From: an uncultured Actinomycetes bacterium
GTDB taxonomy: Bacteria; Actinomycetota; Acidimicrobiia; Acidimicrobiales; RAAP-2
Assembly (NCBI GenBank): GCA_903900235.1
Contig: CAIUMH010000015.1
Location: forward strand, 1 to 49,863
DNA length: 49,863 nt
Direction of reading: 5' to 3'
Shown here piece by piece: positions 1 through 49,863 of this stretch. Position 1 is the first letter of the stretch. Every line of letters begins with the position of its first letter. The position numbers and the translations under genes are program-made. The notes beneath the pieces are model-generated. The model worked only from the letters and a program-made list of their open reading frames with translations. It did not search any database and was not told the origin of the DNA.

Positions 1-22
1 CGGATCACTGAGCTCCTCTTTC

Positions 23-44
23 GCTGAGAGAGCCTGCTCTCAGC
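23..44. other. Perfect 8-bp stem-loop at window edge
   Basis: GCTGAGAG (23-30) and CTCTCAGC (37-44) are exact inverted copies around a 6-nt loop. No T-run follows. It may be the end of a transcription unit lying outside the window. The rest of 1-239 holds no convincing gene. Confidence 0.4.
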
Positions 45-239
45 AAGTCGAGGACGTATGCGCAGTACAGTTACAAACTGGCCACGACACAGACTCATCC
101 AAAGGCGAAGTAATGACCGGGTTGTCAACGGGACATCTCTCACCTCAAGCCGGATCGAAGAAATGCGTACCGGAAGACGTCAGACCTCGGTCGTCGTATC
201 TTGGGTGGAGTCCCTACTCGCCATGACTGGAGAAGCACG

Positions 240-1223
240 ATGGAAACTCGATTGCTCGGAGGTGGCCTGAAGGTCTCTGCTCTCGGCCTCGGCTGCATGG
301 GGATGAGTGACTTTTACGCTGGCCGCGACGAGGACGAGGCAATCGCCACGATTCATGCCGCCCTCGATGCAGGCGTGACCTTCCTCGACACCGCCGATAT
401 GTATGGACCCTTTACGAACGAGCGCCTCGTCGGACGCGCTATCGCTGAGCGCCGGGCCGACGTGGTTGTCGCCACCAAGTTCGGCAATGTCCGTGACGAG
501 TCCGGGGCATTCCTCGGCATCTCGGGTCATCCCGACTATGTGGTGAGCTGCTGCGACGCCTCACTTGAGCGCCTCGGTATCGATGTCATCGACCTCTACT
601 ACCAGCACCGTGTCGACCGCACCGTGCCCATTGAAGAGACCGTCGGTGCAATGGCGGGGCTCGTCGAGGCCGGCAAGGTCCGCTTCCTTGGGATGTCGGA
701 GGCCTCGATCACCACCCTCGAACGCGCCGTCGCCGTCCACCCGATCTCTGCCCTGCAGACCGAATACTCACTGTTCTCGCGTGGTCCAGAGGATGGACTG
801 CTCGCCGCCTGCCGGTCGCTCGGCGTCGCCTTCGTGCCCTACAGTCCACTTGGCCGAGGTCTGCTGACCGGTGCCATTCATTCGCTCAGCGCGCTTGCTC
901 CCGACGACTGGCGGCGAGCGATGCCCCGCTTCAGCGCTGAGAATATCGACGCCAACGTGGCCCTCGTGAGCACCGTCGCCGATATGGCCGCAGATCTCGG
1001 AGCCACGCCAGCCCAGGTGGCCCTCGCATGGGTGCTCGCCCAGGGCCCCGATGTCGTACCCATCCCTGGAACCAAGCGGCGTACCTACCTCGCCGAGAAC
1101 CTCGGTGCGCTCGATCTCAAGCTCTCAGATACTGAACTCAAGCGCCTCGATGCGGCTCTTCCGGCCGGATCGGCGATCGGTGAACGGTACCCCGAAGCCA
1201 CCATGGCGGCCGTCGACGGCTGA
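240..1223 (+). CDS. Aldo/keto reductase
   Basis: NAD(P)H-dependent oxidoreductase of the aldo/keto reductase superfamily, a cytoplasmic (beta/alpha)8 barrel that reduces carbonyl substrates; the substrate cannot be told. At 327 aa it is of normal size. The catalytic tetrad is visible: Asp50 and Tyr55 in LDTADMYG, Lys80 in VVVATKFG, and His123 in YYQHRVD. The C-terminal cofactor stretch [15 protein letters not shown] matches the NADP-binding signature. The ATG at 240 is chosen because GGAGA lies about 7 nt upstream and the family motif [15 protein letters not shown] begins right after it; an in-frame TTG at 201 would add 13 unconserved residues. A TATCTT box at 196-201 is a possible -10. It is followed on the same strand by a cupin gene that appears to have its own promoter. 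Confidence 0.93.
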
Positions 1224-1284
1224 ACCGCGACCGCGAGGTCAGCATCGATCCATTCGATACTGGCATCGAGGTCGGCTTCGCCCC

Positions 1285-1290
1285 TAGGGT
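1285..1290 (+). promoter_or_regulatory. -10 box (TAGGGT) for a probable leaderless cupin mRNA
   Basis: TAGGGT fits the actinobacterial TAnnnT -10 form. It lies 8 nt before the GTG at 1299, so transcription would start within a few nt of the start codon. There is no Shine-Dalgarno sequence. Confidence 0.45.
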
Positions 1291-1298
1291 ACGTTCTC

Positions 1299-1703
1299 GT
1301 GGATCGAGAGGATTCAGCGACCAAGACGTCTCTAAGCGCCCACGTGGTCCATGCTTCAGAGGTACCCGAATACGCTTGGGACGGCATTGTCTCGTGGCGG
1401 AAACTGATCTGTGGTGACACCGGCAATTCGGAGTCCCTGACAGTGGGGATCGCTGAGCTGGAGGTCGGATCAACCACCGATGGCGCCGTCCACCGCCATC
1501 AGCATCACGAGGTCTACGTGATCACGTCTGGCACCGGACTCGTCCACCTCGACGACAATGCTCATCCGGTTGAGGCGGGCTCTGCGGTGTTCATCCCCGG
1601 TGGTGTCCGCCACTGTGCGCAGAACACGGGGACCGAGACGCTCCGCTTGGTCTACGTGCTCGCAGCCGACGCCGCCGAGGACGTCATCTACGACTTCAGC
1701 TGA
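1299..1703 (+). CDS. Cupin-domain protein
   Basis: Small single-domain cupin of 134 aa, a metal-binding beta-barrel. The first cupin motif contains HRHQHHEVYVI, with the His cluster and the Glu expected as metal ligands, and a GTGLVHLDD turn follows. The second motif is FIPGGVRHCAQN, carrying the remaining His ligand. The fold is clear but cupins range from dioxygenases and isomerases to sugar-binding or storage proteins, so no substrate is proposed. The start is a GTG with no ribosome-binding site, supported by the TAGGGT box 8 nt upstream. It lies between an aldo/keto reductase and mutM; nothing links the three functionally. Confidence 0.85.
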   Translation: MDREDSATKTSLSAHVVHASEVPEYAWDGIVSWRKLICGDTGNSESLTVGIAELEVGSTTDGAVHRHQHHEVYVITSGTGLVHLDDNAHPVEAGSAVFIPGGVRHCAQNTGTETLRLVYVLAADAAEDVIYDFS

Positions 1704-1743
1704 CGGTTCGCCAGCCGACCTCGGAATGGTTCACTATGGAACC

Positions 1744-2565
1744 ATGCCAGAGCTGCCCGAGGTCGAGAGCATCCGGCGCCAGCTCGACGCCGTCCTCGTC
1801 GGCCGGCGACTCGTCGACCTCACTTCCTCGTGGCCCAAGACTCTGGTGGCACGGGGCACGACCCTTACTGCGGCGCACGGACTCGCCATCGATGGGGTGG
1901 ATCGCCGAGGCAAGGTGTTGATACTCGGCCTCGATGGCCATCTGGCCCTCTTGGTCCACCTCCGCATGACTGGTCAACTTCTGCTCGATGAGACTGGCGA
2001 GCTCGAGGGGCCCAAGACCCGGTGTGTGATCACGATGGATCGAGGAGCACTGGTGTTCAATGACCAGCGCAAGTTCGGTCGACTCGTCCTGCTGCCCGCC
2101 TCCCTTGTCGCCGAGGATCCCCTGCTCGCCCGCATGGGCCCCGAACCACTCGAAACCAGCTTCAGTGCCCAGATCCTCTCCGACCACCTTCGTCGCCACC
2201 GCTCGATCAGCGTCAAGGCCGCTCTGCTCGATCAGTCAACCGTGGCGGGCATCGGAAACATCTATGCCGACGAGATCCTCTTCGCCAGCGAGGTCAACCC
2301 GGCTCGCCGATGCGACCAACTCAAACGCCGTGACATCGAGCGACTCGCCACCGCCATCGTGGCAGTGCTGTCGCGCGCGATCAATGCCGGCGGATCGACC
2401 ATGCGCGACTACCGAGACGCCAATGGAGCACAGGGCAACTATCTCGAGGAGGCGGCAGTCTTTGCCCGCACGGGGCAACCCTGTCGCCGTTGTTCCGCAT
2501 CGATCATCAAGGTGCGCGTGGCCGGACGCGGGACCCACCTCTGCCCGTCCTGTCAATCCCGCTAA
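1744..2565 (+). CDS. mutM: Formamidopyrimidine-DNA glycosylase (Fpg/MutM)
   Basis: Bifunctional DNA glycosylase/AP lyase that removes oxidised purines such as 8-oxoguanine in base excision repair. The mature N-terminus must be Pro-Glu, and MPELPEVES supplies the catalytic proline and glutamate, which fixes the ATG at 1744 although the frame is open further upstream. The conserved lysine lies in RRGKVLIL. The helix-two-turn-helix region contains QSTVAGIGNIYADEILF. The C-terminal zinc finger is complete: Cys247, Cys250, Cys267 and Cys270, spaced C-x2-C-x16-C-x2-C. At 273 aa it is of normal length, so it should be active. No clear promoter or strong ribosome-binding site is visible in the 40 nt after the cupin gene. 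Confidence 0.96.
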   Translation: MPELPEVESIRRQLDAVLVGRRLVDLTSSWPKTLVARGTTLTAAHGLAIDGVDRRGKVLILGLDGHLALLVHLRMTGQLLLDETGELEGPKTRCVITMDRGALVFNDQRKFGRLVLLPASLVAEDPLLARMGPEPLETSFSAQILSDHLRRHRSISVKAALLDQSTVAGIGNIYADEILFASEVNPARRCDQLKRRDIERLATAIVAVLSRAINAGGSTMRDYRDANGAQGNYLEEAAVFARTGQPCRRCSASIIKVRVAGRGTHLCPSCQSR

Positions 2566-2601
2566 CCGACGGTGCTCTGGCTAACGGAGACGGTGTTCGT
2601 G

Positions 2602-4884
2602 CTACCGGAGATGGACGACCAAGATTTTCGAGATCGTCCCCACCACGCTCGACGCTTGCAGTGTCAATGTGATGCTCCTCGACACTCCTCCCGTCGGGGC
2701 GGTGCCCGTGATGGTCAGCGCCGAGGTTGAGGAAGCCGAGGCGTGCATCCACCACTCGAGGCCCTGGACGGACAGCGTCGGCGTCGGCGTCCCCGTGGAC
2801 GAGGCTGACACCGAGAACGATCGGCCCCGCAGCACGCCGACCGTTCCTTGTGCCTTGACCTTGGGCAGCGTCCCGACCACCACCGTGAGCGGCTTGGTGT
2901 CGGGCGAACCAACTCCGTTGGTTGCTCGGATCGTCACCGGGTAGCTGCCGATCTTGGCTTTCCGAACCAATCCGGCGATCGTGGCAGTGCCGTCGCCATG
3001 CGCGCTGAACACGAGACCCGTGGGCAAGGATCCAAACAGCGAGACCGTGGCCGATGGGGTCCCCGAGGTTGTGATGGTGAAGGACCCCGAAGTCGCGGCG
3101 ACGAAGGCCGCTGTCGTCGCAGAGACGATGGCCGCTCCAGCATGGACCTCAATCGTGGCGCTTTGGGTGGCCGTGCCCGCCCCATTGTGAGCGCTGAGCA
3201 CCACTGTCCACGACCCAGACGTCGTGCTCTGTGGTGTCCCTGCCAGCGTCGCCGTTCCATTCCCATTGTCGGTCAGCACCAGCCCCCCGGGAAGCGAGCT
3301 GGCCGTGGAGATCGAAGGGAAGGGAAAACCGGTGGTCGTGATGATCGCCGACATCGGCACCTCCACCGATGCCGCGAAGGAGCCCGACGAGGTGAAGGCT
3401 GGTGGTGACCGGGTGGCCACCGTCAAGCTGCCCGGCGTCGTCGCTGTTCCGGCAATGGTTTGGACGCTGACCGGCCCGCTGGTGGCGCCGCTCGGGACGG
3501 CGAACACCACCGAGGTATCGCTGGACGTCACCACGGTCGCCGTCTGGCCGTGCACCTTGACGATCGGCGCTCCGGCGAGGGAGGTCCCGGTGATGGTCAC
3601 CTGATCGCCGACCGTGGCCGTCGTGGCCGACAGCGCCGTCACCGTCGGCGCCGGAATGCTGGCCGAGGTCAGGCAGCCCGATGACTGATTCCAGCTGTAG
3701 GCGAGATTGGAGAACTCGGTCTGCAGCAGGTAGTGATGGCCATTGATCGTCTGGTCGTAGTTGGCACCGGCACTGCCATCGAGGACGCTGGGGACGCTGT
3801 AGGCGCACTCATCGCCCATCTCATTGCTGATCGCGTCAAACCAACCGTCGCCGAATGGATCGGTGATCGCCTCTGCTATCTCGTGACTGAAGGAGCTGGC
3901 CACCGAGTCGAAGGCCACGTCACCACTCGGTGACTGCACGGCACCGGTGACCACCCAGCCGAGATCACACGATCCACCCGTGACCGACCGGGTCGGGAAC
4001 GGCTGGACCGAGTACACGGCTCCGCTGGCCGGAAAGACCGACGAGTGGTAGGCGCAGTACTGCGAACTTGTCGACGAGGCGTTGAGTGAGCACTCGCCAC
4101 CGTGCTGACCATTCAAGGAGCCGAAGCAAGATTCGACCCCCTGGGGCAGGAAGACTGGGTAGAGATGGCTCGCGTCATCGGCCAACCCCAGTCGGGTTCG
4201 CACGGCCTCGACCTCCGCCATGATCTGCACATCGGTCACGCACCCGCTGTAGGAGTAGTGGTCTCCCTCCACTCCAGTCACCTGGCCGGTGTCGTGGGAG
4301 CAGCCGACCACGGTCTCACCAGCCACTACCCCGGTCGTCGCCATCGCGTCGGTGGACGCGATGGGAGTCGCTGCATGGAGGAGCGAGGACAGATGAGTAC
4401 CGGTCCCATCGGTGTACTCCGTCAGCGTCGACAACACGTTGGATCCCGTCCCATTGGCCGCCACTAGATCGGAATCGAACTGGGCGAGGTGGCTCACGAA
4501 TTGCACTGAGGGAGCAGTGAAACCCGGAGGCGTCCAGACGATCGGCGTGATGGTGACCTCGCCCGGCTTGGTGGTGCCCATGACCGACCCTCCGTGGAAG
4601 GTCAACGGCGGCTTCCCGCCGTTGTACGAACTTGCCGTGCGCACAACCGACGAAGACCGAGGATGACGGGGCCAGACCGAGCGGGATCGGGCCGGAGCGC
4701 AGCGGGTTGATGGCTTGACCGGAGCGGATGAACGAAGGAGTTTTCCGTGGATCATGGCCCGGACGGGTTGCGGGCAGCTCGGCGTCACCGCGCCGGCAGT
4801 CCCTTGCAACGAGACCGGGGTCGTGGTGAGGAGACCGGCGGCCAGAACGACTCCAACCAGTGGTCCTCGAAACGACAATCGCAC
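2602..4884 (-). CDS. Large secreted protein: EXORDIUM-like region plus IPT/TIG and Ig-like domains
   Basis: Exported protein of about 760 aa. A signal peptide (RLSFRGPLVGVVLAAGLLTT, then an Ala-rich cleavage zone) starts at the GTG at 4884, chosen over an ATG at 4926 because GGAGG lies 6 nt before the GTG. The N-terminal half resembles the EXORDIUM/phosphate-induced-protein-1 family: it has SHEIAEAITDP, then GWFDAISNEMGDECA, a His/Glu/Asp set that looks metal-binding, and many Cys that could form disulfides. An IPT/TIG domain follows (starting near PTVTALSATTATVGDQV), then three Ig-like (He_PIG-type) repeats with the G-L-x-x-x-x-x-G-T-A-T-I/L-x-G pattern. No membrane anchor or sorting signal is seen, so it is probably released or bound to the cell surface. 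Enzymatic activity is uncertain. Confidence 0.75.
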   Translation of the reverse strand: MRLSFRGPLVGVVLAAGLLTTTPVSLQGTAGAVTPSCPQPVRAMIHGKLLRSSAPVKPSTRCAPARSRSVWPRHPRSSSVVRTASSYNGGKPPLTFHGGSVMGTTKPGEVTITPIVWTPPGFTAPSVQFVSHLAQFDSDLVAANGTGSNVLSTLTEYTDGTGTHLSSLLHAATPIASTDAMATTGVVAGETVVGCSHDTGQVTGVEGDHYSYSGCVTDVQIMAEVEAVRTRLGLADDASHLYPVFLPQGVESCFGSLNGQHGGECSLNASSTSSQYCAYHSSVFPASGAVYSVQPFPTRSVTGGSCDLGWVVTGAVQSPSGDVAFDSVASSFSHEIAEAITDPFGDGWFDAISNEMGDECAYSVPSVLDGSAGANYDQTINGHHYLLQTEFSNLAYSWNQSSGCLTSASIPAPTVTALSATTATVGDQVTITGTSLAGAPIVKVHGQTATVVTSSDTSVVFAVPSGATSGPVSVQTIAGTATTPGSLTVATRSPPAFTSSGSFAASVEVPMSAIITTTGFPFPSISTASSLPGGLVLTDNGNGTATLAGTPQSTTSGSWTVVLSAHNGAGTATQSATIEVHAGAAIVSATTAAFVAATSGSFTITTSGTPSATVSLFGSLPTGLVFSAHGDGTATIAGLVRKAKIGSYPVTIRATNGVGSPDTKPLTVVVGTLPKVKAQGTVGVLRGRSFSVSASSTGTPTPTLSVQGLEWWMHASASSTSALTITGTAPTGGVSRSITLTLQASSVVGTISKILVVHLR

Positions 4885-4956
4885 GGTTCCCTCCTCGAGA
4901 CCCCTGACGTAGACGAGACTAGTCATCCACCGAATGAGGCGCAGTGCGGCCCGCGT

Positions 4957-5691
4957 TCACCGAGACGAGGGGGGTTCTTCCTCGCCCACCGATCGCTCCT
5001 CGGCGCCGGCCGCCACCAGGACGAAGACACCGATGAGCACCAACCAGACATCGATGGCCAGACCGACTGCGATCATCATTACCGCGAGGACCCGTGCCAC
5101 CTTGGCGGCCGTGGCTGTGGCCCTGACTCGGCCTTCGTGCATCGACAACGCTGCCCGCAGCACTCGGCCGCCATCCATGGGAAGGGCGGGCAGGAGATTG
5201 AATCCCCCAAGGATGAGGTTCAGCCACGCAAGACGGACCAGCCACGGTCCGGCGAGCAGCGTCGGTGGCCAGAGGTGGGCCCCGCTGATCAGGGCCGCCA
5301 CGGCGAAGACGGCCGCCAGACCGAGGCTCGTCAGCGGGCCGACCGCAGCGATGGCTAACTCCTCGCTTGCCACCGTCGGAATCGAGCGCATCTGCGAGAT
5401 CCCACCGATGGGGAGCAGGAGGATGTCGTCCACGATCACCCCATCGCGCAGTGCCACCACGCAGTGGGCCAGCTCATGGATCAGCACGCAGCTGAAGATC
5501 GCCACGACCCAGAGCAGACCACGGATGATCTCTCGAGATCCGCCCGATGCGCCAGCGACAATGACCAGCGCAAGGAGAACCAAGAAGGACCAGTGGACAA
5601 GGACATCGATCCCGAGCAGGCGCCCGATGCGAATGGACGATCGAGGTCTGCGCTGATCGGACGATGATCCCTCAGTCGAAGGGGTCTCCAC
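4957..5691 (-). CDS. Site-2 protease family (M50) membrane metalloprotease
   Basis: Intramembrane zinc protease of the S2P/M50 family, 244 aa with several hydrophobic segments. The zinc motif HELAH (His72, Glu73, His76) lies in a membrane helix. The third ligand is Asp173 in NLLPALPMDGGR, the family's second signature. The C-terminus is short, with no PDZ or CBS domain, as in the compact actinobacterial members. Such enzymes cut membrane-bound regulators or signal-peptide remnants; the substrate here is unknown. The start is a GTG with GGGAGG about 9 nt upstream. The gene lies between the large secreted protein and a small tail-anchored protein, all on the minus strand. Confidence 0.9.
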   Translation of the reverse strand: METPSTEGSSSDQRRPRSSIRIGRLLGIDVLVHWSFLVLLALVIVAGASGGSREIIRGLLWVVAIFSCVLIHELAHCVVALRDGVIVDDILLLPIGGISQMRSIPTVASEELAIAAVGPLTSLGLAAVFAVAALISGAHLWPPTLLAGPWLVRLAWLNLILGGFNLLPALPMDGGRVLRAALSMHEGRVRATATAAKVARVLAVMMIAVGLAIDVWLVLIGVFVLVAAGAEERSVGEEEPPSSR

Positions 5692-5732
5692 TCAACGAGC
5701 CTCCCATCATTCGTGATGATCGTTGGACCACC

Positions 5733-6449
5733 TCAGCCGAGAAGCCCGAGGGCCCGCAGCACGAGGACCACGGCCGCTCCCGCCAGCGCCCATCGAATCA
5801 TGTGGAGCGGGTGGCGCAGCGAGGTCCGGCCTGCATCAGTCGTCGTTCGACGGGCGACTGCGTCGAGGGCTCGGGCGAAGGCCTCGGAATCCCTGTCGGG
5901 GATCGACACCGTCAAGTTCATCTCGATGGCGGGACCGGGGTCCTGGCCCGATCGCTGACGATCGATGGCAGTCATGGTCTGCGCGCAGAATTCATCACCG
6001 AAGGTTCGGATCTGTCGCAGTGGCGTGTCGACGATTTGCGCCAATGACCGATAGGCATCCTGCCAGTCAGAGGGTGGCTCCGCTCCGCGCGTCGTCGAGG
6101 ACCATTCGATCAGGTCACCGAACGCCGAGCCGATTCCGGCAGCCACCCTGGTAATCCCCTCCTCATCGCCCGGCTCTCCGGGTCGGCCGAGTGCCACCTC
6201 GAGGGTCGCTGGCGAGAACAGGGGCTCGAACCGCCCAACGATGGCCACCACGGCAGCGTTGCGTTGACTCAGATCGGTGATGGGGTCATGTTCGAGCACG
6301 AGGCTCGGCGTCGACCCGCCACCCAGCCAGGTCTCGTAGGCCGATTGGTGGCTATCGAGGCAGCGCTTGATCTCCGTGGCGAGGTAGAGCATCTCCCACC
6401 CCGGCCGACGGTCCGGCGTCGGTGGAGGCTGAATGGCGGGGTCGGACAT
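5733..6449 (-). CDS. Hypothetical protein with C-terminal membrane anchor
   Basis: Unrecognised protein of 238 aa. The N-terminal two thirds look soluble and helical. The C-terminus ends in one hydrophobic segment, WALAGAAVVLVLRALGLLG, placing most of the protein in the cytoplasm as a tail-anchored protein. The ATG at 6449 is chosen because it lies 8 nt after the stop of the upstream carotenoid oxygenase gene, which suggests co-transcription; the frame is open further upstream but only inside that gene. No motif for a known enzyme was found. Confidence 0.7.
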   Translation of the reverse strand: MSDPAIQPPPTPDRRPGWEMLYLATEIKRCLDSHQSAYETWLGGGSTPSLVLEHDPITDLSQRNAAVVAIVGRFEPLFSPATLEVALGRPGEPGDEEGITRVAAGIGSAFGDLIEWSSTTRGAEPPSDWQDAYRSLAQIVDTPLRQIRTFGDEFCAQTMTAIDRQRSGQDPGPAIEMNLTVSIPDRDSEAFARALDAVARRTTTDAGRTSLRHPLHMIRWALAGAAVVLVLRALGLLG

Positions 6450-6457
6450 GTGATCGC

Positions 6458-7972
6458 TCAGGCCCGGACGAATGCGCCGTGGAACCCATAGGGCACCCGA
6501 ACGGGCAAGGGAATTTCGGCCACTGGTCCAGAGGCGACGTCCTGGGCATCGAGCACCACCAGCGAACTCGTGTTGGCACTCGGATCGAAGACGAAGGCCA
6601 TGGCGTACCCTTCGCCCTCCGCCGCACCCGTGGGCACGAAGCACCACTCCCCCGAGGTCCTCCCCCGGTCAGGGATCCATCGGTCGATCACTCCGGTAGC
6701 AGTGTTGAGGTGTTGGCATCCAGTGAAGTCCAGCGATCCCGAGGAGCTGACCACCTCGCCGAGCCACGACTGCGTCGAGGGTCGTCCTCGGTAGCGATGG
6801 TCCATGGTCGGCAGGTCGGCCGGTGGAACATCGAGGATCTCCTCGGAGAACCTCAAGTCCCGTCCCGCCGTGGCGATGGTCCAGATGCGTCGAGTGGCTG
6901 CGCTCGGAGTCCCCGGGGGGGTGAAGGTGTTGTCGAGCCGACACACCTCAAGCTTGATGTCCGTGCCCTGTCGCCACGCATTCACCGTGTGGTACACGTA
7001 GCACGGCTCGATATCGACCCATCTGATCTTCGAGGTGGGTCCCCCGAGAGGCATCACCCCAAGTCGAGCACCGAGTGAGGGCTTCCATTCGAAGGGTACG
7101 GCTTGGGAGCCAGGCGTTGAGACCATCTCGATCGCCTTCGTCATGTCGAACGCCACGGGCAGATCCATGAAGATCACGTCTGAGTCGGTGATGGCGAAGT
7201 CATGCATCATCGTGGCTGCAGGGATATCCACATCTTGGGCGGTCGTCAGGTTCCCGGCCGCGTCGACGACGTAGTAGGTGAGGTACGGAGCTGTGAAGTT
7301 GTAGCCGAATCCATGGAGGTCACCGGTACTCGGGTCGACCTTGGGGTGGGCAGTGAAGTTGCCGGTGAGCTTGCCGCCGAAGTCGATTGGCCCCACCGTG
7401 GACAAGTCAGCGGGATTGAGCTCAAAGGGTAGGCCGACCTCTCCGAGCGACAGCAGTCGTCCGGCATGTGGCCCGACCGACACGTTCGATAGCGACGATG
7501 CACCTCCGGGAGGGCCGGCCCCGAGTCCGCCCCCATTTCGCCAAAAACCTGTTTCGACATAGCGGTTCCGGTACCAGAGTGCCTTGCCATCCTCAAGGGC
7601 CAAGCCGTGAACCATTCCGTCGCCGAGGAACCAGTGGGGCGATGTCCCTCGGAGCGGGTTCGAGCCATTACGGACGTAGAGCCCCGTCAACTCAGCCGGC
7701 AGCGAGCCAGTCACCCTCAAGTCGGTCGTGGTGGTCTCGACGGTGACTGGAGCGAAATTCCCCCGGAGCCAATAGGGCGACCCCGCTAGCTCCGCTGGTG
7801 CCGTCGTCGGAGTCACCGGGAACAACGGGCCCGCCGACCGCGAGGGAGCACTGCATGAACTCAGGGCGGATCCCGCGACGGCTCCCGCTGCCCCAAGCGC
7901 CATGGCGCCGAAGGCACCTTGGCGCAGCAAGTCTCTTCGGCTCAGGTACCGCTCCCCCACGAACCACAGCAT
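6458..7972 (-). CDS. Carotenoid cleavage oxygenase family protein, Tat-exported lipoprotein
   Basis: Non-haem iron oxygenase of the carotenoid/apocarotenoid cleavage family (RPE65/CCD/lignostilbene dioxygenase), 504 aa. All four iron-binding histidines are present: His209 in FTAHPKVDP, His257 in MMHDFAITD, His328 in YHTVNAW, and His498 in GFHGAF near the C-terminus. The N-terminus carries a twin-arginine motif (LSRRDLLRQ), a hydrophobic stretch and a lipobox LSSC (Cys40), so it should be folded in the cytoplasm, exported by Tat and lipid-anchored outside the membrane. That location is unusual for the family and suggests an extracellular aromatic alkene or carotenoid-like substrate. GGAGGT lies just before the ATG. 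The downstream tail-anchored gene follows after 8 nt. Confidence 0.92.
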   Translation of the reverse strand: MLWFVGERYLSRRDLLRQGAFGAMALGAAGAVAGSALSSCSAPSRSAGPLFPVTPTTAPAELAGSPYWLRGNFAPVTVETTTTDLRVTGSLPAELTGLYVRNGSNPLRGTSPHWFLGDGMVHGLALEDGKALWYRNRYVETGFWRNGGGLGAGPPGGASSLSNVSVGPHAGRLLSLGEVGLPFELNPADLSTVGPIDFGGKLTGNFTAHPKVDPSTGDLHGFGYNFTAPYLTYYVVDAAGNLTTAQDVDIPAATMMHDFAITDSDVIFMDLPVAFDMTKAIEMVSTPGSQAVPFEWKPSLGARLGVMPLGGPTSKIRWVDIEPCYVYHTVNAWRQGTDIKLEVCRLDNTFTPPGTPSAATRRIWTIATAGRDLRFSEEILDVPPADLPTMDHRYRGRPSTQSWLGEVVSSSGSLDFTGCQHLNTATGVIDRWIPDRGRTSGEWCFVPTGAAEGEGYAMAFVFDPSANTSSLVVLDAQDVASGPVAEIPLPVRVPYGFHGAFVRA

Positions 7973-8009
7973 CGCACCTCCGAGATGGTCGTGCTGCGCA
8001 GCCGTTCGC

Positions 8010-10106
8010 TCACTGCAGGGCTGGGGTGAGGAGCTTGTCGAGCGCTCGTCCGATGAAGCTCGAGTACTGCCAGGTCATGTGGACCCGGTCCTGATAGACG
8101 AAGCGGTGCCCGATCGCCACCGGACAGCTCAGTTCTGTGCAGAACAGATCGAGAACCGGCTGATACCGAGCACCGTGTCGGCTCGCAGCGGCGCTCATGG
8201 CTGCTTCGAATCCCCCGAAGCTCGAATGCAGCGTCTCGACGCCAAGCGAGCAACGCTGGACATCGTCGGCGAAGCGGGCGGCACACTCAGCGGGGGGCAG
8301 GCCGCGGTAGTCCCCCGCGAACCAAGGGATCGAGCCGAGGACCGTCACGGAAGCGTGAGTAGACGACAAGGACACGAGCAGGCGGGAGAGCCCCGCTGCA
8401 TTCTGCGCGGACGTGAACCCGTGAGCCTTGTTGCCAGCAATCAGGATGGCTGAGGGATGGAGGGCGATCACCCGGCTGATCGCTCGGCGGCGGAAGGCGG
8501 CACAGCTCTGCTCACCAGCTGAACGTCCAGTGGGAAGGTGCCACGGCTGACACCCGTTCATCGCCACCACTGCGAGTCGGAGGTGCTCGTCGAGCGCCAC
8601 CTGCTCCACCGCCCCCGACCACGCGTTGGCCTGTGAGTCGCCGAGCAGCACCAGGGTGTGGCGGCCATTCGTATCGCCGAGGATGCACAACGGGACCCAC
8701 GCCACCGCTGCTGAGTCTGCGATACACCGGTCTGGGATCGAGGGTGGATGCAGGGCAGTCGCTGGAACATCGAGGAGGCTCGGCACCATGGGGTTCGGCA
8801 GATGGGAGACCTTCGTCGCCGCCGAGATCTCTGCCGAGAGCCGAGCGAGGCTGGGGTGCGCCGGCCCCGGAAGCCGACCCACCGAGCGACCGGCGGAATG
8901 GGCGCCAAGCAGCACCGAGCAGACCACCAGGACGAGTGCCACCAAGGACGCACCGAGGCCGAGGCTGAGGGCTCGCGACGAACGCAGTCGGCGAGCGTGG
9001 CGGATCGGATTCTCGATCATGTAGGTCGAGGCGACGGCCAGCAGAACCGAGATCACCAAGAGTCCAGCCCTCGTCGTCAAATGGAGGCGACTCGAGATCT
9101 GCTGCTCGGCGATGATGATCACCGGAAAATGCCAGAGGTAGAGCGAATACGAGATCTCGCCGCCACGAAGGCCGATCCAACTGCCGAGCACCACTTCGGC
9201 CCCGCGGCGTGGCGGAGCCACCAGCCCACCGACGATGACCAGCGACGCTCCCACTACCGGCACGAGTGCCGCTGATCCGGGATAGGGCGTCGAGGCGCTG
9301 AGACCGATGGCACCGGCGAGGATGATGCTGAGCCCCAGCCATGACAACCAGACTCCTTGGACGGGGCGAAGTCGCCGCAGCGCCGGGGTCATGACGGCCA
9401 GCACGGAGCCCGTGGCCAGTTCCCAGGCCCGAGTGAAGGGCGAGAAGTAGGCGACCGTTGGATCACTCTGGGTCTGGGCGATCGAGAGGGCCAGCGAGGC
9501 ACCAACGACGACCAGCAGTCCGATGACCACGGTGCGGCGCCAGCGACCCTCGGGCGCCAGCGCGACGAGGCCGAGAAACAGCAGGGGGAAGGCGAGGTAG
9601 AACTGCTCCTCGACCGCAAGGCTCCACAGGTGCAGGAGCGGTGAAGGCGGCACCAGGGCCTGGAAGTAGTTGGTTCCCTGAGAGATGAAGTGGAAGTTGG
9701 CCAGAAACACCGCCGACCATCGACCGTCCCCCGCTACCTCGTTGCCTCGCAGGACACCGAGCCAGTGGTAGGTGGCGATGACGGTGACCAAGATCACCAC
9801 CGTCACCGCCGGGATGATGCGCCGAGCTCGACGGGCGTAGAAGTCGACGAGTACACCCGTCCGACGACCGTCCCGCTCGCGCAGCAGGAGCCCGCTAATC
9901 ACGAATCCGGAGATCACGAAGAAGACATCGACTCCGATGAAGCCGCCCGGGACGATCTGGACACTGCCGCTGAAGTGGTACGTGACGACCAGAGCGACAG
10001 CGAGGGCCCGGAGCCCCTGGATATCCGGCCGGAACGGCCGATCAGACGGAGGTGTACCGGCGTCGTCAGCGGTGGCGGCGATCTCCGTCGTTGCTCGCAG
10101 ACCCAT
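8010..10106 (-). CDS. Acyltransferase 3 family protein with C-terminal SGNH domain
   Basis: Membrane O-acyltransferase of the OafA/YrhL type, 698 aa. The N-terminal acyltransferase-3 domain starts with FRPDIQGLRALAVALVV and contains the family GGFIGVDVFFVISGFVI stretch, followed by about ten membrane segments to near residue 390. The C-terminal part is an extracytoplasmic SGNH hydrolase-like domain with the block I motif LLGDSQANAW (catalytic Ser) and a late DRVHMTW holding the Asp/His pair. Such fusions acetylate or otherwise acylate cell-surface polysaccharides or peptidoglycan; the acceptor cannot be told. The ATG at 10106 has no ribosome-binding site, but a TAGGTT box lies 9 nt upstream on its strand. 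Confidence 0.93.
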   Translation of the reverse strand: MGLRATTEIAATADDAGTPPSDRPFRPDIQGLRALAVALVVTYHFSGSVQIVPGGFIGVDVFFVISGFVISGLLLRERDGRRTGVLVDFYARRARRIIPAVTVVILVTVIATYHWLGVLRGNEVAGDGRWSAVFLANFHFISQGTNYFQALVPPSPLLHLWSLAVEEQFYLAFPLLFLGLVALAPEGRWRRTVVIGLLVVVGASLALSIAQTQSDPTVAYFSPFTRAWELATGSVLAVMTPALRRLRPVQGVWLSWLGLSIILAGAIGLSASTPYPGSAALVPVVGASLVIVGGLVAPPRRGAEVVLGSWIGLRGGEISYSLYLWHFPVIIIAEQQISSRLHLTTRAGLLVISVLLAVASTYMIENPIRHARRLRSSRALSLGLGASLVALVLVVCSVLLGAHSAGRSVGRLPGPAHPSLARLSAEISAATKVSHLPNPMVPSLLDVPATALHPPSIPDRCIADSAAVAWVPLCILGDTNGRHTLVLLGDSQANAWSGAVEQVALDEHLRLAVVAMNGCQPWHLPTGRSAGEQSCAAFRRRAISRVIALHPSAILIAGNKAHGFTSAQNAAGLSRLLVSLSSTHASVTVLGSIPWFAGDYRGLPPAECAARFADDVQRCSLGVETLHSSFGGFEAAMSAAASRHGARYQPVLDLFCTELSCPVAIGHRFVYQDRVHMTWQYSSFIGRALDKLLTPALQ

Positions 10107-10115
10107 CAGACGCAG

Positions 10116-10121
10116 AACCTA
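10116..10121 (-). promoter_or_regulatory. -10 box (TAGGTT on minus strand) for the acyltransferase gene
   Basis: Reads TAGGTT on the minus strand, 9 nt before the ATG at 10106, so the mRNA would be leaderless or nearly so. No Shine-Dalgarno sequence lies between. Confidence 0.4.
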
Positions 10122-10158
10122 ACACCGGCCATCGCGATCCCTCGTCGCCCTGGGCCTG

Positions 10159-11841
10159 TCACCCAGCCTTCGACACCACCGTCAGGCCGGTGGCTGTGGG
10201 CAGAACGATAGAGATCTTGGAGAAGTCCACGTTCCCGCCCAGGCGACCGTTCGAATAGGCCACCGTAGTGGGCGTGAGCTGCAGCTGCAGGTGGTCTCCA
10301 GCGGCGGCCGTGAAGGCGATGATTTCTAGTGGCATCGTGATCGAGTGGGTCTTGCCGTCGAGCGTCACGGGGATCGGTGTGATCTGGTTGTTCACCACCA
10401 ACCCAGTCGAAGGATCGACCAGTTGGGCGAAGACCCTGCCAGGACGTTCACCGGGCTTCGACGTCCCCGAATAGGTCAGCGTGAGCGACGGGGCGCCCAC
10501 GACATTGACCGCCTTGGAGAAGGCGATTGAGACGTTCAGGGCGTTCGACGCCTTGGCTGGTGTCACCCCGAGTGCCACTGAATCGATGGCGCTTGCGCCG
10601 GCACCCGGAATCGTCGATGGCGCCGCAGGACCGGATCCGCCGCCTTCGGTGAGCGGCAGCGATCCAGCACCCGATGCCGAGACAGATGGACCATGAGTCA
10701 GCGGCCACGTGGGCGCGTCATAGAGCGTCCCGTTCTGATCGACGAAGCGGAAGCCCTTGATCACGCGGGCTGAAGTGTCACGCTTGACGTAGCGGTCCAT
10801 CCAAGCGATGGAATACGCGCCGACATCGTTGGACACGCCCGGATTCGTGAGGCATGCGCCGTGTCCGCCGCAGAACCAGACCATTGAGACGGTCGTTCCG
10901 GCCTTCTTGAGCGCCTCATAGTTCGCAGTCCCCTCGGCCAGAGGGAAGAGGTCGTCGACGGTGCCTTGGATGATCAGAGTCGGGACGGTCACCTTCGACA
11001 GGTACGATGCCGGCCCACGAGAAGCGAAGAAGGCTTCTGACGCCGCGGAGGTTATGCCCCTACCGGAGGCGTCGGCATTGGCGGTGGTGATCTTCGGGTC
11101 GAGGTTCCTGCCGGCTGCCGAGCCCATCAGGATGCTGGCCCACCCGATCTTGGGTGTCCCGTTCTTCTCAAGGCTGGTGGTCAGCGAGTGCCACGCGATG
11201 GTCGGCGCGATGGCATCGACACGACAGTCAGTAGCGGCGGTGGCGAACTGGATTCCACCCCCGTAGGAGGCCCCCACCATGCCCATGCGCGGGTCACCGG
11301 GCCCATCGAGCTCGACGCCTTTTTGACGCGAAACCCAACTGATGATCTGCGAGACATCATGACCCTCGACCGTCGAGCTGTCGATCTCGATCGTTCCCTT
11401 GGACTGCCCGAACCCCCGGGGATCCCAGGTCATGACGTTGTAGCCAGCCTTCCAGAGCGAAGCGATATCGAGTGATCCGAAGATCCCCGTCGACGCGGTG
11501 GCGGTTGAGCCCGACTCGCCCCAACCTGGCCCCATGAAGATCGTGGGTGCGGGCTTTGTCGATCCGGTGTGGACCGAGAGTGGGAACCAGTGCAGACGGA
11601 TCAGCGTCCCGTCATAGGAAGTGAGGTTGTAGTCCGATACCGGGCCCGCAATCTTCTGGGCCAGAACCGAGTCGTAGTCAGTCGGGGCCGTGCACCCACC
11701 CCCCGATGACGAGCCGGAGGCCTGGTCTGTCGATGGAGACGAGCAGGCAGTCAGCGCCGTCGCCGTGATGACGGCAGCGAGCACGACGGCGAGTCGCCGC
11801 GGGCGTCGGAAAATGTCGAGTGACGATGATGGCTTGCGCAC
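10159..11841 (-). CDS. Alpha/beta hydrolase lipoprotein (X-Pro dipeptidyl-peptidase S15-like)
   Basis: Exported serine hydrolase, about 560 aa. The signal peptide ends in the lipobox LTAC (Cys33), followed by a Ser-rich linker. The alpha/beta-hydrolase domain has MTWDPRGFGQS, the nucleophile elbow GASYGG, a late Asp in IQGTVDDLFPL and a His in CGGHGAC, together a plausible triad. The arrangement, with a beta-rich C-terminal domain, resembles the S15/CocE group of peptidases and esterases. The GTG at 11841 is chosen because AAGGGGA lies 5 nt upstream and the positively charged N-region RKPSSSLDIFRRPRR starts there; an ATG at 11907 is possible. A stem-loop sits in the predicted 5' leader. It lies downstream of a sulfotransferase gene on the same strand. 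Confidence 0.85.
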   Translation of the reverse strand: MRKPSSSLDIFRRPRRLAVVLAAVITATALTACSSPSTDQASGSSSGGGCTAPTDYDSVLAQKIAGPVSDYNLTSYDGTLIRLHWFPLSVHTGSTKPAPTIFMGPGWGESGSTATASTGIFGSLDIASLWKAGYNVMTWDPRGFGQSKGTIEIDSSTVEGHDVSQIISWVSRQKGVELDGPGDPRMGMVGASYGGGIQFATAATDCRVDAIAPTIAWHSLTTSLEKNGTPKIGWASILMGSAAGRNLDPKITTANADASGRGITSAASEAFFASRGPASYLSKVTVPTLIIQGTVDDLFPLAEGTANYEALKKAGTTVSMVWFCGGHGACLTNPGVSNDVGAYSIAWMDRYVKRDTSARVIKGFRFVDQNGTLYDAPTWPLTHGPSVSASGAGSLPLTEGGGSGPAAPSTIPGAGASAIDSVALGVTPAKASNALNVSIAFSKAVNVVGAPSLTLTYSGTSKPGERPGRVFAQLVDPSTGLVVNNQITPIPVTLDGKTHSITMPLEIIAFTAAAGDHLQLQLTPTTVAYSNGRLGGNVDFSKISIVLPTATGLTVVSKAG

Positions 11842-11860
11842 GGGGTTCCCCTTGACCAGG

Positions 11861-11879
11861 TCCAGCGACTCCCGCTGGA
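11861..11879 (-). other. Stem-loop at the predicted 5' end of the hydrolase mRNA
   Basis: TCCAGCG (11861-11867) and CGCTGGA (11873-11879) form a perfect 7-bp stem with a 5-nt loop. On the minus strand a TAACAT box (11886-11891) would start transcription close to 11879, putting the hairpin at the very 5' end of the mRNA. It could instead end the upstream sulfotransferase transcript. Confidence 0.4.
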
Positions 11880-11920
11880 ACTCCGATGTTACCGATCCGG
11901 ACTGCATCGAGACGATGACC

Positions 11921-12655
11921 TCACTCGGGGAAGACATAATCGAAGGCAGCCCGCTCGGCAGAGAAGGCGCTGGCAACGGCCTCGCGGGTCTCGTCGTCAT
12001 AGAGCTCCTCCAGCGAGAGCGCGGGCCTCGTGCCCGACTTGCTCCTCGGCAGGACCGCAGCGTGCAAGCCGATCTGGCCGAGCGCCCGGCCCAAGTCTCC
12101 CTCGAGATCCTCATAGCGACCGACGAAATCCACGCCCACGCTCTGTCCGTCGAGGGAATATCGGGCGAAGTCCACCGGAAGGCTCCCGGCACTTGTGTAG
12201 GCCCGGCTGGTGACTGGGGATCGCGACCCCACCCATGCGCGGAAGTCCTCAGGGGATGTTGAAGAGTCTCGCTCCCAGAAGTACGCAGAGGCGACCTTGT
12301 CCCAAGGATTTCGCTCAAAGGTGAAGGTGAAGTAGGACTCCCAGGTCCGGCGGCCTACCAATGCAGCCACCCGTCGGGCGGGCATGTGGTTCCAGTAGGC
12401 GGTCGTGGCACGGCCGGGTTTCCCGGCAGCCCGCTCGCGCACCTGCCGCGCTCTCGCGCTCAAGGCGAAGGAGACATTGGCCACCCGCCGACCAGGCCGT
12501 TCGAAGTTCCGAGGATGGTGTCCGTCGACCGGGGGCTTGACCGGAGTCACCACGGCATCATCTCCCGCAAGCCCAGCCAGGAGGACCTCGATGCTGGTTC
12601 CCGCCGTCTTCTGGGTCTTGATGAAGATGAATCGGTGCTCGTGACTGATGATCAC
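11921..12655 (-). CDS. Sulfotransferase family protein
   Basis: PAPS-dependent sulfotransferase, 244 aa, of the type that sulfates carbohydrates (Sulfotransfer_2-like). The 5'-phosphosulfate loop is FIKTQKTAGTSIE near residue 10, and the 3'-phosphate-binding region is FTFERNPWDKVASAYF in the middle. The N-terminus begins directly with the first beta strand (MIISHEHRFIFI) and there is no membrane anchor, so it acts in the cytoplasm. It is one of three sulfotransferases in the window, but its spacing and motifs differ from the pair at 21.7-25.1 kb. The acceptor may be a glycan precursor or glycolipid. The neighbouring acyltransferase and fatty acid hydroxylase genes would fit an envelope-modifying role. 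Confidence 0.9.
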   Translation of the reverse strand: MIISHEHRFIFIKTQKTAGTSIEVLLAGLAGDDAVVTPVKPPVDGHHPRNFERPGRRVANVSFALSARARQVRERAAGKPGRATTAYWNHMPARRVAALVGRRTWESYFTFTFERNPWDKVASAYFWERDSSTSPEDFRAWVGSRSPVTSRAYTSAGSLPVDFARYSLDGQSVGVDFVGRYEDLEGDLGRALGQIGLHAAVLPRSKSGTRPALSLEELYDDETREAVASAFSAERAAFDYVFPE

Positions 12656-12686
12656 CCCGTCATCATGGCTCAGTCAGCCCCCATCC

Positions 12687-13802
12687 TCAGCCCCCGGCGA
12701 GCTCCGGGACCGCTGGCCGCCATCCGGGCGGCCCGACGACATGACCGAATCGCTCGAACCATGAGGTTGATCTGGACACATCGGCGAACATCGAGCGGTA
12801 CTCATGCGTTGCCACCACCCACGGGTTGAAGCTCTCGATGTTGGTGGTGAGGCCATAGACCACGGCCTCATCCTCTCGCTCGAAGGTTCCGAAAATCCGA
12901 TCCCAGATGATCAGGATCCCACCATGGTTGCGATCGAGATACTGGCGGTTCGATCCATGATGAACGCGATGGGCCGATGGCGTCGAGAGAACCTCTTCAC
13001 CAATACCGAGCGAGCGGACCACCTCGGTGTGGATCCAGAACTGCCAGATCAGGTTCGCCCCTCGGGCGAACAAGACCATGTCGGGCCGAACGCCGATGAG
13101 GCCCAGGATCCCATAGGGCATCATCGTCCCGAAGGATTCGGCCACCGGCTGGCGCAGCGCCGTCGACAGGTTGTAGCGCTCCGAGCTGTGGTGGACGACG
13201 TGGATGGCCCAGAGATACCGAAGTTCATGCTGGAGCCGATGGCTCCAGTAGTACAGGAAGTCCCACCCAACCATGGCGACGCTGAAACCGAGGATTCCTC
13301 CACCGAGGTCAGGCAGCAACCGGGCAGCAAACATATCTTTTGCATTGGTCCGAGAGGCCAGCCAACTCGCCGCGGTGATTCCAGTCGCCGCCACGGCGAC
13401 AGGTCCCGCCACCCGTCGGATCCCCTCGGCGGCTCGAGGTCCGAACTCGACCTCCCCTGCGTCCGACCCCGTCGAGCTCGGTCGGCCGAGATAGCGGTCA
13501 GCAACGGCGGCGGCCGTGGCCGCGACAGCTGCTCCAGCGAGCACGACCCGGGCCACCTTGCGACGCGCCAGCGGTGCAAGGAGAGCGGGCAGGAGCATCG
13601 GGGCGATGACCGAGAGGTCACCCATGGCCAGACTGGTCCTCGTGTCGCGACGCTCGTAGCTGCCTGCGGCATCCTGACGATCGGGGCGTTTGGCGTACCA
13701 GTGGCGCTCGGCCGCCATGGCGGCGAAGTATCCCGGGATCGCCCACAGGGTCGGATCTTTGGCCAGTCGCCGTGCGATCACTCCTCCATCATGCCTCATC
13801 AT
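12687..13802 (-). CDS. Sterol desaturase / fatty acid hydroxylase family protein
   Basis: Di-iron membrane oxygenase of the fatty acid hydroxylase superfamily, about 370 aa. The His-box pattern is complete: FLYYWSHRLQHE, then WAIHVVHHSSERYN, and later HRVHHGSNRQYLDRNHGG. These histidines bind the two irons that hydroxylate or desaturate a lipid or sterol side chain. Hydrophobic segments flank the motifs. The start is uncertain: tandem ATGs at 13802 and 13799, an ATG at 13829 and a GTG at 13781 are all in frame, and none has a well-placed ribosome-binding site; the conserved region begins after 13781. It is divergent from the nucleotidase gene at 13981. Confidence 0.9.
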   Translation of the reverse strand: MMRHDGGVIARRLAKDPTLWAIPGYFAAMAAERHWYAKRPDRQDAAGSYERRDTRTSLAMGDLSVIAPMLLPALLAPLARRKVARVVLAGAAVAATAAAVADRYLGRPSSTGSDAGEVEFGPRAAEGIRRVAGPVAVAATGITAASWLASRTNAKDMFAARLLPDLGGGILGFSVAMVGWDFLYYWSHRLQHELRYLWAIHVVHHSSERYNLSTALRQPVAESFGTMMPYGILGLIGVRPDMVLFARGANLIWQFWIHTEVVRSLGIGEEVLSTPSAHRVHHGSNRQYLDRNHGGILIIWDRIFGTFEREDEAVVYGLTTNIESFNPWVVATHEYRSMFADVSRSTSWFERFGHVVGPPGWRPAVPELAGG

Positions 13803-13980
13803 CGCCAGCCAGCAGATCGGAGGGTCCATCGCTCACTGACCACAGCAGCAGATCCTCCCGCGGTCCCGCCCGCTGCCATGGTCGTCGACACTCACCAGTG
13901 GGACCGGAGCCTTGAGCCGCGCCGTAGCGCCCCGATCGACCACCTTCCGCGCTGTCACATGCCTCGGGCACCATGAGGCC

Positions 13981-14562
13981 ATGAGCAAGCCACTGATCCT
14001 CCTCGACCAGGACGGGCCCCTCGCCGACTTCGATGCTGCCCTCGATCAGGTCCTCGCCGACCTCGGCCACAACCCTTCAGACCTCGTAGCCACCGAATGG
14101 GACTACACGAACGACGTCACCCGTCACTTCGGAGCGGCGGCGGCCACAGCACTCGATGTCGCCCGACTCTCCCCTGGCTTCTTTCGGCACCTTCCCGTGA
14201 CCCCCGGCGCCCAAGAAGCAGTGGAGCGCCTGCTCGAGGCAGGCTGCGAAGTGGCGGTCTGCACCTCTCCAAGTCTGGCCAACCCAACCTGCGCCTCGGA
14301 CAAGCTCTGGTGGATCGAACGACACTTCCCTGCGTTAAGCGAACGAGTGATCATCACCATCGACAAGACTTGGGTCCATGGAGACGTCCTCGTCGACGAC
14401 AAGCCGCAGGTGACAGGCATGCTCACGCCGAGCTGGTCGCACCTGAGGTTCGCCTCAAAGGGCACCGAGCACCTTGACGACGGTCAGGAGATCTCGGGCT
14501 GGGCACAGTGGCGGACCGTCCTTGACCTCGTCGGCACCCCACGATTGGCGGCGGTTGCATGA
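13981..14562 (+). CDS. 5'(3')-deoxyribonucleotidase-like HAD phosphatase
   Basis: HAD-superfamily phosphatase of 193 aa resembling the NT5C 5'(3')-deoxyribonucleotidases, which dephosphorylate dNMPs and so adjust nucleotide pools. Motif I is ILLDQDGPLADFD, with the nucleophile Asp9 and the acid Asp11. Motif II is VAVCTSPS. The motif III lysine lies in ITIDKTWVHG and the acidic pair in LVDDKPQ. The ATG at 13981 is chosen because motif I follows immediately; in-frame codons back to 13912 encode unconserved residues. Its stop overlaps the next start (ATGA, 14559-14562), so the lipoprotein downstream is translationally coupled. Confidence 0.88.
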   Translation: MSKPLILLDQDGPLADFDAALDQVLADLGHNPSDLVATEWDYTNDVTRHFGAAAATALDVARLSPGFFRHLPVTPGAQEAVERLLEAGCEVAVCTSPSLANPTCASDKLWWIERHFPALSERVIITIDKTWVHGDVLVDDKPQVTGMLTPSWSHLRFASKGTEHLDDGQEISGWAQWRTVLDLVGTPRLAAVA

Positions 14563-15257
14563 GAGCCTCGAGCCAGGCACCCTGGTTCGTTGCCGTCTCG
14601 ATCGCCGGAGTCCTGCTGGCTGCCTGTGGGACCGGAGGATCCACCCTGACCACCCGACCCGAGGTGGTCTCACCCACTGCGTCGCTGCCGCCCTTCACGA
14701 CGACGACAGCCACGTCAACCACCATCGCTGCGACGACCACGGAGCCAGTCACCACGGCCGTGTCGACCCCGGCTCCGGGGCTTGCACCAGGTGTCAACTT
14801 TCGCGCCAACGTCCCCGCACATTGCACCTTGACCGGGCCATCCCCCTGGACCCGTCCGGACCCGAGTTGCACCCCCGGGACCCTGAACCCAGCGGTGACG
14901 CCTGAGACCATCGACTCGACGATCTGCGTGTCGGGCTACAGCACCAGAATCAGACCACCCGAGTCGTTTACCTATGACTTAAAGCGCTCCCAGATGGCTG
15001 CATGGGGCCTGTCGGGTTCCACTCGTGACACCGAGGAAGACCACTACGTCCCGTTGTCGCTCGGCGGTGCGCCAAGCGACTCATCGAACCTGTGGCCCGA
15101 ACCAGGCGGGATACCGAACCAGAAGGACAAGCTCGAGTATCGCCTCTACCGCTTGGTCTGCAATCACCAGCTCGACCTTCGCACTGCCCAGGTTGCCATC
15201 GCCTCGGACTGGACGAGCGCCTATCGCCACTACGTCGGACCGACGCCTGGCGCCTAG
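14559..15257 (+). CDS. Lipoprotein with HNH-nuclease-like C-terminal domain
   Basis: Exported lipoprotein of 232 aa. A signal peptide ends in the lipobox LLAAC, then a Thr/Pro/Ser-rich linker of about 60 residues leads to a C-terminal domain. That domain has TICVSGY, two strands, then EEDHYVPLSLGGAPSDSSNLWPEP and a later KDKLE, the pattern of a small HNH-like family in which D-H and N are the metal and catalytic positions. A DNA- or RNA-cutting role outside the membrane is plausible but unproven. Coupling to the deoxyribonucleotidase by ATGA suggests a shared link to nucleotide salvage. It converges with the next gene with only 14 nt between stops. Confidence 0.75.
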   Translation: MRASSQAPWFVAVSIAGVLLAACGTGGSTLTTRPEVVSPTASLPPFTTTTATSTTIAATTTEPVTTAVSTPAPGLAPGVNFRANVPAHCTLTGPSPWTRPDPSCTPGTLNPAVTPETIDSTICVSGYSTRIRPPESFTYDLKRSQMAAWGLSGSTRDTEEDHYVPLSLGGAPSDSSNLWPEPGGIPNQKDKLEYRLYRLVCNHQLDLRTAQVAIASDWTSAYRHYVGPTPGA

Positions 15258-15271
15258 TTGAACACCCGAGC

Positions 15272-15781
15272 TCAGCCCGCTGGCGTCGTAGTCGTTGTTG
15301 TGGCGTAGAGCTGCGGACACTTGGCGCGCACAATCGATCCAAGTTGGGTCGACACCGACTTGTAGGTGCTCGTGTTGGTCGACTGCAGGACCTTCGAGAA
15401 GGCCGCAGCGTTGTCACCCTTGGCGGCGGAGGCCTTGAGGGACGTGAGGGACTTTGCCGTCTCCGCGTTCCAGCTCTTCACCAGATCTGGAGCGATCGGC
15501 GACAGCAGGTTGATGGCCTTGGCGGAGGCGTCGTCAAGCTTCTCGATGACGCTGAGCTCGGTGGCCACGCTGGCCTGAGCACTTCCGCCCTGCGAGGCGA
15601 TGGCAGTGACCTTGCTGGCTGCCTTCGAGAATTTCGCGCAATCGAGGGTCCCCGCCAGGGTGACCGGGGTCTTCGCAGCCGTGGTGGTGGTCCCCGACGA
15701 GCTCGAGGAGCCCGACGAGCAGGCCGCGAGTGCGGCTCCTCCAGCGAGGATGGCGCAGGCCAGTGAGATCCGTCGAAGCAT
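15272..15781 (-). CDS. Hypothetical small lipoprotein
   Basis: Unrecognised exported lipoprotein of 169 aa. The N-terminus RRISLACAILAGGAALAAC ends in a clear lipobox (LAAC), followed by a Ser/Gly run and a Thr-rich linker. The mature part is helical with many Ala, Lys and Ser, and holds one later Cys near residue 50 and another near the C-terminus that could pair. GGAGGG lies 6 nt before the ATG. No enzymatic motif is visible. Confidence 0.75.
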   Translation of the reverse strand: MLRRISLACAILAGGAALAACSSGSSSSSGTTTTAAKTPVTLAGTLDCAKFSKAASKVTAIASQGGSAQASVATELSVIEKLDDASAKAINLLSPIAPDLVKSWNAETAKSLTSLKASAAKGDNAAAFSKVLQSTNTSTYKSVSTQLGSIVRAKCPQLYATTTTTTPAG

Positions 15782-15838
15782 CGGTGCCCTCCGAGAGCAT
15801 TGAGGCAGGACCTTCGGCGAACCTGCGGTGTGATGATC

Positions 15839-16525
15839 CTAGGTCCCTTGCGCCCCCTGCTCGGTGTCAGGGTCTCTCGGGGCACCGGGCACTGGCGCCA
15901 CCGGGAGGTTCACATGGAAGACCATGCCCACCACACGAATCGCAAAGCACGACACGACCGCGGCCACGTACCAGAGGATGGTGCCATGTCCGAGCTCGTA
16001 GCCGAGGACCACGATCGCCGAACCGACCAGTGCCGGGACCGCGTAGAGGCCCTCTTTGAGTACACCGGGAACTCGATTGAGAACAATGTCGCGCACCGCT
16101 CCCCCTCCCACGGCGGTCACCGTTCCGAGCAGCGCTGCGGTGACTGGTGCGGCCAGATTGTGCAGAGCGACGTCGGTCCCGATGACACAGAACAGTGCCA
16201 GCCCGACGGCGTCGAAGGCTTCGATCGACGGCTCCCACCGGCTCAGTGGGACCCGTGCCAAGAAGGCCACGATCCCGGCCAGCGTCACGGCAGCAATCAT
16301 TCGCCAGTCGCTCAGACTTGCCGGCCGGATACCGAGCAGCACATCGCGCAGGATTCCTCCAGCCATGCCCACCGTGGCCGCCAGCACCAGCACGCCGAAG
16401 AGGTCGAGTCGCGCTCGCACGCCAGCGAGCCCACCTGAGACACCGAAGGCAAATGCCCCGATGATGCTGATCCAAGTCATCGCGGTTCCGCTAGACCCCG
16501 TGATGAGTGTGACGACGGCAGACAT
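15839..16525 (-). CDS. Trimeric intracellular cation channel family protein (YadS/UPF0126-type)
   Basis: Integral membrane protein of 228 aa with the duplicated three-helix layout of bacterial TRIC-type channels. Both repeats carry the glycine-rich kinked helix with the family signature: GMAGGILRDVLLGIRPASL in the first half and GGGAVRDIVLNRVPGVLKEG in the second. These proteins form potassium-permeable trimers or, by some proposals, transport glycine. The gene is divergent from the ThrE-type exporter, with 47 nt between starts. The C-terminus ends in a hydrophilic tail rich in Pro, Glu and Gln. Confidence 0.9.
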   Translation of the reverse strand: MSAVVTLITGSSGTAMTWISIIGAFAFGVSGGLAGVRARLDLFGVLVLAATVGMAGGILRDVLLGIRPASLSDWRMIAAVTLAGIVAFLARVPLSRWEPSIEAFDAVGLALFCVIGTDVALHNLAAPVTAALLGTVTAVGGGAVRDIVLNRVPGVLKEGLYAVPALVGSAIVVLGYELGHGTILWYVAAVVSCFAIRVVGMVFHVNLPVAPVPGAPRDPDTEQGAQGT

Positions 16526-16560
16526 GGTGAGGAATCCCCTTGGACGCTAGCGCTGCTCGG

Positions 16561-16566
16561 TAGGGT
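16561..16566 (+). promoter_or_regulatory. -10 box (TAGGGT) for leaderless ThrE-type gene
   Basis: TAGGGT ends 6 nt before the ATG at 16573, which places the first transcribed base at or next to the start codon. No Shine-Dalgarno sequence is present. Confidence 0.45.
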
Positions 16567-16572
16567 GCTGCG

Positions 16573-17856
16573 ATGTCTCCTCACTCGATGCCTGCTCTCC
16601 CGCAGGACGACGTCACCCGTCTCGTTCGATCGACTGGGACCTTCCTGCTCCGCAACAGCTCAGAGGGCACCTTCGATCTCCATAACGTGCTCCAGGGGAT
16701 CGGTGCCGCCTACGACTGCCGCGTCGAGGCGATGGTGACCATGGAAGGTCTGTCCTATGTGATTACCTACCCGGACCTCCACCAGCGCACCGGTGTCCTC
16801 CACGCCCAGCCGTCCCTCGAGCGCCTCGACCTCGTAAGCGAGTTCAAGGACCTCGAAGCGCGCATCACGTCCCGACAGCTCTCCGCTGGCGAGGCAGTGG
16901 CCGCCATGGAGGCCTTGGAGACCAGCACGCCGCCCTACACCTGGTGGATGCGGTTCGTCGGTGTAGTGCTCTTCGCTGTCGGCTTCTCGCCGAGCATGCA
17001 GGCGAACTGGCATGAGGTTGCCATGACCGTGGTCCTGGGCGCCGTGATGGCAGCGGTGTACTTGTTCGGCGAACGCACCAAGATGATCAGGACCATGCTC
17101 CCACTGCTGGCATCGGGGGCGGTGGCCCTGGTGGGCTTCGGCCTGCTCCACGTCGAGCATGCCCATGGCGGACCAGTGCTGGTCATGGTGCCGGCGCTCT
17201 TCGTCATGATCCCTGGTGACTTCCTCTGCGCTGCCGCCGCCGAAATCTCCGTCGGTCAGTTCACCGTCGGAACGATCCGCCTCGTCCAGTCCACCTTCGT
17301 CCTCATGCAGCTCGCCGGGGGCGTCCTGCTCGGCGCCGCCCTCAGCGGGGCGGGTGTGGGCAGTCTCCTCGACTCCTCCACCGTCAACACCCTCCCCTGG
17401 ATCGTCACCTGTGTGGCATGGATCCCCTTCACCGTCGGCATGGCGCTGACCTTTTGCGCCCGGGTTCGGGACATCGGCTGGCTGCTGCTTGGGGTCTATC
17501 TCGCATGGGGCGTCCAGCTGATCACCACCTGGAGCTTCGGGGAGACCGCTGGGACCTTTGCCGCCGCCACCGCCCTGACCTTGCTTGGGGTGCTCGTCGG
17601 ATCGAGCCCGAAGCGACCACCCAGCCTCGTGATCATCCTGGGAGGTGTCTTCGTCCTGACCGTCGGGTCCATGGCCCTGCGCGGCATTACGACCCTGGCG
17701 GGAGGCCACCTCCTGGCCAGCTTCGGTGACCTCGCCACCTTCGTCAAGGTCGCCAGTGCCCTGTCGTTTGGCCTCATCGTGGGGACCAGCATCGGTGTGG
17801 CCATCTTGCGATCCGTCCGGCCGGACGTGGTGCAGGCAATGGCCGCGGAACGCTGA
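16573..17856 (+). CDS. Threonine/serine exporter family protein (ThrE-like)
   Basis: Membrane exporter of 427 aa in the ThrE family, which exports threonine and serine by proton antiport. It is a fusion of the two usual parts. The N-terminal cytoplasmic region runs to about residue 125 and includes the conserved RLVRSTGTFLLRNSSEG start and a DUF1212-like core. The C-terminal membrane part holds about ten hydrophobic segments, including LVMVPALFVMIPGDFLCAAAAEIS with the family Pro-Gly pair. The ATG at 16573 lies 6 nt behind a TAGGGT box and has no ribosome-binding site. The substrate could differ in this clade. Confidence 0.88.
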   Translation: MSPHSMPALPQDDVTRLVRSTGTFLLRNSSEGTFDLHNVLQGIGAAYDCRVEAMVTMEGLSYVITYPDLHQRTGVLHAQPSLERLDLVSEFKDLEARITSRQLSAGEAVAAMEALETSTPPYTWWMRFVGVVLFAVGFSPSMQANWHEVAMTVVLGAVMAAVYLFGERTKMIRTMLPLLASGAVALVGFGLLHVEHAHGGPVLVMVPALFVMIPGDFLCAAAAEISVGQFTVGTIRLVQSTFVLMQLAGGVLLGAALSGAGVGSLLDSSTVNTLPWIVTCVAWIPFTVGMALTFCARVRDIGWLLLGVYLAWGVQLITTWSFGETAGTFAAATALTLLGVLVGSSPKRPPSLVIILGGVFVLTVGSMALRGITTLAGGHLLASFGDLATFVKVASALSFGLIVGTSIGVAILRSVRPDVVQAMAAER

Positions 17857-17915
17857 GGCGGTACTCGCCAGCCGGCTGCGCCTAGTCTCTCCGTGACGCC
17901 AGAAAGGAGGACTCC

Positions 17916-18764
17916 ATGGCCACCAACAAGAACCCCAACGGCAAGCAGCTGCTCGCAGCCTCGCTTGCGCTGTTTCGCCAGGACACGAGCATCGCCGCCC
18001 TGCCAGTGCTCTCCGTTGCCTCTGCGTTCACCACCTTGGTCATCATCGGTGGGGGCCTCGGCGGCCTGCTCACGATTGCCGGGATCTCGTCCCAGGTGAG
18101 CTTCATCGCCTCCATTGCGCTGGCGCTGCTCATCACGATGTTCCTGAGCACCTTCTTCGGCGTGGCCGTGGTGTTCGCCGCCGCCGACCGGATTGAGGGC
18201 GGAAACCCCACCGTTGCGAGCTGCATCGCCAAGGCGTGGGGTCGAAAGGGGATCATCTTCGGCTGGGCACTGCTCTCGGCCGTGGTGGGAACAATCATGA
18301 GCGCCATCCAAGAGAAGGTCCCCTTCGGCGAGCTCTTGAGCATCCTCGGCGGCCTGGCCTGGGCCGTGGCGACGTGGTTCGTGCTTCCGGTCATCGCCTT
18401 CGAGGACGTCTCCCCCTTCGGTGCGGTCAAGCGATCGTCGGAGCTGTTCAAGCAGCGGTGGGGCAAGGTCTCCCGAAGTGCCGTCCGCTTTGGGATCCTC
18501 TTCCTCGGCTGGATGCTGCTCGGGATCGCCGGCCTCGTCGGCGGCTTCGTGCTCGCCATCAGCGCTCACTCGTTCGGTGCGCTCGTGATCGTTGGACTGC
18601 TTCTGGCCGCCGCCGGCCTCCTGCTGATCATTGTGGTCAGCGTCTATCTATCAGTCGTGCAGATGTATCTCCGCACCATCCTCTACCGCTTCGCCGTCGG
18701 AGCATCAGTCCCCGACCTCGGCATCGACCTCGCCTCTGCGTTCCCTGCGGCGCCGCTGCGCTAG
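17916..18764 (+). CDS. DUF6159-type membrane protein
   Basis: Polytopic membrane protein of 282 aa with five or six hydrophobic segments. It resembles the DUF6159-type family, whose pattern includes GRKGIIFGWALLSAVVG, a LGGLAWAVATWFVLPVIAFED stretch and a GAVKRSSELFKQRWG amphipathic region. Function is unknown for the family. The start is firm: AAGGAGG lies 5 nt before the ATG. It is on the same strand as the ThrE-type gene, 59 nt downstream, and converges with the sulfatase gene with only 4 nt between stops. Confidence 0.78.
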   Translation: MATNKNPNGKQLLAASLALFRQDTSIAALPVLSVASAFTTLVIIGGGLGGLLTIAGISSQVSFIASIALALLITMFLSTFFGVAVVFAAADRIEGGNPTVASCIAKAWGRKGIIFGWALLSAVVGTIMSAIQEKVPFGELLSILGGLAWAVATWFVLPVIAFEDVSPFGAVKRSSELFKQRWGKVSRSAVRFGILFLGWMLLGIAGLVGGFVLAISAHSFGALVIVGLLLAAAGLLLIIVVSVYLSVVQMYLRTILYRFAVGASVPDLGIDLASAFPAAPLR

Positions 18765-18768
18765 CGGG

Positions 18769-20337
18769 TCAGACGGGTGCCACGCACTCGAGGCGAGGCT
18801 CACGAGCCTGAGGCTGATGACGACGCAAGTCGTCGATCAGCTCGTCGCGCAGTGAGCGGCGGGATGCGTCATTCCACAGGTTGACCCGCTCGAGCGGGTC
18901 GTCGGCGAGGTCGTAGAGCTCGCCCTCGGTCCCGTCGTGGCTGGTGCCGGGGAGGCACATCGTGAGGGTGAACCCATCACGGGTGATGGTCCGCAGGTGC
19001 ACCGCAACGCCGAACAATTCCGAATCCCACTCGGTCAGCGTGCGCTCAATACCTCGGGCCGCTGCGTCGTCATCATCGACCGGCAGGGCGGAACCCTCCA
19101 TCCAGTCACGGTGCTCGATCCCGATAATCTGCCCAATCGTGGGGGCAAGGTCCACGAGGCCCACCGGTGCGGTCACCGTCGCCGGGTCGACATTGGCCGA
19201 GGGTGCCGGACGCCAGATCAGCGGCAGTCGCATCAGGCCGGCGGTGTGATACGGGCCCTTGAACAGAAGACCGAAGTCACCACCAAGCTCACCGTGATCC
19301 GTCGTGAAGATGATGTCCACGTCGTCATCCCAGCCCTTGGCGGCGATCATGGCCAGGACTCGGCCGATGGCCTCGTCGATCAGCTCGACCTCGATGGCGT
19401 TCTTGGCGGTGATCTCGGCCAACTGATCGGGCTCCAGGGTGGCGGGGACCCACTTGAGTGGCGCCTCGAAGTTCGAGACAATCCGTCCCGTGTACCAGTC
19501 CATCCAGTGCCTCGGCTTGGCTGACAAAACAGCCTCACGCTCAGCTGCCGAGGCGATGTAGCCCTCGGGGAGATCGATGTCACGCCACGACACCCGGTGG
19601 TTCTCACTCTCGGGCGGGTCCCAAGGGTGGTGCGGGTCGGGGAAGCTCATCCAGCAGAACCAGTCCTCGTCCTGGCTGCGTCCCTCAAGCCAGTCGATCG
19701 TGCGGTCGGCGACCCAGTCGGTGTGGTAGTTCTCACGGCCGATCGGGTTGTCCTTGACCTGCACTGCACCGGTCTCACCGCCACCCTCTGCCGAGACCTC
19801 GAAATCCCCGTCGAGGACCGGGAAGAAGCCCGCCAGGGCTTCTGGGTGATTGAGCAGAAGCCAGCGCGAGTAGTGCAGCGGCGCAGCTGGTCCGTGGGTG
19901 GCCAACTCCATGTGGTCGAAGCCATAGAGAGGACCACGAGAGCCGTCGTGCCACGCCGCCTGCTCGGTGAAGACTTCGGCCGCCGCCAGGCGGTTCTCGG
20001 CGAAGACGCCGAAGGGATCCATGTAGGGCTCGAAATGAGCCTTGCCGATCAGGGCCGTTGCGTAGCCGGCCCTGTGCACCTCTTCAACGATGCTCGGCGA
20101 GTCGGTCGGCAGCGGCACACCATTCATCCAGACCCCGTGGGTCGACGGGTGCTGGCCGGTGATCATGGTCGAGCGCGACGGCATGCAGACCACCGACTGA
20201 GGGTGGGCCCGCTCGTAGCGGATTCCCTGAGCGGCAAGGCCGTCGACCACGGGGGTGCGTGAGTAGATACCGCCATTGCACCCGAGGGTGTCGTAGCGCT
20301 GCTGGTCGGTGGTGATCAGGAGGATCTTGCGTCCCAT
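18769..20337 (-). CDS. Sulfatase (type I, formylglycine-dependent)
   Basis: Sulfatase of the alkaline phosphatase superfamily, 522 aa, that hydrolyses sulfate esters. The N-terminal metal site is LLITTDQQRYD (Asp11). The active-site signature VCMPSRSTMITGQ provides Cys51 in C-x-P-S-R, which a formylglycine-generating enzyme would have to oxidise; none is seen in this window. A further metal site is IFTTDHGE. There is no signal peptide, so it acts in the cytoplasm, unlike many sulfatases of marine polysaccharide degraders. Its ATG overlaps the stop of the SRPBCC gene by one base (TGATG), so it is the third gene of a coupled operon with the dehalogenase. A small sulfated organic compound is a plausible substrate. 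Confidence 0.94.
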   Translation of the reverse strand: MGRKILLITTDQQRYDTLGCNGGIYSRTPVVDGLAAQGIRYERAHPQSVVCMPSRSTMITGQHPSTHGVWMNGVPLPTDSPSIVEEVHRAGYATALIGKAHFEPYMDPFGVFAENRLAAAEVFTEQAAWHDGSRGPLYGFDHMELATHGPAAPLHYSRWLLLNHPEALAGFFPVLDGDFEVSAEGGGETGAVQVKDNPIGRENYHTDWVADRTIDWLEGRSQDEDWFCWMSFPDPHHPWDPPESENHRVSWRDIDLPEGYIASAAEREAVLSAKPRHWMDWYTGRIVSNFEAPLKWVPATLEPDQLAEITAKNAIEVELIDEAIGRVLAMIAAKGWDDDVDIIFTTDHGELGGDFGLLFKGPYHTAGLMRLPLIWRPAPSANVDPATVTAPVGLVDLAPTIGQIIGIEHRDWMEGSALPVDDDDAAARGIERTLTEWDSELFGVAVHLRTITRDGFTLTMCLPGTSHDGTEGELYDLADDPLERVNLWNDASRRSLRDELIDDLRRHQPQAREPRLECVAPV

Positions 20338-20732
20338 CAGTTGCTCTCTTCCATCTGTCGCTTAATCTCTGCGAGTCCTCGGGACGTGGCGGAACCAATC
20401 ACAAGGCTCATGATCCTCGGCTCCGTGTCGGTCGTGTACATGAGCAAAGTCCTGCCATCTTCGAGGCCAATGGCATCCAAGGTGCCGTGATGCTGACTCA
20501 GGATCGGCAGGTTCAAGGTGTACTGGATCCGCCGAAGGATGGGGTCAACAATGAGGATCTGCTCGTCGATCGACACCCCAGAGTTCGACACAATCGTCCG
20601 AGTAGTGCCCTCGACGGGCGATGCAGAGAAGTCCGGGAACCACTCGTGAAGGCGCGAGGGGTCGCCGATGCGCTCCCAGACCGCCTCAACGGGGGCGTCG
20701 ATCTCAATGTGGTAGCGAACTCCGCCGTACAT
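20337..20732 (-). CDS. SRPBCC (polyketide cyclase/START-like) protein
   Basis: Single-domain helix-grip protein of 131 aa with a hydrophobic ligand cavity. The start YHIEIDAPVEAVWERIGDPSRLHEWFP is the typical SRPBCC N-terminus, and the last helix ends the protein. Members bind lipids, polyketides or aromatic compounds and some are enzymes; no catalytic residue can be assigned. Both ends overlap neighbours by one base in TGATG arrangements (20732 with the dehalogenase, 20337 with the sulfatase), so the three proteins are made together and probably act on the same compound. Confidence 0.85.
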   Translation of the reverse strand: MYGGVRYHIEIDAPVEAVWERIGDPSRLHEWFPDFSASPVEGTTRTIVSNSGVSIDEQILIVDPILRRIQYTLNLPILSQHHGTLDAIGLEDGRTLLMYTTDTEPRIMSLVIGSATSRGLAEIKRQMEESN

Positions 20733-21649
20733 CAGCTCTCCTTCTGACTCGACATGACGTCAAGCACGATCTGAGCGAGTTGCGGCCCGGCATCCTCCTG
20801 GATGAAGTGGCCGCCTCGCTCAATGATGACATGTGATTGGCCGTCTGCTCCGGCTATGTGCTCCTTGAACCAGACCTCAGAGCCCTTTGTCACGGGGTCC
20901 GAATCGCCAAAGGCCGTCACGAATGGCCGGGAGAATTCGGTCAATGCTTTCAGGGCGAGCTCATTCTCGGCCGCGCTCGGTGCGTCTGCGCTGGCCGGGA
21001 CAAGCGTCGGGAACATCCTCGCCCCCGCCTTCGCCTCCTCGGTGTCGAACGGGGCATCGTAGGCCGCGATCACGTCGGGGGAAAGGTCGGTGACACAGCC
21101 ACCGTTGATGATGTGACCCACCGGGAAGGTCTCGACACTCTGAGAGAAGTCCCGCCAGGCGAAGAAGGCATCACTGAGCTTGGTCTTGCCGATGGGGAGG
21201 AAGGTGTTCGAGGCCACCACGGCGGAGAAGCGCTCCGGCTCGGCCGCCACGAGACGCAGGCCGAGCAGGCCGCCCCAGTCCTGGCAGAACAGGGTGACAT
21301 CTCGGAGATCGAGTGCACCGAAGACATGACTGCGCAACCACAAGACATTGCGCTCATAGGTGTAGGCCGCCCTGTCCGTGGGCTTGTCGGACCGGCCGAA
21401 GCCCACGAGGTCAGGGGCGATGACCCGACAGCCAGCGGAGACGAGCGGCGGGATCATGGTGCGGTAGAGATAGGACCACGAGGGCTCGCCGTGGAGCAGG
21501 AGCACTACAGGACCGTTGGCTGGGCCCTCATCGATGTGGTGGACGCGGAGCGTTGCGCCCTCAGTGTCGTCGATTTCGACATAGTGCGGGGCGAATGAGT
21601 ACCCAGGAAGGTCGTCGAACCGATCATCAGGTGTACGGGCGATATTCAT
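20732..21649 (-). CDS. Haloalkane dehalogenase-like alpha/beta hydrolase
   Basis: Alpha/beta-hydrolase of 305 aa resembling haloalkane dehalogenases, which replace a halide with hydroxyl by attack of an Asp. The oxyanion-hole motif is HGEPSWSYLYR, and the nucleophile elbow CQDWGG has Asp124 followed by the halide-binding Trp125. The catalytic acid may be in FGDSDPVTKG and the His is His281 in ERGGHFIQED. An Asp nucleophile is shared with epoxide hydrolases, but the elbow and HGEPSW favour dehalogenase. AAGGAG lies about 5 nt before the ATG. It is the first gene of the coupled operon with SRPBCC and sulfatase, behind a 23-bp imperfect palindrome. Confidence 0.88.
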   Translation of the reverse strand: MNIARTPDDRFDDLPGYSFAPHYVEIDDTEGATLRVHHIDEGPANGPVVLLLHGEPSWSYLYRTMIPPLVSAGCRVIAPDLVGFGRSDKPTDRAAYTYERNVLWLRSHVFGALDLRDVTLFCQDWGGLLGLRLVAAEPERFSAVVASNTFLPIGKTKLSDAFFAWRDFSQSVETFPVGHIINGGCVTDLSPDVIAAYDAPFDTEEAKAGARMFPTLVPASADAPSAAENELALKALTEFSRPFVTAFGDSDPVTKGSEVWFKEHIAGADGQSHVIIERGGHFIQEDAGPQLAQIVLDVMSSQKES

Positions 21650-21678
21650 TGCGCTCCTTCATGTCTCCTCGACACCCC

Positions 21679-21701
21679 TCACAATAGACCATCCATTGTC
21701 A
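21679..21701. promoter_or_regulatory. 23-bp imperfect palindrome upstream of the dehalogenase operon
   Basis: On the minus strand the half-sites are ACAATgGA and TCtATTGT around a TGG centre, so 7 of 8 pairs match, flanked by an outer T-A pair. It lies 30 nt upstream of the dehalogenase start, where a TetR-type repressor would block the promoter. No regulator gene is adjacent. The sulfotransferase gene starts 52 nt away in the other direction and could share it. Confidence 0.45.
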
Positions 21702-21740
21702 GTGATTATGACAACACCTGAGACCGACGACCAGAGGCGT

Positions 21741-21746
21741 TAGGTT
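21741..21746 (+). promoter_or_regulatory. -10 box (TAGGTT) for leaderless sulfotransferase mRNA
   Basis: TAGGTT ends 6 nt before the ATG at 21753 with no Shine-Dalgarno sequence. The same geometry occurs before the paralogous sulfotransferase at 24073. Confidence 0.45.
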
Positions 21747-21752
21747 TTGCCG

Positions 21753-22742
21753 ATGGCGCCGCCGGAACAATCGCCGATCTCGAAATTGGTCAGGCACGTC
21801 CGCTGGCGGACTCAACAGTCCAGCCGAGCGCTCCATCAGCTCGCCGTCCTCGACCTCCATCGGGATCCGTCGCGAGGCCTCCACCTCGCCGGGTGGCAGC
21901 GCTCAGGGTCGACATGGCTGGCCAGGATGACGACCTCGGCTGCGTCAACCCGGATGGTGTACGAGCCGTCGAACCTGCGCCACGGCCTCCTGACCGGCGG
22001 TGAGCCCCACCTCCACCCTCTGCCGCTGGCCGGGCCCGACGACGAACTCGGCGTCGAAGGCGTCGATGTCATCGATGCGCTCGCTGGGCGAATCTCGACG
22101 ACCTGGACCAACCCGAAGATCACCGACCGTCTCCCCCGCCGACGCGTGGTCAAGGACGTCCGGACGGTCGGAGCGGTCCCCTGGATCGCCGGTCGCCTGC
22201 CCGACACCCCGGTGGTACTGCTCCTGCGCCACCCCATGGCGGTGGCGCACTCGATCATCGAACTCGGCTGGAACGCCGACCCGAGCTCGACCAATGCGGC
22301 GGCCGAGGCGCAGGACCCCGAAGCCACCCATCGGGCCCGCCAGGTGGCGCTGCTCGACGAAGTCGGCCGGTGGGCCAGCAATCACGGGTTCACCCTCCGT
22401 CACTCGGCGAGCGCTGCCGTCCACGTGATCCTCTATGAGCATCTCGTTGAGGATCCCCGGAGCGAGCTCGAACGATTGGGCCAGTTCCTCACCCGGTTCC
22501 CGACCCACTGGGGCGATTGGGCCCCCGATCTCTCCAACATCGAGGCTCCCTCGAAGACCTCGTTCCGGCGCACCGAGACCACTGCGACAGGGTGGATCGA
22601 CTCGTGGTCGTCGCGCTACGAGACAGCGACCCTCGAAGCGGCCCAGCGCCTCCTGGCGGCTGAGGGTCTTGACCGGGTCTACGGCGCATCGAACCTTCCG
22701 CTGCTCAGCGGAGACAAGGTCCTTGATGCCATGGCGCCCTGA
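21753..22742 (+). CDS. Sulfotransferase, first of a paralogous pair
   Basis: PAPS-dependent sulfotransferase of 329 aa. The phosphosulfate-binding loop is LAGWQRSGSTWLARM and the 3'-phosphate region is VVLLLRHPMAVAHSIIELGW. Between them, RRRVVKDVRTVGAVPWIA is shared with the second copy at 24073 (RRRVVKDIVGVGALAWIA), as are C-terminal stretches such as LDRVYG/LDRLYG, so the two arose by duplication. No signal peptide or membrane helix is present. The ATG at 21753 is preferred over the TTG at 21747 because a TAGGTT box ends 6 nt before it. It converges on a glycosyltransferase gene, which suggests transfer of sulfate to a sugar. Confidence 0.9.
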   Translation: MAPPEQSPISKLVRHVRWRTQQSSRALHQLAVLDLHRDPSRGLHLAGWQRSGSTWLARMTTSAASTRMVYEPSNLRHGLLTGGEPHLHPLPLAGPDDELGVEGVDVIDALAGRISTTWTNPKITDRLPRRRVVKDVRTVGAVPWIAGRLPDTPVVLLLRHPMAVAHSIIELGWNADPSSTNAAAEAQDPEATHRARQVALLDEVGRWASNHGFTLRHSASAAVHVILYEHLVEDPRSELERLGQFLTRFPTHWGDWAPDLSNIEAPSKTSFRRTETTATGWIDSWSSRYETATLEAAQRLLAAEGLDRVYGASNLPLLSGDKVLDAMAP

Positions 22743-22853
22743 CGGCGCTTACCTAAACCGCAAGACCCTTCGTCCCGAGGAGCCGGGATCGAGACCTGTG
22801 CGGCCGACACACCCGCAGCCCTCCAACGCTCGAGGTGGACCACTCAGCGCACA

Positions 22854-24032
22854 TCAGCGACCCATGGCATCGAGGAGGGCATCGACGGCCTCATCGTGGG
22901 CTGCAGTGCTGAATGCCACCTCTAGGTGATCCCTGCCCGCAACCACGATCCCGTCGAGATCGACACGTTCCTTCAATCCTGCGATCAGGGCCGCCACCTC
23001 AGGTGCGGTGGGCGCCGCCAACAGATCGAGGTCGGCTGTGCCACCCACAGTGGCGGCAGAGTGCGTGGTGGTGACCACTGGACGGCCCATGGCCCACGCC
23101 TGCAGGATCGAGGTCTTCACTCCGAAGGCTCGCAACGCCGGGACCAAGATTGCAGTCGCTCCCGCGCAGATCGCTCGCGGGTCCTCCACCGTCCCGTCAA
23201 GCACAACGCCGGGAGCGGCCCGGTCGATGAGGTCTTGGTGGAATCCAGTGGCAGAGATCAGGCGCAGGCGCAGGCCGGCCGGCCAGCCACCGGCCTCGAG
23301 CGCATCGATGATGCCAACGAGTCCCTCGGCATTGCGCTCCTCGGCCAAGTTGGCCACGGTCACCACGTCGAATGGTCCCGACTCGGGTTCGGGATCGATG
23401 GACGTTGCCCACCATTCCGCATCGATGGCCAATGGAATGATCGAGACCGGCCGACGAAAGGCTCCCTTGGCCCACGGCACCTCACCGGGACCGATCACCA
23501 CCACCCGCTTCGCTCGTCGCGCCGCACGGCGCTCGGCTGCATCACTGAAGGCCATCAGCAGCGGAGGTGGCCACTGAAGGAGTCTCGGCCCGCGCCAACG
23601 GACACCGGAGCGCTCCTCGGCAAACATCACCGTGCGGGCGACCCGCGCAGCCAGCCGGGTCGTCTCGCGCCTGCGGTAGTTGAGGGTGACGATCAGGTCC
23701 GGCTCAGTGAAGCGGAGACCACCAACCAACTCGCGCTCCCATGGCGTCTGGGTGAACCGCCCGCCGAGGAGGCGGAGGGCGTGAGCCAGCCGACCAAGGG
23801 CCGACCCCGGCGTCGGGTCGAAGGCCATCGGAGCGATGAGAGGCATCTCAGTGAAGCCGAGGACGTTCTCGACCCGCGGACTCAGTCCCACCACCGTCAC
23901 GTCGGCCCGTCGACGGAGCGAGGCCACCAGCGCCTCATAGCGAGTCACAAAGCCATGCGCCAGAGGAACATCGATGTCGGAGACCACGAGGACGGTGACG
24001 CGGACGGGCACGCCATAAGTGTCGCGCATCAC
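22854..24032 (-). CDS. Glycosyltransferase (GT4-like), first of a paralogous pair
   Basis: GT-B fold glycosyltransferase of 392 aa, probably retaining GT4-like. The N-domain has VLVVSDIDVPLAHGFVTR and the C-domain has FDVVTVANLAEERNAEGL, then LRLRLISATGFHQDL, and a donor-site region AFGVKTSILQAWAMGRPVVTTTHSAATVGG. The E-x7-E motif is relaxed here. It is closely related to the gene at 26980-28116, which shows the same blocks (VVVANLMMERTAEPL, ANGVKNGIIQGWAIGCPVI). The start is a GTG at 24032, with GTG at 24011 an alternative; the divergent sulfotransferase starts 40 nt away. The donor and acceptor sugars are unknown. Confidence 0.85.
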   Translation of the reverse strand: MMRDTYGVPVRVTVLVVSDIDVPLAHGFVTRYEALVASLRRRADVTVVGLSPRVENVLGFTEMPLIAPMAFDPTPGSALGRLAHALRLLGGRFTQTPWERELVGGLRFTEPDLIVTLNYRRRETTRLAARVARTVMFAEERSGVRWRGPRLLQWPPPLLMAFSDAAERRAARRAKRVVVIGPGEVPWAKGAFRRPVSIIPLAIDAEWWATSIDPEPESGPFDVVTVANLAEERNAEGLVGIIDALEAGGWPAGLRLRLISATGFHQDLIDRAAPGVVLDGTVEDPRAICAGATAILVPALRAFGVKTSILQAWAMGRPVVTTTHSAATVGGTADLDLLAAPTAPEVAALIAGLKERVDLDGIVVAGRDHLEVAFSTAAHDEAVDALLDAMGR

Positions 24033-24060
24033 ACAGAGTCCCTCATCTGAGAGGTCGTCC

Positions 24061-24066
24061 TAGGAT
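24061..24066 (+). promoter_or_regulatory. -10 box (TAGGAT) for leaderless sulfotransferase mRNA
   Basis: TAGGAT ends 6 nt before the ATG at 24073. It overlaps the palindrome CCTAGG, so TAGGAC is also read on the minus strand; the two divergent genes may share a bidirectional promoter core. Confidence 0.4.
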
Positions 24067-24072
24067 GCGGTC

Positions 24073-25104
24073 ATGAAGCCGAAGGGGTCGGGTGGAGCCG
24101 GGGTGGTCCGCCGCATCCGCCGACACCTGGCATGGCGTCGGCAGCGCTTCGACGTCACCCTCGGCACTCAGCTGTTCCTCGATCCCCTCCATCAGCCGTC
24201 CCGATCCCTCTATCTCGTGTCCTGGCCGCGATCAGGATCGACGTGGCTGGCCGAGATGGTGGCATCGAGCCCGGGCACACGACTGGTCTTCGAGCCCGCC
24301 AATCTCCCCTATGCCGGTCGACCCGATATCGGCACCGACATGGTTTCGCTCCCGAGGATCGCCCCCGGAGGCGATCTCGGTGGAGCTGCACCGCTCCTCG
24401 AGGCGGCCGTGACCGGACGCCTGCGCACACACTGGTCCGACCAGCTCACCACCACCCGGCTGGCCCGACGGAGGGTCGTGAAGGACATCGTTGGGGTGGG
24501 GGCCCTGGCATGGATCGCCGACCAGTGGCCCGAGATGCCGATCGTGCTGCTCGTCCGCCACCCCCTCGCCGTCGCCCACTCGTTGGTCGAGCTCACGTGG
24601 TCGATGAACAACGTCACCTCGGCTCAGGGGTTCATCGATGCGCACACCGCCGGAGCCGACCCTCGACTCCTGGCCGAGGCGCTGCTCGGCGAGGTGGCCC
24701 AGTGGGTGGACGACCACGCTGCCGCGCTGGGCGCCGACGCCGCTGCGCGCACGCTTGTGATCTTCTACGAGGACCTCATCACCGAACCGCACACCCAGAT
24801 CGATCGGTTGGCCCGTCACCTCGCGACCCACGGTGGCCGCCCTTGGCGTCACCTCACCATGGACTCCGCTCTCATCGGCCGGCCCTCGTTTGCCAGCTTT
24901 CGACGCCAGGAGGCCACCGCTGCGGAGCGCCTCGAGCCTTGGCGGGATGCATATAGCCCCGAGGTCATCGACGACGCGATGGCCCTGCTCGCCGTCCGAG
25001 GTCTCGATCGGCTCTATGGCCCGGGCGCGACGCCACTGGTGTCGGGCGACGAAGCCGCCGAGGTGCTGCGCCGAGCAGCCGAGCAGCCAGGCGCGCCGGA
25101 GTAG
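24073..25104 (+). CDS. Sulfotransferase, second of a paralogous pair
   Basis: PAPS-dependent sulfotransferase of 343 aa, paralogous to the one at 21753. The phosphosulfate loop is LVSWPRSGSTWLAEM, the 3'-phosphate region is VLLVRHPLAVAHSLVELTW, and FEPANLPY after the loop matches YEPSNLRH in the other copy. The basic N-terminus has no hydrophobic segment, so it is cytoplasmic. The ATG lies 6 nt behind a TAGGAT box without a ribosome-binding site. Ten nt separate its stop from the WbsX-like gene, so read-through transcription is likely even though that gene has its own TAGCCT box. Confidence 0.9.
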   Translation: MKPKGSGGAGVVRRIRRHLAWRRQRFDVTLGTQLFLDPLHQPSRSLYLVSWPRSGSTWLAEMVASSPGTRLVFEPANLPYAGRPDIGTDMVSLPRIAPGGDLGGAAPLLEAAVTGRLRTHWSDQLTTTRLARRRVVKDIVGVGALAWIADQWPEMPIVLLVRHPLAVAHSLVELTWSMNNVTSAQGFIDAHTAGADPRLLAEALLGEVAQWVDDHAAALGADAAARTLVIFYEDLITEPHTQIDRLARHLATHGGRPWRHLTMDSALIGRPSFASFRRQEATAAERLEPWRDAYSPEVIDDAMALLAVRGLDRLYGPGATPLVSGDEAAEVLRRAAEQPGAPE

Positions 25105-25107
25105 CCT
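25102..25107 (+). promoter_or_regulatory. -10 box (TAGCCT) overlapping the upstream stop codon
   Basis: TAGCCT ends 7 nt before the ATG at 25115. Its first three bases are the TAG stop of the sulfotransferase gene. The start codon has no ribosome-binding site, which supports a leaderless transcript. Confidence 0.35.
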
Positions 25108-25114
25108 CCATCCA

Positions 25115-26194
25115 ATGGAGGTCCTGGCCTACTACCTGCCGCAATACCACCCGATCCCTGAGAACGATGAATGGTGGGGGGCGGGGTTCACCGAGTGGAC
25201 CAGCGCGACCAGCGGTCGCCCGCTCTTCCGGGGTCACCAGCAGCCGCATCTTCCATCTGACCTTGGGTTCTATGACCTGCGGGTTCCCGAGACCCGCTCC
25301 GCTCAGGCCGACCTGGCGGCCGCCGCTGGCCTAACTGGCTTCATCTACTGGCACTATTGGCTTGGGGGCCGTCGGCTCCTTGAGCGCCCCTTCACCGAGG
25401 TCCTGAGCAGCAACGACCCTGACTTCCCGTTCTGCCTCGCCTGGGCCAACCACAGCTGGCAGCGTCGATGGGGTGATCCCACTCACTACGGCGAGATGCT
25501 CCTCGAGCAGACCTATCCCGGCGAGGACGACGATGCAGCCCACTTCGCAGAGCTTCGCCGAGCCTTCGAGGACCCTCGCTACGTCCGCATCGACGGCCGT
25601 CCCGTGTTGTTCGTCTTCTCCCCCGGACAGCTCCCTGACCCGGCTCGGTTCGTCGAGACCTGGCAGAAACGAGCCCGAGATCTTGGTGGCCTGTACCTCG
25701 TGGCCATGCTCGAGCGGAGCGACTACCGCAATCACGTCGCCGACGGTTTCGACGCAGCAGTGGGAGCAGCCTTCGCCGACACGGTGACCGACCTCGGGAC
25801 AAAGCTCCGCAACGGCCTCATCAATCGCAGGATCCTGAAAGGGCCAAAGCGGTTCGCGTATCCCGAGCACTACGACCCCGCAGGGCTCGACACCATCGAG
25901 GGAACCGCCTTCCCGGTCATCGCCCCCAACTGGGACGACACACCCCGCCTAGGACGGCGAGGCACTGTGGCCACCGACTGTGATCCGACGCGTTTCGCCG
26001 CTCGACTCCGAGGCGCCCTCACCGCCGCCGCCGCGCTTCCCATTGCCGAGCAGGTGCTCATCATCAAGTCCTGGAACGAATGGGGTGAGGGCAACTACCT
26101 CGAGCCGGACCAGGAATTCGGCCACGGCTGGCTCGAGGCGCTACGCAGCGAGCTCGACCGAGGCGGCCACCACACCACCAAGGAGAGCCCATGA
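25115..26194 (+). CDS. WbsX-like glycoside hydrolase family 99-like protein
   Basis: Protein of 359 aa with a GH99-like (WbsX, Glyco_tran_WbsX-type) barrel. The N-terminus VLAYYLPQYHPIPENDEWWGAGF is diagnostic, followed by HQQPHLPSDLGFYDLR, GFIYWHYWLGG, FCLAWANHSWQRRW and, at the end, IKSWNEWGEGNYLEPD. Such genes are common in O-antigen and exopolysaccharide clusters, where the protein trims or builds the chain; GH99 enzymes cut endo-alpha-mannosidic bonds. The ATG at 25115 is fixed by this conserved start. There is no signal peptide. It sits between a sulfotransferase and an enoyl-CoA hydratase, with an ATGA overlap to the latter. Confidence 0.92.
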   Translation: MEVLAYYLPQYHPIPENDEWWGAGFTEWTSATSGRPLFRGHQQPHLPSDLGFYDLRVPETRSAQADLAAAAGLTGFIYWHYWLGGRRLLERPFTEVLSSNDPDFPFCLAWANHSWQRRWGDPTHYGEMLLEQTYPGEDDDAAHFAELRRAFEDPRYVRIDGRPVLFVFSPGQLPDPARFVETWQKRARDLGGLYLVAMLERSDYRNHVADGFDAAVGAAFADTVTDLGTKLRNGLINRRILKGPKRFAYPEHYDPAGLDTIEGTAFPVIAPNWDDTPRLGRRGTVATDCDPTRFAARLRGALTAAAALPIAEQVLIIKSWNEWGEGNYLEPDQEFGHGWLEALRSELDRGGHHTTKESP

Positions 26195-26979
26195 ACGACC
26201 AGGGTCCACTGCACGTCACCCATGACGGTGACGTCGCCACCTTGTGGCTCAATCGGCCTGCCAAGCGCAATGCGGTGACCTACGAGATGTGGGATCTGTT
26301 TCCCTCCGTGCTCGAAGCCCTTGCCGCAGAGGGACCCAGGGTCGTCCTGGTGCGTGGCGCCGGAGGGCACTTTTGTGCCGGCGCCGACATCATCGGTCTC
26401 GGCCCCTCACTGGCCGACGCCGGCGTACCGGGCGGCTACCGCGAGGTCAATGCCCGGGCCGAGGATGCGCTGATGGCATTCGCCCTCCCGGTCATCGCCG
26501 TCGTCGAGGGAAACTGCATCGGCGGTGGCTGGCAGATCGCCTCTGCGTGCGACCTGCGAGTCGCCGGGTCCTCAACGCTGCTCGGCATCACCCCGGCCCG
26601 CCTCGGGATCACCTATCCACCCGAAGCCGTCCGTCGCACCATGGCTCTCGTCGGGCCCTCGGCCACCAAGCGCCTTCTCTTCACGGGCGAGCTCATCGAC
26701 GCTACCGAGGCGATGCGCCTCGGATTCCTCGACATCGTGGTGGACGACGAAGACCTCGATACCACCGTCGCAGAGCTCGCCAGCACCTTGGCTGAACGCT
26801 CGGCACTCACCCAGGTGGCCACCAAGATGCTCGTCAACTCAGAGATCCTCGGCTCCGCCCACCTGCGCCGCCGTCACGACGAGCTCGAGACGGCCTCGCG
26901 CGATTCGGTCGACCTCGCTGAGGGACTCGCTGCCTTCGCCGAAAAGCGCCCAGCCACCTTCACCTGGCGACCAGCCTGA
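26191..26979 (+). CDS. Enoyl-CoA hydratase/isomerase family protein
   Basis: Crotonase-fold protein of 262 aa. The oxyanion-hole motifs are GAGGHFCAGADI near the N-terminus and VEGNCIGGGWQIASACDLRV in the middle. The next motif is TPARLGITYPPEAVRR. At the usual catalytic Glu positions the alignment is unclear, so the reaction (hydration, isomerisation or another CoA-thioester step) is open. It is translationally coupled to the WbsX-like gene by an ATGA overlap (26191-26194). That is odd for a fatty-acid enzyme and suggests it acts on a lipid or acyl part of the same product, or is simply carried along. Its TGA stop directly abuts that of the converging glycosyltransferase. Confidence 0.92.
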   Translation: MNDQGPLHVTHDGDVATLWLNRPAKRNAVTYEMWDLFPSVLEALAAEGPRVVLVRGAGGHFCAGADIIGLGPSLADAGVPGGYREVNARAEDALMAFALPVIAVVEGNCIGGGWQIASACDLRVAGSSTLLGITPARLGITYPPEAVRRTMALVGPSATKRLLFTGELIDATEAMRLGFLDIVVDDEDLDTTVAELASTLAERSALTQVATKMLVNSEILGSAHLRRRHDELETASRDSVDLAEGLAAFAEKRPATFTWRPA

Positions 26980-28116
26980 TCAGCCAGCAGCCAGCCTGGC
27001 AATGAGCTCGAGCGCCCGGGCCGAGTGCTCCGCCGCTCCGAAGCGTTCGTCGAGGTGATCGTGGCCTGCCGCCACAATGCTCGCAAGATCATCACGGCGC
27101 CCGAGGCCATCGACCAGGGCCGCCAACTCGGCGGGGTCGCTCCCGATGAGCACATCGACGCCATTGCGGCCTGACACGGTGGCGGCCGATGCAGGGGTCG
27201 TGATCACGGGACAGCCAATGGCCCAGCCTTGGATAATTCCGTTCTTGACCCCGTTTGCCTCGAAGGCCGGGACCACAGTGGCCACCGCCGAGCGATAGAG
27301 CGGCCGGGGGTCGAGGAGCGGCCCGATGAGCTCGACCTTGGGGCCGGCCCGGTCGAGAAGGATGCGGTGATGTCCGGTGGCCGAGACGAGCCGGAACCGG
27401 AGATCTGGCGGCCACCCCCGTTCCTCGAGCGCATCGATGATCGCTGCCAGCGGCTCAGCCGTCCGCTCCATCATCAAGTTGGCCACCACGACGACGTCGG
27501 CGGGACCGGCGGATGCATCGACGGGGCCGTCGGCCGCCCAGTAGGCAATATCGATGCCATGAGGGATCACCATGACCGGCCGGGAGAAGCGCTCCGAAGC
27601 CCATGAAACGTCCTGCTCGCGCAGTACGACGATGACCGAGGCGGCCCCCGCTGCCGCCAGCTCGGCGCGGCGAAGGCTCTGCGACAGCGAGAATCGCCCG
27701 GCCCTGCGGTGAGCCCGTGATCGACCCAGTCGCTCTTCGGCGAAGAAGGCGAGGGGGGCGAGGCCTGCGACGCAGCGCACCAACTCGGCATTCCAGAGCG
27801 CCAGCACCACGATGACCTCGGGTTCCGTGGCGGCGATTGTCCCCCGAAGACGTCGCTCGGCGGACGAGAGCCTCCCGGTGCGCAGCAACGCCAGTCGAGC
27901 CAGCCGAGCCATCCGTCCGTCAGGCCTGCCACACAGGTCAGGCTCGATGACCGCCACGTCGATTCTGTCGACCAGATCCCGGCGATCGGCCGCAATGCCG
28001 ACGACCGAGACCTCGTGCGTCGGCTGCAGCGTCTCAAGGAGCAGCCGGTCGCGGTTCACAAAGCCTTGGGCGACGGGGTTCCCCGGGCGACACACCATCA
28101 GGGCAGTGACGCGCAT
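26980..28116 (-). CDS. Glycosyltransferase (GT4-like), second of a paralogous pair
   Basis: GT-B glycosyltransferase of 378 aa, paralogous to the gene at 22854-24032. Shared blocks are GNPVAQGFVNRDRLL at the N-terminus, SVVGIAADR, RPVMVIPHGIDIAYW, ADVVVVANLMMERTAEPL, LRFRLVSATGHHRI, and ANGVKNGIIQGWAIGCPVITTPASAATV. No membrane helix is present. The ATG at 28116 is used; a TTG directly before it is also in frame. It converges on the enoyl-CoA hydratase with no base between the two stop codons. It probably transfers a sugar in the same sulfated-glycan pathway as its neighbours. Confidence 0.85.
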   Translation of the reverse strand: MRVTALMVCRPGNPVAQGFVNRDRLLLETLQPTHEVSVVGIAADRRDLVDRIDVAVIEPDLCGRPDGRMARLARLALLRTGRLSSAERRLRGTIAATEPEVIVVLALWNAELVRCVAGLAPLAFFAEERLGRSRAHRRAGRFSLSQSLRRAELAAAGAASVIVVLREQDVSWASERFSRPVMVIPHGIDIAYWAADGPVDASAGPADVVVVANLMMERTAEPLAAIIDALEERGWPPDLRFRLVSATGHHRILLDRAGPKVELIGPLLDPRPLYRSAVATVVPAFEANGVKNGIIQGWAIGCPVITTPASAATVSGRNGVDVLIGSDPAELAALVDGLGRRDDLASIVAAGHDHLDERFGAAEHSARALELIARLAAG

Positions 28117-28138
28117 CAACGACGCTCTAGGACCAGCA

Positions 28139-28165
28139 ACGATGAGACCTGCACGGCCTCATCGT
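28139..28165. promoter_or_regulatory. Inverted repeat between divergent glycosyltransferase and aquaporin genes
   Basis: ACGATGAG (28139-28146) and CTCATCGT (28158-28165) are exact inverted copies, with a further inner CC/GG pair and a TGCAC loop. It lies 23 nt upstream of the glycosyltransferase start and 140 nt upstream of the aquaporin start, as an operator would. A TACGAT box at 28222-28227 may be the aquaporin -10. Confidence 0.35.
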
Positions 28166-28304
28166 CGCACACCCGGACCCGCCGCCGGCGATGGGATCCC
28201 TCAACATCACTGTCAGGTTCCCTACGATCGTGGCCGTCGCCCGAATCGGCGTCAGCAGTGAGCCAGCAATACGACCAACAACCAACCAGCAACAAGGAGA
28301 GACC

Positions 28305-29039
28305 ATGCCACTCAGTCGCAAGCTCGGCGCCGAGCTCCTCGGCACCGCCATCCTCGTGTTCTTCGCCTGTGGCGTCGCAACCCTGAGCTTCGGAAAGGGC
28401 TTCGCCTTCTCCGGACTCCTCGGCCCATCATCGATGGGCATCGTGGCCACCGCCTTGGCGTTCGGTCTCGTGCTCATGGGGCTCATCTATGCCATCGGCT
28501 CGATCTCGGGCTGCCACGTCAACCCCGCGGTGACCATTGGCGCCCTCGTCGCCGGAAGGATCACCCTGGTCGAAGCGGTTGGCTACTGGGTCGCACAGTT
28601 TGTCGGCGGCCTCCTTGGTGCCCTTGCGCTGTGGAGTGTGTTCTCGGGCTCACCGAAGTACTCGCGCACCATCACCGGCCTCGGCGCCGACGGGTACGGC
28701 AGCGCCTCAATGGTCAAGATCGATGTGGGCCACGCCTTCTTGGTCGAAGTGATCCTGACCGCCGTATTCATCTTCGTGATCCTGTCGGTCACATCCAAGC
28801 TCGGCAACGCGGTCACCGCCGGTGTGGCCATCGGCCTCACCCTGACCTTCGTCCACCTGATTGGCATACCGCTGACAGGCACGTCGGTGAACCCGGCCCG
28901 ATCATTCGGTCCGGCCCTCGTCGTCGGCGGTACGGCGCTGCACCAGTTGTGGCTCTTCATCGTCGCCCCGCTCGTCGGTGGTGTGGTCGGTGCTGCCGTC
29001 CACGTGGGCCTCTTCGGCCGAGAGTCTTCGGCCGCCTAA
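28305..29039 (+). CDS. Aquaporin (MIP family channel)
   Basis: Membrane channel of the major intrinsic protein family, 244 aa with six membrane segments and two half-helices. Both NPA boxes are intact: CHVNPAVT (residues 73-75) and TSVNPARSFGPAL (196-198), the second followed by the selectivity-filter Arg199. The N-terminus KLGAELLGTAILVFFACG is typical of AqpZ-like water channels, though glycerol or another small solute is possible. The ATG has AAGGAGA 6 nt upstream. A strong hairpin follows the stop. Confidence 0.93.
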   Translation: MPLSRKLGAELLGTAILVFFACGVATLSFGKGFAFSGLLGPSSMGIVATALAFGLVLMGLIYAIGSISGCHVNPAVTIGALVAGRITLVEAVGYWVAQFVGGLLGALALWSVFSGSPKYSRTITGLGADGYGSASMVKIDVGHAFLVEVILTAVFIFVILSVTSKLGNAVTAGVAIGLTLTFVHLIGIPLTGTSVNPARSFGPALVVGGTALHQLWLFIVAPLVGGVVGAAVHVGLFGRESSAA

Positions 29040-29060
29040 TTCCCCCTCCTCGTGAGGTTT

Positions 29061-29096
29061 CAACAAGGGCGCCGGAGCAATCCGGCGCCCTTGTTG
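29061..29096 (+). terminator. Perfect 16-bp terminator hairpin with GCAA tetraloop
   Basis: The arms 29061-29076 and 29081-29096 are exact inverted copies around the GNRA-type loop GCAA. It lies 21 nt after the aquaporin stop. No U-run follows beyond the TTGTTG within the stem, so termination may be Rho-assisted or of the actinobacterial U-poor kind. It ends 32 nt before the PPK2 start. Confidence 0.75.
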
Positions 29097-29128
29097 CATC
29101 TCGCGCCGCTACCACCGAGAATCAGACG

Positions 29129-29932
29129 ATGCTCCAGCGCCTCGCCGATGTCGACCTCTCTCCGCGGCTGTCGAAGCCCGAGTCCATCGAGAAGATCCTG
29201 CTGCTCCAGCGACGATTGCTTCACCTGCGGCTGGTCTGCGGTGGACTCATCGGCTCCGGTCCTGTCGGAGAGGGCGACAAGCGACTCGGTCCGCCGCTGC
29301 TCGTGATCATGGAGGGATGGGATGCCGCCGGCAAAGGAGGGGCCATCCGACGCCTCACCGAGCCGATCGATCCTCGGCACTACACGGTGGCACCCTTCGC
29401 CGCACCCACCCCGCGTGAGCTGCGCCACCACTTCATGTGGCGATTCTTCCCTCTGGTGCCCGGCTGGGGTGGCATGACGATCTTCGATCGATCCTGGTAC
29501 GGACGGGTCCTCGTCGAGCGGGTCGAGAACCTCATCGATGAGCCGGTCTGGCAACGCGCCTATCACGAGATCAACGACATCGAGACCTCGTTCATCGAGG
29601 AGGGGATGGTCATCGTGAAGCTCTTCCTCCACATCTCCGACGAGGAACAGCTCAAGCGCTTCGAAGCCCGCCAGGTCGACCCTCTCAAGTCCTGGAAGCT
29701 CACCGACGAAGACTGGCGCAATCGCAAGAAGCGGGCTGAGTACGAGCTGGCCATTGACGAGATGCTCGCTCGGACCGACACCTCGCCCGCCCCGTGGGAC
29801 GTGATCCCGGCCGACTCCAAGCACCTGGCGCGAGTCCTGACACTCGAGACCGTGATCCACCGCCTCGAGGCGGGCATGCGCCGCGCCGGGCTCGAGCCTC
29901 CCGAGTCAAGGGGCGACGACTACGGCACCTGA
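29129..29932 (+). CDS. ppk2: Polyphosphate kinase 2 (PPK2) family protein
   Basis: Enzyme of 267 aa that moves phosphate between polyphosphate and nucleotides. The Walker A loop is IMEGWDAAGKGGAIRRL (residues 60-76) and the Walker B/lid region is TIFDRSWYGRVLVERVE. The characteristic RWPHYTVAPFAAPTPRE-like step is present here as PRHYTVAPFAAPTPREL, along with RRFFPLVPG-like WRFFPLVPGWGG and the C-terminal SPAPWDVIPADSKHLARV. Single-domain PPK2s of this size mostly make NDP or NTP from polyP; the direction and the base cannot be told. The ATG at 29129 has no strong ribosome-binding site. It follows the hairpin terminator, so it has its own promoter. Confidence 0.92.
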   Translation: MLQRLADVDLSPRLSKPESIEKILLLQRRLLHLRLVCGGLIGSGPVGEGDKRLGPPLLVIMEGWDAAGKGGAIRRLTEPIDPRHYTVAPFAAPTPRELRHHFMWRFFPLVPGWGGMTIFDRSWYGRVLVERVENLIDEPVWQRAYHEINDIETSFIEEGMVIVKLFLHISDEEQLKRFEARQVDPLKSWKLTDEDWRNRKKRAEYELAIDEMLARTDTSPAPWDVIPADSKHLARVLTLETVIHRLEAGMRRAGLEPPESRGDDYGT

Positions 29933-29974
29933 GGACTGTGGCACGAACCCACGCGGTTCTGCGAGAGTGGCGGT

Positions 29975-30934
29975 GTGACGAACTCTCCTCGCTATGGCAT
30001 CACCATCCCCTTCGACGGCATCTCCCTTGCCGACCATCGGCCGATGTACACCCAGCTCGCCGACCTCGGCTACACCGATGTCTGGTCTGCTGAGACCGAC
30101 GGAGCAGATGGCTTCACACCCCTCGCCCTTGCGGCAGCATGGGAGGAGCGGCTCAACCTCGGCGTCGCCATCGCCCCGGTGTACACCAGGGGGCCAGCGC
30201 TGCTCGCCCAGACGGCCGCAGCGATGGCCGAGGTCGCCCCCGGCCGCGTCACCATCGGCCTTGGTGCCTCAAGCCCGGTGATCGTGCAGAACTGGAATGG
30301 CATCGCCTACGACGAGCCGTTCAAGCGCACTCGTGACACCCTCCGATTTGTCAAGGCCGCCCTGACCGGCGACAAGATCACCGAGGAGTACGACACCTTC
30401 TCGATCAACGGGTTCCGCATGGCCAGGCCACCCGCCATCGCCCCCAAGATCTACCTGGCGGCCTTGCGGCCGGGAATGCTGCGCCTCGCCGGAGCGGAAG
30501 CCGACGGTGTCATCTTGAACTGGCTGAGCGCCAACGATGTGACCACCGTGCTCGCCGAGGCTGGCACGACCGACGTGGCGGCTCGCCTCTTCGTCATCCC
30601 CACCGAGGATGCCGATACGGCCCGCTTCGTCGGGCGACGGATGATCACCGCCTACCTGAACGTCGATGCCTACGCCAACTTCCACCGGTGGCTCGGTCGG
30701 GGACCTGCGCTCGAGCCGATGTGGGAAGCATGGGCGGCCGGAGACCGTAAGCGGGCCCTTGAGGTGATTCCCGACGAAGTCGTCGACGACCTGATCATCC
30801 ACGGCTCCTACGCACAATGTCGGGCTCACATTGCCCGCTACGTCGATGCCGGGGTCAACATCCCAGCGCTCGCCGTGATCCCCTTCGGCGTCGATCTGCC
30901 CGAGGCCATCGAAGCGCTCAGTCCGTCAGCCTGA
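29975..30934 (+). CDS. LLM class F420-dependent oxidoreductase
   Basis: Luciferase-like monooxygenase-fold protein of 319 aa, (beta/alpha)8 barrel, probably using coenzyme F420. Recognisable parts are YGITIPFDGISLAD, YTDVWSAETDGADGFTPLALAA, NLGVAIAPVYTRGPALLAQTAAAMAEVAPGR-type N-terminal blocks, and GLGASSPVIVQNWNG, which is a cofactor-phosphate loop. APKIYLAALRPGMLRLAGAEADGVILN is the conserved mid-region. F420-using actinobacteria have many such proteins for redox of lipids and other compounds; the substrate is unknown. The start is a GTG. A short-chain dehydrogenase gene begins only a few nt after its stop. Confidence 0.88.
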   Translation: MTNSPRYGITIPFDGISLADHRPMYTQLADLGYTDVWSAETDGADGFTPLALAAAWEERLNLGVAIAPVYTRGPALLAQTAAAMAEVAPGRVTIGLGASSPVIVQNWNGIAYDEPFKRTRDTLRFVKAALTGDKITEEYDTFSINGFRMARPPAIAPKIYLAALRPGMLRLAGAEADGVILNWLSANDVTTVLAEAGTTDVAARLFVIPTEDADTARFVGRRMITAYLNVDAYANFHRWLGRGPALEPMWEAWAAGDRKRALEVIPDEVVDDLIIHGSYAQCRAHIARYVDAGVNIPALAVIPFGVDLPEAIEALSPSA

Positions 30935-30939
30935 ACATT

Positions 30940-31926
30940 TTGCCTGCCGAACCACCAGCCCCGACCGGATTCGCCCGGGCCATCGACTCAGCTCTCGAGG
31001 CCAGCATCGTCGGGAGTTTCACGAGAATCGGACCGGTCGTGAGACGCCGACTGTCCTCGTTCGCCGAGCCCGTCCATCGGCCGGGGCGAGCCGTGGTGCT
31101 CACCGGCGCCACCTCGGGCCTCGGACGCGCCTCTGCTCGATTCCTCGGCGCCTTGGGCATGACAGTGGTAGCGGTCGGTCGGGATCCCCGGCGTCTCGAG
31201 GAGGTGGCCCGAGAGATCGAGATTGCCGGTGGGACTGCATACCCTGAGGCGTGCGACCTCGCCGACCTCGACCAGACCGCTGACCTTGCGGAGCGAATCA
31301 CCAGACGCCTCGACCACATCGACGTCCTCGTGCACAATGCCGGTGCACTGCTCGGCGAGCGCACCGAAACACCACAGGGTCACGAGACCACCGTGGCTGT
31401 GCACCTCCTCAGCCCACACCTGCTCACCGTTCGGCTCCGGCCGCTGCTCAAGGCGGCCGACCAAGCAAAGGTGATCACGATGACGTCCGGGGGGATGTAC
31501 ACCGAGCGCTTCGCTCTCGATCGCCTTGAGATGACCGATGACTACCGAGGGAGCGTCGCCTATGCCCGAGCCAAGCGCGCTCAGGTCGTATGGACGGTGG
31601 CCCTTCAGGCTCGAGAGCCGGCCGAAGGTTTGGACTTCTCTCTTGTCCACCCCGGATGGGCCAAGACACCGGGTGTGGCCGATTCCCTGCCCACCTTCTC
31701 TCGAGCTCTCGGGCCGCTCCTGCGGACACCGGCCGAAGGCGTCGATACGCTCGTGTGGCTTTGCAGTCTCGATCCGGGAATCCCAGCCGGCGGCCGCCTT
31801 TGGCTCGATCGCCGGCCCCGGCCGTTCTACCGACTCAGCTCGACAAGGGTGAGCGATGAGCGGCTTGCCGAACAGGGCACCGAACTACTGGCCTGGCTCG
31901 ATCAAGCGATCGAGGCCACGAAATGA
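30940..31926 (+). CDS. Short-chain dehydrogenase/reductase (DHRS12-like)
   Basis: SDR-family oxidoreductase of about 328 aa. The cofactor motif is VVLTGATSGLGRAS, NAGALLGER follows, the catalytic Ser is in MTSGGMY, and the catalytic Tyr/Lys pair is YARAK. The GMYTERFALDRLEM stretch and an N-terminal extension before the Rossmann fold recall the DHRS12-type group, so a lipid-related alcohol or ketone substrate is plausible. The start is uncertain: a TTG at 30940 five nt after the LLM stop is used here, but a GTG closer to the Rossmann fold is also in frame and neither has a ribosome-binding site. Close spacing indicates an operon with the LLM gene. Confidence 0.82.
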   Translation: MPAEPPAPTGFARAIDSALEASIVGSFTRIGPVVRRRLSSFAEPVHRPGRAVVLTGATSGLGRASARFLGALGMTVVAVGRDPRRLEEVAREIEIAGGTAYPEACDLADLDQTADLAERITRRLDHIDVLVHNAGALLGERTETPQGHETTVAVHLLSPHLLTVRLRPLLKAADQAKVITMTSGGMYTERFALDRLEMTDDYRGSVAYARAKRAQVVWTVALQAREPAEGLDFSLVHPGWAKTPGVADSLPTFSRALGPLLRTPAEGVDTLVWLCSLDPGIPAGGRLWLDRRPRPFYRLSSTRVSDERLAEQGTELLAWLDQAIEATK

Positions 31927-31977
31927 GGCGGACACTGTGACGAACGCCAGCAGGGCAACGACACGAACGGAGACACC

Positions 31978-32052
31978 ATGACCTGACCCGACCACGCCGA
32001 CGCCAGCGCCTCGTCTCCCGATGAAATAAACGCTCGCAGTATTGCCATCTGG
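31978..32052 (+). other. Apparent interrupted 5' end of the LtrA-like gene (ATG, in-frame TGA at codon 3)
   Basis: An ATG at 31978 with GGAG 6 nt upstream reads ATG-ACC-TGA, then stays open in the same frame through PDHADASASSPDEINARSIAIW into the conserved VELFYDLIYV. This looks like the true start made non-functional by a nonsense change, or a sequencing error. Confidence 0.55.
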
Positions 32053-33159
32053 GTGGAACTGTTTTATGACCTGATCTACGTGGCAGCCATGCTGATCTTC
32101 TCGGCTGCGGTCGAGCATGTCCGGCCACAGTCGGGGGTGGTGTGGATCATCGGCAGCTTCGCCGCCGTGTGGTGGATCTGGTTCCTCACTACCGCCTGCG
32201 CCAACCGTTTCCCCACCTCCAACCTCATCCATCGTCTCCTGCTGCTGTTTCAGATGATGGTCATCGTGCTGATGTCGATGGAAGCCAGAGTCTCGGTCAT
32301 CCGCGACTCGAACTGGCTCGCTCTCGACTACGGCCTCCTCTTGCTCACTGTGGCCATCATGTACGCCAGGGCTTGGCGCACGAGTGGCGATGCCGGGGCC
32401 CTCCGCCTTGCGGTCATCAACGGGGCCGCCGCCCTGCCATTCTTGGTCGCATCAGGCCTTCCCGAGTCACCCCGAATAGTCCTGTGCGTCATCGGACTCG
32501 TGGTCGCCACCGTCCCGTACCTGCTCACCTGGCGACGCCTTGAGCCTCTCTCCGCTCAGATGGAGGGGCACTTCGTCGAGAGGATGGCGGCATTCACCCT
32601 GATCGTCTTCGGCGAGGCGTTCACCGAGGTGGCCATCCGAGTGAGTGGACCAAAGCTCGTCGAGATCGACCTCGTGTCGATGGCGTACGAGTTCCTCCTC
32701 TCCTTCATCATGTTCACCATCTACTTCCGCGACGCCCCGGCCGCTGGCGTGCAGCGACGGCGCTTCGAGTGGTGGTCCTTTTGGCACCTGTTCATGCTCA
32801 TCGGAATCGCAAGCACGGCCATCGCAGCAACCCAGATCATCCATGTCGATCCCGGTCATCACCTCCCGAATTCGGAGATCCTGAAGCTGAGCGGCTCGCT
32901 CGTGCTCTTCTTTGTCGGCATCGCCGGAGTCGGGTACTGCGAACGTCGGTCCCCTCACGGTCCGCTCCTACGACTCCGCTTGCTAACGGCTCTCGCCGTC
33001 ACCCTCATCGGCGTGGCGTGCTGGCAGTGCTCATGGATCCATCTCTCCGCTGCGCTCAGTGCCTTCTTGGTGGTCGCGATGGGAAGTGCCATGTGGTCAT
33101 CGCGTCTGCGAGCGGACACCGAGGTTCTGCCCGCCGAGGTCGAGGCCATCGCTGCGTGA
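32053..33159 (+). CDS. Low temperature requirement protein A (LtrA)-like membrane protein
   Basis: Polytopic membrane protein with about ten hydrophobic segments, recognised as LtrA-like by VELFYDLIYVAAM at the start of the first helix, FVERMAAFTLIVFGEAFTEV and IMFTIYFRDAP. LtrA proteins have no settled biochemical role. The coordinates begin at a GTG inside the conserved ELF(Y/F)DL motif, because the better upstream ATG (31978, with a ribosome-binding site) is cut off by a TGA two codons later. About 25 residues of the normal N-terminus would be lost. The body of the gene shows no decay, so translation may re-initiate, or the TGA may be an assembly error. Confidence 0.8.
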   Translation: MELFYDLIYVAAMLIFSAAVEHVRPQSGVVWIIGSFAAVWWIWFLTTACANRFPTSNLIHRLLLLFQMMVIVLMSMEARVSVIRDSNWLALDYGLLLLTVAIMYARAWRTSGDAGALRLAVINGAAALPFLVASGLPESPRIVLCVIGLVVATVPYLLTWRRLEPLSAQMEGHFVERMAAFTLIVFGEAFTEVAIRVSGPKLVEIDLVSMAYEFLLSFIMFTIYFRDAPAAGVQRRRFEWWSFWHLFMLIGIASTAIAATQIIHVDPGHHLPNSEILKLSGSLVLFFVGIAGVGYCERRSPHGPLLRLRLLTALAVTLIGVACWQCSWIHLSAALSAFLVVAMGSAMWSSRLRADTEVLPAEVEAIAA

Positions 33160-33205
33160 GCACCCGCCCATGCACCGGAGGCTGCCGAAGTGCTAGGAGA
33201 TGGAG

Positions 33206-34609
33206 ATGGACTTCCGCATCAACCGTGTCACCGACCTCGCTGAGCAGGTGCGCTCCGGCCAGCGCAGCGCCGTCTCACTCACCGAGCATGCCCTTGCTCG
33301 GATCGAGGCCCTCAATCCCTCAATCAACGCCTTCGTCGCTCTCGACGCCGAGCGGGCTCTCGAGCAGGCCGAGGGCGTAGATCAGATCATCGCCGCCGGC
33401 GGAAACCCCGGACCCTTGGCCGGTATCCCGATCGGGGTCAAGGACCTTGAGGATGCGGCCGGACTACCCACCACCCACGGATCACCCCTCCACGAGGGCA
33501 CCGAGCCCGCTCGGGGAGACTCCGCACTCGTGGCGCGTCTGCGCCAGGCCGGCTGCGTGGTCGTGGGAAAGACCAATACTCCTGAGTTCGGCTGGACATC
33601 TCGGACCGAGAACGCCCTCCACGGCCTGACCCGGAACCCCTGGAACCTCGACCACACGCCAGGCGGATCCTCCGGCGGCTCTGCTGCGGCGATCGCCGCT
33701 GGCATGGTGCCGCTCGCCACCGGCTCTGACGGTGGAGGGTCGATCCGCATCCCCTCATCGGCCTGCGGGCTCAGTGGGATGAAGGCCTCGCTCGGGCGAG
33801 TGCCCAATGGCGGCCGTGAGGCGCCTGGATGGCTCGAGCTGAGCTCGAAGGGACCAATGGCCCGCTCGATCTTCGACGTGGCCGCCGCCCTCGAGGTGGT
33901 CGTCGGACCAGAGCCGACCGATCTCGCCTCCCTGCCCAAGCCCGAGGCATCGTTCCTCGATGCAGTCACCGATCCCCATCTGCCGAGCACCATTGGATGG
34001 TCGCCTGATCTCGGCTTCGCCGAGGTCGACGCTGAGGTTCTTGCCAATTGCGAGCGAGCCCTTGGCGTGCTCGTCGACGCCGGTATCGAGGTCGTCGAGG
34101 TGCCCAACCTGTTCGAGGGCGACTGCGTCGAGGACTGGCTGACCATCGTCTGCACCTGCTTGGCCCGCTCGATGGAGGACCACGCCGACCACGACCGCTG
34201 GCTCGAGGTGGACCCGGTGCTGCGGCTCATGGTCGAGAATGGCCGCACCACCAGCGGCATCGACGTGGTGCGCGCCCTTGATGCTCAGCATCAGCTCAAC
34301 CTCCGGCTGGTCGAGCACTTCCACGCTGTCCGACTGATCCTGACGCCAACTACTGCGGGCGTGGCTCCACCGGTCGCCCTTGGTGGTCTCGGACTGATCA
34401 ACGGGGCAGAGGCGCAGAACTGGGTCCAATTCACCTATGCCTTCAACATGACCCGCTCGCCTGCCGCCACCGTCCCCGTCGGCCTCAGCGCAACCGGGGT
34501 CCCCATCGGGATGCAGATCGTTGGACCCCAGCACGCCGACCTCGCCGTCCTGCGGGCCGCCGCCGCTGTCGAGCAGCTGCTCGGCTTCGACGCCGTCGCC
34601 CCCTGCTGA
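33206..34609 (+). CDS. Amidase (amidase signature family)
   Basis: Amidohydrolase of 467 aa with the Ser-cisSer-Lys triad: Lys79 in PIGVKDLEDAAGLPT, the cis-Ser pair 155/156 in GGSSGGSAAA, and the nucleophile Ser179 in GSDGGGSIRIPSS. These enzymes hydrolyse amides of many kinds. The ATG at 33206 is chosen over 33200 because AGGAG (33195-33199) then lies 6 nt upstream. Its stop overlaps the start of the P450 gene (TGATG, 34607-34611), so the two are coupled and probably act on one compound: the amidase frees or makes a substrate that the P450 hydroxylates. Confidence 0.93.
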   Translation: MDFRINRVTDLAEQVRSGQRSAVSLTEHALARIEALNPSINAFVALDAERALEQAEGVDQIIAAGGNPGPLAGIPIGVKDLEDAAGLPTTHGSPLHEGTEPARGDSALVARLRQAGCVVVGKTNTPEFGWTSRTENALHGLTRNPWNLDHTPGGSSGGSAAAIAAGMVPLATGSDGGGSIRIPSSACGLSGMKASLGRVPNGGREAPGWLELSSKGPMARSIFDVAAALEVVVGPEPTDLASLPKPEASFLDAVTDPHLPSTIGWSPDLGFAEVDAEVLANCERALGVLVDAGIEVVEVPNLFEGDCVEDWLTIVCTCLARSMEDHADHDRWLEVDPVLRLMVENGRTTSGIDVVRALDAQHQLNLRLVEHFHAVRLILTPTTAGVAPPVALGGLGLINGAEAQNWVQFTYAFNMTRSPAATVPVGLSATGVPIGMQIVGPQHADLAVLRAAAAVEQLLGFDAVAPC

Positions 34610-35808
34610 TGCCTGAGCCGACACCTCGGCCAGCGAGCCCCCTCGCCGAACGCCTGCTCGATGGCGACCTCTATGTCGGCGACCCCCATCGCTTCTATGA
34701 CGAGTTGCGCTCCAGCGCACCGGTGGCCTGGTGTGCATCACGGGGGTTCTGGGCACTGACCACCCACCGCGACATCTCCGAGGTGTCCGTGGACCCTGAG
34801 CGCTTTCGGTCAGGAGCAGGGATCTTGGTCGATGAGATCGGCCACTCCTATGACAGTCCTCCGACGATGATGCACACTGACCCGCCGGCCCACACTCGGT
34901 ATCGGCGACTCGTCCAGCCGAGCTTCAAGCCAACGGCTGTGCGTCCCCTCGACGAGTCCATTCGCCAGATCGCCGTCGCTCTCCTTGACGACATCGTGGC
35001 CGGAGAGCCGTTCGACATCGTGCCGGCACTCAGCGTCCCGTTCCCTCTCCAGGTGATCTGTCGCTTGCTCGGCGCCGATCCAGCTCGCTGGCCCACCTTC
35101 TACGAGTGGTCCGAGGCGACCATTCCGGGTAACCGAGAGATGTCTCCCGACGAACGCGGGGCGGTGCAGCTCGAGATGTGGGAGCACCTCATCGGTCTCG
35201 CCGCCGAGCGCCGTTCCACCCCCCTCGATGACGTCGTCTCGCAGCTCGCAGGAGCGAAGATCGATGGCGAAGAGCTCAGCGAGGCCGAGCTGGCTATGTT
35301 CCTGATCCAGCTTCTCGTGGCCGGGAATGAGACCACACGCAACCTCATCTCGGGGGGTCTCGTAGCCCTGGCCGAGCATCCTGATCAGCTCGAGCGCCTC
35401 GTCGATGACCCTTCGATGATTCCGACTGCGGTCGAGGAACTACTGCGATGGACATCGCCAGTGGTGTCATTCCTGCGCACCGCCACGAGAGACACCGAGC
35501 TGTCAGGTGTGTCCATCACCTCCGGAGATCCTGTGTTGATGGTCTACGCCGCCGCCAATCGGGACCCGGCTGTCTTCGGCGACACCGCCCACACCCTCGA
35601 CCTAAGCCGCGACCCCAACCCGCACCTCGGTCTCGGGTTCGGCACCCACTTCTGCCTGGGTGCGCCACTCGCTCGGCTCGAAGCACGCATCATTCTCGAG
35701 GAACTCTTGGTGCGCTTCTCACGTGTCGAGCTCGTCGGGGACGTCGAGCGAAGCCCGAGCTCGATCATCGCCGGGGTGACTCGAGCGCCGATGATCCTGC
35801 GGCCGTGA
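34609..35808 (+). CDS. Cytochrome P450
   Basis: Soluble bacterial-class P450 monooxygenase of 399 aa. The I-helix oxygen-activation motif is LLVAGNETTRNLI, the K-helix E-x-x-R is in AVEELLRWTSPV, and the haem loop is LGFGTHFCLGAPLARLEA with the axial ligand Cys349. No membrane anchor is present, so it must use a separate ferredoxin and reductase; neither is next to it. Similar P450s in actinobacteria act on steroids, terpenes or fatty acids. It is translationally coupled to the amidase, and the two acyl-CoA-processing genes nearby fit a degradation pathway. Confidence 0.95.
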   Translation: MPEPTPRPASPLAERLLDGDLYVGDPHRFYDELRSSAPVAWCASRGFWALTTHRDISEVSVDPERFRSGAGILVDEIGHSYDSPPTMMHTDPPAHTRYRRLVQPSFKPTAVRPLDESIRQIAVALLDDIVAGEPFDIVPALSVPFPLQVICRLLGADPARWPTFYEWSEATIPGNREMSPDERGAVQLEMWEHLIGLAAERRSTPLDDVVSQLAGAKIDGEELSEAELAMFLIQLLVAGNETTRNLISGGLVALAEHPDQLERLVDDPSMIPTAVEELLRWTSPVVSFLRTATRDTELSGVSITSGDPVLMVYAAANRDPAVFGDTAHTLDLSRDPNPHLGLGFGTHFCLGAPLARLEARIILEELLVRFSRVELVGDVERSPSSIIAGVTRAPMILRP

Positions 35809-35823
35809 GAGGCCGGAGACCGC

Positions 35824-37128
35824 TCAGGACTGCTCGGCCGTCAGCAACTCGAGCATCGTCGCGAACTTCTCCTTGGCCGCCGCCTGGCGTGTGGGGATGT
35901 GCTCGGTCGGGATCTCTGATGGTGAGTAGCCCTTGAGCACCGAGCGCGCGACCGTCTGGCGATGGACCTCGTCGGGGCCGTCATAGATCCGCGCCGCGCG
36001 CGCTGCTCGGTACATGTGCTCGAGTGGCATGTCGGAGGAGTAGCCGAGCGACCCATAGGTCTGCAATGCCCGGTCGATCACGTTGTAGAGCACCTGCGCT
36101 CCGTAGTACTTGATCATGGCGATCTCGACCCTCGAAGCCGAGGCGCCGACCTTGTCCATCTTCCATGCTGCTTGGATTGTCATCAGTCGGGCCGCGTGCA
36201 TCTCGGCCATCGAGTCGGCGATCCAATTCTGCACGGTCTGCTTCTCCGCCAGCACGGACCCATGGGTGAAGCGAGACAATGCCCGCTCGCACATCATGTC
36301 GAAGGCTCGCTGCGACTGACCGAGCCAGCGCATGCAGTGGTGGATCCGTCCGGGTCCGAGGCGAGCCTGCGCCAGGGCGAAGCCCGCGCCCTCGACGCCA
36401 ATCAGATTCTCCTTCGGGACCCGCACCGACTCATAGAGGACCTCGGCATGGTTGCCGAACTTCCCGTAGACCACCGTCGGATCGTCCATCGACCCAACGT
36501 CACGCAAGATCGTGAGCCCGGGGGTGTCAACCGGCACGATGATCATTGACGAGCCCTGATACGGGTGGACGTCGGGGTTGGTGACCGCCATGACGATGAG
36601 GAAGTTGGCCACCGACCCATTGGTCGTGTACCACTTGCGCCCGTCAATCACCCACTCGTCGCCGTCAAGGAAGGCCCGGGTTTTCAAAAGGGTCGGGTCC
36701 GATCCTGCGGTGTGCGGCTCGGTCATCGAGAAGCCGCTGCGCAGCCGCCCCTCAAGGAGTGGTTCGAGCCAGCGCTCGCGATGCGATTCATCACCCGACA
36801 TCTCCATCCCAACGGCGATGAGTTCGGCATTGCCGGAGTCGGGGGCATTGTTTCCAAATACCAGGGGCCCGTAGGGAGTCTGACCCAGGATCTCGTGCAT
36901 CAGGCCGAGCTTGAGCTGCCCGAATCCGCCGCCACCGAGCTCGACGGGAAGGTGCGCTGCCCACAAGCCTCGAGCCTTGACCTCCTCCTGGAGTGGCTTG
37001 ATCAGTGCCACCACCTGGTCGTAGCTGAGTGCCAATGTCTCGATCGGGAAGATTTCCTCGCGCACGAAGGTGCGCATCCACGCCAGCTTCTCTTCGAACT
37101 CAGGGTCTGTCTCGAAGTCCCAGGCCAT
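35824..37128 (-). CDS. Acyl-CoA dehydrogenase (FadE-type) with Asp at the usual catalytic Glu
   Basis: FAD-dependent acyl-CoA dehydrogenase of 434 aa that makes the alpha,beta double bond of a CoA thioester. FAD/substrate motifs include FSMTEPHTAGSDPTLL and KWYTTNGSVANFLIV, with LGPGRIHHCMRWLGQSQRAFDMM in the C-domain. The C-terminal helix has IYDGPDEVHRQTVAR, where Asp383 stands at the position of the catalytic Glu of typical members, as in the ACAD10/11-like group. It therefore probably handles a 4-hydroxylated, branched or ring-bearing acyl-CoA. GAGGAG lies 6 nt before the ATG. It is divergent from the LLM gene with the KstR-like operator between them. Confidence 0.93.
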   Translation of the reverse strand: MAWDFETDPEFEEKLAWMRTFVREEIFPIETLALSYDQVVALIKPLQEEVKARGLWAAHLPVELGGGGFGQLKLGLMHEILGQTPYGPLVFGNNAPDSGNAELIAVGMEMSGDESHRERWLEPLLEGRLRSGFSMTEPHTAGSDPTLLKTRAFLDGDEWVIDGRKWYTTNGSVANFLIVMAVTNPDVHPYQGSSMIIVPVDTPGLTILRDVGSMDDPTVVYGKFGNHAEVLYESVRVPKENLIGVEGAGFALAQARLGPGRIHHCMRWLGQSQRAFDMMCERALSRFTHGSVLAEKQTVQNWIADSMAEMHAARLMTIQAAWKMDKVGASASRVEIAMIKYYGAQVLYNVIDRALQTYGSLGYSSDMPLEHMYRAARAARIYDGPDEVHRQTVARSVLKGYSPSEIPTEHIPTRQAAAKEKFATMLELLTAEQS

Positions 37129-37260
37129 TGATGCTCCTCACGGGTCCGCTCGGGCCATCTCGGCCCAAGGTCTTCTCTCTCACTAGCACCGCCCGGCACC
37201 CCTCGGCCACCCTGAGCCTCCGCTGATGGCGGCGGCGAGGGGGCACGAGCTTCCGCACTC

Positions 37261-37289
37261 TTGACACCAAGTAGAACCTGTTCTAGTTT
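37261..37289 (+). promoter_or_regulatory. Promoter with embedded KstR-like operator
   Basis: TTGACA (37261-37266) and TAGTTT (37284-37289) are spaced 17 nt apart, a textbook -35/-10 pair. Between and into the -10 lies TAGAACCTGTTCTA (37272-37285), a perfect palindrome that matches the mycobacterial KstR consensus TnnAACnnGTTnnA at every fixed base. A repressor bound there would cover the promoter. It should control the LLM gene at 37342 and perhaps the divergent acyl-CoA dehydrogenase. Confidence 0.75.
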
Positions 37290-37341
37290 TCGAGCGACGG
37301 TCGGGCGGGCATCGGCTAAGCCGAGAGGAAGAGGTATCACC

Positions 37342-38541
37342 ATGGAGTTCGGCATCTTCATCAACGGTTATCTGCCGGGGCCGGCCTCCCGCGACACCGA
37401 CGCCGAGCACCTCATGCTCGAGCGGGAGATCTCCTATGGGGTCACCGCCGACCTCTACAACTGGAAGTACGCCTGGTACGGCGAGCACCACGCTCTCACG
37501 GAGTACTCGCACATGTCGGCGCCCGAGCCCATCATGGGCATGGTGGCGGCGCGAACTGACCGCATCCACATCGGCACGGGCATCAACAGTCTCTCGCCCC
37601 GCAAAGAGCATCCCGTGCGCTACGCCGAGCGCGCCGCGATGATGGACCACATCACCAACCGACGCTTCGAGTGGGGCACCGGCCGGGGAGCCGGCAGCCA
37701 CGAGATGGCGAGCTTCAACATCCTTGACAAGGACTCGACCAAGGCTGAGTGGAACGAGGTCATCCGCCAGATCCCGCGAATGTGGGAGCAGCGTGACTAC
37801 ATGTACGAGGGCGAAAGCTTCACCGTCCCGACCCCTCACAACATCCTGCCCAAGCCCTATGGCCCCGGGCACCCACCGATCTGGGTCGCCTGCGGCAACC
37901 CTGCGACCTTCGCCCAGGCAGGCGAGATGGGTATTGGTGCCATCGCCTTCAACTTTGAGCCGGTCTTTGGACTCAAGGGCCGTATCGACGCATACAAAGA
38001 GGGCATTGCCAACTGCACCGAACCAGTCGGGCAGTTCGTCAACGACAACGTGATGCTCACAAATGCCGTGATCTGCCTCGCCGACCGCAAGCGAGCTCGG
38101 GAGATCGCCCTGCGCGAGTGTCGTGGCTACCTCTACTCGCTGGTGTGCCTCTACCACGACACCATCCCCAAGCCCGACTATGCGCCGACCTGGCCCGAGA
38201 CCATCGGCGGGGTCCCCGACGAAGAGACCCTCGACCATCTCATCGAGGCCGGATGGCTGCTGTGCGGCGAGCCTGATGAGGTCGCCGAGCAGCTCGCCCG
38301 CTACGAGCAGGTTGGCTGCGACCAGGTCGTCTTCGGCCTGCCATCGGACTCGATGGAGCACGACGAAGTGCTCGAGATGCTCGAGGTCTTCGGGACCAAG
38401 GTCATCCCACAGTTCGACACCGACCCGGTGCACCGGACCACTCGCCTGCGCCAGTCTGCCGTGCGCAAGTACCCCGACTTCAGCTTCGATGTCCCTGACA
38501 TCTCGGTCGCCAACCTGCCGACAAACGCACTCATCCGTTAG
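37342..38541 (+). CDS. LLM class flavin-dependent oxidoreductase (KstR-like promoter)
   Basis: Luciferase-like monooxygenase-fold protein of 399 aa. Its start MEFGIFINGYLPGP and NWKYAWYGEHHALTEYSHMS are typical of the bacterial luciferase family, as are MVAARTDRIHIGTGI, RRFEWGTGRGAGSHE and LPKPYGPGHPPIWVACGNPATFAQAGEMG. FMN or F420 could be the cofactor. The ATG at 37342 has a weak purine-rich site upstream and the leader would be about 46 nt. The gene is the first behind the KstR-like operator. In this setting it is a candidate monooxygenase or Baeyer-Villiger-like enzyme of sterol or isoprenoid breakdown, but this is inference. Confidence 0.9.
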   Translation: MEFGIFINGYLPGPASRDTDAEHLMLEREISYGVTADLYNWKYAWYGEHHALTEYSHMSAPEPIMGMVAARTDRIHIGTGINSLSPRKEHPVRYAERAAMMDHITNRRFEWGTGRGAGSHEMASFNILDKDSTKAEWNEVIRQIPRMWEQRDYMYEGESFTVPTPHNILPKPYGPGHPPIWVACGNPATFAQAGEMGIGAIAFNFEPVFGLKGRIDAYKEGIANCTEPVGQFVNDNVMLTNAVICLADRKRAREIALRECRGYLYSLVCLYHDTIPKPDYAPTWPETIGGVPDEETLDHLIEAGWLLCGEPDEVAEQLARYEQVGCDQVVFGLPSDSMEHDEVLEMLEVFGTKVIPQFDTDPVHRTTRLRQSAVRKYPDFSFDVPDISVANLPTNALIR

Positions 38542-38624
38542 CCCCGTCCAACCAAGGTGTCCTCGGCCGGCATCGGCGGTCATACGCTGGAGTCGATCTC
38601 CCATCTACGTCCAAGGAGGACTCA

Positions 38625-39104
38625 GTGATCACCATCGGAGTTGTCGACACGATGTTCGCCCGCCACGACATGGGGGCCGATGCGCTTGAGGAACTCGCCT
38701 CATGCCCGGGCCATGGTGAGACATTCAACGTCCTGCGCAGGACAGTTCCCGGCTTCAAAGACCTTGCCGTGGCCGCAAAGTTGATGATCGAGCGCGACGG
38801 GGCCTCCATCGTCATCGCCTGCGGCATGCCGGGATCTGCCGATATCGACAAGGTGTGTGCCCATGAGGCCAGCCAGGGCCTCATGCAGGCTCAGCTCATG
38901 ACCTCCACGCCGATCCTCGAGGTCTTCGTCTACGAGGACGAAGCCGACGACGACGCCACCTTGGCCATGGTCTTCGAGAACCGAACCAAGGGTCACGCCC
39001 GCAACGCCTACTGGCTGCTGTTCGAGCCCGACCAGCTCGTGGCTCGAGCCGGCCGCGGGATCCGCCAGGGCTTCGGCGACGCTGGCCCCCTCCTCACCGC
39101 TTGA
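38625..39104 (+). CDS. ribC: Riboflavin synthase, archaeal (RibC) type
   Basis: Protein of 159 aa that matches the archaeal riboflavin synthase family, which makes riboflavin from two 6,7-dimethyl-8-ribityllumazine molecules and is related to lumazine synthase, not to bacterial RibE. The whole length fits: IGVVDTMFARHDM, RRTVPGFKDLAVAAK, VIACGMPGSADIDKVCAHEAS, GLMQAQLMTSTPILEVFVYEDEA and RQGFGDAGP. One conserved position (archaeal His in MTNKHIIEVFVHEDE) reads Pro here. AAGGAGG lies 6 nt before the GTG start. It follows a flavoprotein gene on the same strand and converges with another, so its job may be extra flavin supply. Whether the genome also has bacterial RibE cannot be seen. Confidence 0.88.
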   Translation: MITIGVVDTMFARHDMGADALEELASCPGHGETFNVLRRTVPGFKDLAVAAKLMIERDGASIVIACGMPGSADIDKVCAHEASQGLMQAQLMTSTPILEVFVYEDEADDDATLAMVFENRTKGHARNAYWLLFEPDQLVARAGRGIRQGFGDAGPLLTA

Positions 39105-39129
39105 GCAGCACCACCCAGGATTGAACCCG

Positions 39130-40233
39130 TCAGCCCTCGAGGTCCCGAGGCAGTCCGAGTACGCGTTCGGCAATGATGTTGCGCTGCACCACCGAGGTCC
39201 CCCCACCGATGGTTAGCGACGGTGAGAAGGTGAAGCACCAGGACCACATGACGTCGTGAGGCTCGAGAACCCCGCCCACCGCCGCCATTCCGAGCAGGTC
39301 GACCGCCAAGGTGGCGGCGTCCTGGCCCACCTCGTCGGCCAGTGCCTTGCGGACAGAGGCTTCGGGTCCCGGCGTCCGACCGGCGAGCACCGCTGCGACC
39401 AGGCGGAGCTTGAGCATCCGGAGGGCTTCGGCCCGCACCCAGAGCGACGTGAGGCGCTCGGCGGCGACCGCGTCGACTCCGATCCGACGGGCCAAGTCCA
39501 CGAGGTCGTCGATGACCGGGCCCATCCCCCACATCAGGCCGTCGCCCGACAGCGACACTCGCTCGTTCGCCAGGGTCACCTTGGCGAGGCGCCAGCCGTC
39601 GTTGACTTCGCCGATCACGTGGTCAGCCGGGATCCGCACCTCGTCGAGAAACACCTCATTGAAGGTGTGATTGCCTGTCATGTCCACAAGGGGGCGGACC
39701 TCCAAACCCGGTGCATCCATGGGACAGACGAAGTAGGTGATTCCGTGATGGCGCTCCGCCTCAGGGCTGGTGCGCGCCAGCAGGATTCCGAACTTGGCTC
39801 GATGGGCGTAGCTGGTCCAGACCTTCTGGCCCGTGACCACCCACTCGTCGCCGTCGCGCACCGCCTGGGTCGACAGCGCCGAGAGGTCCGACCCGGCCGC
39901 CGGTTCTGAGAACAACTGACACCAGAACTCCTCGCCAGAGAGCAGCCCCGGAAGCCATCGCTGCTGCTGTTCCACGGTGCCAGCCGCCAACAGCGTGGGG
40001 CCTGCCCAGCCGATCCCGATTGGGTTATCTGGACGGCGGACGTTGGCCGTCCGCAAGATGGCGTCGATCACCAGCTGATCCGCCGGAGCGGCACCGAGGC
40101 CCCACGGAGCCGGCCAGTGGGGCACCACATAGCCCGCTTGTGCCAACTGCTCACCGGTTGGGGCGGGGTGGGCCGCAAGCCATGCGGAGAGTTCGTCGGC
40201 CGCCGAAGCGACAAGATTCTGGTTATCGTGCAC
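39130..40233 (-). CDS. Acyl-CoA dehydrogenase
   Basis: FAD-dependent acyl-CoA dehydrogenase of 367 aa, slightly short for the family. Motifs are WCQLFSEPAAGSDLSALS for substrate and FAD binding, VVTGQKVWTSYAHRAKFGILLART in the beta domain, and GGGTSVVQRNIIAERVLGLPRDLEG at the C-terminus. TSVVQ replaces the usual TSEIQ, so the catalytic base must be elsewhere, as in the actinobacterial FadE/ChsE-like subunits that work as heteromers. A missing base in one subunit would fit a two-gene heterotetramer, and the dehydrogenase at 35824 is a possible partner. The start is a GTG. It converges on the ribC gene and is divergent from the FadD-type gene at 40274. Confidence 0.9.
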   Translation of the reverse strand: MHDNQNLVASAADELSAWLAAHPAPTGEQLAQAGYVVPHWPAPWGLGAAPADQLVIDAILRTANVRRPDNPIGIGWAGPTLLAAGTVEQQQRWLPGLLSGEEFWCQLFSEPAAGSDLSALSTQAVRDGDEWVVTGQKVWTSYAHRAKFGILLARTSPEAERHHGITYFVCPMDAPGLEVRPLVDMTGNHTFNEVFLDEVRIPADHVIGEVNDGWRLAKVTLANERVSLSGDGLMWGMGPVIDDLVDLARRIGVDAVAAERLTSLWVRAEALRMLKLRLVAAVLAGRTPGPEASVRKALADEVGQDAATLAVDLLGMAAVGGVLEPHDVMWSWCFTFSPSLTIGGGTSVVQRNIIAERVLGLPRDLEG

Positions 40234-40273
40234 CGCCGTAGCGTAGGCTCACCGCCGACCGAGGGGGGTTGTT

Positions 40274-41893
40274 ATGACCGAGTGGAACTACGCCGATGCC
40301 TGGGAGTCGATCGCCGCGATCCAACCCGACCAGCCAGCCATCATCCAAGGTGAGCGCACTATCTCGTGGGGGCAGTTCGAGGCCCGATCGGCCGGAGTTG
40401 CCGGGTGGCTCTCCTCGCTTGGTGCTGTCCATCAGGACAAGGTGGCTCTCTACCTCTACAACTGCCCCGAATACATGGAGGGCGTGTTCGCCAGCCTTCG
40501 GATCGGACTCGTCCCGGTCAACACCAACTACCGATACGGCGACGAAGAGCTGCTCTACCTCTGGGACAATGCCGATGCCATCGCTGTCGTGTTCCATGGC
40601 TCGTTCACCGAGCGCATCGAAGGCATCCGCTCCCAGGCCGACAAGGTCAAGGGCTGGCTCTTCGTCGACGATGGCTCCGGAGCATGCCCCGACTGGGCGA
40701 CCCCCTACGAGCAGGTAGCCGCCGAGCCCGCTGGCGACCTTCCGCTGGCGGCGCAGCGGACCCCTGATGACCTGGTCATGCTCTACACCGGCGGCACCAC
40801 CGGGATGCCCAAGGGCGTCATGTGGCGCCAGGACGACCTCTTCGCTCGCCTCAACCCTGCTGGCTTCCGCCGCTTCGATGAGACCGCGGGCGTGGCCGGC
40901 ATCGCTGACGCCGTCCGCAATGAGGGACCGGGTCTCGCTCTGCTCCCGGCCTGCCCCTTGATGCACGGGACCGGGCTGTTCACCGCCCTCGAGGTGCTCG
41001 CCGAGGGCGGCAGGCTCGTCCTGCTCCCCACGCGCAAGTTCCTCCCCGACGAGCTCGCCGCCACCATCGACGACAAGGGAGTCAACGTCGCCGTGATCGT
41101 GGGCGACCCCTTCGCCCGACCCCTGCTCGACGTCGTCCGGGCCGACCCTGAGCGCTACACGCTCTCGTCGCTGGTCATCATCATGTCCTCGGGTGCCATG
41201 TGGTCAGAGGAGATTAAGCAGGGACTCCTCGCACACCACGGCGCAATGATGCTCGTCGATGCCTTCTCCTCGTCCGAAGCCCTCGGCATGGGTAGCTCGA
41301 TCTCCACCGCCGACAAGGCTGCCTCCACCGGGGAGTTCACCCTCGGCCCGGAGGTCCGCGTCATCGACGAGGACGGCGTAGACGTCACCCCGGGCTCCGA
41401 CACCGTAGGGGTGCTCGCACTCGGCGGGCGCAACCCGCTCGGCTACTACAAGGACGCGGCCAAGTCCGACGCCACCTTCCGCATGATCGACGGAGCCCGC
41501 TACAGCGTGCCAGGTGACCACGCCAGGGTCCGGGTCGACGGGTCGATCCAGCTGCTCGGGCGGGGCAGCCAGTGCATCAACACCGCTGGCGAGAAGGTCT
41601 ACCCCGAAGAGGTTGAGGAGGTGCTCAAGCGCCACCCCCTCGTCGTCGATGCCTGCGTCGTGGGAATCCCAGACGACCGAACCGGCGAGCGCATCATCGC
41701 GGCCGTCGAAACCATGCCTGGAGCCGACCTCCCTTCTGAGGCCGAGATCATCGAGCACGTCAAGGCAGCGCTCTCCCACTACAAGGCCCCCAAGGGGGTG
41801 CGCTTCGTCGTCACTATCGGCAGGGCCGCAAACGGGAAGATGGAATATTCCCGGCACAAGGCCGAGGCCATCGCCTGGGTCGCTGGATCGTGA
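40274..41893 (+). CDS. Acyl-CoA synthetase (FadD-type, AMP-forming)
   Basis: ATP-dependent acyl-CoA ligase of 539 aa. The phosphate loop is MLYTGGTTGMPKGVMWR, the A5-like motif is FSSSEALGMGSS, and the AMP-binding Asp/Arg block is YSVPGDHARVRVDGSIQLLGR. The C-terminal Lys lies in RAANGKMEYSRH. It belongs to the actinobacterial FadD3/17/19-like branch that activates steroid side chains and other bulky acids. GAGGGGGG lies 5-6 nt before the ATG. It is followed by a second synthetase of the same branch, about 40 nt downstream, which has its own KstR-like box. Confidence 0.94.
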   Translation: MTEWNYADAWESIAAIQPDQPAIIQGERTISWGQFEARSAGVAGWLSSLGAVHQDKVALYLYNCPEYMEGVFASLRIGLVPVNTNYRYGDEELLYLWDNADAIAVVFHGSFTERIEGIRSQADKVKGWLFVDDGSGACPDWATPYEQVAAEPAGDLPLAAQRTPDDLVMLYTGGTTGMPKGVMWRQDDLFARLNPAGFRRFDETAGVAGIADAVRNEGPGLALLPACPLMHGTGLFTALEVLAEGGRLVLLPTRKFLPDELAATIDDKGVNVAVIVGDPFARPLLDVVRADPERYTLSSLVIIMSSGAMWSEEIKQGLLAHHGAMMLVDAFSSSEALGMGSSISTADKAASTGEFTLGPEVRVIDEDGVDVTPGSDTVGVLALGGRNPLGYYKDAAKSDATFRMIDGARYSVPGDHARVRVDGSIQLLGRGSQCINTAGEKVYPEEVEEVLKRHPLVVDACVVGIPDDRTGERIIAAVETMPGADLPSEAEIIEHVKAALSHYKAPKGVRFVVTIGRAANGKMEYSRHKAEAIAWVAGS

Positions 41894-41907
41894 GACCTGC
41901 GTCAAAC

Positions 41908-41923
41908 GGGAACGTGTTCTAAT
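41908..41923 (+). promoter_or_regulatory. KstR-like box overlapping a -10 element upstream of the FadD19-like gene
   Basis: GGGAACGTGTTCTA (41908-41921) fits TnnAACnnGTTnnA at all fixed bases but the first (G for T), and its core GAACgtGTTC is palindromic. It overlaps TCTAAT (41918-41923), a likely -10 nine nt before the GTG at 41933. The transcript would have almost no leader. Repression by blocking RNA polymerase is inferred. Confidence 0.6.
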
Positions 41924-41932
41924 CTCACCACC

Positions 41933-43549
41933 GTGACCTTCAACCTTGCTGATCTGTTCGAAGCTGCGGTCGACGAATTCTCTGAGCGCGAGTACCTCGT
42001 CGCCGATGGCCAGCGCCGCACCTATGGCGAGATGGAAGAGCGGGCCAACCGCCTTGCCCATCACCTCGCTGCCGCCGGCATCGGACCAGGTGACCACGTG
42101 GGGATCTATTCGTACAACTCGATCGAGTGGGTCGAGATCGCCTGGGCGGTGTTCAAGATCCGAGCGGTCTGGATCAATATCAACTACCGCTATGTCGAGG
42201 AGGAATTGCGCTACCTCTTCACCAATGCTGATCTCAAGGCCCTCATCTTCCAACGCGAGTTCGCCCCACACGTGGCGGCGCTGCGAGACGAGCTGCCCAC
42301 CCTCGAGCACCTGATCATCATTGAGGACGGCACCGAGAGTCCCGACCCCGGCGGCGACGTCGTGGCCTATGAAGACGCCATGGCGAGCGGATCGCCAGTC
42401 CGTGACTTTGGCCCCCGCTCCGACGAGGACATCTACATCCTCTACACCGGCGGCACCACGGGCATGCCCAAGGGTGTGGTGTGGCAGCACAAGGATGTGG
42501 TCTACGCCCTCGGCGGTGGGGTCGATCCGCTGTCGAACACCCGGATCGAGCGACCCGAAGAGTTCGTAGAGCGTGGCGCAGGCGGCATGGTCATCACCCA
42601 CTTCCCCATCGCTCCGCTGATGCACGGCGCCACGCAGTGGTCGGTCCTTGGCCGAAGCTTCGTGGGCGATCGGATCGTGCTGACCGCCCGCTTCGACCCC
42701 GTCGCCGTCTGGGAGACAGTGGTTGCCGAGAAGGTGAACTCCATGATGGTTACTGGCGACGCCATGGCCAAGCCACTCGTCGAGGTCCTCGACGAGCACC
42801 TCGCGGAGTTCGACTTCTCCAACCTCTTCGCGGTGGTGTCGTCGGCGGCGCTGTTCAGTGCACCGGTCAAGGATCGCTACTTCGTCCACCTGCCCAACAT
42901 CATGATCACCGATGCCATCGGCTCATCGGAGTCTGGGAACAATGGCATGACCATGGTTACCAAGGACACCACCGCCATGAAGTCCGGTCCGACGGTGTCA
43001 CGCCTTGGCGACACCGTCGTGTTCGACGAGGACCTTGTCCAAGTCGAGCCCGGGTCCGGCGTGATTGGCAAGATTGCCCGATCGGGTGATATCCCCGTCG
43101 GCTACTACAACGACCCGGTCAAGACCGCAGAGACCTTCATCACGGTCGACGGCACCCGATTCGTCATGCCTGGTGACTTCGCCACCGTCGAGGCCGATGG
43201 ATCCATCACGTTGCTTGGCCGCGGTTCCGTGGTGATCAACTCGGGTGGGGAGAAGATCTTCCCCGAGGAGGTCGAGTCAGCCGTGCGCAGCCACCCGGCG
43301 GTCATCGATGCCATCGTCTGTGGGGCCCCCGACGAGCGTTGGGGCCAAACCGTCGCCGCCATCATCGCCCCTCGTGAGGGCCAGGGGGCGACGCTCGCAG
43401 AGATCCAGGAGCATTGCCGGTCATACATCGCCGGCTACAAACTCCCGCGTCGACTGTTCGTCGTCGACACCATCCAGCGGTCACCGTCGGGCAAGCCCGA
43501 CTACCGATGGGCCACCGCCATCGTGGAGAACGACACCCCGGCCGACTAG
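41933..43549 (+). CDS. Acyl-CoA synthetase, FadD19-like
   Basis: AMP-forming acyl-CoA ligase of 538 aa closest in feel to mycobacterial FadD19, which attaches CoA to steroid C24-branched side chains. Motifs are ILYTGGTTGMPKGVVWQHKD, PLMHGATQWSVLG, VSSAALFSAPVKDRYF, ITDAIGSSESG, the AMP/Mg block MPGDFATVEADGSITLLGRG, and SGGEKIFPEEVE with the C-terminal Lys in RSPSGKPDYRW. The whole layout, including RYVEEELRYLF, follows FadD19. A KstR-like box overlaps its -10. The GTG start has no ribosome-binding site and is probably leaderless. The isochorismatase-like gene begins at the very next base after its stop. Confidence 0.93.
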   Translation: MTFNLADLFEAAVDEFSEREYLVADGQRRTYGEMEERANRLAHHLAAAGIGPGDHVGIYSYNSIEWVEIAWAVFKIRAVWININYRYVEEELRYLFTNADLKALIFQREFAPHVAALRDELPTLEHLIIIEDGTESPDPGGDVVAYEDAMASGSPVRDFGPRSDEDIYILYTGGTTGMPKGVVWQHKDVVYALGGGVDPLSNTRIERPEEFVERGAGGMVITHFPIAPLMHGATQWSVLGRSFVGDRIVLTARFDPVAVWETVVAEKVNSMMVTGDAMAKPLVEVLDEHLAEFDFSNLFAVVSSAALFSAPVKDRYFVHLPNIMITDAIGSSESGNNGMTMVTKDTTAMKSGPTVSRLGDTVVFDEDLVQVEPGSGVIGKIARSGDIPVGYYNDPVKTAETFITVDGTRFVMPGDFATVEADGSITLLGRGSVVINSGGEKIFPEEVESAVRSHPAVIDAIVCGAPDERWGQTVAAIIAPREGQGATLAEIQEHCRSYIAGYKLPRRLFVVDTIQRSPSGKPDYRWATAIVENDTPAD

Positions 43550-44245
43550 ATGCCGATCCCGCTCACCGAGATCCTGGCCGGCGAGCGTCACGGTCGAGGC
43601 ATCACCGCCTCTCCGCCCTTCGCCGTGGTGACCATGGAGCTCCAGCGAGGTGTCATGGGAGACCTCGCCTCGTTTCCCGCCCTACGGCAGGCGGCCGACG
43701 AGGTCGGCCTCCCTGCCCACGCCGGCCAACTCGCTCGCCACGCCCGGCTCCTCGGTCTTCCTGTCGTCCACTGCACCGCTGAGTTCCGGGCCGATCGGGC
43801 TGGGACACTGACCAACACCCCGCTCCACGCGGCAGTGCTCCGGCGAGCCGACCATCTGCTCGAAGGCACGGCCGCCGTCGAGCTGATCTCCGAGCTCGGT
43901 CCCGAGGCTGGTGACCTCATCGTCCCGCGACGCCATGGGGTGTCGCCCTTCTCGGGGACGGCGCTTGATGCCACCCTGCGCAACCTTGGTGTCTCGGTGC
44001 TCCTCGTCACGGGGGTCAGCGTCAACCTCGGCGTGCTCGGCCTAGCCATCGAAGCCGTGAACTTGGGCTACCAGGTGGTCGTGGCCACCGACGCGGTGTG
44101 CGGCTTCCCTGTGGACTACGCCCAGGCCGTGCTAGCTGAGTCCCTCTCGCTGATCGCCACCCTCGCCCGCACCGAGGACCTCCTCGAGGCGATGACCACC
44201 GCTGCCTCCTCCGGGACCGGTAGCGTTGAGGGAAATGCCCTCTGA
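43550..44245 (+). CDS. Isochorismatase-fold protein lacking the catalytic triad
   Basis: Cysteine-hydrolase (isochorismatase) fold protein of 231 aa. The fold is recognisable from AVVTMELQRGVMG, HCTAEFRADRAG, VPRRHGVSPFSGTALD and LLVTGVSVNLGVLGLAIEAVNLGYQVVVATDAV. The usual Asp-Lys-Cys triad is gone: Glu30 stands for Asp, Arg128 for Lys and Gly161 for Cys. It cannot work as a normal cysteine hydrolase and may be a binding or regulatory protein, or use other residues. Its ATG directly follows the TAG of the FadD19-like gene (43547-43549), so they are co-transcribed. The LCP gene overlaps its 3' end by 11 bp. Confidence 0.82.
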   Translation: MPIPLTEILAGERHGRGITASPPFAVVTMELQRGVMGDLASFPALRQAADEVGLPAHAGQLARHARLLGLPVVHCTAEFRADRAGTLTNTPLHAAVLRRADHLLEGTAAVELISELGPEAGDLIVPRRHGVSPFSGTALDATLRNLGVSVLLVTGVSVNLGVLGLAIEAVNLGYQVVVATDAVCGFPVDYAQAVLAESLSLIATLARTEDLLEAMTTAASSGTGSVEGNAL

Positions 44246-45896
44246 CGACCTCGCACCACCCACCCCTCGCGGACCTAAGCACGCCGCGCCTCGGCGCCGG
44301 CCTGGAGCCGCCTCCTCAGGACGCACGGATCGGTCCAACCCCACGCGATCGAAGCGGCGACTGTGGCCATCGAACCGGTGGGCGCGACTCGGTCTGACGA
44401 CCTTCATCGCCCTCGCCCTGCTCTCGGGTGGCTACGTCGGCTATGTCGGCTATGAGGCCAGCCGGATTACCCACATCAGCGTTGGCAACCTGACCGGGGG
44501 CACCACCGACGGGGCTGCGGCGGGGTCTGAGAACATCTTGATGGTGGGATCGACCGATCGCTGTGCCCTGAAGACCCAGAACCCGATTTACGGCCTCTGC
44601 TCACAGGGTGTCACCGGCGTGAACTCCGATGTGGTGATGATTCTCCACCTCGACCCCACAGCAAAGCGTGTCTCGATCCTGTCCATCCCTCGCGACACCT
44701 TCATTCCCAATGCCCGCAAGGGCGGGGCCAACAAGATCGATGCCGCTCTCGCCGAGGGGCCCACCCAACTGGTCACCGCGATCCAGGAGGACTTCGGCAT
44801 CCCGATCCAGCACTTCGTCGAACTCAACTTTGACACCTTCGCCGGCGTGGTCGATGCGCTCGGCGGGGTCAACATGTACTTCCCCAAGCGCCTCTATGAC
44901 GCCTACTCGCAGCTCAAGCAGTACCACATCGGCTGCAACCACCTCGATGGCATGGCCGCCCTCACCGTGGTGCGTGCTCGACACCTGCAGTACCAGCCCA
45001 AGGACTCCTACGGGCCGAACGTGGCCAACTGGCCCCAAGAGGCCCAGAGCGACTTGGCACGGATCCGCCGGAACCACGAGTTCCTCCGGGTCCTCGCCTC
45101 CGCTGTCTCAGCCAAAGGCATCGGCAATCCGATTACCGATGCCAAGCTCATCTCCGCCGTAGCGCCCCAGCTCACCGTGGACAAGGGACTGTCGAACTCG
45201 CACATGCTCGACCTCGTCTCGACCTACCACGGCATCAACTCCCAGACCGCCCCGCAGTACACCTTCCCGGTCATGTCATCGAACTCCTACAGCTACCTCT
45301 ACAAGGGCTATGACTATGGAAACGTGGCCTTCCCTGACCTCAGCCCCGACCTCGAGACCATTGAGGCGTTCCTCGGGGTGAATGCCAGCACGAACACGCT
45401 GACCGGCAAGGCACTCCCTCCACCATCTGCGGTCACGGTGTCAGTGATGAACGGCTCCGGGGTCTCCGGCCAGGCCACCTCGACCGCCTCGTCACTCCAG
45501 GCCCTCGGCTACAAGATCGGAACCGTTGGTGACACCCCTCCGGTCGGACCTGTCGCGGAGACTCTAGTCGCCTACAACGCCAAGGACCCCGCCACCCTGG
45601 CCGCTGCCCAGCGCGTCCTGCGGTCCGTCTCCGGCCAGGCCATCCTCGCCTACGAGCCCAATAACCCCGCCGCGGTCACGCTGGTCACCGGTACGCACTT
45701 CGCCATCGCCGCACCGCCGGCGAAGGTGACCACCACGACGACCTCTCCCTCTGCCAAGGGCACGACCACGACGTCGACCCCGCCAACCACCACCACCACG
45801 ACGGTGCCGGGCTTCGCCCCGACGGCCGCGGCCACGAGCTCCCTCGAGTACTGGGACCCGCGCTCCTGTACGGCCTCCGGAGGCATGGGGCCATAG
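44235..45896 (+). CDS. LytR-CpsA-Psr (LCP) family cell-wall ligase-like protein
   Basis: Membrane-anchored LCP protein of 553 aa that attaches glycopolymers (such as arabinogalactan or teichoic-type chains) to peptidoglycan. It has a basic N-tail, one membrane segment (LGLTTFIALALLSGGYVGYVG), an LCP domain with NSDVVMILHLD, ILSIPRDTFIP, NKIDAALAEGPTQLV and GIPIQHFVELNFDTFAGVVDALGGV, then a LytR_C domain starting VTVSVMNGSGVSGQA and a Thr/Pro-rich tail. ATG 44235 is used; TTG 44226 is also in frame. Its start lies inside the isochorismatase-like gene, with a TAGCGT box 8 nt before it. A link with the sulfotransferase locus is possible but not shown. Confidence 0.93.
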   Translation: MPSDDLAPPTPRGPKHAAPRRRPGAASSGRTDRSNPTRSKRRLWPSNRWARLGLTTFIALALLSGGYVGYVGYEASRITHISVGNLTGGTTDGAAAGSENILMVGSTDRCALKTQNPIYGLCSQGVTGVNSDVVMILHLDPTAKRVSILSIPRDTFIPNARKGGANKIDAALAEGPTQLVTAIQEDFGIPIQHFVELNFDTFAGVVDALGGVNMYFPKRLYDAYSQLKQYHIGCNHLDGMAALTVVRARHLQYQPKDSYGPNVANWPQEAQSDLARIRRNHEFLRVLASAVSAKGIGNPITDAKLISAVAPQLTVDKGLSNSHMLDLVSTYHGINSQTAPQYTFPVMSSNSYSYLYKGYDYGNVAFPDLSPDLETIEAFLGVNASTNTLTGKALPPPSAVTVSVMNGSGVSGQATSTASSLQALGYKIGTVGDTPPVGPVAETLVAYNAKDPATLAAAQRVLRSVSGQAILAYEPNNPAAVTLVTGTHFAIAAPPAKVTTTTTSPSAKGTTTTSTPPTTTTTTVPGFAPTAAATSSLEYWDPRSCTASGGMGP

Positions 45897-45978
45897 GGCG
45901 AGGTGAACCGACATCCCCTGGCTCGACGATGGTCATCAGCGTCTAGATTCCCCCCTGACGACCAAGGGGGGACGTGGG

Positions 45979-47658
45979 ATGGTTCAGGAGCACACGATGG
46001 CAGCGCTCGTCCTGGCGTTGGCAGAGAACGAGTCGCCAGGCATCCTGACCGCCGACCGCACCCTGACCCACGCCGAGGCGGTCAGCGAGGCAGCCACCCG
46101 CGGCGCATGGCTCCTCGCCCAGCGCCAGCCGGGGCCGTTCCATGTCGCCATCCTCCTTGACAATACCGTCGACTTCCTCCTCTGGCTCGAGGCTGCAGCG
46201 CTGGTCGGCGCCGTCGTCGTCGGTGCCAACTCCACCCACCGAGGCGACGAACTCGCCCGGGACCTCTCCCACACCGAGTGCCAGCTTGTCGTCACCTCGT
46301 CGGCTCACCTCCCGCTCGTCGACGGCCTCGACCTCGGGCCGGCGATCGGCACGGTGCATGGCGCATCAGACCGTGTCCTCGTCGTCGACGCCACCAGTGC
46401 TGTCGATGCGCTGCGGCCGCACCTCGGCGCCACCGCCCACGACGTGGTCGATCACGACATCTCGCCGGCCACGCTGGGCTACCTGCTCTTCACCTCCGGC
46501 ACGTCCGGTGCCCCAAAGGCCGTGCGATGCACCCAGGGTCGCCTGGCTGGCATCTCCCAGATCGTCTGCCAGATGACGCCGCTCGGGCCCGAGGACGTTT
46601 CCTACGTGGCCATGCCGCTCTTCCACTCCAACGCGCTGATGGCCGGATGGGGGCCCAGCATTGCCGGAGGAAGCGCCGTGGCACTCCCCAGCGGCGGGCG
46701 CTTCTCCGCCCACGGCTTCATCGAGGACGTGCGGCGCCACGGCGTCACCTACTTCAACTACGTCGGAAAGCCGCTCTCCTACATCCTGGCCACCGAGGAG
46801 CGACCGGACGACGCCGACACCACCCTGCGGACCTGCTTCGGCAACGAGGCCACCGTCGACGACATCGACCGGTTCGCCGACCGGTTCGGGTGCACGGTGA
46901 ACGATGCCTACGGATCGTCCGAGGGCGGGGCCACGGTGACGCGGACCGCTGATACGCCCAAGGGTGCCCTCGGTCGCGCACCTTTTGAGGGGACCGTGGT
47001 GCTCGACCCAGAGAATCTCGAGGAGTGCCCGGTGGCCGAGTTCGACGAGGCGGGACGTCTGCTCAACGCCGACACCTGCATCGGCGAGCTGGTCTCGAAG
47101 ACCGGTGGCTCGAGCTTCGAGGGCTACTGGGCCAATGATGGCGCCATGGAGGCCCGCCTCCGCAATGGTTGGTACTGGACCGGCGACCTCGCCTACCGGG
47201 ACGCGGCGGGGTTCTTGTACTTCGCCGGGAGGGATCACGACTGGATCCGGGTCGACGGCGAGAACTTCGCCGCCGCCCCGATCGAGCGCATCCTCGGCCG
47301 GCATCCAGACGTCATCCTGGCCGCCGTCTTCGCCGTCCCCGACGAGCACGTCGGAGACCAGGTCATGGCCGCCCTCGAGATCTCCGCCGGCGCTCCACCC
47401 TTCGACCCGTCGGCGTTCGCCGCCTTCCTCGCCGACCAGGGGGACCTCGGGACCAAGTGGGCCCCGAAGTACATCCGGCTGACCGACCACCTCCCGAAGA
47501 CGGCCACCTCCAAGGTCGTCAAGAAGGGCCTGCGGGCCGAACGCTGGAGGACGCGTGACAAGGTCTGGTGGCGCCCCAGCCCCTCCTCGCCCTACGAGCT
47601 ACTCGGCGACGCCGACGCGGCGCGTCTCGAAGAGACGGTCGCCGACCGGATCCTGTGA
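45979..47658 (+). CDS. Acyl-CoA synthetase (FadD1/17-like, AMP-forming)
   Basis: Acyl-CoA ligase of 559 aa, of a different branch from the two upstream. The phosphate loop is LLFTSGTSGAPKAVRCTQ, the A5-like motif is VNDAYGSSEGGATV, the AMP/Mg block is YWTGDLAYRDAAGFLYFAGR, and the catalytic Lys lies in PKTATSKVVKKG. It recalls FadD1/FadD17 ligases for long-chain or steroid-derived acids. The ATG at 45979 follows a GGGGGG-rich site; a second ATG at 45997 is possible. A TAGATT box at 45944-45949 could be its -10. No KstR-like box is seen in front of it. Confidence 0.92.
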   Translation: MVQEHTMAALVLALAENESPGILTADRTLTHAEAVSEAATRGAWLLAQRQPGPFHVAILLDNTVDFLLWLEAAALVGAVVVGANSTHRGDELARDLSHTECQLVVTSSAHLPLVDGLDLGPAIGTVHGASDRVLVVDATSAVDALRPHLGATAHDVVDHDISPATLGYLLFTSGTSGAPKAVRCTQGRLAGISQIVCQMTPLGPEDVSYVAMPLFHSNALMAGWGPSIAGGSAVALPSGGRFSAHGFIEDVRRHGVTYFNYVGKPLSYILATEERPDDADTTLRTCFGNEATVDDIDRFADRFGCTVNDAYGSSEGGATVTRTADTPKGALGRAPFEGTVVLDPENLEECPVAEFDEAGRLLNADTCIGELVSKTGGSSFEGYWANDGAMEARLRNGWYWTGDLAYRDAAGFLYFAGRDHDWIRVDGENFAAAPIERILGRHPDVILAAVFAVPDEHVGDQVMAALEISAGAPPFDPSAFAAFLADQGDLGTKWAPKYIRLTDHLPKTATSKVVKKGLRAERWRTRDKVWWRPSPSSPYELLGDADAARLEETVADRIL

Positions 47659-47688
47659 GCCGCCTGTCGCCGAATTCACAGTGCCGGG

Positions 47689-47697
47689 TGCTATAAC
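47689..47697 (+). promoter_or_regulatory. Extended -10 (TGcTATAAC) for the leaderless pentapeptide-repeat gene
   Basis: TG-n-TATAAC is a good extended -10 element. It ends 6 nt before the ATG at 47704, so transcription should begin at or next to the start codon. There is no clear -35, as is common for extended -10 promoters. Confidence 0.55.
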
Positions 47698-47703
47698 GTC
47701 ACA

Positions 47704-48447
47704 ATGCGCAGATTTTTCCGAGCCACACTTGTCGGGAGCCTCGCTGCCGGTTCGCTCCTCGTGGCCGGCGGAGCGGGGGCAGCCTCGACACCCGACTGCA
47801 GCGCTGATCCGGCGCCCCACGTGAACTTCAAGGGGTGCGACCTCCGCAAGGTCGACTTCTCAAACGCCGACCTCACCGGGGCGAACCTGTCCGGGGCGTA
47901 CCTCAAGGGTGCGGACCTCGGCGGGGCTGACCTGACCGGGGCCAACCTGTTCCGGGTGCGTTCGGGTTCCATCACCGGCGACGCGACCCTTCCTGACTCG
48001 TTCAGCCTGATCAACGGCTACCTCGTCGGCCCGATGGCCAACCTCACCGGTGCCGACCTCCATGGGCAGGACCTGTCGTCGATCAGCCTCAAGCGGGCGA
48101 TATTCACCGGTGCCAACCTGGCCCATGCCGACCTGTCGGGCAGCGTGGTCGAGTACGCGACCTTCTCCGGGACCGACCTGACCAGCGCCAGCCTCAACGG
48201 AGCCAAGGCCGCACGGTCGCAGTTCATGAACGCCAACCTGACCAGGACGGACCTCTCGGGTGCCGACATGACCGCTGCGATTGTCGACACGCCCGTGATG
48301 GTCGGCACCAACCTCTCCGGGGCCGAGTGGCTCAACCTCTCGCTGCGGGGAAAGGTCACATCCAGCGGCCTCGTGGGATCCCCCAAGCACCTGTCGACGA
48401 GCTGGGTGCTCTCCGGTGGCAAGCTCCGCTTCCGGCCGGGCACCTAG
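47704..48447 (+). CDS. Secreted pentapeptide-repeat protein
   Basis: Exported protein of 247 aa with a signal peptide (RRFFRATLVGSLAAGSLLVAGG, then AGAAS) and a run of A(D/N)LxG-type pentapeptide repeats, starting at VNFKGCDLRKVDFSNADLTGANLSG. An insertion interrupts them in FRVRSGSITGDATLPDSFSLINGYLVGP, after which they resume at NLTGADLHGQDLSS. Pentapeptide repeats form a right-handed quadrilateral helix; some mimic DNA but most have no known function. Two Cys lie near the N-terminus of the mature part. The start codon sits 6 nt after an extended -10, so the mRNA is probably leaderless. Confidence 0.88.
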   Translation: MRRFFRATLVGSLAAGSLLVAGGAGAASTPDCSADPAPHVNFKGCDLRKVDFSNADLTGANLSGAYLKGADLGGADLTGANLFRVRSGSITGDATLPDSFSLINGYLVGPMANLTGADLHGQDLSSISLKRAIFTGANLAHADLSGSVVEYATFSGTDLTSASLNGAKAARSQFMNANLTRTDLSGADMTAAIVDTPVMVGTNLSGAEWLNLSLRGKVTSSGLVGSPKHLSTSWVLSGGKLRFRPGT

Positions 48448-48511
48448 CGCTGCACTCCACGTACCGTCAGCCGACCGAGCGTCAGCCGTCGGCGTTGCGG
48501 CCCAGACCGCT

Positions 48512-48526
48512 GATGGGACACCCATC
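48512..48526. other. Short inverted repeat between convergent genes
   Basis: GATGGG and CCCATC flank a 3-nt loop in the 224-nt gap between the pentapeptide gene and mazF. It could be a weak bidirectional terminator. Nothing else was seen in the gap. Confidence 0.3.
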
Positions 48527-48671
48527 CCGTAGTGACCACGACGCGCTCGAGGCCTTCGTCCTTGTGGACCGCAGCCTCTCGCTCTCGCCCGCGTGATTGA
48601 GGGGAGGCAAGCCCGACCCGACCTGCGCTCATGGGCGGCGTTCGCCGGAGGATCCGTGTCACGCCGGAGGG

Positions 48672-49025
48672 TCAGAGCGCAAGATGAAGCCGAAGTGCCT
48701 CATCCAAGGCTGCCAGCAAGTTCGTCGGCAGCTCGCCGACCAGTCCTCCGATCCTTTCAACCACCGCCGCCCCGACCTGTTCGGCCTGAGCCTTCGAGTC
48801 CTGGCCCAGCCCAGTCCTCGAGGCTGGAATAAGAACCGCCACCTGAAACGGGTGCCCCCGTTCCATTCTCGACGTCACCGGCACCACAGTGAGCACACCT
48901 CGCCCGAGACGTTCGGCAGTGCTGTTTGCTCCGTCGTTACTGACGATCACTGCCGGACGGCGTTTGCTGGCCTCGCTCCCGCGTGCGGAATCCAGATCGA
49001 TGACGCGCACCTCGCCTCGTCGCAT
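48672..49025 (-). CDS. mazF: MazF/PemK-type toxin endoribonuclease
   Basis: Sequence-specific mRNA endonuclease toxin of the MazF/PemK family, 117 aa. The N-terminus RRGEVRVIDLDSARGSEASKRRPAVIVSND is the family start, with R-G-E-V and K-R-R-P-A-V-I-V-S-N-D, and VVPVTSR follows; the C-terminus ends in a helix. Its ATG overlaps the antitoxin stop by one base (TGATG at 49023-49027), giving translational coupling so that toxin is made only with antitoxin. It lies downstream of the antitoxin, the usual order. Confidence 0.93.
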   Translation of the reverse strand: MRRGEVRVIDLDSARGSEASKRRPAVIVSNDGANSTAERLGRGVLTVVPVTSRMERGHPFQVAVLIPASRTGLGQDSKAQAEQVGAAVVERIGGLVGELPTNLLAALDEALRLHLAL

Positions 49026-49243
49026 CAGGTGAGACCATCATCGATCGTCACGTTCCAGACGTCGGCCTGGCCCTCAGCCGCCCACTCCTGCCACGCGTCC
49101 TCATAGGCACCTCCGAGTCCTGATGCACGCAGGAGGCGCACCTCTTTGTGGAGCACGGCGGAACGGGAGTCCATGCCCTGGGAATTGGCATAGGCATCAA
49201 GGAACTCAACGTCCTCTTGAGGGAGACTCACACGTACTTTCAT
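49025..49243 (-). CDS. mazE: MazE-type ribbon-helix-helix antitoxin
   Basis: Small antitoxin of 72 aa. The N-terminus KVRVSLPQEDVEFLDAYANSQGMDSRSAVLHKEVRLLR is a ribbon-helix-helix DNA-binding domain, as in mycobacterial MazE proteins. The acidic C-terminus (EDAWQEWAAEGQADVWNVTIDDG) should wrap around the toxin. The dimer would bind the palindrome at 49250-49265 just upstream of its own start and repress the operon. Confidence 0.9.
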   Translation of the reverse strand: MKVRVSLPQEDVEFLDAYANSQGMDSRSAVLHKEVRLLRASGLGGAYEDAWQEWAAEGQADVWNVTIDDGLT

Positions 49244-49249
49244 ACTTTG

Positions 49250-49265
49250 CTACTACCAGTAGTAG
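49250..49265. promoter_or_regulatory. Palindromic operator of the mazEF operon
   Basis: CTACTAC and GTAGTAG are exact inverted 7-bp arms around CA, followed by one more GTAGTA-like step. It lies 6 nt upstream of the mazE start codon, a good position for autoregulation by a ribbon-helix-helix dimer. Confidence 0.6.
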
Positions 49266-49863
49266 TACGACAAGCAGACACGTTGGTGATTGTGCTCACA
49301 GCCTGCGATCTGGGGCGGCGGCGTGCAGCCCTTGCGACATCAGGACCAGGGAGTTCGGCGTGTCGTACGACGAGTTCAGCGCGAGCACATCTATGGGCCG
49401 GAGCAAGGACAACGGCGTTTTTTTCCGAGTCAGGCAGGGATCTTACGAACAGATTCGGGGGATTCGCTGCCATCCTTGGAGTGGTCGCGTTCGGGCTCCG
49501 TGGCTGTTTCGCTCCTCTTCCATTGATGACAGGAGTTGGGTACCTGGTCGGGTTGGTCATGGACCTACCGGCGATGAAGTCCTAGGACTCTCCCTTGCCA
49601 CGGGAGCCAATCTCCTCGAGTTGACAGAGCACAGAAGAAGTCCGGAGAGCACCTATGCGGTGCTCGACCCCGAGCAAGAGGCTCGACGCCCTGGTGGCTG
49701 ATTGAGACCTCTCATCGCCACCATCGGTCTGGGTGTCTGCAGTCATGGATTCGCTGCGGGGTCGACAAACCTTCCGCTCATATCTGAGAATCCCGTGCGT
49801 CCCCTCGAGGCATGAGGCGACGGCTGGTGGACCGAGGCCTCGAATCCCCCCCCCACGAGTGGA
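49266..49863. other. Gene-poor end of window, no convincing gene
   Basis: About 600 nt with base composition and codon use unlike the neighbours. One open frame (49148-49585, +) ends in a hydrophobic stretch (FGGFAAILGVVAFGLRG) but its first half is antisense to mazE and not protein-like. A T-run lies near 49420 and a long C-run near 49845. No RNA gene or repeat was recognised. Confidence 0.5.

Follow-up and report, generated by a model that had tools for sequence, protein, structure and literature searches.

A KstR-type operator and a predicted sterol side-chain regulon in a genome of the class Acidimicrobiia

In the window (the whole stretch of 49,863 nucleotides that was analysed), a KstR-type operator lies in front of a gene for a luciferase-like (LLM) oxidoreductase, and this site is very probably the operator of a KstR-like TetR repressor that is encoded elsewhere in the same genome (contig C68) and would control a sterol side-chain regulon. 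KstR itself is a sterol-responsive repressor of mycobacteria and rhodococci. Computed here, from the 2.40-Mb genome (96.55% complete, 157 contigs) and its relatives, were the presence of the site, how rare it is and where it lies, the families of the target genes, the homology of the regulator and how often gene and site occur together.

The operator TAGAACCTGTTCTA (37272-37285, no strand assigned) is the only exact match to the KstR consensus TnnAACnnGTTnnA in the window (six matches versus 3.3 expected when one mismatch is allowed) and is palindromic throughout except for its two central bases, the strongest form of this core being TAGAACnnGTTCTA. As the sequence-only reading had proposed, it occupies most of the 17-base spacer between a -35 element TTGACA (37261-37266, plus strand, six of six consensus positions) and a -10 element TAGTTT (37284-37289, plus strand, fitting TAnnnT), its two final bases being part of the latter as well, i.e. 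it is intergenic and overlaps the predicted promoter of a putative regulon gene. The description of this promoter as a textbook one held for the -35 element but not for the -10 element, which agrees with the consensus at three of six positions, and a consensus promoter scan of 37130-37345 reported no promoter. The operator is separated by 56 bases from the ATG of the LLM gene (37342) and by 143 bases from the start of a divergent acyl-CoA dehydrogenase (ACAD) gene. Nine operators of the genome were checked for promoters: besides the site at 37272, only C31:31462 has a comparable -35 element (TTGACG, five of six), indicating that the promoter overlap is clear at some operators and not at others. 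In the parts of Kendall et al. (2007; PMC1995591) that deal with the motif, the same palindrome TAGAAC(N2)GTTCTA partly overlaps the -10 element of the M. tuberculosis kstR promoter, and the identical 14-mer TAGAACCTGTTCTA is listed within the EMSA-positive Rv3520c/Rv3521 site; in the table of that paper the GAGAACACGTTCTA site of MSMEG_2645 is EMSA-positive and the near-match Rv0223c negative. The GAGAACACGTTCTA form is also present here, on C31. A second, imperfect operator, GGGAACGTGTTCTA (41908-41921, no strand assigned, two mismatches), lies just 5' of a fadD gene of the window starting at 41933.

Enrichment in the genome was seen for the full palindrome but not for the loose consensus. 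TnnAACnnGTTnnA occurs at 13 places genome-wide versus 14 for the reversed pattern and was rejected as evidence, since on its own it proves nothing. TAGAACnnGTTCTA, in contrast, is found exactly at three places (C15, C114, C143) and its reversed control at none; order 1-3 Markov models trained on 294,646 bases from this genome, overlapping loci included, predict 0.003-0.007 exact copies. With one mismatch there are three places (C31 twice, C106) and with two there are 21. Up to two mismatches the reversed control was the commoner of the two (149 versus 27 places), so only near-perfect copies are informative; the two-mismatch places, 17 of which lie inside called ORFs, were discarded as evidence, and copies with no more than one mismatch retained. 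All six of the latter are intergenic versus four of the 21 with two mismatches (C15:41908, C20:5975, C114:6536, C133:43846; Fisher p = 7e-4, genes being called with our own codon-usage script rather than a curated caller). The operators are spread over six contigs of this fragmented assembly. A palindrome arising by chance between two genes would fit the loose consensus, which stands at the chance level in window and genome alike; it is an exceedingly improbable explanation for exact copies in such excess over expectation, all of them intergenic and beside related gene families.

The first gene 3' of the operator encodes the LLM oxidoreductase (37342-38541, plus strand; PF00296, 139 bits), for which the best 25 of 27 NCBIfam families all scored below their cut-offs. 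It is followed after 83 bases by a gene for an archaeal-type riboflavin synthase (38625-39104, plus strand; TIGR01506, 170.9 bits, cut-off 100.55), possibly co-transcribed with it. The presence of a riboflavin synthase of this type in an actinobacterial genome is an observation in its own right, its closest solved relative being 2b98 (E 1.5e-48). Across the operator lies the divergent ACAD gene (35824-37128, minus strand; ACAD families, below cut-offs), and beyond it a cytochrome P450 gene (34609-35808, plus strand) which has no operator of its own and whose product is nearest to CYP125, the steroid C26-monooxygenase (PDB matches: CYP125MRCA 322 and 319 bits, next CYP126 247). Further downstream are a second ACAD gene (39130-40233, minus strand) and two genes for acyl-CoA ligases of the PRK07798 subfamily, which we take to be the FadD19 type (cut-off 543): one at 40274-41893 (plus strand, 582 bits) and one at 41933-43549 (plus strand, 660 bits over the first 496 residues). 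A third ligase (45979-47658, plus strand) is nearest to CasI (steroid-22-oyl-CoA synthetase) and FadD1/FadD17, all below cut-off (CasI 620 bits, cut-off 900; FadD1 545, cut-off 800; FadD17 500, cut-off 850).

The other operators of the genome have similar surroundings: near-perfect copies lie upstream of ACAD, FadD, thiolase, Ltp and LLM genes, in line with the clustering that the sequence-only reading had anticipated. On C114, two operators precede an igr-like operon of an ACAD (best PDB match 6wy8 with 507 bits, 4x28 with 427), a ChsH2-like protein (matching 6ok1_B and 4wnb), a second ACAD, a MaoC-like protein (26.0 bits, cut-off 27) and Ltp2 (6ok1_A, 573 bits; PRK07855, 661 bits, cut-off 469), with an LLM gene on the opposite side. 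The best solved relatives of this operon are thus Ltp2-ChsH2 (6ok1) and the ACAD Tcur3483 (6wy8) of Thermomonospora curvata, which we take to be steroid side-chain enzymes. The first part of C20 and the last part of C114 align over 478 bases with 5 differences, so the two contigs probably adjoin in the genome. Around a further operator on C20 are an Rv3520c-type LLM gene (TIGR03559, 468 bits, cut-off 335), an ACAD pair and a thiolase gene (PRK07851, presumably the FadA6 type; 662 bits, cut-off 580). On C31, one operator has behind it genes for FadA5 (PRK07850, steroid 3-ketoacyl-CoA thiolase; 675 bits, above the equivalog cut-off of 515), an MFS transporter and an EchA19-like hydratase (EchA19 373 bits, cut-off 400; PRK07799 404 bits, cut-off 316), and the other is flanked by genes for a FadD (best model 459 bits, cut-off 850) and an SDR. 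The operator on C106 is followed by genes for two OB-fold ChsH2_C proteins and then for PRK07937 (535 bits, cut-off 419) and PRK08313 (681 bits, cut-off 514) proteins, which we assume to be Ltp4 and Ltp3, respectively. The operator on C143 lies at the gene for a fused ACAD of 625 residues, for which no NCBIfam model exceeded its cut-off; as this protein shows only 32% similarity over part of its length to a 742-residue ACAD of the relative G110, its identification as FadE34 is a guess. Going by operator position only, the sites appear placed to control the sterol side-chain genes fadA5, ltp2, chsH, fadE and echA19.

Upstream of the C143 operator, by about 4.5 kb, ends a tandem of Delta4-(5alpha)-ketosteroid dehydrogenase-like genes (C143:2036-4811; PF00890, two strong matches). 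An assignment of the pair as KstD was rejected: the first gene scored 469 bits with 4at0 versus 99 bits with the 3-ketosteroid dehydrogenase 4c3x, and the second was compared with NCBIfam only. A similar tandem arrangement, its second match incomplete, is seen on contig C31 of G047, a member of the same family. In this relative the orthologues of fadA5 and of the EchA19-like gene are adjacent, and the MFS transporter gene that separates them here (L048:13911-15593, minus strand) is missing.

The KstR-like TetR gene that had been predicted for this genome is found on C68 (L047:5077-5670, minus strand). Among PDB entries its product matched KstR best (E 2.8e-29), then the Rhodococcus protein 3bjb (2.2e-25) and then Mce3R (2.5e-10), and it contains the TetR_C_20 ligand domain (PF17925, 58.2 bits, cut-off 26.5), as does the mycobacterial TetR repressor KstR. 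The KstR family NF033703 was its sole NCBIfam match at 1e-15, with 141.4 bits, i.e. below the equivalog cut-off of 280; by this score the protein is KstR-like and lies outside the NCBI KstR equivalog. Scores with NF033703 were 135-156 bits in six relatives and 199.5 bits in a Streptomyces (L193). The helix-turn-helix stretch is identical to that of M. tuberculosis KstR at 25 of 33 positions. In a Foldseek search with the AlphaFold model (pLDDT 91.8), the top 17 chains were KstR (TMq 0.79-0.86; 34-36% identity in the structural alignments), followed by six chains of 3bjb and then a clear drop; these closest folds include M. tuberculosis KstR with operator DNA (5fmp, TMq 0.86) and with 3-oxo-4-cholesten-26-oyl-CoA (5cw8, cholestenoyl-CoA-bound).

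A different TetR paralogue might occupy the operators in place of the KstR-like protein, given that the genome has 23 TetR_N matches in 21 frames, of which the family-library scans took in the KstR-like protein and one neighbour, and that the KstR-like gene is itself without an operator (no site in the 97 bases up to a divergent TetR gene). We consider this improbable: the KstR-like protein was the only match in the genome to its own sequence at E <= 1e-10 (16 of 33 first-look candidates scored), and across the class the site is found together with the gene, in many relatives at a short distance from it.

The class survey covered 198 genomes taken from a larger group. A KstR-like gene was found in 61 of them at E <= 1e-10 and in 56 at 1e-25 (for most genomes only 16 first-look candidates were scored), and the exact operator in 46, with 113 sites. 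Of these 46 genomes, 41 are among the 56 with the gene (Fisher p = 2.7e-24, relatedness ignored, from a table compiled by hand from the survey counts); 15 of the 56 have the gene and no exact site, and five genomes have a site and no gene. The gene-bearing 56 contain 108 exact sites versus 5 in the other 142, the corresponding numbers for the reversed control being 4 and 22. In the family of the window, sites were present in both genomes with the KstR-like gene and in none of the 11 without it. The exact operator tracks the KstR-like gene closely and could thus be used as a genome-wide marker of sterol-responsive genes in metagenome-assembled genomes.

The surroundings of the kstR-like gene were examined at 29 loci of relatives, taken as the best of the 61 genomes, with flanks of about 1.5 kb and approximate start codons. 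Eight of these loci have an operator-like site 22-153 bases in front of the gene, and four more have one about 1.26-1.28 kb upstream. In G110 and G184, the distant site precedes an ACAD-kstR pair whose ACAD resembles the one at 39130-40233 in the window. In 12 stretches from five relatives (G035, G047, G103, G110, G184), picked around known sites and genes and scanned for the kinds of site searched, none of the 18 sites is contained in a called gene, two overlapping the start of one by no more than 8 bases. Counterparts of the predicted targets follow operators in G110 (LLM 42%, fadD 54%, ACAD 60%, OB-fold operon 54%), in G047 (FadD/SDR, 74/79%) and in G103 (igr-like operon, 68%). The site of fadA5 is not conserved in G047, where no operator was found within three mismatches (best four, in about 240 bases upstream). 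G110, a single-contig genome, has a stretch of about 115 kb (L117-L122) with many operators, duplicated ltp/ACAD operons and two kstR-like genes.

A wider search of genome contigs with 18 KstR-like sequences retained the top 80 out of 594 relatives. Among these 80, the nine nearest loci (L170-L178; 56-66% identity) are named Acidimicrobiaceae/Acidimicrobiales (five), Actinomycetes/actinobacterium (three) and Acidobacteriota (one), so that the other actinobacterial class suspected from the sequence is, as far as named relatives show, Acidimicrobiia; none of the nine has an operator site within the flanks. In the same 80, sites with at most one mismatch were found at 11 of the 33 non-Streptomyces loci (12 sites) and at eight of the 47 Streptomyces/Microtetraspora loci (eight sites, none exact), versus none for the reversed control in either set. 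These 47 loci, which lie between L193 and L248 and comprise Streptomyces and one Microtetraspora, thus have a KstR-like gene with few near-perfect operators nearby.

From these data we infer binding, repression, a CoA-thioester inducer and a sterol substrate. A repressor dimer sitting on the palindrome would mask the spacer together with the first bases of the -10 element and so block RNA polymerase at the LLM promoter and perhaps at the promoter of the divergent ACAD gene, an occlusion suggested by the geometry of operator and -10 element and by the mycobacterial case as set out in the motif sections of PMC1995591. Accumulating sterol side-chain CoA thioesters would then occupy the C-terminal domain and free the operator of the repressor, and this release would switch on the FadD ligases, the ACAD pairs, the ChsH1/ChsH2-like hydratase, the Ltp2 aldolase and FadA5 together with the EchA19-like hydratase, Ltp3/Ltp4 and the LLM proteins of the KstR-type regulon.

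Several parts of the mycobacterial pathway were looked for and not found. KshA_C (PF19298) has no match in this genome, whereas it is over the cut-off in 55 of the 198 class genomes (60 at E <= 0.001; 44 at >= 85 bits, a threshold of our own choice). At >= 85 bits, KshA is absent from 18 of the 56 genomes with a KstR-like gene, including this one and G047. None of the four Rieske matches in the genome (frames of 158, 117, 403 and 308 residues) resembles a ring-hydroxylating oxygenase, the 403-residue frame seeming to encode a membrane protein that ends in a Rieske domain. The Mce domain (PF02470) gave no match in the genome, six in G110 and none in six other relatives searched, the E. coli control being positive. 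BphC_D1, a proxy for HsaC, was present in one of ten genomes searched but not in this one, no known steroid degrader serving as positive control, and TIGR03217, a proxy for HsaF, was above cut-off in none of 12 genomes and likewise in none of 14 control genomes. An NCBIfam scan (1e-70) of ten candidate genes of the G110 cluster named no ring-degradation enzyme, and a Pfam scan of ten further genes of G110 and G184 named none except one KshA_C protein. In an assembly of 157 contigs, the absence of KshA, a Rieske oxygenase and Mce is no proof, but a complete mycobacterial-type cholesterol pathway is unsupported and the regulon looks confined to side-chain and perhaps A-ring steps. The sterol- or isoprenoid-degradation regulon of the earlier reading is therefore to be understood as one for the catabolism of the sterol side chain, perhaps with the A ring.

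The same gaps raise the question whether the regulon, though real, is used for a different isoprenoid acid, polycyclic or branched (a bile acid, hopanoid or terpenoid side chain), the repressor having shifted its ligand. The divergence of the KstR-like protein (141 of 280 bits) and the lack of KshA, a recognisable ring-hydroxylating Rieske oxygenase and Mce would agree with such a shift. We nevertheless judge it unlikely, because FadA5 exceeds the equivalog cut-off for steroid 3-ketoacyl-CoA thiolase, steroid side-chain enzymes are among the best solved relatives of Ltp2, ChsH2 and the ACAD, the P450 is nearest to CYP125, and the tandem ketosteroid dehydrogenase-like genes share a contig (C143) with one of the operators. 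Within the sterol reading that we prefer, a KstR-type regulon reduced to side-chain-only feeding is conceivable, albeit doubtful: acetyl-CoA and propionyl-CoA would be gained, and the nucleus, left unopened for want of a KshA-type ring cleavage, would be exported, perhaps via the MFS transporter whose gene separates fadA5 from the echA19-like gene on C31. If this were true, such Acidimicrobiia would be partial sterol degraders passing C19 steroids on to other organisms; whether sterols are partially degraded in the environment is a testable question that follows from the apparent lack of KshA.

The best-known counterpart is the regulon of KstR (Rv3574/MSMEG_6042) of mycobacteria, which in the portion of PMC1995591 on regulon members comprises fadA5, fadE26-29 and 34, fadD17 and 19, echA19 and ltp2-4, and relatives of many members adjoin the operators here. 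The mycobacterial system differs in belonging to another class, in having an operator at the repressor's own gene and in including mce4 uptake. The KstR2 motif differs from the KstR motif, and the likeness to the KstR2 regulon consists in the FadA6-type thiolase sharing the operator region on C20. In the relevant part of PMC4810484, KstR2 is the TetR control of later steroid steps. Within the literature searched, no paper combined Acidimicrobi- taxa and KstR. 'Acidimicrob' does not occur in the main text of the steroid-degrader surveys PMC4810484 and PMC5790920, as far as the available portion of each goes, and in the corresponding portions of two other papers Acidimicrobiales are named only as bearing sterol desaturase-like proteins (PMC11061730) and Acidimicrobiia only as slightly enriched in cholesterol-fed sludge and then declining (PMC6208644). 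The reading put forward here would extend the KstR-type switch, with a regulon for sterol side chains, to the class Acidimicrobiia.

Two minor observations concern other genes. Two proteins of about 400 residues (L033 on C148 and L036 on C77) each have two TetR_N matches, and the window contains a haloalkane dehalogenase-like gene (20732-21649, minus strand; PRK00870, 436 bits, cut-off 265).
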